From: Chitinophaga pinensis DSM 2588
Lineage (GTDB): Bacteria > Bacteroidota > Bacteroidia > Chitinophagales > Chitinophagaceae
DNA length: 64,000 nt
Direction: 5' to 3'
Assembly: GCF_000024005.1 (NCBI RefSeq)
Contig: NC_013132.1
Location: 3,590,001 to 3,654,000, forward strand
In this document: piece after piece, positions 1 through 64,000 of the stretch
How positions within the stretch are numbered: position 1 is the first letter of the stretch
Layout: every line of letters starts with the position of its first letter
Notes under the pieces: generated by a model
The model's input: the letters and a program-made list of their open reading frames with translations, nothing else
What the model was told of the DNA's origin: nothing
Database searches by the model: none
Program-made: the position numbers and the translations under genes

Positions 1-1
1 C

Positions 2-91
2 GCAGAATTACAGATTGACTGTATAGATCATTCCAGCTTGTCAGGGCCAGCCAGAGTCATATCATCATCCGATAATAAAGGATCATTATAA
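2..91 (+). other. Possible C-terminal end of a gene entering from the left
   Basis: One plus-strand frame is open from the window edge for 29 codons and stops with TAA at 89-91, running 6 bases into the convergent MocR gene. It is too short to assign to a family and could be chance. The first 85 bases hold nothing else recognisable. Confidence 0.2.
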
Positions 92-1543
92 TTGCTGAAT
101 CACCTTTGCCAGTTTTCCCAATCCTTTTATAATGCCCGTTTCATCCATTGACGCGTAACCAAGCCGCAAACCCGGCGCATGACTGTACTTAGGATTATAA
201 TAACTTAACGGATTCACTACGTTCACACCTGCCGACTGCATCTTTTGTAATAAGTGTTCTGACTCCACCTGTTTATACAACTGTAGCCATATGGCCAGTC
301 CTCCCTGTGGACGCGTATAATGCGCCTGTCCGGCAAAGACAGAGTGTATGATATTGTGGGCCAGATCCAGTCTTTTCATATATACGTAACGGGTATTATG
401 AATGTGCTTCCTGATATCGCCCGCTATCATCAGATTGGCAACCGCCTGTTGTAATACCGGATCACCCTCTCTGTTCACAATACTGCGATAAGCAGCCAGG
501 GACTTGATAAAGTCCGCCGGACCACACACAAAGCTGATCGGTAGTGTATGCATTACCGATCCTATGTAGATCACATTGTCCGCATGTGGCATACCAGCCA
601 GTGGTATATGATGTGTATGAAAATGATACTCGTGATCATAGTCGTCTTCTATGATCATAAAGTTATACTGCTCACTCAGCGCCAGCAGCTGCTGACGCTT
701 CTCTACGGATAATGTACTTGTAGTCGGATACTGATGATGCGGCGTAATATATAATGCCTTCAACGGTGTCTGCTGACAAAGTGATTCCAGTTCATCCAGG
801 TTAATACCCTGTTCATCAGAATGTATATAATGCAATTGAGCGCCCGCCATCGCAAATGCCTGCCATGCCGGCTGATATCCCGGCTGCTCCACAGCTACGT
901 GATCGCCAGGCGACAAAAGTGTTTGCGCCGTCAGGTATAAAGCCATCTGTCCTCCCTGTGTAATACAAATGTTCTCTGTAGTAACAGCCAGTCCGCGGTC
1001 ATTATTTAACATTGCATTGATCTCCTGCAACAGATACTCGTTTCCCCGCTCACTATTATTATTATATATAGTACGCTGGTCGTCCTGTTGCACAAGCCTT
1101 CTGCATTCTCTGGTGATTTCGGCAACAGGGATCAGTTTGAGGTCTGGCAGACCATCATCAAATATTATATCATAATTACCACTCGGATTGGATGGGGGGA
1201 GAGAGATATTCACATGACGGAAAGGGATCTGGAGGGGCTGTTTCGGCGGATTATCCTGTCCCGGTGGACCCGTATGCCCTGAGGGCATACTATCACTCAC
1301 CCGGGTGCCACTCTTGTAATGAGAAGTAAGCCATCCCGAGGCAATTAGCTGGTCATACACAAGCATGACCGTATTCCTGTTAACTCTAAGTTGCTGAGCA
1401 AGTACCCTGGACCCTGGCAATAAGGCTCCCGGGAGAAGCCTGCCTCTCACGATTTCATTAATTATATATGCTTTGATCTGTTGGTATATCGGCTCATTCT
1501 TGTTGAACGACAACTGGATCTGCACATGCCTGTAACTCTTCAT
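86..1543 (-). CDS. MocR/PdxR-family regulator (GntR HTH fused to an aminotransferase-like domain), PLP lysine missing
   Basis: About 485 residues. The N-terminal ~75 residues are a GntR winged helix (EPIYQQIKAYIINEIVRGRL, then NRNTVMLVYDQLIASGWL). The rest is a fold-type I aminotransferase-like domain with GDHVAVEQPGYQP and the EDDYD motif. MocR proteins normally bind PLP through a lysine in a motif such as YIGSFSKTL; here the same place reads YIGSVMHTL, so residue 332 is histidine. The protein may therefore not form the internal aldimine and may sense another ligand, or none. I chose ATG at 1543; a TTG three codons upstream is possible. It is transcribed divergently from the ArsR gene, and the gap between them carries matching repeats that look like its operator. 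The family call is firm; the regulated pathway is unknown. Confidence 0.88.
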   Translation of the reverse strand: MKSYRHVQIQLSFNKNEPIYQQIKAYIINEIVRGRLLPGALLPGSRVLAQQLRVNRNTVMLVYDQLIASGWLTSHYKSGTRVSDSMPSGHTGPPGQDNPPKQPLQIPFRHVNISLPPSNPSGNYDIIFDDGLPDLKLIPVAEITRECRRLVQQDDQRTIYNNNSERGNEYLLQEINAMLNNDRGLAVTTENICITQGGQMALYLTAQTLLSPGDHVAVEQPGYQPAWQAFAMAGAQLHYIHSDEQGINLDELESLCQQTPLKALYITPHHQYPTTSTLSVEKRQQLLALSEQYNFMIIEDDYDHEYHFHTHHIPLAGMPHADNVIYIGSVMHTLPISFVCGPADFIKSLAAYRSIVNREGDPVLQQAVANLMIAGDIRKHIHNTRYVYMKRLDLAHNIIHSVFAGQAHYTRPQGGLAIWLQLYKQVESEHLLQKMQSAGVNVVNPLSYYNPKYSHAPGLRLGYASMDETGIIKGLGKLAKVIQQL

Positions 1544-1567
1544 AGCTGGCAATAAGGTGTCTCTGAT

Positions 1568-1653
1568 ATACGGACGTCAGACGTATACGGTTGTTAATTT
1601 TTGTTAATGATGAAAATATTTATAAATATGAGTTCGCTATTTTCCGTCCGTAT
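1568..1653. promoter_or_regulatory. Candidate MocR operator: ATACGGACG repeats
   Basis: The divergent gap holds ATACGGACG at 1568-1576, the related ATACGGTTG at 1585-1593 (17 bp downstream, direct), and an exact inverted copy, CGTCCGTAT, at 1645-1653. MocR/GntR regulators typically bind repeated half-sites in their own divergent promoter, so these are the obvious candidates for the flanking MocR gene. The binding protein is inferred. Confidence 0.5.
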
Positions 1654-1688
1654 TTTCACAGGCTTCGAAAAATATCTATTTTTACAGA

Positions 1689-1958
1689 ATGGACGCAGTA
1701 ACGATAGAGAAAGCAGCAAACGCAATCGCTGACAAGCACCGGTTATCCATTATACTGGCCGCCTCCCGGCAATCCGCTATCCAATGCTGCGAAATCACCG
1801 AACTCACCGGTTTGTCTCAACCCACTGTGTCCCACCATATTAAGATCCTGGTAGACAGTGGGATACTGATTTATGACAAAACCGGACGCAATGTTCAGTT
1901 AACCATTAACAAAGAGATGATGAAATACCTCTCTTCCTTCTTCGGACAGTTAAGCTGA
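1689..1958 (+). CDS. Small ArsR-family winged-helix repressor
   Basis: 89 residues, the usual size for a minimal ArsR/SmtB regulator. ADKHRLSIILAASRQSAIQC opens the fold, TELTGLSQPTVSHHIKILVD is the recognition helix region, and the wing DKTGRNVQLTIN follows. There is a CC-like pair only as QCCEI near the first helices, so no clear ArsR metal site can be claimed. It starts with ATG nine bases after an A/T-rich stretch and is divergent to the MocR gene. The next gene downstream is a TetR regulator with its own promoter, so this is probably a single-gene unit. Its target is not visible; autoregulation is likely from family behaviour. Confidence 0.8.
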   Translation: MDAVTIEKAANAIADKHRLSIILAASRQSAIQCCEITELTGLSQPTVSHHIKILVDSGILIYDKTGRNVQLTINKEMMKYLSSFFGQLS

Positions 1959-1976
1959 TCATTTTTTTAAAACATT

Positions 1977-2006
1977 TTGCAGATTAATATCTGCATATTA
2001 CCTTTG
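1977..2006 (+). promoter_or_regulatory. Bacteroidota-type promoter of the TetR efflux regulator
   Basis: TACCTTTG at 1999-2006 matches the Bacteroidota -7 element TAnnTTTG, with a TTG at 1977-1979 and a 19-base gap, as expected for the -33 element. A short palindrome, GCAGAT-TAAT-ATCTGC (1979-1994), lies between the two boxes. The TetR operator begins two bases after the -7 box. Confidence 0.6.
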
Positions 2007-2007
2007 A

Positions 2008-2023
2008 TTAACCAAATGGTTAA
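2008..2023. promoter_or_regulatory. TetR operator 1 (TTAACCA-AA-TGGTTAA)
   Basis: An inverted repeat with 7-bp perfect arms lies just downstream of the -7 box and 15 bases before the tetR start. The same palindrome recurs before the tolC-like gene. The position over the transcription start suggests autorepression by the TetR protein. Confidence 0.75.
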
Positions 2024-2038
2024 ATCGGATAGTTTAAA

Positions 2039-2647
2039 ATGGCACAGGAAAAAAATACAGAGGAACAGATCATAGAAGCGGCCAGAAAGATCTTTGTAAA
2101 ACGTGGACTCGATGGAGCCCGTATGCAGGATATTGCAGATGAAGCCGGTATCAACAAAGCCATGTTGCATTATTATTATCGTAGTAAGGACAAACTGTTT
2201 GAGATCGTGTTCAACGAGGCATTCTCTAAAGTAGTGACGCCCCTGGGACATATCCTGGAAGGGTCTAAACCAATAGAGGAGAAGATTAAAGAAGTGATAA
2301 ATCATTATATCACCGGTATCTCCCAGGTGCCTTACCTCCCGATATTTATATTAAGCGAGGTCAATCAGCGCCCGGAGATCATGATAAAAAGGCTCAATTC
2401 CCAGCCTTCGTTTGGCAGCGTCATGAATTTCATGAGGGAAGTGATCGAAGCAGGTAAAAATGGTAAAATCAGGGAAGTCAGCCCCATTCAGCTCTTCCTG
2501 AACATCGTATCACTATGTATATTCCCCTTCGTGGCCCGGCCACTCGTACAGGGGATCTTTCAGCAAGACAACGTACAGTTCGATCTGCTGATAGAAGAAC
2601 GGAAGAAAATGGTGGCAGATGTAATACTCGCCTGGTTAAAGCCTTAA
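2039..2647 (+). CDS. TetR/AcrR-family repressor of the efflux operon (CecR-like)
   Basis: 202 residues, typical TetR length. The N-terminal HTH is clear: TEEQIIEAARKIFVKRGLDG, then MQDIADEAGINKAMLHYYYR, followed by SKDKLFEIVFNEAF. The C-terminal part is the variable ligand pocket. It is followed by TolC, HlyD, two ABC ATPase and two ABC-2 permease genes on the same strand. The order matches the Escherichia coli ybiH(cecR)-ybhGFSR region, where the TetR protein controls the pump. Two copies of one palindrome, before this gene and before tolC, support auto- and operon repression. The ligand is unknown. Confidence 0.9.
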   Translation: MAQEKNTEEQIIEAARKIFVKRGLDGARMQDIADEAGINKAMLHYYYRSKDKLFEIVFNEAFSKVVTPLGHILEGSKPIEEKIKEVINHYITGISQVPYLPIFILSEVNQRPEIMIKRLNSQPSFGSVMNFMREVIEAGKNGKIREVSPIQLFLNIVSLCIFPFVARPLVQGIFQQDNVQFDLLIEERKKMVADVILAWLKP

Positions 2648-2660
2648 CTGGCTTTTTTTT
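2638..2660 (+). terminator. Short intrinsic terminator overlapping the tetR stop codon
   Basis: AAAGCC at 2638-2643 pairs with GGCTTT at 2650-2655 and is followed by an unbroken T run to 2660. The tetR stop codon sits in the loop. The stem is only 6 bp, so it may act as a weak terminator or attenuator between tetR and the pump genes. Confidence 0.5.
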
Positions 2661-2670
2661 GGAATATAAA

Positions 2671-2686
2671 TTAACCAATTGGTTAA
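2671..2686. promoter_or_regulatory. TetR operator 2 (TTAACCAATTGGTTAA), upstream of tolC
   Basis: A fully symmetric 16-bp palindrome with the same 7-bp arms as the site at 2008-2023. It lies 16 bases before the tolC-like start, between the small terminator and the pump genes, which points to a second promoter repressed by the same TetR protein. Confidence 0.75.
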
Positions 2687-2701
2687 AATAAACAGTTAGT
2701 A

Positions 2702-3943
2702 ATGATGAAGTATCTCGTATGGGCCATGTTATTATGTAGCTCACCTGCCATGGGGCAAACTTCCCTGACGCTGGAAGACTGTTATCAGCTGGCGCAAAAG
2801 AACTATCCGCTCATCCGGCAGCGGGAACTGATCAGCAAAGCCGGTGCTTATAATGTGGCCAATGCCGCTAAAGGCTATCTGCCACAGCTGAATTTCTCCG
2901 GACAGGCTACCTATCAGACGCAGGTAGTAGCCATCCCCATTCCAGGCGCCCCGGAGATCAGCAAGGACCAGTATAAGGTCCAGGCAGAAGTTACACAAAC
3001 CATTTTTGATGGAGGTAATATTCATTATCAGCAGGAACTCAGTAAGGCAAACACCGTTGTTCAGCAACAACAGCTGGAAGTCAACCTCTTTAATATCCGG
3101 GAACGGGTCAGTCAGCTCTTCTTCGGTATCCTGTTGATAGATGAACAGCTCCGGCAGAACCAGCTCAGAAAGGAAGACATCCAGAGCGGCGCGCATAAAA
3201 CAGAGGGAGCTGTCAACAATGGCACCGCCTTACGTAGTAGCCTCGACGAACTGAAAGCGGAGATCCTTAACACCGATCAATCCACTACACAGCTGAAAAC
3301 CAACCGACAAGCTTACCTGCAGATGCTGGGACTCTTTATCAATCAGTCCCTGGATAACCAGGTCCGGCTGGTACGTCCTGCACAGACGCCCTTATCCCCC
3401 GAAATACGCAGGCCGGAACTATTACTGTATGACTATCAGCAGAAAAGCCTGGCCATCCAGGAAAAACAGCTGAAAGTGAGTTACCTGCCAAAGGTCAATG
3501 CATTCGTACAGGGCAATTACGGCCGGCCTACTCTTAATATCGTAAGCAATGATTTCGGTTTTTACGGAATAGGCGGGGTCCGCTTCAGTTGGGCCCTGGG
3601 TAGTTTATATACCAATAAGAACAGTAAACAGCTGCTGCGCATCAACCATCAGGATCTGGATGTACAGAGAGAAACCTTCCTCTTTAATACAAAGCAGACC
3701 ATGATCGGTCAACAGATGGAAGTGGCCCAGTACACCGATCTTATACAGAAAGACCTGGAAATCATTGATCTGCGTACTTCCGTAAAAAAGGCAGCAGTCG
3801 CACAACTGGAAAACGGGGTTATCACCTCGCACGACTATATCAGTCAGGTGAATGCTGAAAACCAGGCCAGACTATCACTCGTCCTGCATGAGATACAATT
3901 GTTGCAGGCACAGTACAATCATAAAAACACATCAGGTAACTAA
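2702..3943 (+). CDS. TolC-family outer membrane efflux protein
   Basis: 413 residues. A signal peptide (hydrophobic YLVWAMLLCSSPAMG followed by QTSLTLEDCYQLAQ) leads into the typical TolC start, where LTLEDCYQLAQKNYPLI is the conserved first helix. Long glutamine-rich helices with VQQQQLEVNLFN and the second repeat IQEKQLKVSYLPKVNAFVQG are characteristic of the OEP family. It would form the outer membrane channel for the HlyD/ABC transporter encoded downstream. ATG codons at 2702 and 2705 are both possible starts. The HlyD gene follows after 19 bases, so they are probably co-transcribed. Confidence 0.92.
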   Translation: MMKYLVWAMLLCSSPAMGQTSLTLEDCYQLAQKNYPLIRQRELISKAGAYNVANAAKGYLPQLNFSGQATYQTQVVAIPIPGAPEISKDQYKVQAEVTQTIFDGGNIHYQQELSKANTVVQQQQLEVNLFNIRERVSQLFFGILLIDEQLRQNQLRKEDIQSGAHKTEGAVNNGTALRSSLDELKAEILNTDQSTTQLKTNRQAYLQMLGLFINQSLDNQVRLVRPAQTPLSPEIRRPELLLYDYQQKSLAIQEKQLKVSYLPKVNAFVQGNYGRPTLNIVSNDFGFYGIGGVRFSWALGSLYTNKNSKQLLRINHQDLDVQRETFLFNTKQTMIGQQMEVAQYTDLIQKDLEIIDLRTSVKKAAVAQLENGVITSHDYISQVNAENQARLSLVLHEIQLLQAQYNHKNTSGN

Positions 3944-3962
3944 TAAAATCGTCATTTGAGAT

Positions 3963-4895
3963 ATGAAATACTTAGCCATCCCCGTAATTTTCTTTTGCCT
4001 GGCAGCATGTTCCGGCAAGGAAACAGAAGCTGACGCACAGGGCAATTTTGAAGCGGATGAAGTAATCGTCTCTGCGCAGCAGAACGGACAATTGTTGTCC
4101 TTTACCGCGAAAGAAGGGGATACACTTGCAAAAGGCGCTATCGTCGGACAAATAGACGTTAACGGACTCACACTCCAGAAAGAACAGACAGAAGCCACTA
4201 TCAGCGCACTCAGGGAAAAGACGACGGATCCTCAGCCACAACTGGCGCTTGTACGTAAACAACTCGCTATACAGGAAGCACAGCTGAAACAACTGCTGCA
4301 TGAACAGAAACGTACAGAGAACCTGGTAAAAGAAGATGCCGCTACGCCTAAACAACTGGATGATATGAACGCCTCTATCGACCAGATGCAGAAACAGATA
4401 CTGGCTACCCGTCAGCAACTCACCGTCAGCGAAACCAATGTCGCAAACCAGAACAGAAGCGTCCTGAGTGAAAAAGGCCCGTTGCAGAAATCACTGGCCA
4501 GATATGATGATGAAATCGGGAAAGGGGTAGTGGCCAATCCCGTAAAAGGCACCGTACTCGCCCGCTATGCACTGCAGGGGGAAATGGCCGTGATAGGAAA
4601 GGCATTGTATAAGATCGCTGATACTGACACACTGTTGTTGAAAGCTTATATCACAGGTACACAACTGCCTGCAATCAAACTGGGACAACACGTAAAAGTA
4701 CTGATCGATGCCGGTGAAAAGGAATACAAGTCTTACCCGGGTGTCATCTCTTACATCTCCAGCAAATCAGAATTTACGCCAAAGACCATCCAGACAAAAG
4801 AAGAACGCGCGAACCTCGTCTATGCAATCAAAGTACGCGTTCCGAATGACGGATATCTGAAAATAGGCATGTTTGCGCTCACTCAATTCCATTAA
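3963..4895 (+). CDS. HlyD-family periplasmic adaptor lipoprotein (YbhG-like)
   Basis: 310 residues. The N-terminus is a lipoprotein signal with the box LAAC (Cys16). The biotinyl-lipoyl-like half-motif GQLLSFTAKEGDTLAKGAIV, a long alpha-hairpin of about residues 70-180 rich in Gln/Glu/Lys, and the second lipoyl half, ANPVKGTVLARYALQGEMAV, define the membrane fusion protein family. It would bridge the inner-membrane ABC transporter and the TolC-like channel encoded just upstream. The first ATPase gene begins 3 bases after its stop. By position and size it corresponds to E. coli YbhG. Confidence 0.9.
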   Translation: MKYLAIPVIFFCLAACSGKETEADAQGNFEADEVIVSAQQNGQLLSFTAKEGDTLAKGAIVGQIDVNGLTLQKEQTEATISALREKTTDPQPQLALVRKQLAIQEAQLKQLLHEQKRTENLVKEDAATPKQLDDMNASIDQMQKQILATRQQLTVSETNVANQNRSVLSEKGPLQKSLARYDDEIGKGVVANPVKGTVLARYALQGEMAVIGKALYKIADTDTLLLKAYITGTQLPAIKLGQHVKVLIDAGEKEYKSYPGVISYISSKSEFTPKTIQTKEERANLVYAIKVRVPNDGYLKIGMFALTQFH

Positions 4896-4897
4896 TC

Positions 4898-5821
4898 ATG
4901 GATACAGTCGTACTGGAAAATATCAGCAAATCCTATATAAAGGATGCGCCTCCGGCATTGGAAAATGTATCCTTCTCAGTAAAGAAAGGAGAGCTTTTCG
5001 GACTGATAGGGCCGGATGGCGCCGGTAAATCTACCATCTTCCGCATACTGACTACCTTATTGTTGTCAGACGCCGGTAAGGCTACCGTAGCCGGATATGA
5101 CGTGGTGAAAGACTTCCACCAGATCCGTAGCTGCGTAGGATACATGCCAGGCAAGTTTTCACTTTATCAGGACCTGACCGTAGAAGAAAACCTGAATTTC
5201 TTTGCCACACTGTTTGGTACGACCATCGCTGAAAACTATGCGCTGATCAAAGATATCTACGAACAGATTGCGCCCTTTAAAGACAGACGTGCCGGTAAGT
5301 TATCAGGTGGGATGAAACAGAAACTCGCACTTTCCTGTGCACTGGTGCACCGGCCGGAAGTACTCTTTCTTGACGAACCTACCACAGGTGTCGACGCTGT
5401 ATCGCGTCAGGAGTTCTGGGACATGCTGAAACGCCTTAAAAATGAAGGCATCACCATCGTCGTCTCTACGCCTTATATGGATGAAGCCAGTCTTTGTGAA
5501 AGAATCGCTTTGATCCAGACAGGACACATCCTCTCCATCGATACACCGGATAATATCGTAGCTGCTTACCCTGGCAAATTGTACGCACTCAGGTCGCCGA
5601 AAGTACACCTGTTATTGCCGGATACAAGAAGCTATGAAGGCATCAGGCAATGTTATGCTGCAGGCGAAAAACTGCATGTTGCCTTTCAGGAAGATGGAAA
5701 AGACCATCCTGCACAATTGCTGACTTACCTCAAAAACAAAGGTCATCAGACAGTAGATATAAAGGAGATAAGACCGGATATCGAGGATTGTTTTATCGAA
5801 AAATTAAGTAACCCGAAATAG
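4898..5821 (+). CDS. ABC transporter ATP-binding protein (first half of a split YbhF)
   Basis: 307 residues. Walker A is GPDGAGKST, the signature is LSGGMKQKLALS and Walker B is VLFLDEPTTGVD. A ~80-residue C-terminal extension after the ATPase core resembles the linker between the two ATPase domains of E. coli YbhF. Together with the next gene (249 residues) the total is 556 residues, close to the single double-ATPase YbhF, so the two genes probably form a heterodimeric motor. The downstream gene starts 2 bases after this stop. Confidence 0.92.
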   Translation: MDTVVLENISKSYIKDAPPALENVSFSVKKGELFGLIGPDGAGKSTIFRILTTLLLSDAGKATVAGYDVVKDFHQIRSCVGYMPGKFSLYQDLTVEENLNFFATLFGTTIAENYALIKDIYEQIAPFKDRRAGKLSGGMKQKLALSCALVHRPEVLFLDEPTTGVDAVSRQEFWDMLKRLKNEGITIVVSTPYMDEASLCERIALIQTGHILSIDTPDNIVAAYPGKLYALRSPKVHLLLPDTRSYEGIRQCYAAGEKLHVAFQEDGKDHPAQLLTYLKNKGHQTVDIKEIRPDIEDCFIEKLSNPK

Positions 5822-5822
5822 T

Positions 5823-6572
5823 GTGGACATGAACAACAAGGCAATCACCTGTAAAGATCTTACCAAACGTTTCGGGGACTTCTTTGCAGTCAATCATATC
5901 TCATTCGAAGTGGAACAAGGGGAGATTTTCGGCTTCCTTGGCGCCAATGGCGCCGGCAAGACGACAGCTATGCGTATGCTCTGCGGACTGTCTTACCCTA
6001 CTTCAGGAGAAGCGACCGTAGCGGGTTTTAATGTGTTCGGACAACAGGAAGAGATTAAAAAGAATATTGGCTATATGAGTCAGAAATTCTCACTGTATGA
6101 GAGTCTGACCGTAAGAGAAAATATCCGTTTCTATGGCGGCGTATATGGCTTATCAGATAAACAGCTAAAAGAGAAGGGAGACGAACTGATTGAAAAGCTA
6201 GGTATGCAGCAGGAAGCAAAGATGATGGTGGGGAGTCTGCCGCTGGGCTGGAAACAAAAGCTCGCATTCTCTGTAGCCATTATCCACCAACCCCGGATTG
6301 TATTCCTGGATGAACCGACTGGTGGCGTAGATCCCGTTACAAGGAGACAGTTCTGGGACCTGATCTATGATGCAGCAGAAAGGGGGATTACAGTATTCGT
6401 TACCACGCACTACATGGATGAAGCAGAATACTGTAACCGGATCTCCATCATGGTGGATGGGCGCATAGATGCACTGGATACACCAGCGAACTTACGCCGG
6501 CAATTCGGGGCAAACTCCATGAACGAAGTATTTTATGCACTGGCGAGAAGCGCAAAACGCTCTGCCGACTAA
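5823..6572 (+). CDS. ABC transporter ATP-binding protein (second half of a split YbhF)
   Basis: 249 residues with Walker A GANGAGKTT and Walker B IVFLDEPTGGVDP. The ABC signature is not LSGG but SLPLGWKQKLAFS, the variant seen in the second ATPase domain of YbhF-type proteins. This supports the idea that the pair descends from a split double ATPase, and suggests that the two ATP sites are not equivalent. The frame opens with GTG at 5823; an ATG at 5829 is the alternative start. The permease gene follows after 14 bases. Confidence 0.92.
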   Translation: MDMNNKAITCKDLTKRFGDFFAVNHISFEVEQGEIFGFLGANGAGKTTAMRMLCGLSYPTSGEATVAGFNVFGQQEEIKKNIGYMSQKFSLYESLTVRENIRFYGGVYGLSDKQLKEKGDELIEKLGMQQEAKMMVGSLPLGWKQKLAFSVAIIHQPRIVFLDEPTGGVDPVTRRQFWDLIYDAAERGITVFVTTHYMDEAEYCNRISIMVDGRIDALDTPANLRRQFGANSMNEVFYALARSAKRSAD

Positions 6573-6586
6573 AATTTATTATACAC

Positions 6587-7693
6587 ATGAAACAATTCAT
6601 GGTATTTGTCAGAAAGGAATTTTATCACGTCTTCCGGGACAGGCGTACCCTGCTGATACTCTTCGGACTGCCGATCATGCAGATCCTCCTTTTCGGCTAC
6701 GCGCTCACCACCGAGATCAAAAATGCGGAGATCATTATTGTAGATCATGCCGGGGATGCCGCTTCGCAACAGCTGACTACCATGATCGCTGCCAGCAAAT
6801 ATTTTGATATCAACAGAAGCACTGCTTCAGATGAAGATATTTATAAAGCATTTAGGCAAGGGAAGGTAAAATGCGCGGTGGTATTCCCGACTGGCTTTGG
6901 AAATGATCTGCTGAACGGACAGGTGGCACAGTTACAGGTGATAGCTGATGCTTCTGATCCGAATACGGCCAAAACGCTGACTAATTATATTACTGCGATT
7001 GTAGCGGATTATCAGCAACAGGTCAATCCGACGGCTAACATCCCGATGCGGATAGACCCCGTTACCCGTATGCTCTATAATCCCGAACTGAATGGTTCGA
7101 TGAACTTTGTACCTGGTGTAATGGCCCTGGTATTGATGATCATCTGTACTACACTGACCTCCGTATCCATCGTAAGAGAAAAGGAAATGGGTACCATGGA
7201 AATACTGCTGGTATCGCCATTCAAACCCGTTTATGTGGTACTGGCAAAAGCAGTGCCTTATCTGGCACTGGCGATGGTCGATTTCGTCATCATACTGATA
7301 CTAAGTGTACTTGCCCTGGAAATGCCGGTCAGGGGAAACCTGGCACTTCTGTTCTTCGAAAGCACACTGTTTATTATCAGCTGTCTTTCCCTCGGATTAC
7401 TGATCTCCAGCGTCACCCGTTCCCAGCAGACGGCCATGATGGTCTCTATGATGGGCATGATGTTGCCTACCATTCTTTTTACAGGTTTCATCTTTCCGTT
7501 GGAGAATATGCCCTTACCGCTTCAGTTGATTTCCAATCTGCTGCCATCCCGCTGGTTTTACGTCATCGTAAAAGCCGTGATGTTGAAAGGGTTGGGTATC
7601 GGAGTGGTCTGGAAAGAAACACTCATACTGGCAGGTATGACCCTGGTATTACTAACCATCAGTATTAAAAGCTTTAAAACACGGCTGTCATGA
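6587..7693 (+). CDS. ABC-2 family permease (YbhS/YbhR type)
   Basis: 368 residues. The amphipathic start (FVRKEFYHVFRDRRTLLILF), one transmembrane helix, a large extracytoplasmic domain (about residues 45-170), then five helices ending in TLVLLTISIKSF form the standard ABC2_membrane_3 layout. VSIVREKEMGTMEILLVSPF is the conserved cytoplasmic loop. It overlaps the next permease by four bases (ATGA), so the two are translationally coupled and probably form the membrane heterodimer of the pump. Confidence 0.92.
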   Translation: MKQFMVFVRKEFYHVFRDRRTLLILFGLPIMQILLFGYALTTEIKNAEIIIVDHAGDAASQQLTTMIAASKYFDINRSTASDEDIYKAFRQGKVKCAVVFPTGFGNDLLNGQVAQLQVIADASDPNTAKTLTNYITAIVADYQQQVNPTANIPMRIDPVTRMLYNPELNGSMNFVPGVMALVLMIICTTLTSVSIVREKEMGTMEILLVSPFKPVYVVLAKAVPYLALAMVDFVIILILSVLALEMPVRGNLALLFFESTLFIISCLSLGLLISSVTRSQQTAMMVSMMGMMLPTILFTGFIFPLENMPLPLQLISNLLPSRWFYVIVKAVMLKGLGIGVVWKETLILAGMTLVLLTISIKSFKTRLS

Positions 7694-8805
7694 GAACATT
7701 ACGCTTACTACTGGAAAAGGAATTCAGGCAGATCTTCCGTGATAAAGGCTTACTGCCTATCATCTTTGTGATGCCGATGATGCAGCTGCTGATCATGCCA
7801 CTGGCTGCGAATTTCGAGGTAAAGAATATCAATCTGGCTGTTGTAGACAGGGATCATTCTACTTATACACAACAGATGGTGGCTAAGATCGCCTCTTCCG
7901 GTTATTTTCATATTACAGGTTATTATACGGATTACACACCCGCAAGACAACAGATCGAACGGGAGAAAGCGGACATTATCCTGGAAATACCACCTCACTT
8001 TGAAGTAGACCTTGTAAAGGAAAATAAGGCATCAGTATATATAGCTGCTGATGCGATTAACGGCACAAAAGCCGGTCTGGGAAGCGCTTATCTCAATACC
8101 ATACTGACGGACTTTAACAATGAGATCCGGATGAAGTGGTTGCCGGAAGCACCACCCGGACCAGGTACTATAGACGTAACGTTTTCAAACTGGTTCAACC
8201 CGAATATGAACTATCGTTTGTATATGGTGCCGGGAATACTGGTATTACTGGTGACCATGGTAGGAGGCTTTATCGCCGCTTTAAATATCGTAAAGGAAAA
8301 AGAGATCGGCACCATTGAACAGATCAATGTAACACCTGTTAAAAAGTGGCAGTTTATCCTTGGTAAGCTGATTCCCTTCTGGGTGATTGGCATGGTTGAC
8401 TTCACCCTGGGATTGTTACTGGCGAGATTTGTCTATGGTATTATTCCGTTGGGTAGTCTGTTGCTCCTGTACGCGTTTCTGGCTGTTTACCTGGTAGCAT
8501 TGCTGGGATTCGGCCTGTTGATCTCTACTTACAGCGATAACCAGTTGCAGGCGATGTTTGTGGCATTCTTCTTCATTATGATCTTCATGCTGATGAGTGG
8601 ACTCTTTGTTTCGGTGGATAATATGCCGCCATGGGCGAAGATGATTGCCAACTTAACCCCGGTGACACATTTTATAGATGTGATGAGAATGGTGGTGTTG
8701 AAAGGGAGTCGCTTTGCGGATATAAAAATGCAATTCCTGTACGAACTGGCCTTTGCATTGGTATTGAATGGCTGGGCTATCTGGAACTATCGTAAAACAG
8801 CATAA
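7690..8805 (+). CDS. ABC-2 family permease (YbhR/YbhS type)
   Basis: 371 residues, a paralogue of the preceding permease with the same layout: LEKEFRQIFRDKGLLPIIFV at the start, one helix, a ~150-residue external domain, then five helices. The coupling loop reads NIVKEKEIGTIEQINVTPVK. It is the last gene of the efflux operon, and a strong terminator follows 38 bases after its stop. The substrate cannot be read from the sequence. Homologous YbhFSR systems have been linked to cation and drug export, which is family knowledge only. Confidence 0.92.
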   Translation: MRTLRLLLEKEFRQIFRDKGLLPIIFVMPMMQLLIMPLAANFEVKNINLAVVDRDHSTYTQQMVAKIASSGYFHITGYYTDYTPARQQIEREKADIILEIPPHFEVDLVKENKASVYIAADAINGTKAGLGSAYLNTILTDFNNEIRMKWLPEAPPGPGTIDVTFSNWFNPNMNYRLYMVPGILVLLVTMVGGFIAALNIVKEKEIGTIEQINVTPVKKWQFILGKLIPFWVIGMVDFTLGLLLARFVYGIIPLGSLLLLYAFLAVYLVALLGFGLLISTYSDNQLQAMFVAFFFIMIFMLMSGLFVSVDNMPPWAKMIANLTPVTHFIDVMRMVVLKGSRFADIKMQFLYELAFALVLNGWAIWNYRKTA

Positions 8806-8843
8806 AACTTTTATTAGTATATACAGTTGTAGGTTTAACAGGA

Positions 8844-8876
8844 GACCGGGATAGTCTTATCCCGGTCCTTTTATTT
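8844..8876 (+). terminator. Intrinsic terminator of the efflux operon
   Basis: GACCGGGATA (8844-8853) pairs perfectly with TATCCCGGTC (8858-8867) across a 4-base loop and is followed by a T-rich tail. It lies between the convergent permease and MocR genes. Confidence 0.85.
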
Positions 8877-10302
8877 ATGATAGCTTTCTGATAAGTCTGC
8901 CCAGTGTTTTGAGTCCGTCGTCCATCTGTTTGCTCCAGGGATTACTATAGCTGATACGCATACAGTTTGTATAACGATCCTGTAAAGAGAATATCCTGCC
9001 GGGTGCAAAAGATATCTTATGCTTGATTGCCTGTTCATACAACTCATATGTATTCACTTTCGGATTCAGTTCCACCCATAGTACAAAACCTCCCTGCGGA
9101 CGAGACACGCAGCAATCCTCCGGAAAATACTCTCTGATCGCCTGCAGGTGTCGCATATACTGTGTATGCAGGGCTTTACGCATTCCTCTCAGGTGATGCT
9201 CATAGCGGTCATTTTCGAGGAAACAGGCAATTGCTGCACCCGGAAGGGAAGGAGAGGAGATAGAGTGATGCCTTTTCAGGTTCAGTACTTTCTCCAGGTA
9301 TCTGCCGGGAATTGTCCAGCCTACACGATAACCCGGTGCGACGGACTTGGAAAAGGAATTACATAACAACACAAGTCCATTGGTATCGAAAGTTTTGCAG
9401 ACACCAGGACGTTCTTTACCAAAGTACATATCCCCATAAATATCGTCCTCTATTAATGGGATCTCATATTTCTCCAGTAACCTCACCAGTTCACGCTTAT
9501 GTGTGTCCGGCATACAGGCGCCCAGCGGATTGGTGAAATTGGTCACAAAGAGACAGGCTTTGATCTTAAACTTGGGAATAGCCTTATCCAGGTATTCCAG
9601 GTCGACCCCTGTACCAGGATGCGTAGGTATTTCCAGCACCTTCAGTCCAAGCGTTTCTGCCAGCTGGAGGGAACCATAATACGCCGGGCTTTCAATCGCA
9701 ATCGTATCTCCCTGTTGCGTAACGGCTGACAAACAAAGTGTCAGCGCATCCATACAACCACTTGTAGTAACGATCTCATCTTCACTGACAGCACCACCCC
9801 ACAGAATAGAATTACGGGCTATTTGTCTGCGGAGATCAGGATTCCCCTGCACAGGCTCATATCCCACACCCGCAAAAGGTGTTTTCCGCAGCGCCTGTAT
9901 AAGTGCTTTAGAGATTTTGGCAGCCGGCAACATCGACTCCGGCGGCGCAGCAGAAGCAAACCGGGTAATATTTTCCAATCTCATATCCTGAGAAACCTGT
10001 GTCACCATTTCATGCACAGTAACCTCCGAAGGCTTTTTAACAGCCTCACAGACTTTAGGCATCTCCGGCATCCGCCGCGGACTAAAGATGACATAGTACC
10101 CCGACTTAGGACGGGATTCAATAAGTCCCTTCGCTTCCAGATGATAATAAGCCTGAAAAGCAGTACTCATACTAACTCCCTGTTCCTCGCTCATGGTACG
10201 AACAGAAGGAAGCTTGTCTCCAATTTTCAATACGTCTTTGGCAATAAGTTGCTCCAGTTTGTCGGCAATCTGAAGATAAAGATGTTCAGCGGTTTTTAAC
10301 AT
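8875..10302 (-). CDS. MocR-family regulator (GntR HTH plus PLP-binding aminotransferase domain)
   Basis: 475 residues. A GntR winged helix (about 1-75; VLKIGDKLPSVRTMSEEQGV) is fused to a full fold-type I aminotransferase domain. Unlike the MocR protein at the left end of the window, this one keeps the PLP lysine, in NSFSKSVAPGYRVGW (Lys319). ATPase-like or other extra domains are absent. Its promoter carries two copies of an ACTGATCTGGT-like motif, and variants of the same motif lie before the PLP-dependent decarboxylase gene 2.5 kb away. The decarboxylase/exporter operon is therefore a probable target. The effector is unknown; an amino acid or amine is plausible by analogy with GabR and TauR. 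Confidence 0.92.
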   Translation of the reverse strand: MLKTAEHLYLQIADKLEQLIAKDVLKIGDKLPSVRTMSEEQGVSMSTAFQAYYHLEAKGLIESRPKSGYYVIFSPRRMPEMPKVCEAVKKPSEVTVHEMVTQVSQDMRLENITRFASAAPPESMLPAAKISKALIQALRKTPFAGVGYEPVQGNPDLRRQIARNSILWGGAVSEDEIVTTSGCMDALTLCLSAVTQQGDTIAIESPAYYGSLQLAETLGLKVLEIPTHPGTGVDLEYLDKAIPKFKIKACLFVTNFTNPLGACMPDTHKRELVRLLEKYEIPLIEDDIYGDMYFGKERPGVCKTFDTNGLVLLCNSFSKSVAPGYRVGWTIPGRYLEKVLNLKRHHSISSPSLPGAAIACFLENDRYEHHLRGMRKALHTQYMRHLQAIREYFPEDCCVSRPQGGFVLWVELNPKVNTYELYEQAIKHKISFAPGRIFSLQDRYTNCMRISYSNPWSKQMDDGLKTLGRLIRKLS

Positions 10303-10312
10303 GGCTATTGGT

Positions 10313-10359
10313 TGAACTGATCTGGTTCAAATGTAAGTAAATTTAAACTGATATGGTTT
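10313..10359. promoter_or_regulatory. MocR operator: two TGAT(C/A)TG-centred repeats
   Basis: Site 1 is TGAAC-TGATCTG-GTTCA (10313-10329) and site 2 is AAAC-TGATATG-GTTT (10345-10359). Both place an inverted pair of arms around a 7-base core, and the ACTGAT starts are 31 bp apart, about three helical turns. They lie 11 to 57 bases upstream of the MocR start. Related sites occur at 12849-12912. Confidence 0.65.
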
Positions 10360-10507
10360 CCGCATTTTGGGGTGTTATACACTCCAGGATATTGCCGATA
10401 CACACCATATAAGCCACAGTATGATACGTAAGCATAGCAATTACCCAGACTTAGGCTCACTCCCTATTGTTATAGAAAAACAATAAATCAGTTATCCGAC
10501 AGTATCT

Positions 10508-10568
10508 GCTTTGGGTTTCAGATGGAGCCAAAGGGCTTTAGCCCGTCGGCCCATCTGAAACCCAAAGC
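10508..10568. repeat. 61-bp inverted repeat with 18-bp perfect arms
   Basis: GCTTTGGGTTTCAGATGG at 10508-10525 is exactly complementary to 10551-10568. The 25-base centre can fold further (GGGC..GCCC nested inside GCC..GGC). A degraded copy of the right arm seems to lie at about 10630-10665 (CGGCCATCTGCAACTC). No T run follows, so this is more like a REP-type or palindromic dispersed element than a terminator. The 505-base gap 10303-10807 otherwise holds only the MocR operator and the operator array before the ArsR-Ada gene. Confidence 0.7.
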
Positions 10569-10758
10569 AACGCCCCTGTCTCAACCAGTCCTTCAAACAG
10601 GTGATACCACAAATAGCTAGGACACCAGTCCATCGGCCATCTGCAACTCTAAACGACGCCAATCCTTTAAACGTCTCATACCTCCCAATAACTATTAACC
10701 TAAACCCCCAGGAACCACCTCAATCGCCTCAACTAGGTAATTTCATACGAAATATATT

Positions 10759-10808
10759 TTGCGCAACTATAAAATTGCATAATTTTATGCAACTAAAAAA
10801 TTGCGCAA
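10759..10808. promoter_or_regulatory. Three-palindrome operator array with 21-bp spacing
   Basis: TTGCGCAA (10759-10766), TTGCATAA-TT-TTATGCAA (10775-10792) and TTGCGCAA again (10801-10808) have centres exactly 21 bp apart, which is two turns of B-DNA, so a regulator would bind the same face at all three. The last base of the third site is the A of the ATG start codon. The natural candidate is the ArsR-Ada protein encoded immediately downstream. Confidence 0.75.
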
Positions 10809-11338
10809 TGGACGAGCTATTTAAAGGCGTCGCCGATCCGGTAAGAAGAGAAATCCTGTCACTGCTGCGTCTGCAGCCGCTAAACGTGAACCAGATCAAC
10901 GAGCACTTCAAGGAGATCTCTCGTCAGGCAGTTTCAAAACACTTACAATTCCTGGAAGAAAGCGGCTGGATAAAGATCTACCAGGCTGGCAGAGAACGCT
11001 ACGGTTATCTGAATAAAGCCGCATTTTATGCACTGAAAGAGTGGCTGGACGCTTATCTCCAATGGGGAGAACGCTCGCTGGAGAACGATCACGGCGTGTT
11101 CGTGGAAGAGGCTGCATACAAGCAGGGATCGCCGCTAACCCAACCCGTGATGCTGCAGGCTATGCTGAGTAAGGATAAAGATTTCGACGGACTTTTCTAC
11201 AACGCAGTCAGGACTACCGGTATATTCTGCAAGCCCTCTTGCTTTGCAAATCCACGTCCGGATAACGTAACATTTTACATCACCAGGGAAGAGGCATTGA
11301 AAAACGGATATCGTGCCTGCAAACGCTGCAAGCCCTGA
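10808..11338 (+). CDS. ArsR-type HTH fused to an Ada metal-binding (methylphosphotriester sensor) domain
   Basis: 176 residues. Residues 1-85 are an ArsR/HTH_20 winged helix (MDELFKGVADPVRREILSLL; then ISRQAVSKHLQFLEESGWI). Residues 120-176 match the N-terminal zinc domain of Ada: VRTTGIFCKPSC (Cys141, Cys145), NVTFYITREEAL, and CKRCKP (Cys171, Cys174). In E. coli Ada this Cys4 zinc site takes a methyl group from DNA phosphotriesters and turns the protein into an activator, but its DNA-binding part is an AraC HTH. Here the AraC part is replaced by an ArsR one. I chose ATG at 10808 because the domain starts there; the frame is open further upstream without similarity. AlkA and Ogt genes follow in the same orientation, giving a split Ada regulon. 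Confidence 0.88.
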   Translation: MDELFKGVADPVRREILSLLRLQPLNVNQINEHFKEISRQAVSKHLQFLEESGWIKIYQAGRERYGYLNKAAFYALKEWLDAYLQWGERSLENDHGVFVEEAAYKQGSPLTQPVMLQAMLSKDKDFDGLFYNAVRTTGIFCKPSCFANPRPDNVTFYITREEALKNGYRACKRCKP

Positions 11339-11354
11339 CAAAACCAGGAAACAC

Positions 11355-12263
11355 ATGAAGAACAGCCGATTGATACATATACCTGTTACAGATCATGATA
11401 ACTTCTCATTCGCAGAATGCCTGGTGTTTCTGAGCAGATCGGAGAAAGAATGTCTGCACTATGTACAGGATAATGCGGTACAGAAAATGGTGATATCCAA
11501 CGGACACCCTGTATTGCTGGAAATCAGTGATGATCCTGCTGCCAAGGCATTGAAGGCAAGGGTGCTGGACGGACCTGGCGAAGACATCGACGACGCGCAT
11601 ATTATAAAGTATATCAGCCATTGGTTACACCTGGAAGCTGATTTGCGGCCATTTTATAAGTTCGCAAAGAAGGATGCTGTCTTAAAGCCATTAGCTGACC
11701 GTTATAAGGGATTGCGACTGATCGGCATTCCTGATTTGTTTGAAGCGCTGACATGGAGTATTACCGGACAACAGATCACCCTGGGATTCGCCTATACATT
11801 ACGGCAGCGGTTTATCCAGGCATTCGGTCATCACGCTGTAATAAATGGGAAAGACTATTATGTCTATCCACATCCGGCAGTAGTTGCATCACTGGAACCT
11901 GCGTCATTGATAGCCATGCAGTTCTCACGTAGTAAGGCGGACTATATCATAGGACTGGCAAAAGCGATGACTGGTGGTCTGCTGACGGATAAGCAGTTAT
12001 GGGAAATGGATTACCAGCAGGCAAGAGCGCATCTGATCTCTTTCAGGGGGATTGGTAACTGGTCCGCCAATTATGTGCTGATGAAATATCACCGTCATCA
12101 CGAGGCATTACCGCTGGAGGACGCCGGACTACATAATGCGTTGAAGCAACAGTTACAGCTGACAGCTAAACCGTCGCTGGCAGACGTAAAAGCATACACA
12201 GGGCATTGGCGGGAATATGCCGCATATGCCACCTTTTATTTATGGAGATCATTAATGCAATAG
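11355..12263 (+). CDS. alkA: DNA-3-methyladenine glycosylase II (AlkA-type HhH-GPD)
   Basis: 302 residues. The helix-hairpin-helix is ISFRGIGNWSANYVL (about 228-242), followed by LPLEDAGLH, in which Asp256 occupies the place of the catalytic aspartate of AlkA. WSITGQQITLGFAYTLRQRF is the conserved central helix of the family. The protein should excise alkylated purines such as 3-methyladenine. It starts with ATG 17 bases after the ArsR-Ada stop (the frame also opens upstream inside that gene). It lacks the Ada-type N-terminal domain, which is encoded separately by the preceding gene. Confidence 0.9.
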   Translation: MKNSRLIHIPVTDHDNFSFAECLVFLSRSEKECLHYVQDNAVQKMVISNGHPVLLEISDDPAAKALKARVLDGPGEDIDDAHIIKYISHWLHLEADLRPFYKFAKKDAVLKPLADRYKGLRLIGIPDLFEALTWSITGQQITLGFAYTLRQRFIQAFGHHAVINGKDYYVYPHPAVVASLEPASLIAMQFSRSKADYIIGLAKAMTGGLLTDKQLWEMDYQQARAHLISFRGIGNWSANYVLMKYHRHHEALPLEDAGLHNALKQQLQLTAKPSLADVKAYTGHWREYAAYATFYLWRSLMQ

Positions 12264-12291
12264 TGTTATAACATCTTCAATACTGATTATT

Positions 12292-12780
12292 ATGACGATA
12301 GAACATATCCATATTATTACTACGCCGGTAGGGTCTCTGACGATTATTGGAAATGACCATGCGATCAATACGCTCACTTTTAAGGAAGGAAGAGTCCCTA
12401 CACAGGAGCCACTATCCGATATCATGCTACAATGTGTGGAAGAAATAAATGCTTATTTCGCAGGTAGTTTACAGGGATTCAATTTTCCGGTTGCACAACC
12501 AGGAACCGAGTTCCAACAAACAGTGTGGCAACAACTGAAAGACATCCCGTATGGCCAGACGATCTCCTATCTGCAGCTGGCTAAACGTATCAATAATCCG
12601 AAGAGTATCCGTGCGGTAGGGACGACTAATGGCAAGAACAGGATTGCAATCGTAGTACCTTGTCATCGTGTAATAGGCAGCGATGGTTCGCTGACCGGAT
12701 ATGCAGGTGGATTGTGGCGCAAGAAATGGCTGCTGGAGCATGAAATCAAACAGAAATTCGGTTCACTGGAGCTGTTTTGA
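12292..12780 (+). CDS. ogt: Methylated-DNA-protein-cysteine methyltransferase (Ogt/AGT)
   Basis: 162 residues, a normal AGT length. The active-site motif is VVPCHRVIGSDGSLTGYAGG with acceptor Cys124. The HTH region has FQQTVWQQLKDIPYGQTISY and the arginine-finger region has NNPKSIRAVGTTNGKN. It repairs O6-methylguanine by suicidal methyl transfer. It lies 28 bases after alkA and probably belongs to the same operon. With the sensor and glycosylase genes it reconstitutes the functions of the adaptive response. Confidence 0.93.
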   Translation: MTIEHIHIITTPVGSLTIIGNDHAINTLTFKEGRVPTQEPLSDIMLQCVEEINAYFAGSLQGFNFPVAQPGTEFQQTVWQQLKDIPYGQTISYLQLAKRINNPKSIRAVGTTNGKNRIAIVVPCHRVIGSDGSLTGYAGGLWRKKWLLEHEIKQKFGSLELF

Positions 12781-12848
12781 TACAACAATAATATTCCGCA
12801 AGAAAACAAAACTTAAATAAAGCGAAACATAACATACCGAAAGTATCA

Positions 12849-12912
12849 ACTGATCTAGTCCCTGAAATTTCAAATCTGATCTGGTCAAAAATTACAAAAC
12901 TGAATCTGTTTT
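12849..12912. promoter_or_regulatory. Three MocR-like sites before the decarboxylase operon
   Basis: ACTGATCTAGT (12849-12859), TCTGATCTGGT (12875-12885) and AAAAC-TGAATCT-GTTTT (12896-12912) resemble the two sites in the promoter of the MocR gene that ends at 10302. The third has the same arms-around-a-7-base-core form. They sit 61 to 124 bases before the decarboxylase ATG. This suggests co-regulation by that MocR protein. Confidence 0.6.
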
Positions 12913-12972
12913 ATATCCCGGAATTATTCCAATTTTGAAGTCTGATACCCATTCACCATAAATCCACCTCAG

Positions 12973-14385
12973 ATGAATCAGTTATTGAACCAGGATCTAC
13001 AGCAATTAGATAATTTCTTACAGGAGATTAAGGATTACAGCGTGTTATTCTTATCCAGCGTAGAGACCTTGCCAGTCAAGGCGGCGACTGCTTCATTTGA
13101 GAATTTTGATCTTCCGCGAAAGGGAATGGGGGCGATGCATACGCTTTCACAATTCAGAAAGAGATACGAAGAACATCTCGCGGGGAATAGTGGTCCGCGT
13201 AACTGGGGCTTTGTAACGGGAGGCGCAACGATACCAGCGATCGCCGGAGACTGGCTGACATCCGTCTTCGATATGAACGCATCAGACAGAGACATACCGC
13301 CATTCAAAATAGAAACAGAAACCATCTCAATGCTCCGGCAACTGTTTGGGTTGCCGGATGCTTTTTCCGGAAACTTTGTAACTGGGGCTACCATGGCAAA
13401 TTTCTCCGGATTGGCTATTGCAAGACAATGGTTAGGAAAGCAGCTGGGTGTTGATGTAGCACAGGAAGGAATGGCTGCATTGGCAAATGCAAAGATCGTT
13501 TCCTGTACACCACATTCCAGCAGTGTGAAATCAATGGCCATGTTAGGCTTTGGAAGAAATGCTCTGGTAAAGATTCCCGCCTTACCAGACAGAGAAGCAT
13601 TTGATATTGAAGCATTGAAAGAATACCTGTTGGCACATAAAGGAGAACCATTGATTGTGCTGGCGAGTGCAGGTACTGTTAATACAGTTGACTTTGATGA
13701 CCTGCAGGCAATTGTGGCATTGAAGAAAGAGTATAACTTCTGGCTACATGTGGATGCAGCCTTTGGCGCATTTGCAGCATGTGTCCCTGAATATAAGCAG
13801 CTGTTAGATGGATGGGAAGAGGCAGATAGTATCACTATTGATGCGCACAAGTGGCTCAATGTGCCTTATGATGCGGCAATGGTATTCACCCGCCATTTAC
13901 AGCTGCAGCTGGATACATTTAAGAATGTAGGCGCTGCTTACCTGGGCGATCCTGAGAAAGATTTTAAGTACAGCAATTATACACCTGAGAATTCACGACG
14001 ATTGCGTGCATTGCCGGCCTGGTTCACATTGGTGGCCTATGGCGCCGAAGGATATACAGCTATTGTGAATAATAATATACAGTTAGCCCGTCAGTTGGGA
14101 ACATTGATCAGTGAGAGTGATGCTTTCCACTTATTGGCCCCTGTCAGGTTATGCGTTGTTTGTTTTACGCTGCATGTAGCGGACGAAGAAAAACAGGCAG
14201 GCATCGATGCATTCCTGAAAGCATTGAATGATAGCGGTAAAGTTATGATGACGCCAACAGTTTATCAGGGCGTTCCGGCTATCCGCGCGGCATTCGTCAA
14301 CTGGCGCACTACAGAAAAGGATCTGACCATTGCATGGGAAGATATGCTGCAACAGGCAGCCGGGCCTACTGTAGAAGAAGACTGA
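12973..14385 (+). CDS. Pyridoxal-dependent decarboxylase (group II, aromatic/other L-amino acid type)
   Basis: 470 residues. WLHVDAAFGAFAACVPEY contains the PLP-binding aspartate and IDAHKWLNVPYDAAMVF contains the Schiff-base lysine (Lys293). GFVTGGATIPAIAGDWL and NFVTGATMANFSGLAIARQW are the conserved N-terminal segments. It belongs to the PLP-dependent decarboxylase family with tyrosine, DOPA, tryptophan and glutamate decarboxylases; the substrate cannot be settled. An EamA-type exporter follows after 33 bases and could export the product amine or the amino acid. MocR-like sites precede the gene. Confidence 0.9.
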   Translation: MNQLLNQDLQQLDNFLQEIKDYSVLFLSSVETLPVKAATASFENFDLPRKGMGAMHTLSQFRKRYEEHLAGNSGPRNWGFVTGGATIPAIAGDWLTSVFDMNASDRDIPPFKIETETISMLRQLFGLPDAFSGNFVTGATMANFSGLAIARQWLGKQLGVDVAQEGMAALANAKIVSCTPHSSSVKSMAMLGFGRNALVKIPALPDREAFDIEALKEYLLAHKGEPLIVLASAGTVNTVDFDDLQAIVALKKEYNFWLHVDAAFGAFAACVPEYKQLLDGWEEADSITIDAHKWLNVPYDAAMVFTRHLQLQLDTFKNVGAAYLGDPEKDFKYSNYTPENSRRLRALPAWFTLVAYGAEGYTAIVNNNIQLARQLGTLISESDAFHLLAPVRLCVVCFTLHVADEEKQAGIDAFLKALNDSGKVMMTPTVYQGVPAIRAAFVNWRTTEKDLTIAWEDMLQQAAGPTVEED

Positions 14386-14418
14386 TCTATTATTAATTCA
14401 CCATAACAACTTCGGAGT

Positions 14419-15336
14419 ATGAAAAAGTCAAACACGAATGCCTATATGGCATTGGTGCTGGTAAGTATTTTCTGGGGTACCACCTATCTGGCTTCCAGGA
14501 TTGGCGTACGCCACACGCACGGATTAATGCTGGCGGGAGTCAGACAAACAATCGCCGGTATCCTTTTAACCGGGTTCTTTTTGCTGAGAGGATTTAAGTT
14601 TCCGGAAAAGATTATTCTGTCACGTCTCTTTGTAATTGGGGTCATGATGCTTTGTATGAGCAATGGTTTAATTACGTGGGCCATGCAATACATTCCCAGT
14701 GGTCTTTGTGCAATTATTGTTGCAACAGTGCCTATCTGGATAACTATATTCAGTTATTTCCTGGTACAACGTACAAAATTTACCATCTTGCTGATAACAG
14801 GCATGTTGGTTGGATTACTGGGTGTGGGAGGGATCTTCTATGATTATCTGCCGAGCCTTGCAAATCCGGAGTTTCGGTTCGGTATTTTCCTGACCCTGAT
14901 CTCCTGTATCAGCTGGGCGATCGGTTCGGTACTGACGGCAAGATGGGCGCTCAAGATAAACTTTTTATACGGCGCCGGTTTTCAGATGCTGTTCAGTGGT
15001 ATTGTCATGACAGGGACAGCCATACTAATGGGGTATTCTTTACCGTTAGACGGTTTTAACAGGGAGCTTTGGGGGAGCATTTTTTATCTTGTCTTCTTCG
15101 GTTCCATACTGGGATACTCCTCCTATGTGTTCGCATTGAACAACCTGCCGACTTCCCTGGCTTCCGTATACGCCTATATTAATCCGATTGTGGCGGTATT
15201 ACTGGGATGGCTGATCCTGCAGGAGCACCTGAACTGGACAACAGGGCTTTCCTGCCTGGTAACCTTGGGCGGCGTTTATATGGTAAATATGGCTGTAAAC
15301 AGAAACAAAAAAGAATATGGAACCACTAAATCATGA
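14419..15336 (+). CDS. EamA/DMT-superfamily transporter
   Basis: 305 residues with ten hydrophobic segments arranged as two EamA repeats. The first repeat begins ALVLVSIFWGTTYLASRIGV; the second holds ISWAIGSVLTARWA and ends with LASVYAYINPIVAVLLGWLI. Members export amino acids and metabolites through the inner membrane. It lies between a PLP-dependent decarboxylase and a GNAT-DinB gene whose start overlaps its stop by 20 bases, so all three are probably one operon. Confidence 0.92.
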   Translation: MKKSNTNAYMALVLVSIFWGTTYLASRIGVRHTHGLMLAGVRQTIAGILLTGFFLLRGFKFPEKIILSRLFVIGVMMLCMSNGLITWAMQYIPSGLCAIIVATVPIWITIFSYFLVQRTKFTILLITGMLVGLLGVGGIFYDYLPSLANPEFRFGIFLTLISCISWAIGSVLTARWALKINFLYGAGFQMLFSGIVMTGTAILMGYSLPLDGFNRELWGSIFYLVFFGSILGYSSYVFALNNLPTSLASVYAYINPIVAVLLGWLILQEHLNWTTGLSCLVTLGGVYMVNMAVNRNKKEYGTTKS

Positions 15337-16249
15337 GGTTAGACTCATCGACTACATACCAGCTTATCAAGTGCATTTCGAACGACTGAACCGGTGGTGG
15401 ATAGAAAAGTATTTTACCGTAGAGCCGGTAGACGTGGACGTGCTTGGTAATCCTGATAAGCATATTCTCGCCAAAGGAGGAGACATTATTTTTGCCGCTG
15501 TAGGTGAAAATATTGTAGGAACAGTCGCCTTGAAACCAATAGACGCCGTTAGTGCAGAGATGACCAAGATGGCTGTGGACGAGGCTTATCAGGGACATAA
15601 GATAGGTTGGAAGCTGGCAAAAGGCATCCTGGACCTGGCCAGGAAAAAAGGATTGGAAAAGGTCATATTATACTCCAATACAAGATTGGCGCCTGCCATC
15701 ACGATGTATCAGAAGCTCGGATTTAGAGAAATTCCTGTGGAAGAGGGACGTTACGTGCGGAGTGATATCAAGATGGAGATCATTCTGGCCGAGGAAAATC
15801 CTCATTATATCATCGCGGAGGAACTTCTGAAAACGGTAAATGCGGCGTTACCGCTTTTACGTGAGATGTCAGAAATGACAGCAGCAGAGCGGTTTTCCAG
15901 GTATAAATGGAGTCCAAAGGAGATCGTCGGACATTTAATTGATTCAGCAATTAATAATAATGTTCGTTTTATACGATCACAACAAATATCTTTGCTGGAA
16001 ATTCCTGGCTATACACAGGAATTTTGGGTAAAGGGACAAGCCTGGCAGTTGAGCAGCTGGCAGGAAATTATTGAATTATGGGCGGTGATGAACAGACATC
16101 TGGCGTTAACAATACGCGCCATACCCGCCGGAGCACTAAACAACCTTATCAGTATTAATGAGAAAGAACCTGTCACACTGCAATATGTGGTGACGGATTA
16201 TTTGCATCATTTAAAACATCATCTATCACAAGTGAAAATAATATTATAA
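15317..16249 (+). CDS. GNAT acetyltransferase fused to a DinB-like domain
   Basis: 310 residues with two parts. Residues 1-155 are a GNAT domain: MTKMAVDEAYQGHKIGWKLA is the acetyl-CoA loop and LAPAITMYQKLGFREIPVEE the C-terminal motif. Residues 160-310 are a DinB-superfamily four-helix bundle with the usual metal-ligand histidines in PKEIVGHLIDSA and DYLHHLKHHLSQV. The two domains usually exist as separate proteins. The start overlaps the EamA stop by 20 bases, which indicates translational coupling. The substrate is unknown; an amine or thiol produced or exported by the operon is a reasonable guess. A terminator follows. Confidence 0.85.
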   Translation: MEPLNHEVRLIDYIPAYQVHFERLNRWWIEKYFTVEPVDVDVLGNPDKHILAKGGDIIFAAVGENIVGTVALKPIDAVSAEMTKMAVDEAYQGHKIGWKLAKGILDLARKKGLEKVILYSNTRLAPAITMYQKLGFREIPVEEGRYVRSDIKMEIILAEENPHYIIAEELLKTVNAALPLLREMSEMTAAERFSRYKWSPKEIVGHLIDSAINNNVRFIRSQQISLLEIPGYTQEFWVKGQAWQLSSWQEIIELWAVMNRHLALTIRAIPAGALNNLISINEKEPVTLQYVVTDYLHHLKHHLSQVKIIL

Positions 16250-16312
16250 AAGATACGATTTAGATTTAGGTATGATGTTCAAAAGGTATTTACCGCCGAC
16301 ATCTGGTTGACA

Positions 16313-16345
16313 CCGTCTCGTTTCTTAACGAGGCGGTTTTTTTTT
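16313..16345 (+). terminator. Intrinsic terminator of the decarboxylase operon
   Basis: CCGTCTCGTT (16313-16322) pairs with AACGAGGCGG (16327-16336), with a single T-G wobble, around a 4-base loop and is followed by nine T. It ends the decarboxylase/EamA/GNAT-DinB unit just before the NUDIX gene. Confidence 0.88.
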
Positions 16346-16359
16346 ATTTTCGTCCCTGT

Positions 16360-16929
16360 ATGGAAATGCAACAGAACCCCTGGACGATTTTGTCCAGCGA
16401 GAAGAAATACGATAATCCCTGGATAAAAGTGACAGAACACCAGGTGATCAACCCTTCCGGGGGTAATGGCATCTATGGCGTGGTACACTTTAAGAACGCC
16501 GCAATCGGCGTGGTGGCCCTGGATGAACACAATAATATATACCTGGTAGGGCAGTATCGCTTCCCACTTGAACAATTCAGCTGGGAGATTCCCGAAGGCG
16601 GTGGGCCATTAGGCATAGATCCGTTATTGGGAGCTCAGCGGGAATTGCTGGAAGAAACGGGTCTGGTAGCTGCAGACTGGCAACCCATTGTCCACATGCA
16701 CCTGTCCAATTCAGTCTCAGATGAAGCGGCTGTGATATTTCTGGCCCGTAACCTGGAACAGCGCGAGGCAGAACCAGAAGAAACTGAACAATTGTTCACT
16801 AAGAAAGTGCCTTTTGAGACCGCTTATCAGATGGTGAAAAACCATGAAATCACTGATTCCATGTCTGTTGCCGCCATTCTGAAGCTAAAACTGATGATGT
16901 TGGAAGGCGAGATTCAGTCAGCCTTGTAG
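16360..16929 (+). CDS. NUDIX hydrolase (ADP-ribose pyrophosphatase-like)
   Basis: 189 residues. The Nudix box is carried by EGGGPLGIDPLLGAQRELLE plus ETGLV; the catalytic REXXEE core (RELLEE) is intact, while the first glutamate of the consensus box is replaced by Ile followed by Asp. YLVGQYRFPLEQFSWEIPEG is typical of the ADP-ribose/NDP-sugar pyrophosphatase branch. It starts 15 bases after the preceding terminator, with TTTTTATTTTCG as the only promoter-like sequence. It probably hydrolyses nucleoside diphosphate sugars or ADP-ribose; the exact substrate is open. Confidence 0.9.
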   Translation: MEMQQNPWTILSSEKKYDNPWIKVTEHQVINPSGGNGIYGVVHFKNAAIGVVALDEHNNIYLVGQYRFPLEQFSWEIPEGGGPLGIDPLLGAQRELLEETGLVAADWQPIVHMHLSNSVSDEAAVIFLARNLEQREAEPEETEQLFTKKVPFETAYQMVKNHEITDSMSVAAILKLKLMMLEGEIQSAL

Positions 16930-16973
16930 CTTAGAAATACGGGATATTAGCTGTCAGTTTATAGGAATCGGAA

Positions 16974-17001
16974 ATTCCTAATTCCTAATTCGTAATTCCT
17001 A
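16974..17001. repeat. Tandem 7-bp repeat (ATTCCTA x4)
   Basis: Four units, ATTCCTA, ATTCCTA, ATTCGTA and ATTCCTA, sit head to tail 30 bases before the rRNA methyltransferase start. The copy number could vary by slippage and alter the promoter region. Confidence 0.7.
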
Positions 17002-17030
17002 ATTGACTATAAATTCCGTTCTTTGCAGTA

Positions 17031-17822
17031 ATGGAACAACGAAAATTTAAGAAGCCTGGCGGTTTCCGTCAGCATGCTCCCAGGCCCAAGGCATCATCTC
17101 TGGTGATTGGCAGACAGCCAATTGTGGAAGCGATGAAAGCAGGCAAGGCCATTGAGCGTATTTTTATGTTGCGCGGTGCAACAGGGGAGATTATCCCTCA
17201 GATCAGACAGTTAGCAGAACAATATAATATTCCGATAAATCTGGTTCCGGTAGAGAAACTGAACGGGTTAACCTCTGCCAATCACCAGGGCTGTGTGGCC
17301 ATCACTGGCAATATCAACTACCTGGATCTTCAGGATGTGATATCTCATGTAACCGAACAGGGCCAGACTCCTTTATTCCTGATCCTGGACGGTATTACCG
17401 ACGTCCGTAATATCGGCGCCATTGCCCGTAGTGCAGTGTGTTGCGGGGCTCAGGCAATCATTATCCCTGACAGAGGAATTGCTGCCCTGAATGAGGAAGC
17501 GATTAAGTCTTCTGCAGGAGCATTGGAAACAATCTCCGTATGCCGGGTGAACAGTCTGTTGAAAGCGATTGATACCCTCCATCTGAATGGTATCAAGGTG
17601 ATTGCCAGCGAAATGGAGGCTGAAACAAAGCTCTATGACTGTCAGCTGCAGGAGCCGGTAGCAGTAATTATGGGATCGGAAGACAAAGGCGTGTTCCCGG
17701 CATTGATAAAAGCTTCGGATACCCTGTTCCACATTCCTATGGCCGGAAACTTTGAGTCATTCAATGTCTCTGTTGCGGCGGGCATTATCCTGTATGAGGC
17801 CATGAAACAGAGAGGCGCATAA
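17031..17822 (+). CDS. rlmB: SpoU/TrmH-family RNA 2'-O-methyltransferase (RlmB-like)
   Basis: 263 residues. After a basic N-terminal tail comes a SpoU substrate-binding domain (LVIGRQPIVEAMKAGKAIER) and the knotted SPOUT methyltransferase domain with its three motifs: LDGITDVRNIGAIARSA, VIMGSEDKG and IPMAGNFESFNVSVAAGIIL. This is the pattern of 23S rRNA Gm2251 methyltransferase RlmB; assignment to another TrmH member cannot be excluded. The next gene starts 13 bases downstream. Confidence 0.88.
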   Translation: MEQRKFKKPGGFRQHAPRPKASSLVIGRQPIVEAMKAGKAIERIFMLRGATGEIIPQIRQLAEQYNIPINLVPVEKLNGLTSANHQGCVAITGNINYLDLQDVISHVTEQGQTPLFLILDGITDVRNIGAIARSAVCCGAQAIIIPDRGIAALNEEAIKSSAGALETISVCRVNSLLKAIDTLHLNGIKVIASEMEAETKLYDCQLQEPVAVIMGSEDKGVFPALIKASDTLFHIPMAGNFESFNVSVAAGIILYEAMKQRGA

Positions 17823-17835
17823 AAATCTCCAGTAA

Positions 17836-18681
17836 ATGAAATTGATCGAATGTCCACGTGATGCCATGCAAGGTTGGCACAGGTTAATCAGCACGGATGA
17901 AAAGGTTGAGTATCTGAATGCCCTGCTGAAGGTAGGGTTTGATACCCTTGATTTTGGCAGCTTTGTTTCGCCTAAAGCCATTCCCCAGATGGCCGATACC
18001 ACTGATGTGATATCCCGTCTGGATATGAGCAGTGCCAGGAGCAAACTGTTGGCAATCGTCGCTAATCAGCGGGGAGCTGAAGAAGCGGTGGCGTTCGATG
18101 AAATTTCTTATCTGGGATATCCTTTCTCTATCTCCGAGACTTTCCAGTTGCGTAATACCAACAAAACGATCAGTGCTTCAATGGAGCTGGTAGATACTAT
18201 GCAGGAACTGTGTATCAAAAACAGTAAACAGCTGGTGGTCTACATTTCTATGGGTTTTGGTAATCCCTATGGGGATCCATACGATGCTTCCATCGCTTTA
18301 CAATGGGTGGAAGAATTGGTAAAAAGGGACATTACAATAATTTCCCTGGCTGATACGGTTGGTGTTGCCAATCCGGAGATCATCACAAAACTGTTCTCTA
18401 CGCTTATACCTGCTCACCCGGGAGTAGCATTCGGTGCACACTTTCATTCTGCTCCCCATAACTGGGAGGAAAAAGTAGCCGCTGCCTATGACCAGGGATG
18501 CAGACGTTTTGATAGCGCCATAAAAGGCATTGGTGGTTGTCCGATGGCCAAAGATGAACTGGTCGGCAATCTTGCAACTGAGCGTCTGCTCGACTTCAGC
18601 GTACAGCGTCACGAACAGCTGGGACTGGACTTCGCTGCATTACAGATCGCTCAGCAGCTAGCAGACCGTATTTTTTATTAG
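17836..18681 (+). CDS. Hydroxymethylglutaryl-CoA lyase-like protein (HMGL TIM barrel)
   Basis: 281 residues. The N-terminal ECPRDAMQGW holds the RD pair of the HMGL-like family. FGAHFHSAPHNWEEKV gives the metal-binding H-x-H, and IKGIGGCPMAKDELVGNL contains the catalytic cysteine loop (GIGGCP) specific to HMG-CoA lyase. It probably cleaves HMG-CoA to acetyl-CoA and acetoacetate in leucine breakdown. It sits between rlmB and a GSCFA gene with short gaps, so its context gives no pathway hint. Confidence 0.87.
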   Translation: MKLIECPRDAMQGWHRLISTDEKVEYLNALLKVGFDTLDFGSFVSPKAIPQMADTTDVISRLDMSSARSKLLAIVANQRGAEEAVAFDEISYLGYPFSISETFQLRNTNKTISASMELVDTMQELCIKNSKQLVVYISMGFGNPYGDPYDASIALQWVEELVKRDITIISLADTVGVANPEIITKLFSTLIPAHPGVAFGAHFHSAPHNWEEKVAAAYDQGCRRFDSAIKGIGGCPMAKDELVGNLATERLLDFSVQRHEQLGLDFAALQIAQQLADRIFY

Positions 18682-18690
18682 TCTTGTATC

Positions 18691-19671
18691 ATGACAAATT
18701 TTCGTCTGACCTTTCCCGTTTCTCCGCTTGCAACACCTGTCAGATATACCGATAAGATATTGATGGTTGGTTCCTGCTTCGCAGAAGAAATAGGAGAGCG
18801 CTTACAACAATATCACTTCGATGCTTTGATCAATCCTCATGGGATCCTTTATAATCCCATCAGCATCACACAGGCATTACATACTTATCTCGACGGTAAA
18901 AAATATACTACAGATGATCTGTTCCGGCAAAATGACTTATGGCATAGCTGGGACCATCACAGCCGTTTCTCCGGTGTCAATCCCGAAGAGGTACTCTCAG
19001 GTATCAATACCGCTCAGGAATCTGCCATAAGACAACTGGAAGAGGCAGATTGGCTCATTATTACCCTTGGTGCTGCATTTACTTATTCATTGACCAGCAA
19101 TAACTATGTGGTGGGTAACTGCCATAAAGTACCCGCAGCATCTTTCTATAAGAAACTTTTATCTCCCCCGGATGCCATCTCCGCACTGGACAACCTGATG
19201 CACCGTTTATTTTTCCGTAACAGAAAAGTAAAGATCCTGTTTACCATTAGCCCTGTACGTTATATACGTGACGGTGTTGTGGAGAATAATCTCAGTAAGG
19301 CAGTGCTGATGCAAACCGTACACCATCTGGTGAATAAATTCGATCGACTTTTTTATTTCCCGGCTTACGAACTGGTCATAGATGATCTGCGCGATTACAG
19401 ATTCTATAAAGAAGATCTGGTACATCCGAATGAACAAGCCATAAATTATGTGTGGGATCATTTTACTGCGAACTGTCTGGAAGAGTCGGATAAACAACTG
19501 TTACCACGCGTAGCAGAGATCATCCGCGCAATGCAGCATAGGCCGTTTAATCCAGACGGAGCGCAGCATCAGCAGTTCTTACAGACGTATGCACGAAAGA
19601 CAAAACAGTTGATGGAAGAGCACCCGTTTTTGCGGCTGGAGAAGGAGTTGAAACACTTTGAAGGCAGGTGA
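18691..19671 (+). CDS. GSCFA-family protein
   Basis: 326 residues. The family signature GSCFAEEIGERL is near the N-terminus, followed by NPHGILYNPISI and later KEDLVHPNEQAINYVWDHF. GSCFA proteins resemble SGNH-type esterases and are frequent in Bacteroidota; the enzymatic role is not established. It starts 9 bases after the HMGL-like gene and is the last gene before tRNA-Lys. No terminator is visible between it and the tRNA. Confidence 0.9.
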   Translation: MTNFRLTFPVSPLATPVRYTDKILMVGSCFAEEIGERLQQYHFDALINPHGILYNPISITQALHTYLDGKKYTTDDLFRQNDLWHSWDHHSRFSGVNPEEVLSGINTAQESAIRQLEEADWLIITLGAAFTYSLTSNNYVVGNCHKVPAASFYKKLLSPPDAISALDNLMHRLFFRNRKVKILFTISPVRYIRDGVVENNLSKAVLMQTVHHLVNKFDRLFYFPAYELVIDDLRDYRFYKEDLVHPNEQAINYVWDHFTANCLEESDKQLLPRVAEIIRAMQHRPFNPDGAQHQQFLQTYARKTKQLMEEHPFLRLEKELKHFEGR

Positions 19672-19756
19672 AAAAAGTTTACGCGAAGAAAAATTTTAAA
19701 AAAAGTGGGAATTGTAAATCTTTAAGTGTAATATTGCACCCCCGTTCAGCGGGAAT

Positions 19757-19829
19757 GATTCCGTAGCTCAGTTGGTAGAGCAATACACTTTTAATGTATG
19801 GGTCCTGGGTTCGAGTCCCAGCGGGATCA
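19757..19829 (+). tRNA. tRNA-Lys (anticodon TTT)
   Basis: 73 bases. The acceptor strands GATTCCG (19757-19763) and CGGGATC (19822-19828) pair over 7 bp, with one G-T wobble. The anticodon arm ATACA-CTTTTAA-TGTAT gives anticodon TTT at 19790-19792. The D-arm has AGCTCAGTTGGTAGAGC and the T-arm has GGGTTCGAGTCCC. The CCA end is not encoded. It marks the left end of an AT-rich segment with tRNA-like relics. Confidence 0.97.
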
Positions 19830-19838
19830 CAAAACTTT

Positions 19839-19876
19839 AAACGCTTCAAGTTCAAAGACTTGGAGCGTTTTTGTTT
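19839..19876 (+). terminator. Terminator of tRNA-Lys
   Basis: AAACGCTTCAAG (19839-19850) pairs with CTTGGAGCGTTT (19859-19870), with one mismatch, and a T-rich run follows. A near-copy of the right arm and tail recurs at 27412-27433. Confidence 0.8.
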
Positions 19877-19905
19877 TTGTTAAAAAACATAACACGCATA
19901 TTCTC

Positions 19906-19935
19906 AAACCTATAGAAGGTTCGAGTCTCATTAGG
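19906..19935 (+). repeat. tRNA 3'-half-like relic A; 19877-20445 otherwise without a gene
   Basis: AAACCTATAGAAGGTTCGAGT followed by CTCATTAGG resembles the region from the anticodon stem to the T-arm of a tRNA, without the 5' half. The rest of 19877-20445 has no convincing reading frame; on the minus strand short open pieces separated by stops (about 20150-20400) may be the remains of a gene. Confidence 0.4.
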
Positions 19936-20445
19936 TTGTATATCAATAATTATTTATCATGGCGATCAATCGATATTTTCACACAACTTAATTGATAACT
20001 GTGAAAAAATGAAAGCGGTTATCCAGTGAAAGTGCTCATTTCATCGCATTCTCCATTAAGCTGAACTATCATTCTTAAATTATCGGCTCCACGTTTACTT
20101 GTTCACGATCGTTATGGTTTCATAAGACAATTTGGATAACTTTCTTGCCCAACACGTAAACGGTGATCCTATAGAATTCAAATTCCAACCATTGAACATC
20201 AAAAGAGCGCCAGCAGCTCCTGGTTTATTTCCGATATTAGGAGGAAAAAACGACCTTCGCATCCATATTTAATGTGGCAAAACCAATGACTTTCTTGTTA
20301 CCGACAAATACTGTCTTCCACGTGAATATCATTTTCAAGCAAATAAGAATTAATGATCTCTCAGAACGCGTTATAAGACTTCCCGTATCGAAGAGCAAAG
20401 GTTTGCATAATGTCTCTACCCAATAATACTAATAATAAAACTCAA

Positions 20446-21741
20446 ATGAAAAGATCAACCCCTTCCGCACAGATAGTATGTATTTTCTTTAATCTGTTTG
20501 TCTGCATTATCGCTTCTCATGTGTCGAATGCACAAGATCTGGCACCGGAACAGAATAAGTTTACCGTAATAAAAGCAAAAGGCCTGATAGATGTCAGAAA
20601 TGGTAGATTGATTGAACAAGCAGTTATTCATATCCTTAACGGGAAAATAGAAAGAGCAGGGAGTAACCTTGAAATCCCCGTGGGTGCTACTGTTATTAAT
20701 CTTAGTGATAAGTATTTACTTCCTGGACTTATAGATGCTCATACCCATTTATGTCATGAGTATCAATATGAACTGGAGAAAGTACCAGGAGCAAATATAG
20801 TTGTTGAGACCGCCGTTATAGATAATGCCACACGAGCCTTGATTGGTGTCAGAAATGCGCGCGATATGATCAACTCTGGATATACCACTGTCCGGGACCT
20901 TGGCAATTCAGGTGTCAATGCAGATATTGCCCTTCGTGATGCTATCAACAAGAACTGGATTCCCGGTCCGAGAGTATTTGCGTCCACCCGTGCCATATCG
21001 CCCATTGGAGGGCAATTCACCAGGATGCCGGACGATGTGCGGCGAGAACTCGTCCAAAGGGAGTATGTTGAAATAAGTGGAGTCGAGGAAGCCCGAAGGG
21101 CTGTAAAAGAAGCTATTTATGATGGTGCTGACTGCATCAAAATTATCGTTAATAACGACCGGATGTGTTTAAATCAGGAAGAGCTCAATGCCATTGTCGA
21201 AGAAGCACACAAAGCTAATCTTAAGGTAGCTGCTCATGCAACCAATGGTGATGGACCTTCGCTAATGGCAATCAAAGCTGGGGTAAATTCGATCGAGCAT
21301 GGATACACCTTGTCAAGCGATGTGCTTAAGCTTATGGCTGCGCAAGGCGTATATCTTGTTCCGACAGATAGAACGGGCGTTGAAAGATATCAGCAAAGGA
21401 TTAAACGGGCCTTGGCTGCAAACGTCAAGATTGCCTTTGGATCAGATATGTACTTTTTAGATGCACAGCGAAATCGGGGACAGGTAACCGTAAGCACTTA
21501 CAGGTCATATATTGAAGCCGGAATGAACAACATCCAGATCTTACAATCAGCTACAATGAATCCTGGCATCCTGATCGCAGGCGAAGGAAAGGTTGGACTA
21601 CTCGAAAAGGGATATTTCGCGGACATTATTGCCTTGGATAAAAATCCATTAACAAACATCGAGGCGATTGAAAACGTAGTATTCGTCATGAAGGAAGGTA
21701 AGGTGATATTTGTTGATCGTTCGACCAATTACTCTAAATAA
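20446..21741 (+). CDS. Secreted amidohydrolase (imidazolonepropionase-like)
   Basis: 431 residues from ATG 20446 (an in-frame ATG lies 12 codons upstream). A signal peptide (VCIFFNLFVCIIASHVSNA) precedes the mature start QDLAPEQNK. Metal-ligand motifs of the amidohydrolase superfamily are present: LIDAHTHLCHE, DCIKIIV (candidate carboxylated lysine), KVAAHAT, SIEHGY and IAFGSDMYF. Relatives include Xaa-Pro dipeptidase-like and imidazolonepropionase-like enzymes. It would act in the periplasm. It is the first gene of the AT-rich island and has no obvious operon partner; a TetR gene follows after 285 bases. Confidence 0.88.
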   Translation: MKRSTPSAQIVCIFFNLFVCIIASHVSNAQDLAPEQNKFTVIKAKGLIDVRNGRLIEQAVIHILNGKIERAGSNLEIPVGATVINLSDKYLLPGLIDAHTHLCHEYQYELEKVPGANIVVETAVIDNATRALIGVRNARDMINSGYTTVRDLGNSGVNADIALRDAINKNWIPGPRVFASTRAISPIGGQFTRMPDDVRRELVQREYVEISGVEEARRAVKEAIYDGADCIKIIVNNDRMCLNQEELNAIVEEAHKANLKVAAHATNGDGPSLMAIKAGVNSIEHGYTLSSDVLKLMAAQGVYLVPTDRTGVERYQQRIKRALAANVKIAFGSDMYFLDAQRNRGQVTVSTYRSYIEAGMNNIQILQSATMNPGILIAGEGKVGLLEKGYFADIIALDKNPLTNIEAIENVVFVMKEGKVIFVDRSTNYSK

Positions 21742-21954
21742 TTGCAATAAAAGATGAGCGTACACGATCATTACAAATTAACATCCCGATATCATTTTCT
21801 TGACAAAACGGGCTCCTGACAATAAAATTACTTAACGTTTGTAGGTAGATCTGGTTCGCTGTATGGGTAATACAAAGGACCTTATTGCAGGCTATGCTTT
21901 TCACGCTGTGAATATTCTTTCATTATAATACCGCTTCAGCTTAGTGGGTCTGAT

Positions 21955-21982
21955 AAAAATATCACTAAATAGTGATATTTTT
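21955..21982. promoter_or_regulatory. 28-bp perfect palindrome before the island TetR gene
   Basis: AAAAATATCACTA (21955-21967) and TAGTGATATTTTT (21970-21982) are exactly complementary around AA. It lies 44 bases before the TetR start, in the promoter region, and is the obvious operator for that protein. The gap 21742-22026 contains nothing else clear. Confidence 0.75.
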
Positions 21983-22026
21983 ATACTATATTCGATTGTA
22001 CCATTTTTGCACGTACTTCTACCATT

Positions 22027-22656
22027 ATGAAAAGAAAGACTACAGATGGCGCTCTTAAAAACAAAGAGAGGACCCGGAAGAAATTTTTACATGCGGTTGG
22101 AAAAATATTGAAATCGAAAGGATATATGGCATTGAAGGTCAATGACATTGCTTCTATTGCCGGTGCTGATAAAAAGCTAATCTATGATTACTTCGGTGGT
22201 ACGGACAAGCTGATCGACGAGTATATCGGGAGTCAGGATTTTTGGAGTAATGTACGATACGAACCGAAGCAAGCCGATCTGAAAGATGGTGGACAAGCGC
22301 TTACAAAAGCTTTGCTGCTGTCGCAGTTTGACTATGTATTTAAAAACAAGGAGCTGCAGAAAATAGTTTTATGGGGGCTTAGCGAAAAGCGGCGGTCACT
22401 GAAAAAGCTCGCCGATAACAGAGAGAAAGAAGGAGAGGCAGTCTTTAAAAATATCTGTGATCCTCATTTCGGTACGAAGGCACCGGTGTATCGCGCAATT
22501 ACTGCTCTGCTTGTCTCAGGTATCTACTACCTTAATATTTATGCCACCACTAATAATAATACCTTTTGTGGGTTGGACCTTACAAAGACCGAAGGGCGGA
22601 TAGCAGTTCAGGAAGCAATAGACTTTATTATAGATAAGGCATACGTTGATCTGTAG
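22027..22656 (+). CDS. TetR-family regulator
   Basis: 209 residues. The N-terminal HTH is RKKFLHAVGKILKSKGYMAL, then VNDIASIAGADKKLIYDYFG, followed by GTDKLIDEYIG; the C-terminal domain is unassigned. Such regulators are often autoregulated, and a perfect 28-bp palindrome lies just upstream. Genes on either side (the amidohydrolase before it and a small hypothetical after it) are candidates for its regulon, though the amidohydrolase has no matching palindrome upstream. It is in the AT-rich tRNA-Lys island. Confidence 0.85.
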   Translation: MKRKTTDGALKNKERTRKKFLHAVGKILKSKGYMALKVNDIASIAGADKKLIYDYFGGTDKLIDEYIGSQDFWSNVRYEPKQADLKDGGQALTKALLLSQFDYVFKNKELQKIVLWGLSEKRRSLKKLADNREKEGEAVFKNICDPHFGTKAPVYRAITALLVSGIYYLNIYATTNNNTFCGLDLTKTEGRIAVQEAIDFIIDKAYVDL

Positions 22657-22803
22657 CCTCCGCTTCATAAGAGTACAAAATTAGTTTCGTATGACTATTC
22701 GGTTTCATCCGCAATAATGCATCAATTTTTTGTCGTTTAGCGATATGTTTCTGGATTATCGTATAAGGAAAGCCTATAAACCTAAGTTTTTAAAACTATC
22801 TGA

Positions 22804-23244
22804 ATGCCTAACAATATTGAACTTTTTAACGATTTAAAGTTAAAAGACGGTTGTATGGTTGGATATCTTACGCTGCCCGATTCCGTAAAAGTTATTGCCG
22901 AATTAGATCTGGAAGAGGAGGATACTTCAGATCAGTCGGATTTTACCGAGCTGATTTTAAGTGCCGGTGACTGGGCGAATGGTCTAAGCGCTACGACCAT
23001 TGCACGGCTAAAAAAAGATATTGCCAGGGAATTGACTGACGCCGCCTATGGGGAGTCGGATTATCAACCTTCAAAGGAAGATTACGCCAGTCTTGAAAGC
23101 TCACTGGATATAGTACACTTATGTTTTTATCCCGACAATGTTGTTGTAATGATCTTTGAAGCAAAAAAACAATATCCGGATATGAAAATATATTGCCAGC
23201 TTGATGATTCTTATCAACTGGAGGACATTAGTGTTGAGAAATAA
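22804..23244 (+). CDS. Hypothetical acidic cytoplasmic protein
   Basis: 146 residues, acidic, without a signal peptide, membrane segment or cysteine motif. It starts MPNNIELFNDLKLKDGCMVG; a segment LEEEDTSDQSDFTEL is strongly acidic. The C-terminal DNVVVMIFEAKKQYPDMKIY looks like beta strands. I do not recognise the family. Small acidic proteins of this kind next to other orphan genes are often immunity proteins in polymorphic toxin loci, but no toxin is visible here. The start ATG is preceded by an A/T-rich leader. Confidence 0.55.
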   Translation: MPNNIELFNDLKLKDGCMVGYLTLPDSVKVIAELDLEEEDTSDQSDFTELILSAGDWANGLSATTIARLKKDIARELTDAAYGESDYQPSKEDYASLESSLDIVHLCFYPDNVVVMIFEAKKQYPDMKIYCQLDDSYQLEDISVEK

Positions 23245-23297
23245 GCGAAGGTAACCTTAGGCACTGTATGAATTTACGCGCATAAATTTTGCTGTCA

Positions 23298-24038
23298 ATG
23301 ATAACATATTTTTCCATACATATTTTAGTAACTCTTTTATCCTCGGGTTATAGCCCCGCCCTGATTGAAAACGCTTATTCTCAACCGCAAGCTTTCAACA
23401 GTATGTTCCAACCTGAGAAGGTGCTTGCACTAAAGAAAACAGTTGCGCCAGAACTCACAGCGCCAAAGGGATACCGGGTTGTCGATCGCATTGGAGGTGA
23501 TTTGAATCGAGACGGAATACCGGACAGCATTCTCATAGTGAAATCAACAGAAATGGGCGGGTTTGAGATGGATCAAGGGAACAAATTAATAGACAGGAAT
23601 CGCCGCGGACTGATCATATTTTTGGGGAGGAAAGGGCAGTTTAAGAAGGCGGTGGAAAATCTGCAATGTTTTTCATCTGAAAATGAGGACGGCGGGGTGT
23701 ATACGGCTCCGGAGCTTTCCATCGAAATTTTGCGCAATAAGCTCTATATACATTACGCACATGGCAGGTATGGATGCTGGAAATATACCTTCAGGTTTCG
23801 GGGAGCAGACTTTGATCTTATTGGCTATGATGCCAGCAACAATACCGGCCCGAGGATCGACAGGCAGGTAAGCATTAATTTCTTAACCAAAAGACGGTTG
23901 GAGCGGATTAATAAAAATGTTACCGCAGAAGGTGGAGACGAGGTTTTCGATGAAAAATGGTCAGATATTTCTCTTGAAGGCTTAGCCAAACTTTCCAATA
24001 TTGAGGACTTTGACAACTTAGGGGAAGGTGGCTGGTGA
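23298..24038 (+). CDS. Hypothetical secreted protein with a calcium-loop-like motif
   Basis: About 246 residues from ATG 23298 (TTG 23289 also possible). The N-terminus (MITYFSIHILVTLLSSGYSP) looks like a signal peptide. GGDLNRDGIPDSILIV is an FG-GAP/EF-hand-like D-x-N-x-D loop that occurs in a widespread Bacteroidota family of secreted proteins with VDRIGGDLNRDGIPD-type cores. Two cysteines in the middle (NLQCFSSEN, GRYGCWKY) could form a disulfide. The function is not known. It is one of four consecutive unassigned genes on the plus strand. Confidence 0.6.
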   Translation: MITYFSIHILVTLLSSGYSPALIENAYSQPQAFNSMFQPEKVLALKKTVAPELTAPKGYRVVDRIGGDLNRDGIPDSILIVKSTEMGGFEMDQGNKLIDRNRRGLIIFLGRKGQFKKAVENLQCFSSENEDGGVYTAPELSIEILRNKLYIHYAHGRYGCWKYTFRFRGADFDLIGYDASNNTGPRIDRQVSINFLTKRRLERINKNVTAEGGDEVFDEKWSDISLEGLAKLSNIEDFDNLGEGGW

Positions 24039-24171
24039 GAAATATAGAAGTCCTATCCCTGATCGTTAAGTCGTATACAGCTCCTATTCGATTTTATCAT
24101 ATTATGATAGTATTGATTGGCAGCTATTTTCTCAAAATCGAGTATCCAGTAATTGATTTATATTTCTCACC

Positions 24172-25278
24172 ATGAAAGGTTTTTGTTTTTTTCCACTCAC
24201 AGGTATTGTAGCGGCTTTGTACCAGGTGTTTTCCACTGCTTGCAATTGGGAGAATCATGACAAGATACCAGAAAAATATGAATGGTATCAACCGATCGAT
24301 AGCACTAATGAGATAGAAAGTGGAGCGGCGAGGCTGGAACTGCTACTTGAAAGTGAGGAGAACATACAGTCTTTTTTAACTGAAGAGAACGATGTGATCA
24401 TCTACACGGTCCACGGTAAGAGAAACAATACATTCTATAAACTCGGTATTGATGGAGAGATCACTGACTCGTTAAGGCTTGATCGCAGGGGCGGCGATTT
24501 AGCATTTGTAAAAGGCTTTATCATCGATAAAGAGATGAACGAGTATTATACATGGAGTTTTAACGGAAATAAAGTACCCATTAAAATACGAACAGAAAAT
24601 GCCAGGCTGAATTGGGACACGGCCATGCAGAAAAGCAAGCTGGCCGAAATTAAAGCTGCACAAAGTATAGTCTTAGTGGACTATCGTTCAAAGAGTGCAT
24701 TGCCGGAAAAAGCTGCTGCCGGAAAGATCCAGGCTACGCAGGTACCCATAACTTTCACTGTGCTGACCTATTTCAACGGTGATCAATGCTTCCAGTTTTA
24801 TACGACCCTTAATACCGGCAGGGATTTCCCATGGTCTGACACACAGAAACTTCTTTGGAACAATCTCTTCAGGCGACCAGATGAAAGTTTTGTAAATAAG
24901 GGTGAAATCACCCAGTCTGCTACTTTAATCTACCGTTACTTTCACCGGCTGAAAAAAGAGAAGATTAAGTTTTCCGGGCCTGGTGGCAATGCGGCCGGTT
25001 TCACTGCTGTGCTTTACCCAGGTTATCTCTTTACCGATATTGTATTTCACAAGGATACGATAAAAATTAAAGAATTCATGTATCTGGACGAAGAGCGTCC
25101 CAATTCATCTATTAAAATTGACGGTATGCTTATTGGCAATTTCTCTAAAAATAAAGTACAGCCGTTAGAGAGAGTAGATGGTTATATGTATTATACTAAC
25201 CCTCATCTCCGGTATGCATTGTTTGCCAACAGTGATAAGAAACTCTACCGGATCCGCAAAAAAGATGCTGGTAAATAA
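24172..25278 (+). CDS. Hypothetical lipoprotein
   Basis: 368 residues. The N-terminal hydrophobic segment ends in FSTACNWENH, a plausible lipobox with Cys24. The body alternates strand-like and charged segments with a cluster YTWSFNGNKVPIKI and later FTAVLYPGYLFTDIVFHKD. No catalytic motif or known domain is recognised. It probably sits in the outer membrane or periplasm. A longer frame for the next gene would overlap its end, but a start after the stop is more likely. Confidence 0.6.
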   Translation: MKGFCFFPLTGIVAALYQVFSTACNWENHDKIPEKYEWYQPIDSTNEIESGAARLELLLESEENIQSFLTEENDVIIYTVHGKRNNTFYKLGIDGEITDSLRLDRRGGDLAFVKGFIIDKEMNEYYTWSFNGNKVPIKIRTENARLNWDTAMQKSKLAEIKAAQSIVLVDYRSKSALPEKAAAGKIQATQVPITFTVLTYFNGDQCFQFYTTLNTGRDFPWSDTQKLLWNNLFRRPDESFVNKGEITQSATLIYRYFHRLKKEKIKFSGPGGNAAGFTAVLYPGYLFTDIVFHKDTIKIKEFMYLDEERPNSSIKIDGMLIGNFSKNKVQPLERVDGYMYYTNPHLRYALFANSDKKLYRIRKKDAGK

Positions 25279-25330
25279 AAAAAATCATTCATTCTGGCTT
25301 GGTAATAAGCAAGAACATGTAAAGATAAAT

Positions 25331-25855
25331 ATGGCTAATCTCACAAACATATTCATTAACATTTGCTCATTTTATACTGAAATTTTGGATTTAGTAAATG
25401 AGATGGATCTGTATTTTTATCTGGAAAAAAGAATCGGTACCCAATGGAATTTTATTAAAATAGCAACGAAGGAGGAGCTGGCTGAAAATATCGATGAGCA
25501 TTACCGCTCCTTCTTTATTTCCTCCGAAACTTTCGATCCGGGGAAGTTTGATAGCTTTTATGATGACGAATTTTGTGTACATGCAATTGAGGGGCTTGGT
25601 GGACGCCATACTAAGGACGAATTGGAAATGCTTAGTCTTCGGATCATATCAAAAACACCGGACAAAAAAGTAAAATCATTTATTGATAAATTCGTTAAAA
25701 TGCTTAAGCGAAATAGTCGATATGGCCAAGGAGTGGGCCCCGGGGCAAGTTCTTTGTACAAAAAAACTTTTTATAACAGATTGGATGTGCAAGGACGGAC
25801 ACTGTGGTTTGATTTTGAAAGAAAAATATCCCAAGCAAATATAGGTGGAGATTAG
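25331..25855 (+). CDS. Hypothetical cytoplasmic protein
   Basis: 174 residues from ATG 25331; upstream ATGs at 25265 and 25178 would overlap the preceding gene. MDLYFYLEKRIGTQWNFIKI is a recognisable strand-rich start and the C-terminus is basic (VDKFVKMLKR-like, then RTLWFDFERK). I do not recognise the family. The compact size and island setting would fit an immunity or effector-related protein, but this is only a guess. Confidence 0.5.
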   Translation: MANLTNIFINICSFYTEILDLVNEMDLYFYLEKRIGTQWNFIKIATKEELAENIDEHYRSFFISSETFDPGKFDSFYDDEFCVHAIEGLGGRHTKDELEMLSLRIISKTPDKKVKSFIDKFVKMLKRNSRYGQGVGPGASSLYKKTFYNRLDVQGRTLWFDFERKISQANIGGD

Positions 25856-25966
25856 CAAGTTCAATGTGTTTGACAGAGTGATTGATAGCCCAAAACAATA
25901 TTGGGTCGTACGGTCCTAATTCAGGTAGTGTGTTTTTGGTTGACAGGTTTAGTGAATGGATTATAT

Positions 25967-27019
25967 CTATTCGAATTCATTGATATTTCTTACCCTTACA
26001 TCTGGCATAGTTTCGAAAATGTCCTGCATATACTTTTTATGATTAGCCCCGGCGATAACGACTACTTTTTTCGCCCCTGCCTTTCTCGCTCTGTTCACAA
26101 CGTTATCACACATTCCCTTATTTCTCATTATCCACCAATGTATTTTCGAAAGCATTTCTTCTTTAGGGAAGTTATTCATATCATACATCTCCGGCAAATA
26201 AAAATCCCCTGAGGCAGCAATGGCAGATGCCTCCTCTGTGTTTAACCATTCCGTTACGTTTTTCGAAGATTTTTCTACACTGTCATACTTTTCATACCCC
26301 TTATTGATCTTATCCAAATTAGATTTCAATTCTTTTCTAAAAGATGTTGTAGTACCTTTTTTAAATACATCGAATTTTGCATCGAATGCTACCCAGGATG
26401 CTTGCCAATTCAAATCGTAATCTTGGCAATCCATAGGAAGCAATTCCTGAATTCCCATCTCCTGCATCATTGGAAATGCGATTAGCGCATATTCAGAAGT
26501 TTTTAGTCTTTTCATGCTCCGCCCCGTTGTATCCAATTGGGGACTAAGTAATTTATTGACATAGTTTTCAAGTTCAGCATTAGGTATTTGCTGGAGATTA
26601 TTGAAAACTTGCCAAAATTGATAATGTCCATTTGCAACGTCCTGATTAAGATAATAAGCATGGGCTAAGTCAGTTTTTACCCGATAGTTTTGAGGTTCTG
26701 TTAGCGATAATTTTTTTAGGCTGTCAATTCTCTTAGGGAGCAACGCTACTGGTATACTTCGATTGTTCATCAGCATTTTTAGCCGTTGGATATTGGGTTG
26801 TTTACACCAATAATCCATCACAAGGCGCTCATCTTCCTTACTCAAGAATTCGCCAAAAAAAGCATCAGGTTGGAATTTTTTGATTTTATTATGAATGCCG
26901 GAAAAATCCTGTCCGGGGTAGTTGCTATAGTTGTGGGAAACACCTATCACTATAATATCCACTTGTTGCGCACAGGTGTTGATCGAAATAAAGAAAATAA
27001 AAAAGAAGAAATACTTCAT
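25967..27019 (-). CDS. TraB/GumN-like (DUF5694-type) secreted protein
   Basis: 350 residues. The signal peptide is MKYFFFFIFFISINTCAQQ. The mature part starts VDIIVIGVSHNYSNYPGQD and has QPDAFFGEFLSKEDERLV early, and VVVIAGANHKKYMQDIFE at the end, the pattern of the DUF5694/TraB-like family (an early histidine, a glutamate and a C-terminal G-A-x-H). These proteins are putative metal-dependent hydrolases; the substrate is not established. It is the only larger minus-strand gene of the island. The ATG at 27019 fits the signal peptide better than the longer frame upstream. Confidence 0.7.
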   Translation of the reverse strand: MKYFFFFIFFISINTCAQQVDIIVIGVSHNYSNYPGQDFSGIHNKIKKFQPDAFFGEFLSKEDERLVMDYWCKQPNIQRLKMLMNNRSIPVALLPKRIDSLKKLSLTEPQNYRVKTDLAHAYYLNQDVANGHYQFWQVFNNLQQIPNAELENYVNKLLSPQLDTTGRSMKRLKTSEYALIAFPMMQEMGIQELLPMDCQDYDLNWQASWVAFDAKFDVFKKGTTTSFRKELKSNLDKINKGYEKYDSVEKSSKNVTEWLNTEEASAIAASGDFYLPEMYDMNNFPKEEMLSKIHWWIMRNKGMCDNVVNRARKAGAKKVVVIAGANHKKYMQDIFETMPDVRVRNINEFE

Positions 27020-27239
27020 ATTTTGCCTTTGTTGTTTAATTAAAGGTTTGTCGGTTCCACGTATTTTCACCAACGGTGACCGCTTGCCGATATGGTGCTA
27101 TCTGAAAATCGCCAGCAAGTTGAAGTGGTCCGAATTACACGGACAGGAATTCTCTTGAGTTAAACAATGATAGTACATTTTTTGGCAAAAGCCATCGCCC
27201 TTTAGCTAACCCTCAAATCAACTTACTTGCCACTACAAA

Positions 27240-27410
27240 TCACAACGCATCCATCACATTGCCCACCTCAAGTCGTTCAAAGATCCTCCTACGGTAATAT
27301 TTCACCGTGTCCGGAGCTACAAACAACTTCTCCGCAATCTGATCGATTGAAAAGCCTTGGGCATGCAACCGCAAAACCTCCAGCTCTCTTTCCGTGAGCG
27401 AAGGCTTTAC
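27240..27410 (-). pseudogene. Truncated LuxR/GerE-type HTH domain
   Basis: On the minus strand 27410-27240 encodes a 56-residue piece: SLTERELEVLRLHAQGFSID, then QIAEKLFVAPDTVKYYRRRI, then FERLEVGN, ending in TGA. This is the GerE/LuxR DNA-binding domain, normally the C-terminus of a larger regulator. The frame stays open to 27433 without a start or a receiver domain. At 27411 it meets a sequence almost identical to the tRNA-Lys terminator, which suggests a recombination junction that removed the 5' part. Confidence 0.72.
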
Positions 27411-27411
27411 C

Positions 27412-27500
27412 GACTTTGGAGCGTTTTTGTTTTATAGCATTTCATACAATATCTTAATTAGCAACCTTTAAGCCAGTTCGAGTCCAAACGGGTGGCTTTT
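27412..27500 (+). repeat. Terminator-like copy plus tRNA 3'-half-like relic B
   Basis: GACTTTGGAGCGTTTTTGTT at 27412-27431 nearly repeats the tail of the tRNA-Lys terminator (19858 onward), and AACCTTTAAGCCAGTTCGAGT at 27463-27483 resembles relic A. The order terminator-like then tRNA-like is the same in both places. The rest of 27501-27695 has no convincing gene: a possible start MKILKSTNLFSLYLLLN at 27533 runs only 29 codons. Confidence 0.45.
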
Positions 27501-27695
27501 ACGATGAATCCTTCACACAGAAGAAAAGGAGTATGAAAATTCTTAAATCAACAAACTTGTTCTCTTTATATTTACTATTAAATCATTCAGCCAGCTTTAA
27601 TCAAACTCGAGCCCTATTTTAGGTAAGTGTGTCTAACAGTGTGGTGAAGCGGTGTATAATATACCACTAAACCATCTTTGCTAGAGCCGTATATT

Positions 27696-27980
27696 TCAGC
27701 ATTTCCAATTAAAATTTAATGACTCACATTTAGGGCAAATCATATACTCCTTATCAAGCTTGTCAAAATTGCACCTATTGCAAAGTCCATAAGTTCTATT
27801 AACATGAGTTACAATATATTTGGCTTCCATATGGCTAAGTCCACAAAAATCGATAAGATATTTTACTGAATAGATAGGGGATTGGAGCTTCAATTCCAAT
27901 ATTCTTTTTTTCTCTGATAGACTTAATTCTGGAATCTCAATCCCCTCTTCTGGTAGACAATTTTTGCATTTAACATTCAT
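27696..27980 (-). CDS. Small zinc-ribbon protein with an L7/L12-like helix
   Basis: 94 residues from ATG 27980 (an upstream ATG at 28013 is possible). Cysteine pairs occur in MNVKCKNCLPE, YGLCNRCNFDK and MICPKCESLNFNWKC, the last two forming a zinc ribbon. Between them lies YSVKYLIDFCGLSHMEAKYI, which follows the VKxLxxxxGLxxxEAKxxV pattern of the ribosomal protein L7/L12 C-terminal domain. I do not know a function for this combination. It is flanked by non-coding island DNA on both sides and is probably monocistronic. Confidence 0.6.
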   Translation of the reverse strand: MNVKCKNCLPEEGIEIPELSLSEKKRILELKLQSPIYSVKYLIDFCGLSHMEAKYIVTHVNRTYGLCNRCNFDKLDKEYMICPKCESLNFNWKC

Positions 27981-28157
27981 AAAGCTCTTTTTATTCTTGA
28001 ATATAGCACACATCGTTTGTATAAAATAATTTCATATTAACATTTGCTTTTTCCAATTAAAGATGTGTTTTGGTTCACTAATTGTTCTGGGGGTTAAGGA
28101 CTAAGGCTATCGGTCAGGTGACAAAATGTTGTTCCAGCTGCATATAATCCTCATTAT

Positions 28158-28190
28158 TAACCTTCAGGCAGGTTCGAGTTTCAGCCAGGA
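28158..28190 (+). repeat. tRNA 3'-half-like relic C; 27981-28650 otherwise without a gene
   Basis: TAACCTTCAGGCAGGTTCGAG then TTTCAGCCAGG shares the AACCT...GG TTCGAGT pattern with relics A and B and with real tRNA 3' halves. The remaining sequence to 28650 shows short minus-strand open pieces interrupted by stops and no recognisable domain. Confidence 0.4.
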
Positions 28191-28657
28191 TTCTTTTTAG
28201 ATACCAGTTATTTTTCATGTTATAATAGACGTCTTCAGGGAATATCGTTTTCTGTATTCTTTGTTGCTGTGATTCCATACTAGCACGAGTACTGTGACAT
28301 GCTAGGTAGCCATTCGATGAGTTTTGTCCAGATTCAAGGCGTTTACCGGAAACACTTTTAATTCTTCCAGCGCTTTTTTACGTTCTATTTAATTTACAGG
28401 CAAGCTTTTGATAAAGTTATTCTGTGATCTCTGGTCAACATAACATTCCTCCTTAAACTGGTTTCTGACCAGTTGGTTTCTCATTTATGTTTGTTATGCA
28501 TTTTAAAGATGAAGAGCCCCTATGATAATTCTCAGATTCAGCTACCTGTTGAGCGGAATAGTAAAAGTGGTTTTTCTGACTATAATCAGCTTTTATCTGC
28601 ATATCAACAGCATTATTAAGTTCCCAAACATTACTTTCTCTATCCATCGCCCCAATG

Positions 28658-28709
28658 TGTGATATACATCACAAAATGAGTTCATTGTCATCAAGGTGAT
28701 GTAGGTCAC
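28658..28709. promoter_or_regulatory. Two Crp/Fnr-family binding sites before the dehydrogenase pair
   Basis: TGTGA-TATACA-TCACA (28658-28673) is a perfect Crp-type palindrome, and GTGAT-GTAG-GTCAC (28696-28709) is a near-perfect second one, 37 bp centre to centre. They end 54 bases before the first short-chain dehydrogenase start. No Crp/Fnr gene is present in the window. Confidence 0.65.
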
Positions 28710-28763
28710 GTAGTCACCTCGACTTTCAATGTGATCTTTGAGTTGTTAATAAACCATACAACA

Positions 28764-29582
28764 ATGACAAAGACAATTTTTATTACAGGCGCTTCCCGTG
28801 GATTTGGTAAAATCTGGGCAGAAGCATTTTTAAATCGCGGTGATCAAGTAATTGCTACAGCCCGCGATATAAGTCACCTAAAAGACTTAGTAGGAAATTA
28901 TGGAGAAAAAATCTTCCCACTTAAACTTGATGTGAATGACCGTGATGCAGTTTTTGCTGCTGTCAAAGCGGGAAAAGAACATTTTGGCGCTATTGATGTG
29001 CTCATAAATAATGCCGGCTATGGTTTGTTCGGTGCCATTGAAGAAACTACTGAGCAAGAAGCCCGTGACCAGATGGAGACAAACTTTTTCGGCCTGCTTT
29101 GGGTAACACAAGCGGTATTGCCAATTATGCGGGAACAGAACAGTGGCCATATTATTCAGTTGTCAAGTGTATTGGGGGTAGTAACTGTTCCAACACTCGG
29201 TTTGTACAATGCATCTAAGTTTGCAGTGGAAGGTTTAACAGAATCTTTAGCGCAGGAAGTAGCAGAACTCGGTATAAAAGTTTCTATGGTAGAACCCAAT
29301 GCATTTTCAACTGACTGGGGTGGTGCTTCAGCCATTCATACAAATGCGAATCCTGTCTATGATAAGGTAAAGGCAGACCTACAGGCAGGCTTTACTCCGG
29401 ATTTCTTTGGTAAACCCGAGGCGACTACCCAGGCGATATTGAAACTCGTAGACAGTGAAAAACCTCCCTTACGGTTATTTCTTGGCAGCAAGGCTTATCC
29501 CTGGGTAAAACAGGTTTATCAAACCCGCTATGCGGAATGGGATGCCTGGAGTGAAGTTTCAAACGAAGCCCATGGACACTAA
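28764..29582 (+). CDS. Short-chain dehydrogenase/reductase 1
   Basis: 272 residues from ATG 28764 (MTKTIFITGASRGFGKIW). The Rossmann motif is TGASRGFG, followed by NNAGYGLFGA, the catalytic serine in IIQLSSVLGVV and the active site YNASK. It is a classical NAD(P)-dependent SDR. The next gene, also an SDR with the same motifs, starts 42 bases later, so they appear to be a tandem duplication transcribed together. The promoter region holds two Crp/Fnr-type palindromes. The substrate is unknown. Confidence 0.92.
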   Translation: MTKTIFITGASRGFGKIWAEAFLNRGDQVIATARDISHLKDLVGNYGEKIFPLKLDVNDRDAVFAAVKAGKEHFGAIDVLINNAGYGLFGAIEETTEQEARDQMETNFFGLLWVTQAVLPIMREQNSGHIIQLSSVLGVVTVPTLGLYNASKFAVEGLTESLAQEVAELGIKVSMVEPNAFSTDWGGASAIHTNANPVYDKVKADLQAGFTPDFFGKPEATTQAILKLVDSEKPPLRLFLGSKAYPWVKQVYQTRYAEWDAWSEVSNEAHGH

Positions 29583-29624
29583 ATGTTAGAATCTCATTTT
29601 GAAACAGGAATAATAAATAATATC

Positions 29625-30473
29625 ATGAAAAAGCAAAAAGTTTGGTTTATAACAGGCGCATCAAAAGGCTTTGGATTGGAAATAGCCAAAGCAGCACTTA
29701 AAGCCGGTGATAAAGTTGCGGCAACAGTCAGAGGCAATGCCGAAAATCTTAAAGCGATATTTAACAACGAAGAGAATGCATTGGTTGTGACACTCGACGT
29801 TACCAAAGAGGATCAGGTAAAGCAAGGTGTACAGGATGCTATAAACAAATTCGGACGCTTAGATGTATTGGTTAATAATGCTGGATATGGCTTGCTTGGC
29901 GCTACCGAGGAAGTATCCGACTATGAGGTAAGAAAACAATATGACACCAATGTTTTCGGTTTACTGAACGTTACCAGGGCTGTTTTACCTCATATGCGAA
30001 GCCAAAAGTCCGGACATATTATTAACATATCTTCATTACTTGGCTATACGGCATCTGTGCCTGGCTTTGGCCTTTACGGCTCAACTAAATTTGCAGTTGA
30101 AGGTATAACTGAAGGGTTAGCACTTGAAGTAAAACCATTAGGCATATATGTTACAACAGCTGCTCCTGGATATTTCAGAACAAAATTTGCTTCAACTGAA
30201 TCATATCAGGCGTCTGAGATTAAATTAGATGCATATAAAGAAACGGTAGGGCATATTAGGGAGTTTATTAGTCAGATAGACGGTAATCAGCCGGGCGACC
30301 CCGTAAGACTTGCACAGGCAATTATTAAATTGGCCGCCAGCGAAAATCCGCCAATACATCTGCCTTTAGGGTCTGATTCGGTAGCTGCATTCCGGATGAA
30401 AACGGCGCAGGCTGGAAAAGAAGTAGATGAATGGGAAAACATATCTAATAGTACGGATTATCCGAAGAACTAA
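29625..30473 (+). CDS. Short-chain dehydrogenase/reductase 2
   Basis: 282 residues from ATG 29625 (MKKQKVWFITGASKGFGLEI). It has TGASKGFG, NNAGYGLLGA, HIINISSLLGY and the active site YGSTK. It is clearly a paralogue of the upstream SDR, sharing several identical blocks, and both close with a PxxLxLGS-type segment (NPPIHLPLGSDSVAAFRMK here). It is the last gene of the AT-rich island; 139 bases downstream comes the tRNA 3'-end fragment. No obvious terminator follows the gene itself. Confidence 0.92.
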   Translation: MKKQKVWFITGASKGFGLEIAKAALKAGDKVAATVRGNAENLKAIFNNEENALVVTLDVTKEDQVKQGVQDAINKFGRLDVLVNNAGYGLLGATEEVSDYEVRKQYDTNVFGLLNVTRAVLPHMRSQKSGHIINISSLLGYTASVPGFGLYGSTKFAVEGITEGLALEVKPLGIYVTTAAPGYFRTKFASTESYQASEIKLDAYKETVGHIREFISQIDGNQPGDPVRLAQAIIKLAASENPPIHLPLGSDSVAAFRMKTAQAGKEVDEWENISNSTDYPKN

Positions 30474-30612
30474 AACCCACGTGTTCATTATACATCAAGA
30501 TCATATTAAACCGGTTAGCCAGATCCCAGATGCTATACCTCGAACTTTTATTGTATTATTTTGACATCGTTAAAATCGATATTGCATAGTTGTGTTAAAT
30601 CATCAATAATTT

Positions 30613-30639
30613 GGTTCGAGTTCCCCATCCCGGGATCAC
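30613..30639 (+). repeat. Fragment of a tRNA 3' end, likely right attachment site
   Basis: This stretch begins GGTTCGAGT and ends CGGGATCAC, both identical to the corresponding 9-mers in the tRNA-Lys T-arm and acceptor end (19808-19830), but the middle differs by a few bases and an insertion. The tRNA 5' part is absent. It is followed by a perfect 12-bp terminator. It would be the right boundary of the island; the gap 30474-30884 holds nothing else clear. Confidence 0.55.
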
Positions 30640-30648
30640 TGGAAAAGA

Positions 30649-30688
30649 AGAGCCTGTATCAAAAGTAAGATACAGGCTCTCTTTATTC
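30649..30688 (+). terminator. Strong hairpin terminator after the tRNA-like fragment
   Basis: AGAGCCTGTATC (30649-30660) pairs perfectly with GATACAGGCTCT (30669-30680) around 8 bases, with CTTTATT following. It fits the original terminator of a tRNA locus or of the SDR operon. Confidence 0.75.
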
Positions 30689-30848
30689 GGGTACCTGATG
30701 GAATCAGGTAGTCATTTAAGTAATTCTAAGGATGTTCATTTATTTTCGATACATCCTCTTCTTTTTTATCAATATTGCAGCTCGCGCTCGTGCCCTTCAA
30801 ATTGCCATTGAAGAATTTGGTTTGGAGTGAGTCTTCGAAAACATATAT

Positions 30849-30879
30849 AAAAGCAGCTGTTATACTTGCAGCAGCTTTT
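30849..30879 (-). terminator. Possible terminator of the GldA/GldFG-like operon
   Basis: AAAAGC and GCTTTT, with CTG and CAG further in, form an interrupted stem just after the stop codon of the minus-strand permease gene. The T run on the minus strand is short, so it is weak. Confidence 0.35.
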
Positions 30880-30884
30880 ACTTT

Positions 30885-33095
30885 TTATCGCCTCCGGCGG
30901 TATAATAATAGTACGGCGGCAAAGATTAACAAGCCGCCTGGTATTACACCAAAGAAGATAATACGCATCATTAAAATGCCCCGATCGTCGCTGTCAATCG
31001 CATCTTTGGAGCGGATGGCGCCGGTGTTAACAGGGAACGTGCCGTAGGTGAACCAGCGGAACATTTCTGTAATGAGCGGTTGATTCCAGTTGTATGGCTT
31101 GCGGCGGCTTAGTTCACTGGAACTCATGAAATCGGCATCGCCGGTCACGATGATCCGCTGTTCCTTGCCATTGATACTGCGTTGCGCGGCGATGGCCAGC
31201 GCTTTGTTGTTTTTAGCTACCAGCAAGGGTACAATGTGGAAGCCGGTTGTGTCCCGGTAGCTGATGCCAGAGGTCCCTACCATCGATACCACGCCGTTGT
31301 CGGCCCTGTAGCCGGCTAGTTTAGGAGCTATCGTGGCTGCACTGTCAGCAAAGTGCGCAAGGATAAAGTCGGGCGCGTAATCGCGGCTTTCTTCCTGTAT
31401 CGTAGTAGCTTCGGGATGTATACCAAGCGGCTGTAAAAGCGGTGCTACAACGTTTTGGGAAAGGGGTTCCGTGATCACAAAAAGGTTTCTGCCACTAGCT
31501 ACGTACTGCACCAGTTTTTGTTGTACTTCGTCGGAGAATGCAGTTTTTGGATCGGCGATCACCAGTACGGAAGTGGATGCGGGAATGTCTTGCTGTGCGA
31601 GGTTTACCGTATCAACGTTAAAACCCTGGTTGATGAGTGCTCCCCTGAATGTAAGTTCGTTTACGAACGTTCTGAACTCAGCATCACCGGCTTTGGTAAT
31701 ACTGCGTTCGCCATTGCCGTGCAGGAAAGTAATAACTGGGATGTCTTCAGGCGTGATAAGCCTTTTCAGCGCTGCGGTAAATTCCTGTTCGCCAGGATAG
31801 ATGCGGATATCATTGTAATAGCGTAAAAAGGTTTTTTTATCACCATACTCCAATAGTCTTACCAGTCGATTTTCTTCGGGATTCAGATTTACGATCTTCT
31901 TTACAGCGTCTGGTTTCAGTACATTCCTGAAATCGAGGTCCTGGATATCGGCAACTTTTTTAGCAATCGCTCCATCGCTTTCCCCAGGATAGTTTTTGTA
32001 AAGTCCTTCATTATTGGAAAAATCGTAGTAATAAACGTACTCCATCTTCATATCGGGCATAAAACGGCGATAGGGAGTGAGGATTCGTTCGTCTTCACTT
32101 TTCTTTTCGGGTGCTCCGAGGTAGTAGTTATTGTCCAGGATGTTTACGTAAGTCGTTACTTTTAGCGGATGCTCCATTTTGGAGATCAGTTCCCGGCTTT
32201 GTTGGCCCAGTGTATGCGTTTGTGTAGCCGTCATATCAATATAACCGGTTAAAGCGGGAATGGTGCTCAGATAGCCGATCAGGAAGCACAGTCCGACCAA
32301 CCCGATATAGCGGGCAGTGCGTACGGGCTTTGAGCGGGCCTCTCGCTGGTCTTGCAGCCGCATACCTGTAATGGCTAAAAAGAAGCCGATCACAATCAAA
32401 AAGTAAATGATGTCCTGGGTGCTGATCAGCCCGAAAATAAATTGTTCGGTCCTGCCGGCAATCGACATGAAATAGGTGATATGTCGTACGGTGTCGTTCC
32501 CCTGGAATAACCCGCCTACGAAGTTAAGTCCCGCCAATACTGCCAGTGTGCTGATCGCCGCTACTACCTGGTAGGTAGTGAGTGAAGACATAAACAGTCC
32601 GATGGCTGAATAGGCACAGATTAACAGGTATAGTCCGATAGCGCCGGAAGCCAAAAATATCCAATCGATATCGGTGATAAAAAACGAGCCTGCCACGCCG
32701 TACAAGCAAATAATAACGAGCAATAGTGCGCCATAGCCCATCATGGCCACATATTTACCGAGTACGATATCTTTTACTTTAATGGGAGATGATAACAACA
32801 GTTTTATGGAACCACTGTGTGTTTCACGACTGATCAGACCCATGGTAAGTAGTGGAATGTAGAAGTAGAGGGTATTCTTTACACCGGGATAAAATCCTTC
32901 CTGTAATCCCGCAAACACCATGGACGTGACATCGTTAAAATGATTACCCATACGCTGTGCGCGGCCGATCATTTGTATGTAATAAAGAAAGTTAACGCCT
33001 ATCTGTACGGGAAACACGATCAGGATGAGCCAGGCTACCGGCGAATGAAACAGCAGACTCAGTTCCTGGCGGGCTATTCTGATATTTACTTTCAT
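30885..33095 (-). CDS. GldF-GldG-type fusion: ABC-2 permease plus extracytoplasmic ABC auxiliary domain
   Basis: 736 residues. Residues 1-250 are a six-helix ABC-2 permease like GldF (SLLFHSPVAWLILIVFPVQI, ETHSGSIKLLLSSPIKVKDI). After a further helix comes a large extracytoplasmic domain with the GldG/ABC_transp_aux pattern (LKVTTYVNILDNNYYLGAPE, then DIPVITFLHGNGERSI and SVLVIADPKTAFSDEVQQKL), closed by a C-terminal helix and RRRR. GldF and GldG are usually separate proteins. The start overlaps the ATPase stop by four bases. In gliding Bacteroidota such transporters accompany motility, but close paralogues serve other exporters, and here the neighbours are a SusCD pair. Confidence 0.85.
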   Translation of the reverse strand: MKVNIRIARQELSLLFHSPVAWLILIVFPVQIGVNFLYYIQMIGRAQRMGNHFNDVTSMVFAGLQEGFYPGVKNTLYFYIPLLTMGLISRETHSGSIKLLLSSPIKVKDIVLGKYVAMMGYGALLLVIICLYGVAGSFFITDIDWIFLASGAIGLYLLICAYSAIGLFMSSLTTYQVVAAISTLAVLAGLNFVGGLFQGNDTVRHITYFMSIAGRTEQFIFGLISTQDIIYFLIVIGFFLAITGMRLQDQREARSKPVRTARYIGLVGLCFLIGYLSTIPALTGYIDMTATQTHTLGQQSRELISKMEHPLKVTTYVNILDNNYYLGAPEKKSEDERILTPYRRFMPDMKMEYVYYYDFSNNEGLYKNYPGESDGAIAKKVADIQDLDFRNVLKPDAVKKIVNLNPEENRLVRLLEYGDKKTFLRYYNDIRIYPGEQEFTAALKRLITPEDIPVITFLHGNGERSITKAGDAEFRTFVNELTFRGALINQGFNVDTVNLAQQDIPASTSVLVIADPKTAFSDEVQQKLVQYVASGRNLFVITEPLSQNVVAPLLQPLGIHPEATTIQEESRDYAPDFILAHFADSAATIAPKLAGYRADNGVVSMVGTSGISYRDTTGFHIVPLLVAKNNKALAIAAQRSINGKEQRIIVTGDADFMSSSELSRRKPYNWNQPLITEMFRWFTYGTFPVNTGAIRSKDAIDSDDRGILMMRIIFFGVIPGGLLIFAAVLLLYRRRR

Positions 33096-34036
33096 GATTG
33101 AACGGATGGTTTAAATGTTTTGTTGGATAACTGTGCGAAAATGGCATCGAGCGAACTTTTCTCCAGTGTGATTTCTTTCAGGCGCCATTTGCGGTGAACG
33201 CTCATTTCCACCAGTTCTTCTGCAATGTCCGCGGTGGGATCGAACCGCATACGAACGGTTTTTTCCGTGAGGAACACTACTTCTTTTACGCCTCCGATTG
33301 CCCTCAGTTCTTCAGCTGCAGGTGGATTTTCCATGGTGGCCACCAGGCTATCCGGTTCGATGTAATTGTTGAAAGTATCCATCGTGTCTTTAAACACGAT
33401 TTTGCCACCTTCAATCATGATGATATCCTGGCAGGTAGCCTGTATTTCCGAAAGGATATGGGAAGAAAAAATTACTGAGCGGTCTGTCGCAATTTCTTTG
33501 ATCAGTTGTCGTACTTCCAGAATCTGGTTAGGATCGAGGCCGTTGGTGGGCTCGTCCAGGACAACGAGCAATGGGCGGTGAATGATCGCCTGGGCAATGC
33601 CTACCCGTTGCCGGTAGCCGCCGGATAAATTACCGATCAGCCTTTTGCTGAAATGCGCTACGCCGCATCTTTCTTTCACCTTGTCCACGGATTCGCGAAT
33701 CTTTCGTTTTTCTATCAACCGCAGGTGCGCACAATAAGTGAGGTATTCGTCTACGGTTTGTTCAAGGTACAGCGGGGCGTTTTGCGGCAAAAAGCCGATC
33801 CGTTTTTTGGCTTCTTCCGGGTCAGTACGCATGTCGATGCCTTCTATTAACACCTGGCCACGGGTTTGGCTCAATACGCCGCAAAGGATGTTCATGGTTG
33901 TAGATTTTCCGGCGCCATTGGAACCGAGTAGTCCTACAATACCGTTCCTGTTGATCTCGAAGTTGATGTCCTGCACCGCCCAGTCTTTACTGTAACGGTG
34001 AAACAGTCCTTCGATTTTTACGATATTATCCTGCAT
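33092..34036 (-). CDS. ABC transporter ATP-binding protein (GldA-like)
   Basis: 314 residues from ATG 34036. Walker A is GSNGAGKST, the signature NLSGGYRQRVGIAQAI, and Walker B is LLVVLDEPTNGLDP. The C-terminal ~90 residues after the ATPase core (EIQATCQDIIMIEGGKIVF onward) match the GldA/NatA type. It couples to the GldF-GldG fusion encoded immediately downstream with an overlapping stop/start. It lies 78 bases after the SusD gene on the same strand, so the sigma/FecR/SusC/SusD genes and this transporter may form one transcription unit. Confidence 0.9.
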   Translation of the reverse strand: MQDNIVKIEGLFHRYSKDWAVQDINFEINRNGIVGLLGSNGAGKSTTMNILCGVLSQTRGQVLIEGIDMRTDPEEAKKRIGFLPQNAPLYLEQTVDEYLTYCAHLRLIEKRKIRESVDKVKERCGVAHFSKRLIGNLSGGYRQRVGIAQAIIHRPLLVVLDEPTNGLDPNQILEVRQLIKEIATDRSVIFSSHILSEIQATCQDIIMIEGGKIVFKDTMDTFNNYIEPDSLVATMENPPAAEELRAIGGVKEVVFLTEKTVRMRFDPTADIAEELVEMSVHRKWRLKEITLEKSSLDAIFAQLSNKTFKPSVQS

Positions 34037-34066
34037 ATTCAATTTATTACGCAATAAGAGATGAAT

Positions 34067-34088
34067 GGCGCCGGAAACTTCCGGCGCC
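34067..34088 (-). other. Intercistronic stem-loop between susD and the ATPase gene
   Basis: GGCGCCGGAA and TTCCGGCGCC form a perfect 10-bp stem with no T run on either strand. It could stabilise the upstream mRNA or set different levels for the SusCD and transporter parts. Confidence 0.6.
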
Positions 34089-34114
34089 TGAAGGGTATGG
34101 TTGGTTGGATATTT

Positions 34115-35545
34115 TTATGGGTTCAGTGGCCAGTCAGGGTTAAATATGGTGGCGTTGGGCCACAGCTGCCGCAGGTACTTGTCGCTGCCGGGCTGCAATT
34201 CATATTCTTTTCCTTCGGCGGTATGTTTAATTGTTTTACGGAAACGGGTTTCCTTGTTCAGACGTTTCAAATCGATAACCCGTATACCGGTAAATGCCAG
34301 CTCACGGCGTCTTTCCTCCAGTACGAAACGGAGTATACGTTCATTATCGTTCCCGAAATCTGCTGGCATAAATACCTTGTAAGCGGCCGGTGTAATCCGG
34401 TTCAAACGTAGTTTGTTGATATCGTCCAGGGCTTCCTGTTTTTTGCCTTCGCGGGCGAAACATTCGGCGCGTATGAGGTACATTTCAGGCACGTTGAGAT
34501 AGTTGCTGTAGAAGTCTCCGCGAAGGAAAATCTTTACCTGGTACCTCGACATATAATTGAACGGAGGAGCTGGCGGCCAGCCATCTGCATAATACAGTGT
34601 CCAGCGTTTATCGTCGTTGGTGAACAAGGCACTCAATTCTGGTGAAGCGCAAACATCCATGCCCAAGCCGAATGGCCGCAGGAAATGTCGCGCCACGATG
34701 GTTTCAGGATTCAGCTGCGCATCCGGGATGTTGGTCCAGCCCAGCGGTGCACCCGGCACATTCGGAAACGGACCGGGGATGATGATGCTGTAATCATTCA
34801 TGTTTTTAAGTCCGCCCTGTAGAGAAATAGCCAGTGCAGCGTTTTTACCGGCATTCTCATAATCGCCCATGAACAGGTAGGTCCTGGCCAGTAGTGCATA
34901 TCCGCCGGCTTTTGAAGCCCTGAATTTTGTGAGTTTATTTTTCTCGGGAAGATCAGCTACTGCGGCTTCTCCATCGCGCAAAATCTGATCGTATACTTCT
35001 TTTACGCTGTTCCGGGTAAATTTAGCATTGATGTCGGCGATCAACGCAATGGGAATACCGGGCGTTGTGGCGGCAACAGTTGCATCGTAATGCTGAGCAT
35101 AGACATTTACCATTTGCAGATGCTCCATAGCACGGCCCAGATAAGCTTCGGCGCGAACGCTCTTCTTGTTGGCCTCCGTTCCCTCGGTAGCATCCATAAT
35201 ATTGTTGATGATACTATTGTAGTAGAAGATCCTTTTATAACCTTCACTCCAGAGATAATCGTTGGCGCCCTGATCGTAGGGGTTGTTGTTAAAGGTGTAT
35301 ATGCGCCGGCCGTGCAGTTGCTGCTTCGTATACAGGTTGCCGGGTTCTCCTTCGGGTAAAAATGCGTCATCGGACTGCAAATCCCAGAAATAATCGCCAA
35401 AGTTAACCATGGTACCCGAATTGAGCATGTTCTCATAGTCGGTAGTGGTGATGGGAATGAACTTATCTTTCGGTTTGATGTCCAGAAACTTGTCGCAACC
35501 GGATAAAACAACGAAGCTGAATATATATATAGATAATTTTTTCAT
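34115..35545 (-). CDS. SusD/RagB-family outer membrane lipoprotein
   Basis: 476 residues. The signal MKKLSIYIFSFVVLSGCDKF has lipobox LSGC (Cys17), followed by LDIKPKDKF, the usual start of SusD-like proteins. TPR-like helices follow (ASKAGGYALLARTYLFMGDY) and the C-terminus has the conserved NDNERILRFVLEERRRELAF-type motif and RVIDLKRLN. It would bind a ligand at the cell surface and deliver it to the TonB-dependent channel encoded just upstream (13 bases). The ligand is unknown: no glycoside hydrolase or peptidase is in this locus, so glycan use is not implied. Confidence 0.94.
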   Translation of the reverse strand: MKKLSIYIFSFVVLSGCDKFLDIKPKDKFIPITTTDYENMLNSGTMVNFGDYFWDLQSDDAFLPEGEPGNLYTKQQLHGRRIYTFNNNPYDQGANDYLWSEGYKRIFYYNSIINNIMDATEGTEANKKSVRAEAYLGRAMEHLQMVNVYAQHYDATVAATTPGIPIALIADINAKFTRNSVKEVYDQILRDGEAAVADLPEKNKLTKFRASKAGGYALLARTYLFMGDYENAGKNAALAISLQGGLKNMNDYSIIIPGPFPNVPGAPLGWTNIPDAQLNPETIVARHFLRPFGLGMDVCASPELSALFTNDDKRWTLYYADGWPPAPPFNYMSRYQVKIFLRGDFYSNYLNVPEMYLIRAECFAREGKKQEALDDINKLRLNRITPAAYKVFMPADFGNDNERILRFVLEERRRELAFTGIRVIDLKRLNKETRFRKTIKHTAEGKEYELQPGSDKYLRQLWPNATIFNPDWPLNP

Positions 35546-35557
35546 GGTTCCGCTTTT

Positions 35558-38500
35558 TTAAAAGGTGATATCAATGCCTGCTGAGTAAACTGGCATCACC
35601 GGCAACAGCCTGTTGGCATATTGTGAGGCGTGTTCGTACGCTTCCGGATCTATACCGGCATCGTTGGCGTGCCACGAAAATGGATTTTGCACCTGGAGAG
35701 TCAGTTTGGCAGCAGCCAGTTTTCTGATCCGCGACAGCAACCGTTCAAAGTTATAGGTGACGGCAATATCGCGCACTTTTACGTAATCGCCTTTGAGTAC
35801 GTTGCGGTCAGACGCATAGGAGAGGAGTGTGTAATAACTGCCGCCATCGCCTTTAAGGTCGGGGGCAGGCATAATACCTGGTATTTTCTCATCGCCCGGT
35901 TTACGCCAGAAATTCGCTACACGCTGGTCGGTGTTCCTGAGTGGAAAGTTGGTCTGGATGGTAGGCACTACATCGCGGATCACGTTGCCACCATTGGAAA
36001 TGATCATTACACTGAGGGAAAGCTGTTTATAGGTAAAGCTGTTGGTAAGTCCGGCAGTGTAGATGGGGCGAAGTGTTCCGCTGTATACCAACCCTTTCAC
36101 ATTGGTCATGTTGGCTACGATTGTACCGCTCTGATCATAGTTCTGGACTATTTTCCCGTCGGCATCGTATACCAGCATGGAACCGTTGGTGGGATCGAGT
36201 CCTGCTGAACGGAAGCTGAATACGGCATCCATCGGATAACCGATTTTGTTTACACCATAGCCGCCGGTAAGCGTATAAACAGTTTCGTCTTTGGTGTTGA
36301 TCTCAGTCATCCTGTTTTTGTTGAAACTCAATGCCAGTGTACTGTTCCAGGAAAATTTCTTCCCTGCAATATTGCGGGTGTTCAATGCCAGTTCGAAACC
36401 TTTGTTATTCAGACTGCCATAGTTGATCAATGCGTTGGGAAAGGCATTAGTGGGATCGATCGTTTTTTCGCCGAGTAAATCTGTGGTATTGCGCACGTAA
36501 TAATCCATAGACCCGGAAATCCGGTTGTTCAGTACGGCGAAGTCTATACCGAGGTTGGTGGTGGCCGTTTTTTCCCAGCGCAATGATTTGTTGGGCGGAT
36601 ATATGATATCGGTGGCGGTGGCATTGGCTTCAGCAAAAAATGTAGAACGTGCCTGAAGGAACGGTCCGACGGTGCGGGCCACGTTGCCACCTAAACCGTA
36701 GGTCGAACGAATGCTCAGACTGTTCAGCCAGTTGATATCTTTCATGAAGTTTTCTTCGGTGATTCGCCAGCTCGCGCCTACCGACCATAACGGCAGGTAA
36801 CGGTAGCGGGGATCGGTGCCAAAGAGGTTGGAGTTGTCTACGCGTACACTACCTGTCAGATTGTATCGGCCGTTATAGGTGTAACCAGCGTTGCCATATA
36901 TTGAAATGTATCTTTCTTCGCCATAATAGAAATTGTTGCCGTCGTTAAAGGGAAGGGCAAAGGTGCTGGTTAGCGACTGCGTTCCTTTAAGGTTGCCGAG
37001 TGCGAGTTCGTTTACTGGCTGGAACTGCAGGTTGTTATCGCTGTAGCCCATTTTAAATACGGAGGTACTGGCATTCGAAATGGCCCTGCGTTCGGCGCCG
37101 GCCAGGGCGGAGATGTGATGTTTCAAGGCGAAAGTCCGGTCAAAGTTCAGCTGCATACGTGCGGTGTACGATTTGGAGTTACCGCGTGTTTCGTATAGTT
37201 GTCCGCCGTCGGGAACATTTTTTATCGGCTCATTGTCGATGACCTGCGCGGCATCGTTGATCATCCTTTTGGCATAGTAAGAGGACGAGTTGTAATACTG
37301 CTTATTATAGCTCGTGCCGCGTTCGGTCTGGTATTTCAGATCGAGCGTGAGTCCTTCAATAATCTTTGCCGTAAAGCCCCCCTGTACGCGGAAGTAGTTC
37401 GACCAATACGACAAATCAGCGCGGTCCGTTTCTTCGAGTGGATGGTAAGATTCATCATGCAGGCCCAGGCTGATCAGACGCTGGATCTCATAATCCGATT
37501 TTAGTTTCGTGAAATCAGCCGGACTGCCATCGGGATTGCGGATGATTTCATAGGGCATGTTCCAGTAAAACGATTCGGGGCTTTCGGGTTGATATTTTCC
37601 TGTGCGGATGTTGGTGTTGGTACCGATTTCGGCATCCAGCCAGCGAAACACTTTTACGCGGTCTCTCAGCCCCAGGTTGATATCGTTGCTGCTGGTTCGT
37701 AAACCATACCCGCTATTGCCGGTATAGTTTATCATCATATTGTATTGATGTATATCGTTGCCTCCACTGGCAGAAAAGGCATGGCGTTGTTTTACATTGT
37801 TGCGCATGAACAGATCTTCGAGCTGACTTTGCCCGTCCTGTGTTTTAAGCCTTCCCAGGGTCGCATCCAGTTCCGCCTGAGTAATATAGCCCTGTTCCTG
37901 GTTATACAATGCCTGCAGCACTTTGGTGTTGCCTGTGCGTCTGATCCCGTCACTGAAGCCTGGGTGCCATTTGTTAAAGAGTTCCTGTTGCAGATCCACC
38001 ATCTGGGAGGAATTGAGCAGATTCATATAACCGGCGTCTGGTTTGGCCGAGAAAAAAACGCCACTGCTAAAGGTCACAACCGGCTTCCGGCTACTGCCGT
38101 GACGGGTGGTAATGGAAATCACGCCATTGGCCGCGCGTGTGCCATAGATAGAAGCTGCTGCTGCATCTTTCATCACAGTTACGTTTACCACATCGGCAGG
38201 ATTAATATAATTGAGGTCTCCTTCATAAGGAAATCCATCTACCACATATAATGGCTGCTGATTGCCATATAAAGTAGACAGACCGCGGATAGTAGGCACG
38301 CCGTTTTGAATGAAAAGCCCCGGCACGGTGCCTTCCAGGCGATCCATAATACTTGTTTCCATCCTGGCGCCCAGTGTGGTTTCGGTAATAACGCCAAACG
38401 AGCCGGTAGCGCGTTCTTTTGGGATAGACTGGTAGCCGGTGTTGGCGGTTACGTTCAATTCATTCAGCGTAGAAGAAACGTGGGTCAGTATGATGGTGCC

Positions 38501-39112
38501 GATGTTGCCTCCCTGTTGCATGGCGGTGGTAACAACAATTTCTTTGTTTTGATAACCAATAAAGCTGACGCGCAGCACATTCCCTGCATCTGCAGGAACG
38601 GAAAAGCTGCCATTCATATCGGTAATGGCCGACCGGCCACCACCTGTTACTATTACGGTAGCACCGATCAATGGTACGCCCAGACTATCGGTTACCCGTC
38701 CCGCCAAGGGGGTGACTTTTGCGATAGTGGCATCGCCGGATACAGGATCATTTTTACTATAAATGAAAATAGTATTGTCTGTTATCTTATAATTGAAAGA
38801 CTGGTTTTTAACGATGAGGTCCAGGAAACTCAGTAGCGGCATGTTTTGTACGGAGACCGAAACTGCATCTGCTTGTTGCAGCAGATCCGACTTTCCCCAT
38901 ACTACATATCCGGTTTGTTTTTTTATTGCCGCGAATACCTGTTTCATGGGTATCCCTCTTCCGGAGAAGGTAATTGACTGGGAAAAGGTGTTGGCTGACA
39001 CATGTAAACAAAAAAGGAGCAGAAAGGCACTGGTTAGTTTCATCATCCGAAGCATTTTGGTTGGAAGCCGGCATGGCATACCCCAACGGCTCCAGTAAGC
39101 TGTTTTTTGCAT
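35558..39112 (-). CDS. SusC/RagA-family TonB-dependent transporter with an N-terminal STN domain
   Basis: About 1184 residues from ATG 39112. After the signal (MMKLTSAFLLLFCLHVSANT) comes an STN domain (SITFSGRGIPMKQVFAAIKK to TIFIYSKND), which contacts the FecR anti-sigma factor in FecA-type signalling. Then come a carboxypeptidase-regulatory-like domain (LAGRVTDSLGVPLIGATVIV), the plug (TVPGLFIQNGVPTIRGLSTL, VTVMKDAAAASIYGTRAANG) and the 22-strand barrel. The STN domain and the adjacent ECF sigma and FecR genes make this a signal-transducing transporter that controls its own operon. The exact start is uncertain because the frame is open further upstream. Confidence 0.94.
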   Translation of the reverse strand: MQKTAYWSRWGMPCRLPTKMLRMMKLTSAFLLLFCLHVSANTFSQSITFSGRGIPMKQVFAAIKKQTGYVVWGKSDLLQQADAVSVSVQNMPLLSFLDLIVKNQSFNYKITDNTIFIYSKNDPVSGDATIAKVTPLAGRVTDSLGVPLIGATVIVTGGGRSAITDMNGSFSVPADAGNVLRVSFIGYQNKEIVVTTAMQQGGNIGTIILTHVSSTLNELNVTANTGYQSIPKERATGSFGVITETTLGARMETSIMDRLEGTVPGLFIQNGVPTIRGLSTLYGNQQPLYVVDGFPYEGDLNYINPADVVNVTVMKDAAAASIYGTRAANGVISITTRHGSSRKPVVTFSSGVFFSAKPDAGYMNLLNSSQMVDLQQELFNKWHPGFSDGIRRTGNTKVLQALYNQEQGYITQAELDATLGRLKTQDGQSQLEDLFMRNNVKQRHAFSASGGNDIHQYNMMINYTGNSGYGLRTSSNDINLGLRDRVKVFRWLDAEIGTNTNIRTGKYQPESPESFYWNMPYEIIRNPDGSPADFTKLKSDYEIQRLISLGLHDESYHPLEETDRADLSYWSNYFRVQGGFTAKIIEGLTLDLKYQTERGTSYNKQYYNSSSYYAKRMINDAAQVIDNEPIKNVPDGGQLYETRGNSKSYTARMQLNFDRTFALKHHISALAGAERRAISNASTSVFKMGYSDNNLQFQPVNELALGNLKGTQSLTSTFALPFNDGNNFYYGEERYISIYGNAGYTYNGRYNLTGSVRVDNSNLFGTDPRYRYLPLWSVGASWRITEENFMKDINWLNSLSIRSTYGLGGNVARTVGPFLQARSTFFAEANATATDIIYPPNKSLRWEKTATTNLGIDFAVLNNRISGSMDYYVRNTTDLLGEKTIDPTNAFPNALINYGSLNNKGFELALNTRNIAGKKFSWNSTLALSFNKNRMTEINTKDETVYTLTGGYGVNKIGYPMDAVFSFRSAGLDPTNGSMLVYDADGKIVQNYDQSGTIVANMTNVKGLVYSGTLRPIYTAGLTNSFTYKQLSLSVMIISNGGNVIRDVVPTIQTNFPLRNTDQRVANFWRKPGDEKIPGIMPAPDLKGDGGSYYTLLSYASDRNVLKGDYVKVRDIAVTYNFERLLSRIRKLAAAKLTLQVQNPFSWHANDAGIDPEAYEHASQYANRLLPVMPVYSAGIDITF

Positions 39113-39292
39113 AGATTTGCAACGTTTGGTTGTTAAAAATGGAGGTCTCGAAACCCGTTTTGCAGCTACCAACAATCTTCCGGGAGTGTTTGCCGCACTT
39201 CCGGTTTTTTTATCTGATAGCCCGATCTTAGTTGATAAATATTACTTCATGTTTACGATTTCAATTGATAATTAAGGCATAGGTAAAATATA

Positions 39293-40489
39293 CTATGGCA
39301 TTACGATTAGCTTACGACCTTCCTCCAGCCGGAAGTGTACATTGGATCGTTCCAGCCCGTTTAATACGTCAGATAATTTCAAATTGCGGCTCATTTCCCC
39401 AAAGAACATGATATCCGGCACATTGCCTTCGTATACCACTTCCAGATCGTACCAGCGTTCGAGCTGGCGCATCATATCTTTCAGACTTACACTGTCGAAA
39501 TTAAAAAAGCCGTTTTTCCAGGCGATGGCTTGTTCCACATTTGCATTGCTCATTACATCGAAGTGGCTGCCTGTGACCAGCAATTGCTCACCCGGTTTTA
39601 ACACTACAGCGCCACTGGTTTTTCCCGCCGGCGATATCTTTACCCCGCCATTCACCAGCGTGGTATAACTGTTCCGGTCATTGGTATAGGCATTGATGTT
39701 GAAGGCGGTACCCAGTACTTCCAGGCTGATCTGGTCCGGCACATGCACGCGGAATGGTTGCCGGGCATTGGCGGCCACCTCGAAGTATCCTTCACCTGTA
39801 AATTCGACCGTTCTGTCGGAGCCGTTAAATGCCACCGGAAACCGTAGCGAGCTGCTGGCATTGAGCCATACTTTAGTGCCATCTGACAGCGTAATAGTAA
39901 ACTGCCGTCCTTTGGCCGTACTAATGGTATTATATTGTACTGGTCCAGCCAATGCCTGTCCCGGTGTATATTGCAGATCGCCGTTTTGCATTGCCACGGA
40001 AGTGCCGTTCTGCCGGGTAATGACGCCATTACCGGTGCTATCCAGTACGAGCTGCGAACCATCGGCGAGTGTGAGCATGGCGCCGGTTTGTCCGGGTGCA
40101 ACGTCCAATGAGGCATTGCGTACCATCTGGCGCACGGGCCGTGGGTTGTTCCGGTTAAGATACATGGCCCCGGCTGCTATCAGTACGACGGCTGCTACTG
40201 CCCACCACCATTTGTGGAGGTAGTGTACACGCGTTGCCGGCGGCGCAACAGGATCGGCAGGTAGTTTATCCGACCGCAGGATCTGATCAGCCACCTGTCG
40301 CCATTGTTGGGGATTGTAGGCGGGGAGCTGCTGATTGACATGAACTTCCAGCCAGCTTTCGGTATCATCGATAGATGCATCGGCGACGTCACGGTCGACC
40401 AGGGCGCTAAGCTCGTCCAGCTCCTCCGCTGTAGCGTTGTGGCTGACCAGGCGTTCCAGTAAATATGTTAATCGGGCGTTTGGTTTCAT
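39293..40489 (-). CDS. FecR-family anti-sigma factor
   Basis: 398 residues. The cytoplasmic N-terminal ~105 residues would bind the sigma factor. A single transmembrane helix (WWWAVAAVVLIAAGAMYLNR) is followed by the periplasmic FecR domain (KVWLNASSSLRFPVAFNGSD, TVEFTGEGYFEVAANARQPF) and a C-terminal DUF4974-type domain (LERWYDLEVVYEGNVPDIMF). It relays ligand binding by the STN-type SusC protein to the ECF sigma factor. It stands between the sigma gene and susC on the same strand. Confidence 0.95.
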   Translation of the reverse strand: MKPNARLTYLLERLVSHNATAEELDELSALVDRDVADASIDDTESWLEVHVNQQLPAYNPQQWRQVADQILRSDKLPADPVAPPATRVHYLHKWWWAVAAVVLIAAGAMYLNRNNPRPVRQMVRNASLDVAPGQTGAMLTLADGSQLVLDSTGNGVITRQNGTSVAMQNGDLQYTPGQALAGPVQYNTISTAKGRQFTITLSDGTKVWLNASSSLRFPVAFNGSDRTVEFTGEGYFEVAANARQPFRVHVPDQISLEVLGTAFNINAYTNDRNSYTTLVNGGVKISPAGKTSGAVVLKPGEQLLVTGSHFDVMSNANVEQAIAWKNGFFNFDSVSLKDMMRQLERWYDLEVVYEGNVPDIMFFGEMSRNLKLSDVLNGLERSNVHFRLEEGRKLIVMP

Positions 40490-40595
40490 TATAAATAGGA
40501 GTAAATAATCGAGTTATGGCTCCCTATCTATACCAGACAATCGGGAAGACGATTGGTACCGAAAAAAAGCAAAGTTTTTTTCGGTGGAGGCATAT

Positions 40596-41186
40596 TTAAT
40601 AAAGGAAGTCTAATAAAAGCAGGACAAATAGTGGGTAGCCACTTTTTTGCAGGGAAGTGCGGATGCTTTTAAGTGCCATGACCATCAGATTTTTGACGGT
40701 GCTAACCGCCAGATCCATATGCTCGGCAATCTCGCTGATACTAAGGGCCTGTTCCCGGCTCAGACGGTATACCTGGCGTTGTTTTTCAGGGAGTTGCTGC
40801 ACGGCGGTATTCACCATCGTCAGTAGCTGTCGGAACTCCACGATCTCAGCCGTTTTTACGGTATTTTCTTTTTGTAGTCCGACGGCGTCTATCACGTGAT
40901 CGTGAATAGATTGCCGGCGCACATGGTTTACTGCGCGGTAAAAGCATATTTTTTTTATCCAGGCTGCCGGTTGGGCAACATCGCTCAATTGGTCGCGCGA
41001 GAGCCATACTTTCAGGAAGGTATCCTGAACGAGGTCGTCTGCCACAGCTACAGAGCCGGTAATACGGGCCGCCATAGCCTGAAGGCGGGGAGCGAACAGC
41101 TCTACCAGCTGGCTAAATGCGGCTTCATCACCAGCTGCAATGCGGCGGCAAAGCCCAGAAGCATCAATAAATTGTCCGTCGTTCAA
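40596..41186 (-). CDS. ECF RNA polymerase sigma factor (FecI-like)
   Basis: 196 residues. Region 2 is FSQLVELFAPRLQAMAARIT with the core VADDLVQDTFLKVWL, and region 4 is ALSISEIAEHMDLAVSTVKN. The C-terminus ends in a hydrophobic tail (SGYPLFVLLLLDFLY), common in Bacteroidota FecI-like factors. The best start is TTG at 41186, because the first in-frame ATG would remove part of region 2. It should recruit RNA polymerase to the SusC/SusD promoter once released by FecR; the FecR gene follows after 106 bases. Confidence 0.92.
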   Translation of the reverse strand: MNDGQFIDASGLCRRIAAGDEAAFSQLVELFAPRLQAMAARITGSVAVADDLVQDTFLKVWLSRDQLSDVAQPAAWIKKICFYRAVNHVRRQSIHDHVIDAVGLQKENTVKTAEIVEFRQLLTMVNTAVQQLPEKQRQVYRLSREQALSISEIAEHMDLAVSTVKNLMVMALKSIRTSLQKSGYPLFVLLLLDFLY

Positions 41187-41426
41187 TAAAGCAATATTAA
41201 AATGTAATATGTTGCATTACCGGAGGGAGAAAACGAATGGCATGAAAAGATTTTGATTGAAACAGAAGCTAATTTCGCCAAATTATATGGTAAATGCAAG
41301 GCGGGGAAAGAGGATGACAAAGAGCAAAAGTTAAGTAATGATAGACGGATTATTCCCGATACTGCCCGGTGCTTGTCCCGGATGCTATGAGGCGACCTTT
41401 AATAATCTTATCCTTACCTTAGTTTC

Positions 41427-42344
41427 ATGGAAAAGCGCGTTATTTTTTTCTTGCTGGACCATGTTCATTTAATGGACCTGGCAGGCGCCGTAACAGTTTT
41501 TTATGAAGCAGGATGTTGCGGTCGTCCCTATGAATTACGCTATGTATCTCCTTATCCGTCCATTGGAAGCTCCGCAGGTCTTGGCTTTACAAAAGTAGAG
41601 CCGCTTGAGGCTGTGGTGGTACAGCCGGAAGATATTGTGATCGTAGCGGGGATTGACCTCAGCAAATGGGATCATACGGCGGATGACCAATGGTTACACT
41701 GGTTGCAGCATGCGGCAGCAATCGGGGCTACCGTTTGTTCGGTATGTACAGCGGCTTTTGTACTGGCGGTAGCGGGTTTACTGAATGGTCGCGACTGTAC
41801 CACTCACTGGGGATATACGAAGGCGCTGGCGCAACGTTTTCCGCGGACTAACGTGATAGAGAACAAGCTGTTTGTGAAAAGTGATAATATCTATACCAGC
41901 GCTGGTATTTCTACGGGTATTGATCTGGCGCTGTACCTGGTGGAAGCAGATTATGGGCCGGCTTTCGCCTATACAGTAGCTAAAGATATGGTGGTATACA
42001 TCCGCCGGGATGGTGATGCTTCCCAGCATAGTATTCATCTGCAACACCGGCAGCATATCAGTCACCAGGTGCATCAGGTGCAGGATCATATTACCCGGCA
42101 ACTCCATACTAAACTCACTATTACTGAACTGGCAGAACTGGCGCATATGTCGCCCCGCAACCTCACACGCCTCTTTAAAACAACTACTGGTATGACTATA
42201 GGAGATTACATCCGCCATCTCCGGGAAGAGAAGGCCGCTCAGTTACTAAAGGAAGGGCATAAACTGGCCTGGGTAGGCAAAACCTGCGGCATAGGTAGCA
42301 GCCGTCAGCTAAGCCAGCTGGCAAGAAAATGGAGTAATGGCTAA
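41427..42344 (+). CDS. GlxA-type regulator (DJ-1/PfpI domain plus AraC HTH)
   Basis: 305 residues. The N-terminal DJ-1/PfpI-like domain has VIFFLLDHVHLMDLAGAVTV and the nucleophile elbow CSVCTAAFVLAVAGLLNGRD. From about residue 215 comes the AraC-type HTH: TKLTITELAELAHMSPRNLT and TTGMTIGDYIRHLREEKAAQ. In GlxA/FtrA relatives the DJ-1 part is a sensor domain. The following gene encodes a secreted DJ-1 protein in the same orientation, so the two may act together. The promoter gap (41187-41426) shows no clear palindrome. Confidence 0.9.
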   Translation: MEKRVIFFLLDHVHLMDLAGAVTVFYEAGCCGRPYELRYVSPYPSIGSSAGLGFTKVEPLEAVVVQPEDIVIVAGIDLSKWDHTADDQWLHWLQHAAAIGATVCSVCTAAFVLAVAGLLNGRDCTTHWGYTKALAQRFPRTNVIENKLFVKSDNIYTSAGISTGIDLALYLVEADYGPAFAYTVAKDMVVYIRRDGDASQHSIHLQHRQHISHQVHQVQDHITRQLHTKLTITELAELAHMSPRNLTRLFKTTTGMTIGDYIRHLREEKAAQLLKEGHKLAWVGKTCGIGSSRQLSQLARKWSNG

Positions 42345-42419
42345 AATGGCCCGATTTGCTATGGTGTTGTCCTTCTTTACAAATTATATAGGTATAATTT
42401 GTTCGCAGAATTAATGCCC

Positions 42420-43184
42420 ATGAAACATTTGTTTATCCTACTATTATGCCTTCCCTTGTGGGGGCTGGCACAGCAACAGCAAGCTAATTATATATGCCCG
42501 CCTTGTGGACGTGCCTGTGACTCCATTATTCATCATGCCCCCGGCGTTTGCGCCCACTGTGGTATGGCGCTGATGCCAAAAGATACGGCTAAACCTGTTA
42601 CTTATTCCATTTGCTTCTACCTGTATGATGGCACGGAAGTGCTGGATTTTGCCGGTCCGATGGAAGTATTCTCCTATGCAGGATTTAAGATATTTACTGT
42701 TGGTAAAACCAAAGCGCCGGTAACAGTGCAAGGTATACTAAAAGTGATTCCGGATTACAGCATTGCGGATGCACCGCCTGCTAATTACTTCGCTATTTTC
42801 GGTGGGGATGATGGTATAGCAACGAACGATCCGGAGGTGATCAGCTGGATCAAAAAGCGCGATGCCACCACTGAAGGCTACTTCTCTGTTTGTACGGGGG
42901 CGTTCGTACTGGGTAAAGCAGGTCTGCTGGATGGTTTGACTGTAACCACCTTTCACAACAGTATCCAAAATTTACAAGGGGCAGTTCCCAGCGCTAAAGT
43001 GTTAAACAACGTACGCTACGTGGACAATGGCAGGGTGATTACCACCGCCGGTATATCAGCGGGCATCGACGGGGCATTGCACCTGGTGGCGCGACTCAGG
43101 GGAGAAGAAGCGGCTCTGCGCATTGCAAAACATATGGAGTATGATAAGTATGTTCCGGAGCAAGGGATGCAAGTGAAGAGATAA
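42420..43184 (+). CDS. Secreted DJ-1/PfpI-family protein with an N-terminal heavy-metal-binding finger
   Basis: 254 residues from ATG 42420. A signal peptide (MKHLFILLLCLPLWGLAQ) precedes a Cys-rich segment, YICPPCGRACDSIIHHAPGV plus CAHCGMALMPKD. This resembles the heavy-metal-binding domain of copper exporters (YxCPMHP...CxxCGMxL), here with CxxC-x3-C and CxxCGM. From residue 60 comes a DJ-1/PfpI domain whose nucleophile is in SVCTGAFVLGKAGLLDG. The combination of an exported metal finger and a DJ-1 domain is unusual to me. It follows the GlxA-type regulator by 75 bases. A metal- or aldehyde-stress role is possible but unproven. Confidence 0.8.
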   Translation: MKHLFILLLCLPLWGLAQQQQANYICPPCGRACDSIIHHAPGVCAHCGMALMPKDTAKPVTYSICFYLYDGTEVLDFAGPMEVFSYAGFKIFTVGKTKAPVTVQGILKVIPDYSIADAPPANYFAIFGGDDGIATNDPEVISWIKKRDATTEGYFSVCTGAFVLGKAGLLDGLTVTTFHNSIQNLQGAVPSAKVLNNVRYVDNGRVITTAGISAGIDGALHLVARLRGEEAALRIAKHMEYDKYVPEQGMQVKR

Positions 43185-43236
43185 TCAGGACAGCCGCCGG
43201 TGAACGCAGCTCTTAATGCATTATCGCCGTAATACG

Positions 43237-43270
43237 AAATGGGCCTGGATCAATTGAGCCAGGCCCATTT
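43237..43270. terminator. Bidirectional terminator
   Basis: AAATGGGCCTGG (43237-43248) pairs exactly with CCAGGCCCATTT (43259-43270), with A and T runs on the two outer sides. It separates the convergent DJ-1 and nuclease genes. Confidence 0.88.
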
Positions 43271-43298
43271 TATTGGTGTAACTTAAATACTTCAGTAA

Positions 43299-44327
43299 CT
43301 ACGGCACATATACTTTTGATTTCAGTGCCAGTTGCACTTTCTTCGGCAGATTTGACAACAAATGATAACCGGTCGAATCTTCTATAGCTTTCACAGAGGT
43401 AATATATTTTCGCCAGCTGTTATCAATCGTTTTATTATTATTAGGTGTATCAATAGCGACAACAGTAACATCACTGCTGCCAAGACGTTCCAGGTCATTA
43501 TCCCCGGCGGGAATAACCACTACTACTTTCCAGATACGTGCAGGTACCGTAACATTTCCCTGATCGATTGTTTTCACCTTTCCTTTTGATCCGGTACCAC
43601 CAGTACCATAGCTGCCCATAATGATATAACATTCATTGCCGGGTCTTACAAGTGTATTTCTCGTATATTCCTCAAAGCCTGCCCATGCACGTTTATTGTT
43701 CCTGGGTGCCTGTGGAATCATATTACTCATCAGAAACGTAGACTCGTTAGCGCTGGTATTATTACTACGGTCACCGGAGGGACAGTTATGTCCACGGTCA
43801 AAACCAGAGTTGACATAGTCGGTGCCTTCTACATGATAAAAGTTGCCGGGTAACTCAGGATCTGCCCTGAAGTTATCAGTTCTGTTAGTTTTACCCAGAT
43901 CATCGGCATCCAGGTGCCAGCTTACCCAGTTAGGGATACCACGCTGGCTGTTGTAAGACGCCACATAATACGTTCTGTCTATAAGATAATTGTTGACAAG
44001 CATCATGCATGGTTGTGCATCAGATGGGTTGCCTAGTAACAGATGATTGTTATCGCTGGTGTTTTTTACCCGTGTATCGCAATCGTTGGATGATGAAGGT
44101 ACAATCATTCGTGAGGCTGTTGTCGCCTCAGATGATCTTGTCGTACTACCAGATGATTTTGTGATATTGCGGGATGATTTTGTGGTATTGTGAGCGGATT
44201 TCGCCGTACTGGTTTTCTTAGGTTTGTCTGAGCTCTTATTACCAGAAGATTCACGTAGCCTTACACAAGTTACAAATACTACCAGTGCCACCGTAATGGC
44301 GATGGATATTAATTTCTTTTCTTTCAT
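43299..44327 (-). CDS. Secreted DNA/RNA non-specific endonuclease (NUC1 type)
   Basis: 342 residues. The N-terminus is a membrane-type signal ending in VVFVTCVRL (possibly a lipoprotein). Residues 30-75 are a low-complexity Ser/Thr/Lys linker with heptapeptide repeats. The catalytic domain has the signature FDRGHNCPSGDR (D-R-G-H with the general-base histidine) and NESTFLMSNMIPQAPRNNKR. The family degrades DNA and RNA with a divalent metal. It is probably exported for nutrient scavenging or as an effector; no immunity gene is seen next to it. Its promoter lies in the 777-base stretch upstream. Confidence 0.93.
   Translation of the reverse strand: MKEKKLISIAITVALVVFVTCVRLRESSGNKSSDKPKKTSTAKSAHNTTKSSRNITKSSGSTTRSSEATTASRMIVPSSSNDCDTRVKNTSDNNHLLLGNPSDAQPCMMLVNNYLIDRTYYVASYNSQRGIPNWVSWHLDADDLGKTNRTDNFRADPELPGNFYHVEGTDYVNSGFDRGHNCPSGDRSNNTSANESTFLMSNMIPQAPRNNKRAWAGFEEYTRNTLVRPGNECYIIMGSYGTGGTGSKGKVKTIDQGNVTVPARIWKVVVVIPAGDNDLERLGSSDVTVVAIDTPNNNKTIDNSWRKYITSVKAIEDSTGYHLLSNLPKKVQLALKSKVYVP
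44109..44207 (-). repeat. 21-bp tandem repeat encoding heptapeptides in the nuclease linker
   Basis: Residues 41-73 of the nuclease read TAKSAHN, TTKSSRN, ITKSSGS, TTRSSEA, TTASR: four and a half 7-residue units. The DNA repeats at 21 bp, so unit number may vary between strains. They form a flexible, positively charged, O-glycosylation-like linker. Confidence 0.75.
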
Positions 44328-45104
44328 TAATCAGCTTGTATTATAAGTTTAAATGATGGTCATGTGGTGTGAAATACAAAGTGCAGTCCTTCGGAAAGAC
44401 GAGGATATGGCGTCAATATGGTCTGATAGGAATTTTTTTTGCTGGCATATTTTTTATTGTCCACTTCTTTAGTACAAAGACAGTTTAATCGTTTAAGTTA
44501 TATTTTGGGCTGCAATATGCGACAATTTTAGCGAATAAACTATTCAAAAGGGGAGGACCATGTTGTTATGCGGTACTATATGGAGAATTCTGATGTGCGG
44601 TTCCTGGTGTATGCTCAGGAGGAACGTAGTTATTGTATATGAGGACTGTTGGAACTAAGTCCGATAACAACGCAACTGATGGAACAGCAGGGGATATTGC
44701 TTCGATCCTGTTTGGTGGAATTTGTCGCATTGCATCTTTGTGATTTTTTAAGACAGTGTTGGTGGTATTGCTCAGTATTACAATAGATACAGGATTTGTA
44801 TATTGGGTAGTTGGCTGTTGGGATGTAAAGAATAATCCAGGTAATATTTATGGCGATAGGCGATTCTTGTATCTTTCTTACTGCTTATTGAAAAATTTCC
44901 CCTAAATTAGTAATGGCTATTACGCGCTCTGATCACCCTAAAAGCTTAACCCGATAGAGGATAGTGTAGCCTGTTCACCTTGCATATTACCTGTAATAAC
45001 ACGCTGAAGCATTTCGGCATTTCGATTATATGCTGAACAACCACTCCACGGCATTGCCCCCTGGCTAAAGACAGGAGAGGATTATTGTATTAAATATTAT
45101 CACC
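44328..45104. other. Stretch without a clear gene
   Basis: No frame of useful length is open on either strand. A plus-strand piece from 44569 reads MRYYMENSDVRFLVYAQEER, stops, then continues in frame with LLELSPITTQLMEQQGILLR to another stop; it could be a decayed gene, but no domain is recognised. The end of the stretch is the leader of the small peptide gene at 45105. Confidence 0.5.
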
Positions 45105-45239
45105 ATGAAAAAGAAGACAACTCCAAAGAAGCTCCAATTAGTGAAAATCAAAATTGCCAATCTCAGTCAGCCAAAACCTAAAGGTGATGTTTGTCTGACA
45201 TCCCTGGAGCAAACTACCTGCCCCAATTGTCATCTGTAA
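45105..45239 (+). CDS. RiPP-like precursor peptide (lanthipeptide-type leader and Cys-rich core)
   Basis: 44 residues. The leader MKKKTTPKKLQLVKIKIANL shows the Lys-rich KKL-x-L-x-KI-x-IA-x-L pattern found in short Bacteroidota lanthipeptide-like precursors. The tail, after SQPKPKG, reads DVCLTSLEQTTCPNCHL with Cys30, Cys39 and Cys42 and the hydroxyl residues Thr32, Ser33, Thr37 and Thr38, so thioether or disulfide rings are conceivable. No GG motif is present. No LanB, LanC, radical-SAM or protease gene is in the window; the nearest gene is an FtsX-type permease on the other strand. The call rests on pattern only and could be wrong for a peptide this small. Confidence 0.55.
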   Translation: MKKKTTPKKLQLVKIKIANLSQPKPKGDVCLTSLEQTTCPNCHL

Positions 45240-45391
45240 TAATACAGCCTGATAGGTCCTATAAACATTGTTGTTCAAATTAGCAGCAACTGTAAATAGG
45301 CAGGAAACGTTATACAGATCTATGGAGAAATAAAGGAAGTAAATTTTGTATGCTTGTGTCCGAGGTACTGATACCTGGGACACAAAACACT

Positions 45392-45431
45392 AAAACCTCG
45401 TGGATCGTAAGCTCTACGAGGTTTTTTGCTA
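45392..45431. terminator. Bidirectional terminator
   Basis: AAAACCTCGT (45392-45401) pairs with ACGAGGTTTT (45416-45425) around 14 bases, giving a T run on both strands. It serves the peptide gene on the plus strand and the FtsX-type gene on the minus strand. Confidence 0.8.
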
Positions 45432-45494
45432 TAATCCGCTTTGCAATGGCCCTGCCCGCAGATTCTCCCGGTTTTCGGGATTGTCAGATACTTT

Positions 45495-47906
45495 TTATTC
45501 ACTTTTCAGTACCGCTATAGGATTTTCCCTCGCCGCTTTCATCGTCTGTGACCCGATCATAATAATTGCAATCAGCAGTACTGCCAAAAATCCAATAGAC
45601 AACTCGACAATCTGAACAGGTGTATGATATGGAAAGTTACTCAACACAACTTTCTCAAAGAAGAGATATGTGACGGGCAGCGCGATGACTGCGGATATCG
45701 ATAGTAATAAAAGGAAGTTACGGCTCAGTAGGTATATAAGGTTGCCGAAACTGGCGCCCATCACCTTCCGGATGCTGATCTCTTTTAGTCGTGTCTCGGT
45801 GGTGAATACTACCATACCGAACAGCCCCATCGAAGCGATAGAAATAGCAAGAAACGACAGAAATCCAATAATCTTAATCATGATAGAAAATTCACTATAT
45901 GCATCTTCTATCGATTGGTCGTAAAATGTAGCATTGAATGGATGTACACGATCGAATTTCTTCCACACCGCCTCAATTTTAGCCATAGTCGCCGGCATAT
46001 CATCGCTTTTTACGCTGGCGTTAATAACCGCCCTGTCTTCCGGTGTCCAGCAGGTGAATGCTACCGGTCCGATGAGATTTTCAACCTTGCCATAGTGAAA
46101 GTCCTGCATAACTCCTACAATCGTCAATTTGCGACCGTTCAACATTACCTGTTCGCCGATTGCTTTTTCGGGAGCATGGATGCCTATATTGAATCGCCTA
46201 AGCACCTGTTCGTTAACAATTACCTCGCTGACAGCTTCTGCTGTAGTCGGTCTTGAAATAAAATTTCCGCCGGCAATAAGCTTATATCCATGCAGTGGTA
46301 AATAGTTTTCGTCGACATGATTGGTCATGACCAGGGTGGAGTCATTGACATCTTTATATTTCATGTTACCACCCCAGTAATTGCCTATTCCGGTAACGAT
46401 CAGAGACCTGGATAGTGCAGTAATCTCCGGTATCTCACGCAGTTCATTAAGCAATACATTGGGTTTATTACCCTCCGTATAGATGTTCAGAATGTTTGTT
46501 GTACGAAAGCCCAGGTCGAATGCAAGGATATTTTTATACTGTACATAAGCTATCGAGGTGGCCGTTATAAAGATTAACGTGACCGTGTATTGTATCACGA
46601 CCAGGGCCCGCCTGAGTGTCAGGTGCCGGAATACTTTTACAGATGATACATTCCTGAGCGCATTGATAGCATTAACCTTTGAAAAGAAGATGGCAGGCAT
46701 GAAACCGGCAATAACGCCTACAGTGACAGAAAAGACGATAAAGGAAATGATCATAGCCGGAGTCAGGTCAAGTTTCACGGTACCTTGCATTTCCGGAGCC
46801 AGATGGATAAGCTGTGGACGTAATAGTAGGAAAAGCAGGAATGAGAGTAAAAGGGCTATCAGAGAGATCATAACTGCTTCCGCAAGAAACTGCAGCCTTA
46901 CCTGGCTTGCACCGGCGCCGATGGCTTTACGGATACCTATTTCCTTAAAACGGCGCATGGCACGTGCGATCGAAAGATTGGTATAGTTGAAACAGGCAGA
47001 CAGTATCACAACCAATGCAAGTCCACCCAGTAGCCCAAGTACGACTGGTGGCACATGCGGTCCTACGTAACCAGGTCCTCCCTCTGAACGACGCAGATTC
47101 TCTCCAACTACAATATTATATAGCGGAAGCGGCGAAAGCTGGATCCGGGTATCTTTGTCAGCCAGGTTTTCTTCTTTTGCAATGGCATCGAGTTGCAACT
47201 GAATAGCCGCCATGTCGGCATTTTTCGATGGCAGGATATACACGAAGTTAGACCATATATTAGTCCAGTCTCCGAAGTGCGGATCATTTTTATTGAGCTG
47301 ATCGGCGGTCGACAGTGACACTAACGCTTCAAAATGGATATGTGAAAAGAAAGGAACATCCTTCATTACACCAGTCACACGATATTCGAGTGTATCAAAC
47401 CTGATCATGCTGCCCATCGCATCTTTATTGCCAAATAGTTTCCTGGCCGCCGTCTCTGTCAGCACAATCGAATAAGGGTCTCTTAAAGCCGTCGCCGCAT
47501 TGCCTTGCAGCATCGGAAAGGTAAAGATGCGAAAGAACGAAGGTTCCGCCCAGAAGCCCTTGATAGGCAAAATATGGTCGCCAACCTGCGCGTCCTGCGA
47601 GAAATCATTCCGTAAAATAGCCACCTCTTCAATGCCTGTCAGCTTTTCTCTTATCAACTTCCCGGTTTTTATGGATGCAGATGCATATTTGCCACCTTGT
47701 TCTCCCTTGAATGTAGCCACACTGGAGATCCGGTAGATCCGCTCACCGTTCTTATGGAACCTGTCATAAGATCGCAGATCCAGTACAAAAGCAATAAGTA
47801 ATAAGCCGACAGACATACTGATGGCAAGACCAACAATACTGATGCAGGAGAATAGCTTATTGCGCAATAAATTGCGTGTGGATGTTTTGACATAACTTCC
47901 TATCAT
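45495..47906 (-). CDS. FtsX/MacB-type ABC transporter permease
   Basis: 803 residues with the tandem MacB-periplasmic-core plus FtsX layout usual in Bacteroidota. TM1 is near residues 17-39 (LFSCISIVGLAISMSVGLLL). A first periplasmic domain and an FtsX block follow (ARAMRRFKEIGIRKAIGAGA), then a second TM with VVIQYTVTLIFITATSIAYV, a second periplasmic domain and a second FtsX block (TETRLKEISIRKVMGASFGN). No ATPase is encoded beside it, so it must pair with one encoded elsewhere. Such permeases export peptides or drugs or work in mechanotransmission; the RiPP-like peptide on the other side of the terminator is a possible but unproven substrate. Confidence 0.92.
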   Translation of the reverse strand: MIGSYVKTSTRNLLRNKLFSCISIVGLAISMSVGLLLIAFVLDLRSYDRFHKNGERIYRISSVATFKGEQGGKYASASIKTGKLIREKLTGIEEVAILRNDFSQDAQVGDHILPIKGFWAEPSFFRIFTFPMLQGNAATALRDPYSIVLTETAARKLFGNKDAMGSMIRFDTLEYRVTGVMKDVPFFSHIHFEALVSLSTADQLNKNDPHFGDWTNIWSNFVYILPSKNADMAAIQLQLDAIAKEENLADKDTRIQLSPLPLYNIVVGENLRRSEGGPGYVGPHVPPVVLGLLGGLALVVILSACFNYTNLSIARAMRRFKEIGIRKAIGAGASQVRLQFLAEAVMISLIALLLSFLLFLLLRPQLIHLAPEMQGTVKLDLTPAMIISFIVFSVTVGVIAGFMPAIFFSKVNAINALRNVSSVKVFRHLTLRRALVVIQYTVTLIFITATSIAYVQYKNILAFDLGFRTTNILNIYTEGNKPNVLLNELREIPEITALSRSLIVTGIGNYWGGNMKYKDVNDSTLVMTNHVDENYLPLHGYKLIAGGNFISRPTTAEAVSEVIVNEQVLRRFNIGIHAPEKAIGEQVMLNGRKLTIVGVMQDFHYGKVENLIGPVAFTCWTPEDRAVINASVKSDDMPATMAKIEAVWKKFDRVHPFNATFYDQSIEDAYSEFSIMIKIIGFLSFLAISIASMGLFGMVVFTTETRLKEISIRKVMGASFGNLIYLLSRNFLLLLSISAVIALPVTYLFFEKVVLSNFPYHTPVQIVELSIGFLAVLLIAIIMIGSQTMKAARENPIAVLKSE

Positions 47907-48244
47907 GATCAGGTTAATATAAGGTTCTCAACATCGGTACCAGTTATCTAATGTATGTGAGAAATGATACTGCACATACAAAATGTGATGAAACAACGAT
48001 AAACCGGTACAGAATCATACCTTGCCATTATTACAGACCTGTTTGACAACTTATATCGCGGATGATAACATTCCTCCGGATATATTAATCCTTTTGTTAA
48101 CAATTTGATAACCCACTCGTTTCCAGTTCTATTTCCTTTAATTTATATCTTCATTTCAGTTAAACGCAGTTAGCACCCTCGATTTATCAACCGTAAGCCA
48201 AATCTTAATAACCTTATATCATTAACCCAGTTCTCACAATCTAA
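47907..48244. other. Divergent intergenic region
   Basis: This 338-base gap separates the minus-strand permease from the plus-strand protease. TTGTTAACAA at 48094-48103 is a small perfect palindrome; otherwise I see no reading frame and no clear promoter match. Confidence 0.4.
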
Positions 48245-48253
48245 ATGCACATT

Positions 48254-49429
48254 ATGAAAACCCGAAGACTATTTCGTCTCAGCATTGCCCTTGCTGTACT
48301 TGTATCAGCTGCATCCTGTAAAAAGGATGATGCAGAAAAGTCCCAATCCTCCGGCGCTACGCTTACCGACAAAAAATTGTATGAAACCCTCAAAGATGCC
48401 GGTTTCAGTGATGAAAAGATTAAAGACCGTGGCGATTATTATGAAGTATCAGGAGATCTGCTATTCAGAAAAAATGCAACAGATGTAAAAAAGGTAGAAC
48501 AATATTTTGCCATGAAAAAAGCATCAAATGACAAAGACGTTCATACTGAACAATGGCAATACCCCACTCTTATTACTTCTTACAATGTAGAAAATATTAA
48601 AGTCTATGTTGATCCGATACTCAAAAACCTGTATTATGAAGTGGGTATCCAGGAAGCATTAGGTCATTGGGCAAAGGAAACAAACAGTAAGGTTAACTTC
48701 AGCTTTATTGAGCGTGCTAACCTCAGTACTTATGCAGATGTTACCTTTTTCCAGGATAATTCAATTTCAGGTTGGGGAGAAGCTGAATTCCCATCTTCAG
48801 GTTATCCTGGATGGAGAATACGCGTGAATACCAATCTAAGCGCCAACCTGAGTCTCAGTCAGCAGGAATTCCTGTTTACACATGAACTGGGACACGTATT
48901 AGGTCTGGCGCACACCGATGAATACCATCCTGGTTATTTAATACCTGGTACGCCACAAAGCGATCCCAGTTCAATTATGAACTCCGGTCCTTACAACGGT
49001 GGTGTAGTACTTCCATGGAATGGTTTCTCTACTTACGACAAAGCAGCGATCGCTTATCTCTATCCATGGCAGACCTATGACCATTGGATCACCTTCCCGG
49101 AAGGCAAGTATGAACCATTATATGGGTACAGCATTTTTGGTGGCGATCGTTACAGCCAGCCTTATGCAAGCTTTGACATCACCTGGAACAATACATTGGT
49201 AAATACACCAACCGTATCATTACAGCTTTTTGAAAAAGGCTCTCTTAAAGGTACACTGGCTGCTAATGTGCCAAATACCGGCTATTATCGTGTAGAGAAT
49301 ACGCCATTGCTGCCTACAAACATCAGTCCTGGCTATAGCCCGTTGATACAGATTCGGATTGTATCCAATGCGAATCCTTCTATCAGCGATATGACGTCCA
49401 CTTTTTATGTAGGTTTCAACGGTGATTGA
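48254..49429 (+). CDS. M57-type zinc metalloprotease lipoprotein
   Basis: 391 residues from ATG 48254 (ATG 48245 is in frame). The signal LFRLSIALAVLVSAASC with lipobox SAASC is followed by KKDDAEK, typical of Bacteroidota surface lipoproteins. The catalytic zinc site is FTHELGHVLGLAHTDE (HExxHxxGxxH), and SSIMNSGPYNGG gives the Met-turn region of metzincins. IRVNTNLSANLSLSQQEF precedes it. The C-terminal ~110 residues form a separate strand-rich domain. Dual-action HEIGH-type M57 proteases are the closest family by motif. The substrate is unknown. Confidence 0.88.
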   Translation: MKTRRLFRLSIALAVLVSAASCKKDDAEKSQSSGATLTDKKLYETLKDAGFSDEKIKDRGDYYEVSGDLLFRKNATDVKKVEQYFAMKKASNDKDVHTEQWQYPTLITSYNVENIKVYVDPILKNLYYEVGIQEALGHWAKETNSKVNFSFIERANLSTYADVTFFQDNSISGWGEAEFPSSGYPGWRIRVNTNLSANLSLSQQEFLFTHELGHVLGLAHTDEYHPGYLIPGTPQSDPSSIMNSGPYNGGVVLPWNGFSTYDKAAIAYLYPWQTYDHWITFPEGKYEPLYGYSIFGGDRYSQPYASFDITWNNTLVNTPTVSLQLFEKGSLKGTLAANVPNTGYYRVENTPLLPTNISPGYSPLIQIRIVSNANPSISDMTSTFYVGFNGD

Positions 49430-49449
49430 TAAAAGAGATCGCTGTATAT

Positions 49450-49500
49450 CATAAAGAATAATCCCGGATCATGTTATATGATCCGGGATTATTCTTTATG
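49450..49500. terminator. Very strong bidirectional terminator
   Basis: A 23-bp perfect stem (arms 49450-49472 and 49478-49500, core AATCCCGGATCAT) with a 5-base loop separates the convergent protease and GH92 genes. Confidence 0.9.
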
Positions 49501-49516
49501 TGAACGCTGATGATGT

Positions 49517-51811
49517 TTATTGCACAGAAGGTGGCGCCTCTCTACCCCATTTTTCATTCGGCACATTCCCCATCTTCATCCATAGTTTACCTCCTTTCAT
49601 CAGCTCATCGCGGTACAACCACGCGTTCTCCAATGGTTTACCATTAAAGCGGGCTTCCTGCACATATATATTTTCCTTGCTGTTATTTTCGGTGGTGATA
49701 TGGAGGGTTTTACCATTGCCCAGTTGGATACTTGCCTGGTCAAATACCGGACTACCCAGCTGTATCACTGGTCGAAGGTCTGTCAATCCTTTCACATCAA
49801 ACAATCCTAATGCGGCCATCACATACCAGGAGCCAAGCTGGCCCTGGTCTTCATCCTGACCATATCCATAACCATGTATGCTTTCTGTACCATAGAACTC
49901 GTCACAGATGGCACGGGTCCATTTTTGCGTCAGCCAGGGTTTACCGGAATAATTAAATAACCAGCTGACATGCAGGTTAGGCTGATTACCATGATTGTAA
50001 CTGGCCTTGATACCTGCAAACGCATCGATTGTCTTCCCGCCGCCAAAGCTGTTTTGCCGGGCAACCGTAAAGATGTTGTCAAGCCGCGTGTTGAATTCCT
50101 CTTTACCGATGGCCTCGATCAGACCAGCCGGATTTTGTGGTACATAGAAGGTATACTGTACGGCATTCCCTTCCTGGAATCCCCGCCAGGGTTCCAGGGG
50201 ATCAAATTTGTCAATAAACTGGCCATTGACAGTTTTAGGTTGTATCAGTTTGGATGCAGGATTAAAGAGCCGTTGCCATCCCTTCGATTTGCCAATGAAA
50301 TAGTCGTAGTCCGCTGTTTTACCCATGGCCTTCGCCATTTGTGCGGTAGCAAATGCACTAAAACTATATTCAAGTGTATGAGAGGCCGCAAACCGGGACC
50401 CGGTCGAATCAGTCTTATCCTCTTCAAGATAAGGGGAGTAGCCATAGTGATTGAAGGCTGCTACATCCAGTTTTCCGGATCCTACGGGCCTGTCTGTACC
50501 ATCAGTCTCATTCTCCCTGATGGCCTTGTAAGCTAATGTTGTGTCATAATCACGTATACCACATTGATAAGCAGCCGCAATTGCCAGTCCCACAAAGTTG
50601 GTACCGACGCCGGAAGTAAAATAGCCATTGGTAACACCATCTGCAAACCATCCCCGTTTCTGATACACATCGATCTGCGAACGTACATAGTCATTGTAAT
50701 GTTCCGGATAAGCCAGTGCCCAGAGTTGCGTCAGGTTCCAGAAAGCGCCCCAGATAGCATCCGTATTATATAAATTCGCTTGTCCGGCATCATTGATAAT
50801 ACCGCGTCCTAAAAGCGCATGATACAGTCCGGTGTAGAATTTGGTTTTATCCTGTACTGCTTTACCACTGACCTTAAGCTTGCCCAGTTCACCCTCCCAG
50901 ACCTTTGCTGCCAGTTGCTGTGCCTTTTTGAAGTCAATACCGGTGGCCTCTGCCACCAGGTTCTTTTGTGCGTGAAGGGTAGACGTATAGGAAAGACCGA
51001 TTTTCAGTTCTACGACTTCCTGATCAGTAGTGGCAAATTCAAGGAATAAGCCTGCACCCTTGCCCTTACTTTCCCTGCTGTTTTCCTGTATACCATTGGC
51101 ATTGAATGCACCTACAGTGGCGGGCTGCTTGCTGATCTCTCCATAGAAATACATGGATATTTTTCCCTGTGGATCATACTTTTTGATGTAGGCAGGGTAG
51201 GTGGTGACGAATCCTTCGAAATGTCTTTCATCCGTCATGTGTACTGCTGCATCCAGTACTTCACCACTTTCTCCCTGTTTATTGCCAATATCAAGTATAA
51301 TCCTGGAATCAGGTGCTGCCGGAAAGGTATACCTGTGAAAACCCACCCGTTCAGTGGCCGTCAGTTCGGCAGTGATGTGATAGTCATCCAGTTTTACCTT
51401 GTAATATCCCGGTTGGGCTACCTCGCTTTTATGGTCAAAGAGGGATCTATAACCGTTTTTAAGTCCTTTTTCTGCATCTTCCAGGCTGCCGGGTGTCAGT
51501 ATCCTCGGACCGGTCGCAGGCATCACGACAATCCCGCCTACCTGCCATTCATGAAAATGCGCAAATCCTTCTATAGACCGGTGCCGGGTATCATAACCAA
51601 CAGCTTCCCATCCACTGGGATTACCATAATGCCCGTTTGTAGAAGGGGCCAGTTTCGCCATACCATGCGGTAACGCGGCCGGGGTATAAAAGAACCAGCG
51701 GCTATGGGCGGTACCGATACCCGGATCTACATACCGGGACAGGTTTTCCCGCTGACTTACACAGGAGCTAAAGATGGCTATAACGATAATAATGTATATA
51801 TGTCTGTACAT
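49517..51811 (-). CDS. GH92 family alpha-mannosidase
   Basis: 764 residues, the usual GH92 size. After a short lipoprotein-type signal (IYIIIVIAIFSSC), the N-terminal domain begins LSRYVDPGIGTAHSRWFFYT. The catalytic domain has HYNDYVRSQIDVYQKRGWFA, and YGYGQDEDQGQLGSWYVMAA corresponds to the GNDDxGxxSAWYV signature holding the catalytic acidic residues. GH92 enzymes are calcium-dependent exo-alpha-mannosidases acting on N-glycans or mannans. It is not in a SusCD polysaccharide locus, and no other glycosidase is adjacent, so it may act alone. Confidence 0.92.
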   Translation of the reverse strand: MYRHIYIIIVIAIFSSCVSQRENLSRYVDPGIGTAHSRWFFYTPAALPHGMAKLAPSTNGHYGNPSGWEAVGYDTRHRSIEGFAHFHEWQVGGIVVMPATGPRILTPGSLEDAEKGLKNGYRSLFDHKSEVAQPGYYKVKLDDYHITAELTATERVGFHRYTFPAAPDSRIILDIGNKQGESGEVLDAAVHMTDERHFEGFVTTYPAYIKKYDPQGKISMYFYGEISKQPATVGAFNANGIQENSRESKGKGAGLFLEFATTDQEVVELKIGLSYTSTLHAQKNLVAEATGIDFKKAQQLAAKVWEGELGKLKVSGKAVQDKTKFYTGLYHALLGRGIINDAGQANLYNTDAIWGAFWNLTQLWALAYPEHYNDYVRSQIDVYQKRGWFADGVTNGYFTSGVGTNFVGLAIAAAYQCGIRDYDTTLAYKAIRENETDGTDRPVGSGKLDVAAFNHYGYSPYLEEDKTDSTGSRFAASHTLEYSFSAFATAQMAKAMGKTADYDYFIGKSKGWQRLFNPASKLIQPKTVNGQFIDKFDPLEPWRGFQEGNAVQYTFYVPQNPAGLIEAIGKEEFNTRLDNIFTVARQNSFGGGKTIDAFAGIKASYNHGNQPNLHVSWLFNYSGKPWLTQKWTRAICDEFYGTESIHGYGYGQDEDQGQLGSWYVMAALGLFDVKGLTDLRPVIQLGSPVFDQASIQLGNGKTLHITTENNSKENIYVQEARFNGKPLENAWLYRDELMKGGKLWMKMGNVPNEKWGREAPPSVQ

Positions 51812-51886
51812 GGAATATTATTATGTATGTACAAACATATGCTTTTCATATCGGAATGTCAAGTAGCCTTTTTAGACCAGAAACAT

Positions 51887-53005
51887 TTAAAAGCCTACCG
51901 TATTTCTTTTCTGGATGGCTTCTTCGGTTCTCGGCACAAAGGACTCTAATCCATTTTTTACCGCTTCTTCCTGAATTGCTTCAATAAAAGGACGGAAATC
52001 TTTATTGTACGCCTGGAATGCCAGCGCCAGGTCATCCTTGTGTGTATACATAGCATCTGCTAATGCCGCAGCGCCATCTATTGCCAGGGATCCTCCCATA
52101 CCGGCAGCAGGAGAAGCACAATAGGCAGCGTCGCCTACCAGGACTACTTTACCCTTTGTCCAGGAAGGCATTTTTACCTGACACAGTTTGTCAAAATAGA
52201 AAGTCCCGGACTGCCGCACTTCTTCCAGGAGTTCAGCGCTTCTCCAGCGTTCACCTGCAAACTGTGTGGAAATAATCGCTCTTTGTTGTGCTTCATCGCG
52301 ATAATCATAAGGGATATCTATATCCGAACGGAAACAGAAAATGATATCAGTCTTATTGTTATAGGCATTCAACATAATGCCCTTATCCGGTACATTATAA
52401 AACTGTGCACTGTTTTCTTTTATCAGTAGTTTGTTGACAATCGTAATAGAAAAGTATTGTCCGAGAAAATGAATGTAGTCAGATTCAGGTCCAAACCAGA
52501 TTCTTCTCACGGCTGAATGTATACCGTCACAACCAAAGAGCAGGTCAAATGAATCCTGGGAGCCATCCTTAAATACAACATGGATTTCGTCCGCGGTTTC
52601 ATCAATAGTGGTAATGCTGTTGCTGAAAATAAATGCAACATCGTTTTTTATAGAGTTGAAGAGGATATCCAGCAATACATCCCGTTCAATCTCTAAATCA
52701 TCATCGGGAAGGGCTTCACCTGCTTGTCTCAATAACATAGATCCTACTGTTACATCTTCCGCATCCTTGAATTCACATAACTCCAGGTGAAGCCTGTTAG
52801 CTTTTATCTGTTCAAGAATACCCATGCGCTGAGCGATATCTATGGTGTTGCCGCGTATATTAACAGGTGTGCCACCTCTCTTGAGATCAGGTGAGATTTC
52901 TACGACGGTAATGTCATAGCCCATTTTGTTCATCCAGTAAGCGGTTGAAAGTCCGGCGAAACTTGCACCGGAAACAAGTACTTTTTTCTTTCTTAGTATG
53001 TCCAT
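51887..53005 (-). CDS. FAD-dependent monooxygenase (TetX/PHBH-like)
   Basis: 372 residues. The N-terminal FAD fold is KKVLVSGASFAGLSTAYWMN (GxGxxG variant GASFAG), followed by FGCDGIHSAVRRIWFG (the DG motif) and KVVLVGDAAYCASPAAGMGG (the GD motif). These are the three signatures of class A flavin monooxygenases such as TetX and p-hydroxybenzoate hydroxylase. It lacks the C-terminal thioredoxin-like domain of some family members. It lies 80 bases from an AraC-type gene on the same strand and within 2 kb of a probable rifampicin phosphotransferase. The substrate may be a xenobiotic. Confidence 0.9.
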   Translation of the reverse strand: MDILRKKKVLVSGASFAGLSTAYWMNKMGYDITVVEISPDLKRGGTPVNIRGNTIDIAQRMGILEQIKANRLHLELCEFKDAEDVTVGSMLLRQAGEALPDDDLEIERDVLLDILFNSIKNDVAFIFSNSITTIDETADEIHVVFKDGSQDSFDLLFGCDGIHSAVRRIWFGPESDYIHFLGQYFSITIVNKLLIKENSAQFYNVPDKGIMLNAYNNKTDIIFCFRSDIDIPYDYRDEAQQRAIISTQFAGERWRSAELLEEVRQSGTFYFDKLCQVKMPSWTKGKVVLVGDAAYCASPAAGMGGSLAIDGAAALADAMYTHKDDLALAFQAYNKDFRPFIEAIQEEAVKNGLESFVPRTEEAIQKRNTVGF

Positions 53006-53085
53006 TGCTTATACCATTTAATTTACGCTGTAAAGGAACGAACGGCAGCCGGACTGGAAAATGGTAAAACGTAGTAAGTATTGGA

Positions 53086-53979
53086 CTAATCGAGGTTTTT
53101 GTTCCGGAAAGCCAGCGGCGTCATACCGGTGACTTTGGTAAACAGGCGTGAAAAGTAGGGGTAATCATCATAGCCCAATATAGTAGCTATCTCTTTTACA
53201 GATCTGTCGGAATGATAAAGCAGTCGTTTGGCTTCTAAAATAACGCGTTGTTGTATGTGATAGGAAACAGAATAGCCAGTAGTATTCCTGACACATTCGT
53301 TCAGGTAGGGTGTAGATAAGTTTAATTGCTGGGCATATTCAGCGGGGCGTTTTACAGTAGTAAATGTGCGGTCTAATAGCTTCCGGAAGGATTGGGTGAC
53401 GATTTCAAACCGGGAGAGTTTATCAGCCGGTTTGGATTGTTCCAGGTATTGTCCGATGATCAACCCAACCAGTGCATTACAACAGTCTTTTAATAAAGTA
53501 TGGTATACCTTGTTATAATCCCGTTTGGATAATTGTATGAAGAGCGCGGCCGCTTCTGCAATGGTATCGAAAGTCTCTTTCTTTAATACCAAAGGTTTGA
53601 CAGGTGTGATATCCTCCAGGAGCTGCAGGTATTCAGAATGTAGGTTTTCGTTATTGATCGCCAGACTGACAACCGTCACATTCTTAAATTCCATTGTACG
53701 GTGTACCTGGTCAGGATGCATGTACATGATGGATGAAGGCTTTATTTTGTAATGTTCAAAGTCAATGTCCATCGAAAGCGTTCCGCCTTCAACCAGGTAG
53801 AAGGAGTGACGATCATGCCGGTGGGCTTCCGCAATTCCCTCAATAGTATCAATATCTTCGACCTCGGCTAATTCCTCTAAAGAGCGTAAGTTTTTGATGA
53901 ATATTTTTTCAATAGACATGCCTGAGTTATACGTGTCGTCGAAGTGATTGACAGGAATGGACTTGTTTGTTTTACGCAT
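53086..53979 (-). CDS. AraC-family transcriptional regulator
   Basis: 297 residues. The N-terminal cupin-like sensor covers about residues 30-170 (HRHDRHSFYLVEGGTLSMDI). The C-terminal AraC HTH pair is FTTVKRPAEYAQQLNLSTPY and YHSDRSVKEIATILGYDDYP, with YFSRLFTKVTGMTPLAFRNK closing. It lies upstream of the FAD monooxygenase gene (80-base gap) and diverges from the MarR gene. It probably regulates the monooxygenase; the effector is unknown. Confidence 0.92.
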   Translation of the reverse strand: MRKTNKSIPVNHFDDTYNSGMSIEKIFIKNLRSLEELAEVEDIDTIEGIAEAHRHDRHSFYLVEGGTLSMDIDFEHYKIKPSSIMYMHPDQVHRTMEFKNVTVVSLAINNENLHSEYLQLLEDITPVKPLVLKKETFDTIAEAAALFIQLSKRDYNKVYHTLLKDCCNALVGLIIGQYLEQSKPADKLSRFEIVTQSFRKLLDRTFTTVKRPAEYAQQLNLSTPYLNECVRNTTGYSVSYHIQQRVILEAKRLLYHSDRSVKEIATILGYDDYPYFSRLFTKVTGMTPLAFRNKNLD

Positions 53980-54097
53980 CTTTTTCTATTCTCTGTTACA
54001 AATGTAAACTTTTACAGGCAGCTGCTATTTTCATCTTCCTTCCCCAGGCATATTTATACCGGAATTGAAAATTATTCATCTTGATTGTCCGGATAAT

Positions 54098-54136
54098 ATT
54101 ATCTTAGTGTCTAAGATATTTAGTTGATAAGATAAT
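54098..54136. promoter_or_regulatory. MarR operator: TATCTTAG-TGT-CTAAGATA with an extra half-site
   Basis: An inverted repeat with 8-bp perfect arms lies at 54100-54118. A third half-site TAAGATAA occurs at 54128-54135, so ATTATCTTA (54098-54106) also pairs with TAAGATAAT (54128-54136). The second half-site ends 3 bases before the marR start codon. Confidence 0.7.
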
Positions 54137-54138
54137 AT

Positions 54139-57212
<3,074 letters not shown>

Positions 57213-57234
57213 AACTAAGCTTTGATGCTGCTTT

Positions 57235-57300
57235 GAGTATAGTCATCCTTCGTTCGTCTTTCGTTAACAAAGGTTGGATGAGCGAAAGATGAGTATAGTC
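57235..57300. repeat. Direct repeat GAGTATAGTC flanking an imperfect hairpin
   Basis: GAGTATAGTC occurs at 57235-57244 and 57291-57300. Between them lies an imperfect inverted sequence (CATCCTTCGTTC versus GAGCGAAAGATG). It sits in the 99-base gap between the convergent rph and MscS genes and may be a small dispersed element or a terminator. Confidence 0.45.
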
Positions 57301-57311
57301 AGATAAGCAGA

Positions 57312-59093
57312 TTATACCTTTCCCCCATCCCTGACTACATGGTAGTTGGGAGACATAATCTCTATTCCGGCGTTGTTAAAAACATCCTGAATGTTTTCAA
57401 GAAGATTGCTATATATCACTGCCTGTTTGTTCGCTTCTTTTGTATAAGCATTGATCTGATAAGAGATATAGAAGTCATCAAGACTGGTCTGCAACACAAA
57501 TGGTTTGGGAGCTTCCTCTACGTGTACAGTCTTTAACGCCGCCGCAATCAGCAATTCATATGCCTGTTGCCAGGGTACGTCATACCCGATCGTAACAGTA
57601 TAGTGTACAATAAGACCTTCACTTTTGGTGTGACTTGAATAATTGATCGTCGAACTGGACAATACCATCGAATTGGGCACCGTCACATCTTCATTTTTAA
57701 TCGTTTTTATCCGTATTACCAACATAGACTTTTCTACAATATCTCCGACAACCTCACCAATCTTTACCCGGTCCCCAATGCGGAACGGACGCATATAAGT
57801 AATAACGAGACCTGCCACAATATTAGTAATAGCACTGGATGAACCGAGTGAAATGAGGATGCCAAGAAATACGGATACTCCCTGGAAAGCGGGTGAGCCG
57901 GAGCCGGGAAGGAAAGGAAATACCAGCACTAACATAAACGCGTAAAGCACAAACCGGAGGATGTTAAAAGTAGGTATTGCCCAGTCAGGATGAAATCCGC
58001 CAAGTTGAATATTCCCTCCTTTCACTTCATCGAAAAAGTATCTGATCCCTTTCAGCAGATACCTGAAAATGAAATAAATCACTATTACCTTGAAGAGATT
58101 GGGTAGATAGTCTATGATAGCTCTGGTTGCAGATTTTAATGGAGATAAGATCCATTTAAGGAGTGTGTCGGTCCAGGCTTCTGTTTCAGGAAATACACTG
58201 AACAAAAGGGGAAATGACAGGTAAACGATCAGGACAATAGACAGGATCTTTATGACCGTGTTTAATCTGAGCAATGCCTTTTCGAGATGGACAGCGGTTA
58301 TGATTTTTATCTTTCTGAGACGGAGGTCATGCAGGTATTTTTCTTTGTTTTTTGATATGAATACAGCTATCCGGCGGAAGATTTTATTTACCAGTACGAC
58401 AATGAGCGTCAGCAGGATAATGATCACTCCTACAAGGGCAATCCTTTTCAGCAGGTTAACAAGACTATGTGACGAGCGTTCCTTCGTAATAGTTTGTTTG
58501 ATGATAGCCAGATACGTTTGGGCCAGATCTATATTGCTTTTGCCAAACCAAAGTCCGTCCAGATTACCTATGCTGATAATAACTTCATTGTTGTTGTAGA
58601 TGATGTCATAATAACCTTCGTTTTCAACCATTACCAGTGAATCAGCTTCGAAGAAAGGGGCTTTATACAATCGCTCTATTTTACCTGATACCGCGCTGGC
58701 TCTGTCTCTTGCATTAAAAGACCCTGTGCGTGTAAAAATAAAAAACAAGGTATCCTGATTAAGAATAACAGGATAACCATTTGTGCTTTTTTTCAGGGCT
58801 TTGAGCTTTTCCAGTTGTGTGATATTGCGCAAAGAGTCATTTACTGCAATACGCCGTAGTTGTGCTTCAAGTTCTTCTGTACGCTTGACATTGCCGGCCA
58901 CAACAGCTAGTTCTTTGGTTAACTGTTGTTTGACTAATGAATCTATTCGCTTTTGCTGTTCTTCCTTCACCAGCAACGCTTCATTAATTGTGGTACTGTC
59001 AACGCCTGCAGGAGGGAGGGATTCCTGCGCAAAACAATGATGACCGACAACTGCAAACAACAGCGCAAATAGTAACATTTTAAGATGAACCAT
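57312..59093 (-). CDS. MscS-family mechanosensitive channel with a periplasmic N-terminal domain
   Basis: 593 residues. A signal peptide (MLLFALLFAVVGHHCFA) is followed by a ~190-residue Glu/Lys-rich periplasmic part (LLVKEEQQKRIDSLVKQQLT) that looks partly coiled-coil. Transmembrane segments begin at about residue 215 (RIALVGVIIILLTLIVVLVN). The pore and MscS core contain LGSSSAITNIVAGLVITYMR and FRIGDRVKIGEVVGDIVEKS, then VTVPNSMVLSSSTINYSSHT. The C-terminus is the alpha/beta MscS domain. It would protect against hypo-osmotic shock; the family is large, so the exact subtype is open. Confidence 0.92.
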   Translation of the reverse strand: MVHLKMLLFALLFAVVGHHCFAQESLPPAGVDSTTINEALLVKEEQQKRIDSLVKQQLTKELAVVAGNVKRTEELEAQLRRIAVNDSLRNITQLEKLKALKKSTNGYPVILNQDTLFFIFTRTGSFNARDRASAVSGKIERLYKAPFFEADSLVMVENEGYYDIIYNNNEVIISIGNLDGLWFGKSNIDLAQTYLAIIKQTITKERSSHSLVNLLKRIALVGVIIILLTLIVVLVNKIFRRIAVFISKNKEKYLHDLRLRKIKIITAVHLEKALLRLNTVIKILSIVLIVYLSFPLLFSVFPETEAWTDTLLKWILSPLKSATRAIIDYLPNLFKVIVIYFIFRYLLKGIRYFFDEVKGGNIQLGGFHPDWAIPTFNILRFVLYAFMLVLVFPFLPGSGSPAFQGVSVFLGILISLGSSSAITNIVAGLVITYMRPFRIGDRVKIGEVVGDIVEKSMLVIRIKTIKNEDVTVPNSMVLSSSTINYSSHTKSEGLIVHYTVTIGYDVPWQQAYELLIAAALKTVHVEEAPKPFVLQTSLDDFYISYQINAYTKEANKQAVIYSNLLENIQDVFNNAGIEIMSPNYHVVRDGGKV

Positions 59094-59173
59094 AGATAAC
59101 TTTATTAGCCATTAAGTATCAATATATTAAAGATAGCGTATTCCATTTTATCAGCTGGCAGGAAAGAGGTTGG

Positions 59174-59223
59174 CATAAAAAAAGCTGCCTGGTGTCTTTT
59201 GGCACCAGGCAGCTTTTTTTATG
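59174..59223 (-). terminator. Strong hairpin terminator after the large secreted-protein gene
   Basis: A 21-bp perfect stem (arms 59174-59194 and 59203-59223; core AGCTGCCTGGTG) with an 8-base loop and A/T runs on both sides ends 15 bases beyond the stop codon of the minus-strand gene. Confidence 0.9.
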
Positions 59224-59237
59224 TTCTTACAATATGT

Positions 59238-62200
59238 TTACTTAATCAATATCACATGTCCTTTCCTTAAAAACTCTCCGTCACAAGGGTTAGACGCCTG
59301 TACAAACCAGTAATAACTACCCGCTTCCTGCATGGCTCCTTTGTACATACCGTTCCAGCCTTTTGAGGCATCAGTAGTGGTAAATACCAGTTCTCCCCAG
59401 CGATTGTACACAGAGAAGACTTTGATTTTATTCTCTCCTGAACTTCTCAGACGGAATATATCGTTTACGCCATCTCCGTTAGGTGTAAAACCTGTCGGTG
59501 CGTAAATCTCGGCACTACCCGTTTTAAGGAATTCTACCCTGATTGAATCGTCTGTATAACAACCTGTTGCATTGTAGACTCTTACCGCGTAGGTGGTGCT
59601 TGCTCCCGGACGTGCAACCGGGTTCGCTACTGCCGGATTATTCAGTCCCGTTACCGGAGACCACTCATAACGGGTACCGCCTGTAGCGATCAGTTGTGCG
59701 GCGCCCACGGAACAGTTGATATCATTGGATTTAGAGACAGTCACATCCGGTACCGGATCAATATTGATCCTTACCGTCATTTGTTCTGTTCTGTGACAAA
59801 CCGTATCCGAGATCAGCAGACTATATTCAATCGACTCAGTAGGCATACCTATCGGATTGCTGATATTATCAGCGCTTAGATAAGTGCTCGGCGTCCATCT
59901 GTAAGTATCTCCGCCTGTCGCCAGGAAGTTGATCTGAGAAAGTTCACAGTAGGAGGTATCGCTCGGATTTACTGTGAATGCAGCCGCAGAACGGTAGTCC
60001 AGCTGGATCGTATCTGTTACTATGTTATTACAGTTGTCCGTTGCTCTTACATAGTACTCGCCTGATTGTGCATTCACCGTGTAAGTACGGGAAGTGCTGC
60101 CGTCCTGCCAGCTATAAGTACGGAATCCTGCACCGGCATCCAGTGTAATCACACGACCGTCACAAATGGTACTGTCAGCACCCAGTTCCAGCAGAGGTGT
60201 TTGATTGATCGTAACGTTCACTGTCCGTGTTTGTGTTCTGTGACAAACCGTATCAGAGATCACTACATTGTAAGTGATCGCCTGTGTCGGTGTCGCTACC
60301 GGATTGCTGATATTGTCAGCGCTCAGGTATGTATTCGGCGTCCATGCATAAGTATCTCCGCCTGCAGCCCGGTAGTTGATCTGTCCGGGAAGGCAGATAG
60401 CGGTATCCGCCGGCGTTACCGTAAACAGTGTAGCCGGACGGTAGTTCATGCGAATCGTATCTGATGATGCATTGTTACAATTGTCAATGACGTCTACATA
60501 ATACGTACCGGAAGCATTTATTGTGAGTGTCTGTGAAGTGCTGCCATCCTGCCATCTGTAGCTACGGAATCCTGCACCGGCATCCAGCGTTATATTGCCG
60601 GCATCACAGATGGTGCTGTCGGCTCCCAGTTCCAGCGTAGGTACCTGCGCTACGTTGACATTGATGCTAAATGATTGAGATCTGTTACAAACAGTATCAG
60701 AAATCACCAGGTTATAAGTGATGGACTGTGTTGGCGTCGCTATCGGATTGCTGACATTGTCAGCGCTCAGGTAAGTATTCGGCGTCCATGTATAGACATC
60801 TCCACCTGCAGCCTGGAAATTCACCGGCGCAGACGCACAGACTGTGGTATCAGTCGGCGTTACGGCAAACTGTGTAGCAGTCCGGTAGCTCAGGTGAATG
60901 GTATCTGATATGATATGATTACAGTTGTCAGTAACGTCTACATAGTATTCCCCTGCAGCAGTTGCGGTGAGTGTGCTGGACGTACTGCCATCCTGCCATC
61001 TGTAAGTCTGGAAACCTGCACCGGCATCCAGCGTTACAGCAGCGCCGTTACAGATAATCGTGTCAGCACCCAGTTCCAGGGTAGGCGGCGTTTCGATATG
61101 AATCGTAGCAGTCAACTGCTGGTTTCTCATACAAACGGTATCAGAGATCATTACATTGTACACGATCGATGCCGTTGGCGTACCTACCGGATTGCTGATA
61201 CTGGCATTATTTAAATAGGTAGCCGGCGTCCATACGTAGGTATCTCCCCCTGTAGCCAGGAAGTTGATCGGTGATGGAGAACAAAGGGTAGTATCAGTCG
61301 GATACACGGAGAAGTCCGCCAGGGAACGGTAGTTCACACGGATCGTATCTGAAAATACATTATTACAATAGTCTGTGGTTGTTACGTAATATCTGCCTGT
61401 CATTCCATTCACAATATACGTCTGTGCGGTGCTGCCATCCTGCCATCTGTAGGTACGGAATCCGGCACCGGCATCCAGCGTCACCGCCAGACCGTTACAG
61501 ACAATGCTGTCTCTTCCCAGTTCCAGAACAGGCGCCGGCAGTACACGTACCAGCAACGTGTCCCGCTGTACCTCACAGGCAAGCTGGTTTTCTACGATAA
61601 GCTGCTGCGCACCGGCAGTACCGAATACGACCCTGATCGTTGAGTCATTCACGATTCTGGAAGTAGCGCCTGCAGGCAATGTCCAGCTGGCAGTGCCGAT
61701 ACCACATGCACCTGTACGGGCAATGTATGTGACAGAATCCGTCAGACTACACACCGTATCTCTTCCTTGTATACTGATATCTCCGCAGACAGCCGCCGTT
61801 TTACACAGAGAATCTACGTTAAACGTAAAATTGGTGCTGGCCGCTGTGAATTGTGTATTCAGGAAATTATAGTCAGTGATGGAGTTAAAGGCATAACCTG
61901 GCACTTTGGTATAGCTGACAGGGGTAGTCGTTCTCGACACATCTTCATTCGGACAGTTGTCAAACATACCAGCGGCCGTCAGCTTCATCACAAGTACGTG
62001 ATTGTCTTCGCTTCCCACTGTCCAGATGCTTCCGTCAGTAGCTTCAATGGTATACCCTGTCCACATTTGCTGTGTAGAGGTAAAACGTTTGGTATATACG
62101 AGGTTGTGGTTCTGATCAAATTTGAACAGGTAGCCGGTGTTGCCCGTCCGCGGACTACTAGCCAGGATGTATCCGTTATCCGCAGTTTGTACAAACCCTG

Positions 62201-63101
62201 AATACCAGCCATTATTATAAGGTGTACTGATGTCCAGTTTAAATGCCTGTTTGGGCAACATGTTGTCATCAAAGATGATAAAACCATCCTGCTTCTGGGT
62301 ATAATCGGCGCCATCGATAATATGCACACCCACACGGTATTCTCCTACAGGAGAATGTTCAATTTTTGTACTGAAAGAGCTTCTGTTATCAATACTGTAA
62401 GCGTCAGTAGTGTATAATGTACCATCGGCCAGCGACATTTTAAGGTATATGTCGACGTGTTCATAAGGATGGCGCCCCATACCGGTCACGATCAGGGTAT
62501 CGCCTTTCTGGATGGCAGAATAAGCTGTTTCGTCTGAATCCAAGGCAAGCCTTTTCGTCCAGAGGATGTTACCTGCATCATCAAGTTTTACGATCATCCA
62601 GTCGGATGCATAGCTGGAAGCATATTCAAGTCCGGTTAAAATGTAGCCATTGTCAGTGGTACTGAGAATGTCAAGACCAAGGCTGGTGTCGCCGCTGATG
62701 GAAAATTTGGAAGACCATAGCAGGTTACCGTCAACGTCTATTTTCATAGCCATCGCTTCACCGCCGGAATTGCCATAAGAGAAAGTCTGCGCAGCTAAAA
62801 TGATCGAACCATCCAGCGCCAGACTCATTCTTCTGAATTGCTCACGTGCAGCACCGCCGTAGGTCTTACTCCATACGATCTGGCCACTACGGGTGATCCT
62901 GGTCAGAAACAGGTCGGTGTTACCAGCGCCGAAACTGGTGGTTTCTCCACCAATGATCATGTCTCCGCCAGCAATTTCAATAATACTCTGAGCTGATTCC
63001 GAACCATTTCCCCTCAGAATAAATCTGAATGTACTACTCGTACATTGCGAATAGACGTTACCTGCTATCAGTAACGACAGAATAAAGAAAACAAACTTCA
63101 T
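59238..63101 (-). CDS. Large secreted repeat protein with a T9SS type B (gliding-motility) C-terminal domain
   Basis: 1287 residues. A signal peptide (MKFVFFILSLLIAGNVYSQ) precedes a ~390-residue region of beta-propeller-like repeats (LFLTRITRSGQIVWSKTYGG, KIDVDGNLLWSSKF). After a Cys-rich linker come four tandem modules of about 148 residues, each with PxLELGADSxxC, TLDAGAGFRTYRWQDGSTS, YYVxxTDNCNN, then TGGDTYxWTPxTYLSADNIS and NPIATPT-ITYNVVISDTVC; a degenerate half-module follows. The last ~90 residues (YAPTGFTPNGDGVNDIFRLR to FLRKGHVILIK) are the gliding-motility-associated C-terminal domain that directs secretion by the type IX system. It is probably a cell-surface adhesin or scaffold. 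Duplicate modules may vary in number. Confidence 0.92.
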   Translation of the reverse strand: MKFVFFILSLLIAGNVYSQCTSSTFRFILRGNGSESAQSIIEIAGGDMIIGGETTSFGAGNTDLFLTRITRSGQIVWSKTYGGAAREQFRRMSLALDGSIILAAQTFSYGNSGGEAMAMKIDVDGNLLWSSKFSISGDTSLGLDILSTTDNGYILTGLEYASSYASDWMIVKLDDAGNILWTKRLALDSDETAYSAIQKGDTLIVTGMGRHPYEHVDIYLKMSLADGTLYTTDAYSIDNRSSFSTKIEHSPVGEYRVGVHIIDGADYTQKQDGFIIFDDNMLPKQAFKLDISTPYNNGWYSGFVQTADNGYILASSPRTGNTGYLFKFDQNHNLVYTKRFTSTQQMWTGYTIEATDGSIWTVGSEDNHVLVMKLTAAGMFDNCPNEDVSRTTTPVSYTKVPGYAFNSITDYNFLNTQFTAASTNFTFNVDSLCKTAAVCGDISIQGRDTVCSLTDSVTYIARTGACGIGTASWTLPAGATSRIVNDSTIRVVFGTAGAQQLIVENQLACEVQRDTLLVRVLPAPVLELGRDSIVCNGLAVTLDAGAGFRTYRWQDGSTAQTYIVNGMTGRYYVTTTDYCNNVFSDTIRVNYRSLADFSVYPTDTTLCSPSPINFLATGGDTYVWTPATYLNNASISNPVGTPTASIVYNVMISDTVCMRNQQLTATIHIETPPTLELGADTIICNGAAVTLDAGAGFQTYRWQDGSTSSTLTATAAGEYYVDVTDNCNHIISDTIHLSYRTATQFAVTPTDTTVCASAPVNFQAAGGDVYTWTPNTYLSADNVSNPIATPTQSITYNLVISDTVCNRSQSFSINVNVAQVPTLELGADSTICDAGNITLDAGAGFRSYRWQDGSTSQTLTINASGTYYVDVIDNCNNASSDTIRMNYRPATLFTVTPADTAICLPGQINYRAAGGDTYAWTPNTYLSADNISNPVATPTQAITYNVVISDTVCHRTQTRTVNVTINQTPLLELGADSTICDGRVITLDAGAGFRTYSWQDGSTSRTYTVNAQSGEYYVRATDNCNNIVTDTIQLDYRSAAAFTVNPSDTSYCELSQINFLATGGDTYRWTPSTYLSADNISNPIGMPTESIEYSLLISDTVCHRTEQMTVRINIDPVPDVTVSKSNDINCSVGAAQLIATGGTRYEWSPVTGLNNPAVANPVARPGASTTYAVRVYNATGCYTDDSIRVEFLKTGSAEIYAPTGFTPNGDGVNDIFRLRSSGENKIKVFSVYNRWGELVFTTTDASKGWNGMYKGAMQEAGSYYWFVQASNPCDGEFLRKGHVILIK
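59750..61545 (-). repeat. Four tandem ~445-bp repeats in the secreted protein gene
   Basis: The LELG-coding segments (CCCAGTTCCAG on the plus strand) fall near 61517, 61071, 60627 and 60181, i.e. 444-446 bp apart. The repeats are diverged at many positions, so they are old, but long identical blocks remain. They encode the 148-residue modules described for the gene. Confidence 0.85.
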
Positions 63102-63330
63102 AGATAAAGGTCTAAGGGATAATCACACGTTAGGTTATATTGTACTCCTTTCAGGGAGCAAAGTAAAGACATTTAACGGACATTTTTAATGCGTGGAGGA
63201 AATAAACAGAAATAAGTGTAAATGCATAAGGGTTTGAGTGTCAGTAAAGTATGGCTGAGGGGTGGTTTGAGTATTTCGGAGAAATAAAAATGTGCTTAGC
63301 TTTCCTGTCTGAATACCACGATCAGCACAT

Positions 63331-63358
63331 AAAAAAACCGGCTGCTAGGTGCAGCCGG
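63331..63358 (-). terminator. Terminator of the DUF808 gene
   Basis: CCGGCTGC (63338-63345) pairs with GCAGCCGG (63351-63358) around TAGGT; seven A on the plus strand give the T run on the minus strand. The rest of the 301-base gap 63102-63402 contains no gene and only the promoter region of the secreted-protein gene. Confidence 0.85.
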
Positions 63359-63402
63359 CCGGTTATTTACAGTGATGAAAATGTTTCGTATGTCCTTGCA
63401 GA

Positions 63403-64000
63403 TTAGCGCTTTACCAATGCCACGATCTTTTTACTAACGGTTACGACACCTACTGTCAATAAACCGGCAAGTAGTCCGATGCCGGCCTCTTTAATAAAGG
63501 ATGGCCACGTCGGCAGCAGGTGATGTAAAAAGTCGATGTTATGAACGAAAATGCCCCCTGAAACAAGGATTAAAGCAATTGTTCCGACAACGGCCAGCAT
63601 TCTGATAATCAATGGAAGTGCTTTTACCAGCAAACCTCCTAATACAGAGAGTGCCCCTTTATTGCCGGAGTGTTTGATCAGTTTAAATCCTGCATCGTCC
63701 ATTCTGACAATGAGGGCAACGATACCGTATACACCGATCGTCGCCAGTATGGCAACAATGGAAACGGTCAGGATCTGTGTAACCAGTTCTGCTTCCAGTA
63801 CAGATCCCAGGGCAATAATGACGATCTCTACAGAAAGGATGAAGTCAGTTACAATCGCAGATTTGATCTTCGCTTTTTCTGCCTCACTGGCACTGAGCTG
63901 CACAGCTTCCGCTGCTTCATGACCTGCTGCTTCGTGATGGAAAAAATACTCTATAATCTTTTCTACGCCCTCATATGCCAGGTAAAATCCGCCGAGTACC
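63403..64000 (-). CDS. DUF808 (YedI-type) membrane protein, 5' end outside the window
   Basis: At least 199 residues are visible; the frame continues past the right edge. It reads LGGFYLAYEGVEKIIEYFFH then EAEKAKIKSAIVTDFILSVE, the conserved core of the DUF808/YedI family, followed by four or more hydrophobic segments (ILTVSIVAILATIGVYGIVA, MLAVVGTIALILVSGGIFVH, GIGLLAGLLTVGVVTVSKKI). An internal GTG at 63903 is not the start. The function is not established. A terminator lies 45 bases after the stop. Confidence 0.9.
   Translation of the reverse strand, partial: VLGGFYLAYEGVEKIIEYFFHHEAAGHEAAEAVQLSASEAEKAKIKSAIVTDFILSVEIVIIALGSVLEAELVTQILTVSIVAILATIGVYGIVALIVRMDDAGFKLIKHSGNKGALSVLGGLLVKALPLIIRMLAVVGTIALILVSGGIFVHNIDFLHHLLPTWPSFIKEAGIGLLAGLLTVGVVTVSKKIVALVKR

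Follow-up and report, generated by a model that had tools for sequence, protein, structure and literature searches.

An Ada zinc domain fused to an ArsR winged helix in Chitinophaga: a candidate autorepressor of an alkylation-repair operon

Introduction

Can the methyl-accepting zinc domain of Ada be coupled to a repressor instead of an activator? This question is raised by a locus of Chitinophaga pinensis DSM 2588. According to a first-pass annotation of this DNA, the Cys4 domain of Ada is joined here to an ArsR-type helix-turn-helix (HTH), AlkA and Ogt follow as separate genes, and the fusion protein could be a derepressor. I analysed the 64,000-nucleotide stretch that carries the locus (hereafter, the window), which corresponds to positions 3590001-3654000 of a single-contig genome of 9,127,347 bases (G000, contig C1).

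The HTH behind the zinc domain of E. coli Ada is taken here to be of the AraC type, and Phe114, His115, and Arg118 presumably lie in it. As described in the available part of a review on Ada, these three residues contact the GCAA of the B box, and Arg45 and Arg71 contact the A box (PMC4437013). Cys38 takes the methyl group from Sp-methylphosphotriesters, and the site becomes almost neutral, which allows sequence-specific binding (PMC4437013). The methylated protein binds the A and B boxes and activates the ada, alkA, and aidB genes, while at more than 200 molecules per cell Ada negatively regulates the ada promoter (PMC4437013). ArsR does not occur in the available text of the same review. No description of an ArsR-Ada fusion was found among the titles listed in a literature search that misses most subscription journals.

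Results and Discussion

The fusion protein and its operon

The features of the locus are listed in Table 1. The fusion protein has an ArsR HTH at residues 9-53 (HTH_5, 36.6 bits; HTH_20, 32.6 bits) and an Ada_Zn_binding domain (PF02805, 88.2 bits) at residues 116-176, all above the Pfam cut-offs. The cysteines at positions 141, 145, 171, and 174 are the only ones in the protein; none lies in the ArsR half or anywhere else ahead of residue 141. The quartet aligns with the cysteines of the CRPSC and CKRC motifs of E. coli N-Ada (PDB 1adn, 62.6 bits). Both this quartet and a linker motif, NDHGVF (residues 93-98), are unchanged in the 23 intact copies of ArsR-Ada found in this study. Thus, at the sequence level, it was confirmed that an ArsR winged helix and an Ada zinc domain are joined in this protein, as the first-pass annotation had it.

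How does this protein compare with the two families? The winged HTH of the ArsR/SmtB family is present (HTH_5 and HTH_20), and a palindromic operator is predicted over its own promoter in 25/25 arrays. A Cys-based metal site within the ArsR fold is absent, and such a site is a trait of some ArsR/SmtB members, not of every one. Two ArsR family profiles match under their cut-offs, namely NCBIfam NF033788 (52.3 bits, cut-off 55) and NF033789 of SdpR (47.5 bits, cut-off 100). As for Ada, the zinc domain with its four Cys ligands including the methyl-acceptor Cys is present, and an AraC-type HTH was not found; HTH_5, HTH_20, and a third match below the cut-off, HTH_11, were the only HTH matches by Pfam. 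The ArsR half resembles PDB 3f6o by sequence and also by a Foldseek search with an AlphaFold model of low confidence (mean pLDDT 65.8). The Foldseek fold matches include several metal and sulfide sensors, and no N-Ada structure is among the 50 matches listed. In view of its pLDDT, the model was set aside as evidence on a switch.

Table 1. Features of the arsR-ada locus (positions in the window)
Feature	Position	Strand	Basis and remarks
MocR-like GntR-aminotransferase regulator gene, divergent from the operon	8875..10302	-	Profile matches
Putative -33 element, TTTG	10758..10761	+	Separated by one base from unit 1 and by 18 bases from the putative -7 element
Operator unit 1, GCAACTATAAAATTGC (GCAA-N8-TTGC)	10763..10778	.	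Kept in 25/25 arrays; between the putative -33 and -7 elements
Putative -7 element, TAATTTTA	10780..10787	+	Agrees with TAnnTTTG at 5/6 fixed letters; lies between units 1 and 2
Operator unit 2, GCAACTAAAAAATTGC (GCAA-N8-TTGC)	10789..10804	.	Kept in 25/25 arrays; spans the predicted transcription start (10792-10793)
arsR-ada fusion gene	10808..11338	+	176 aa; Pfam profile matches, Cys positions
alkA, 3-methyladenine DNA glycosylase II family	11355..12263	+	HhH-GPD and OGG_N over the cut-off; AlkA_N under its cut-off
ogt, O6-alkylguanine-DNA alkyltransferase	12292..12780	+	Profile matches; PCHR motif at residue 123

The claim that AlkA and Ogt are encoded by separate downstream genes also holds. 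The order and the strand of arsR-ada, alkA, and ogt are the same in the window and in all 24 relatives fetched. The window AlkA aligns to E. coli AlkA (PDB 1diz) across the region of the catalytic aspartate, and by eye this aspartate seems to lie within LPLED, from residue 252 onward.

The locus resembles the E. coli adaptive response (ada, alkA, alkB, and aidB) in the Cys quartet of the zinc domain and in the association with AlkA and an O6-alkylguanine transferase. It differs in that the HTH is an N-terminal ArsR winged helix and not an AraC-type HTH behind the zinc domain, the transferase is a separate gene, the operators lie over the putative core promoter, and the position of Arg45 is changed. 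Bacillus AdaA is another point of comparison, being composed of a Zn domain and an AraC HTH with no transferase. A protein make-up of this type exists in the phylum (L189, 188 aa; L190, 179 aa). In AdaA-type proteins the sensor is separate from the alkyltransferase, as in ArsR-Ada, whereas their HTH is AraC-type and C-terminal and that of ArsR-Ada is ArsR-type and N-terminal.

Distribution of ArsR-Ada and classical Ada

Is the fusion common in Chitinophaga and in other lineages? A full ArsR-Ada was found in 25 of the 79 genomes of the genus. It is uninterrupted in 23 of them, split by a frame break in G036, and disrupted by stops in G046. Outside the genus, no ArsR-Ada was found among 394 genomes of the family (E ≤ 1e-15; the sample includes genus members) or among 395 genomes of the phylum (E ≤ 1e-20). 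A weak match spanning both domains, in G251, is a pair of separate ArsR and AHSA1-like genes. A close-relative scan of named genomes gave 13 loci, 11 of which are titled Chitinophaga. The other two are a MAG titled Flavihumibacter, which likely corresponds to G070 of the genus Chitinophaga, and a Mycobacterium contig whose match is limited to residues 81-125. Among plasmids, 357 records match ArsR-Ada, two of them across at least 80% of the query, and one of these two is, by its ORFs, again a separate ArsR and AHSA1-like pair. The phage search returned 11 records, none across 80% of the query. In sum, the fusion was looked for in one phylum, in named genomes by the close-relative scan, and among plasmids and phages, at thresholds below which a strongly diverged fusion could fall.

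The Ada domain itself was found in 41 of 296 phylum genomes (E ≤ 1e-16). Besides that of the window, there are four short Ada frames in these genomes (182-202 aa), each starting with the Zn domain, and the two that were scanned are AraC-type. In the genus, 40/79 genomes have a full Ada domain apart from ArsR-Ada (at least 97 bits); its frame is at least 346 aa long in 39 genomes and 245 aa in G074. One classical Chitinophaga Ada, scanned with Pfam, consists of a Zn domain, an AraC-type HTH_18, and a transferase. Only one of the 79 genomes, G024, has both ArsR-Ada and a separate Ada, while 15 have neither type, including G064 with an interrupted Ada domain. The mutual avoidance of the two types gives P = 4e-9 by Fisher's test over the 79 genomes, with kinship ignored. 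Classical Ada is missing in 24 of the 25 genomes with ArsR-Ada, which suggests that its role in regulation has passed to ArsR-Ada. At positions 7282826-7282960, the window genome has a second Ada-like zinc domain, a short one (L002; a 96-aa open frame, 32.5 bits), and similar weak matches exist in many genomes of the genus.

The N-termini of 16 classical Ada proteins of the genus were compared by residue with the 23 intact ArsR-Ada copies. The position equivalent to Arg45 of E. coli Ada is Asn, in a loop shorter by one residue, in 23/23 ArsR-Ada proteins, and it is Arg in 15 and Lys in one of the 16 classical proteins. This change fits the idea that the reading of the promoter may have moved from the Ada domain to the ArsR domain. 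However, the equivalent of Arg71 is kept in ArsR-Ada (in CKRC) and is replaced by Val, Ile, or Lys in 16/16 classical proteins, which is at odds with a simple argument from Arg45.

The operator array and the putative promoter

The first-pass annotation had described three palindromes at intervals of 21 bp in front of the fusion gene, the last one over the start codon. They are indeed present in the window: TTGCGCAA at 10759-10766, TTGCATAATTTTATGCAA at 10775-10792, and TTGCGCAA again at 10801-10808. Their centres (10762.5, 10783.5, and 10804.5) are exactly 21 bp apart, and the third palindrome overlaps the ATG of arsR-ada by A10808. However, the register is not conserved. Among the 25 ArsR-Ada arrays, that of the window included, 15 retain the left outer TTGCGCAA palindrome and four the right one, and the three-palindrome register was rejected as a functional unit for this reason. 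The conserved units are the two GCAA-N8-TTGC sequences in Table 1, whose centres are 26 bp apart in 19 arrays and 27 bp apart in six. The strict tandem pattern was found in 64/79 genomes of the genus. Since the reversed control pattern was found in 0/79, the tandem pattern is not due to chance. As far as can be judged from the alignments, the operator is real and consists of two 16-bp units around the putative -7 box.

Bacteroidetes promoters have TTTG at -33 and TANNTTTG at -7, and in F. johnsoniae 4-5 nt lie between the -7 box and the start, as stated in the available part of PMC6847099. The same F. johnsoniae paper describes the -33 motif as much less evident and proposes a revision of the box to TAHHTTTG (PMC6847099). 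Among the 25 ArsR-Ada arrays, 23 have TTTG within 6 nt before unit 1, and upstream of TTTTG the conservation fades. At least five of the six fixed letters of TAnnTTTG are present in the spacers of 23/25 arrays (mean 5.1 and maximum 12 in shuffled spacers), the exact sequence in only three. In the arrays of the ArsR paralogs described below, exact TAnnTTTG is found in 43/46 spacers (shuffled: mean 2.0, maximum 7), and TTTG stands just before unit 1 in 36/46. The gap between TTTG and the box is 20 in 29 of the 34 paralog arrays that have both elements, and 18 in the window. The position of the array over the putative promoter elements is the geometry of a repressor, and repression by ArsR-Ada is supported by these sequences.

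Does the operator occur elsewhere in the window genome? Six sites match the close pattern GCAAYT-N4-ARTTGC, and two of them are the array; as the pattern was derived from the array itself, weaker sites could be missed. Three of the other four sites are within ORFs and one is just after the EF-Tu gene. Thus, no second repair target was seen in the window genome, and a larger regulon there was rejected on the basis of this search.

ArsR paralogs with the same array

In total, 66 tandem-site loci were read (30 + 36 among the matches listed; further ArsR-Ada arrays were not taken again). In 57 of them, an ArsR gene lies no more than 160 bp downstream, and this gene encodes ArsR-Ada in 11 cases and a protein without an Ada domain in 46. 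Since 46 of the 57 ArsR genes behind the array lack the Ada domain, the array belongs with the ArsR half and not with an Ada box. The GCAA of the E. coli B box was considered as the source of the motif and rejected; the same GCAA units precede the 46 Ada-less genes. These 46 paralogs (in L072-L137) share the tandem GCAA-N8-TTGC operator and are of the same HTH family as ArsR-Ada (36-44% identity by blastp). By eye, an AHSA1-like gene follows 44 of the 46, and a scan of seven partners identified six as AHSA1 and one as DUF1579. The tandem array around the putative -7 box appears to be a promoter-operator module common to the genus Chitinophaga. ArsR/AHSA1 pairs thus resemble the ArsR-Ada locus in the HTH family and in the operator. 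They differ in that they have no Ada domain and are followed by an AHSA1-like gene; such a gene is absent behind ArsR-Ada, and alkA and ogt are there instead.

In these 57 loci, the base after GCAA tracks the residue after QA(V/I)S in the recognition helix. With Lys, the base is C in 103, T in 24, and A in one half-site; with Arg, C in three and T in one; and with Leu, G in 86 and T in 10. Lys or Arg with G, and Leu with C, were never met in the 57 loci. The match between Lys/Leu and C/G needs one change on a tree with weak support, and it is therefore a matter of consistency, not replication.

No ArsR-like sequence was found in the fetched stretch of the remaining nine of the 66 loci (L075, L083, L094, L095, L108, L128, and L138-L140). 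L138-L140 are one site with a different core, recurring in three genomes, and this site was attributed to chance. By eye, L083 and L094 lie ahead of AHSA1-like ORFs. The arrays of L075, L095, L108, and L128, with no ArsR-like gene nearby, are possibly targets in trans. Apart from these, L104, upstream of an ArsR paralog at 6035689 in the window genome, has by eye a two-unit layout with GTAG...CTAC half-sites, and the recognition helix of this paralog reads RPTVSKH instead of RQAVSKH.

A proposed mechanism and its alternatives

I propose, with a probability of roughly 0.6, that ArsR-Ada represses its own operon, arsR-ada/alkA/ogt, and is released when its Ada domain is methylated or bound to a lesion. 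The ArsR winged helix would sit as a dimer on each GCAA-N8-TTGC unit around the -7 box and exclude RNA polymerase. The zinc-thiolate of Cys141, as the conserved quartet suggests, would accept the methyl of a methylphosphotriester in DNA, or that of the methylating agent itself, like Cys38 of E. coli Ada. The methylated or lesion-bound protein would then let go of the operator. Its release may come from the methylated domain, which would distort the ArsR dimer or compete with it, or from lesion-bearing DNA, which would pull ArsR-Ada off. AlkA and Ogt would be made and would remove 3-methyladenine and O6-methylguanine, respectively. With new, unmethylated ArsR-Ada also produced from the operon, repression would return once the damage ends. 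As for the earlier suggestion of a derepressor instead of an activator, its repressor part has gained ground from the units over the putative promoter, while derepression by methylation, like the methyl switch as such and its direction, is what I infer.

The main rival is a methylation-dependent activator as in E. coli. Since methylation allows sequence-specific binding in E. coli Ada, according to the available part of PMC4437013, methylated ArsR-Ada could bind the array tighter, and it would recruit RNA polymerase, just as methylated E. coli Ada activates from its A and B boxes. An ArsR has also been reported as an activator in E. coli, in the available part of PMC12821715. However, both units overlap the putative -33/-7 region and the start, as they do in the paralog arrays, the 25 ArsR-Ada arrays have no conserved site in common farther upstream, and the paralogs that carry this array are laid out like self-controlled ArsR/AHSA1 pairs. 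An activator is disfavoured by this geometry, and I regard it as unlikely. The same geometry would suit constitutive autorepression, which would keep expression of the repair operon low and involve no switch at all; the Ada domain would then be only a methylphosphotriester repair enzyme that the fusion tethers. This reading is rather doubtful, considering that in 25 genomes the sensor is fused to what is likely the repressor of the very repair operon that encodes it, and that classical Ada is absent from 24 of them.

ArsR-fold proteins often sense metals or thiol chemistry, and metal and sulfide sensors are among the fold matches. Might the Cys4 zinc site sense another signal, such as a metal, an arsenical, an oxidant, or another electrophile? 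This is very unlikely: the ArsR half has no Cys, the Cys4 domain matches Ada (88 bits, and 62.6 bits to N-Ada in the PDB), and the operon partners are alkylation-repair enzymes in 25/25 cases. As for a frame or assembly artefact joining two genes, the broken frames in G036 and G046 might point to one, but 23 copies run uninterrupted over the full length and have the linker motif unchanged. Since 25 of the 79 genomes hold the fusion and all 25 keep the operon order, ArsR-Ada is not an artefact, and the chance of one is negligible. The concern, raised at the outset, that the Ada-like domain might come from a frame or sequencing error was ruled out in this way.

Thus, the autorepressor released by methylation or lesions is the preferred reading, and ArsR-Ada is an Ada sensor with a different output domain, probably of the opposite sign. 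I lean slightly towards a broader picture, in which this is an adaptive response of reversed sign: a suicidal methyl acceptor would itself be the repressor, methyl transfer or lesions would release it, and fresh repressor would reset the system. Such a circuit would have arisen within Chitinophaga from an Ada sensor and the output of an AHSA1-type ArsR autorepressor. If true, the adaptive response of E. coli is reversed here, with the same sensor chemistry and a repressor output, and a cell that lacks the regulator by chance would be on, not off. Single-cell work in E. coli, in the available part of PMC8643705, describes a noisy adaptive response and heterogeneous alkylation repair. With a repressor-based design, the dynamics of the response would be different, and the circuit would fail in the on state. 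Such a design would also mean that an HTH of another family can serve as partner of the methyl-switch module. A further point of interest is the shared operator layout of Chitinophaga ArsR genes, two 16-bp units around the putative -7 box.

Variation in and around the operon

In some relatives, repeats or other sequences lie between arsR-ada, alkA, and ogt. In L148, about 0.6 kb of repetitive sequence (3164-3757) separates arsR-ada from alkA. In G034, alkA and ogt are about 1.3 kb apart, with other sequence in between (L163, 4047-5344), and thus ogt may have left the operon in this genome. The AlkA of L143 (3290-4375) has an in-frame repetitive insertion of LNGSNRLKELKGPRGL-like units. On the upstream side, the divergent MocR-like regulator gene adjoins the operon in 23 of the 24 relatives fetched, and it is probably outside the ArsR-Ada system. 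Between this gene and the operator array, the window has a perfect 19-nt inverted repeat (10507-10569), whose arms are 25 nt apart.
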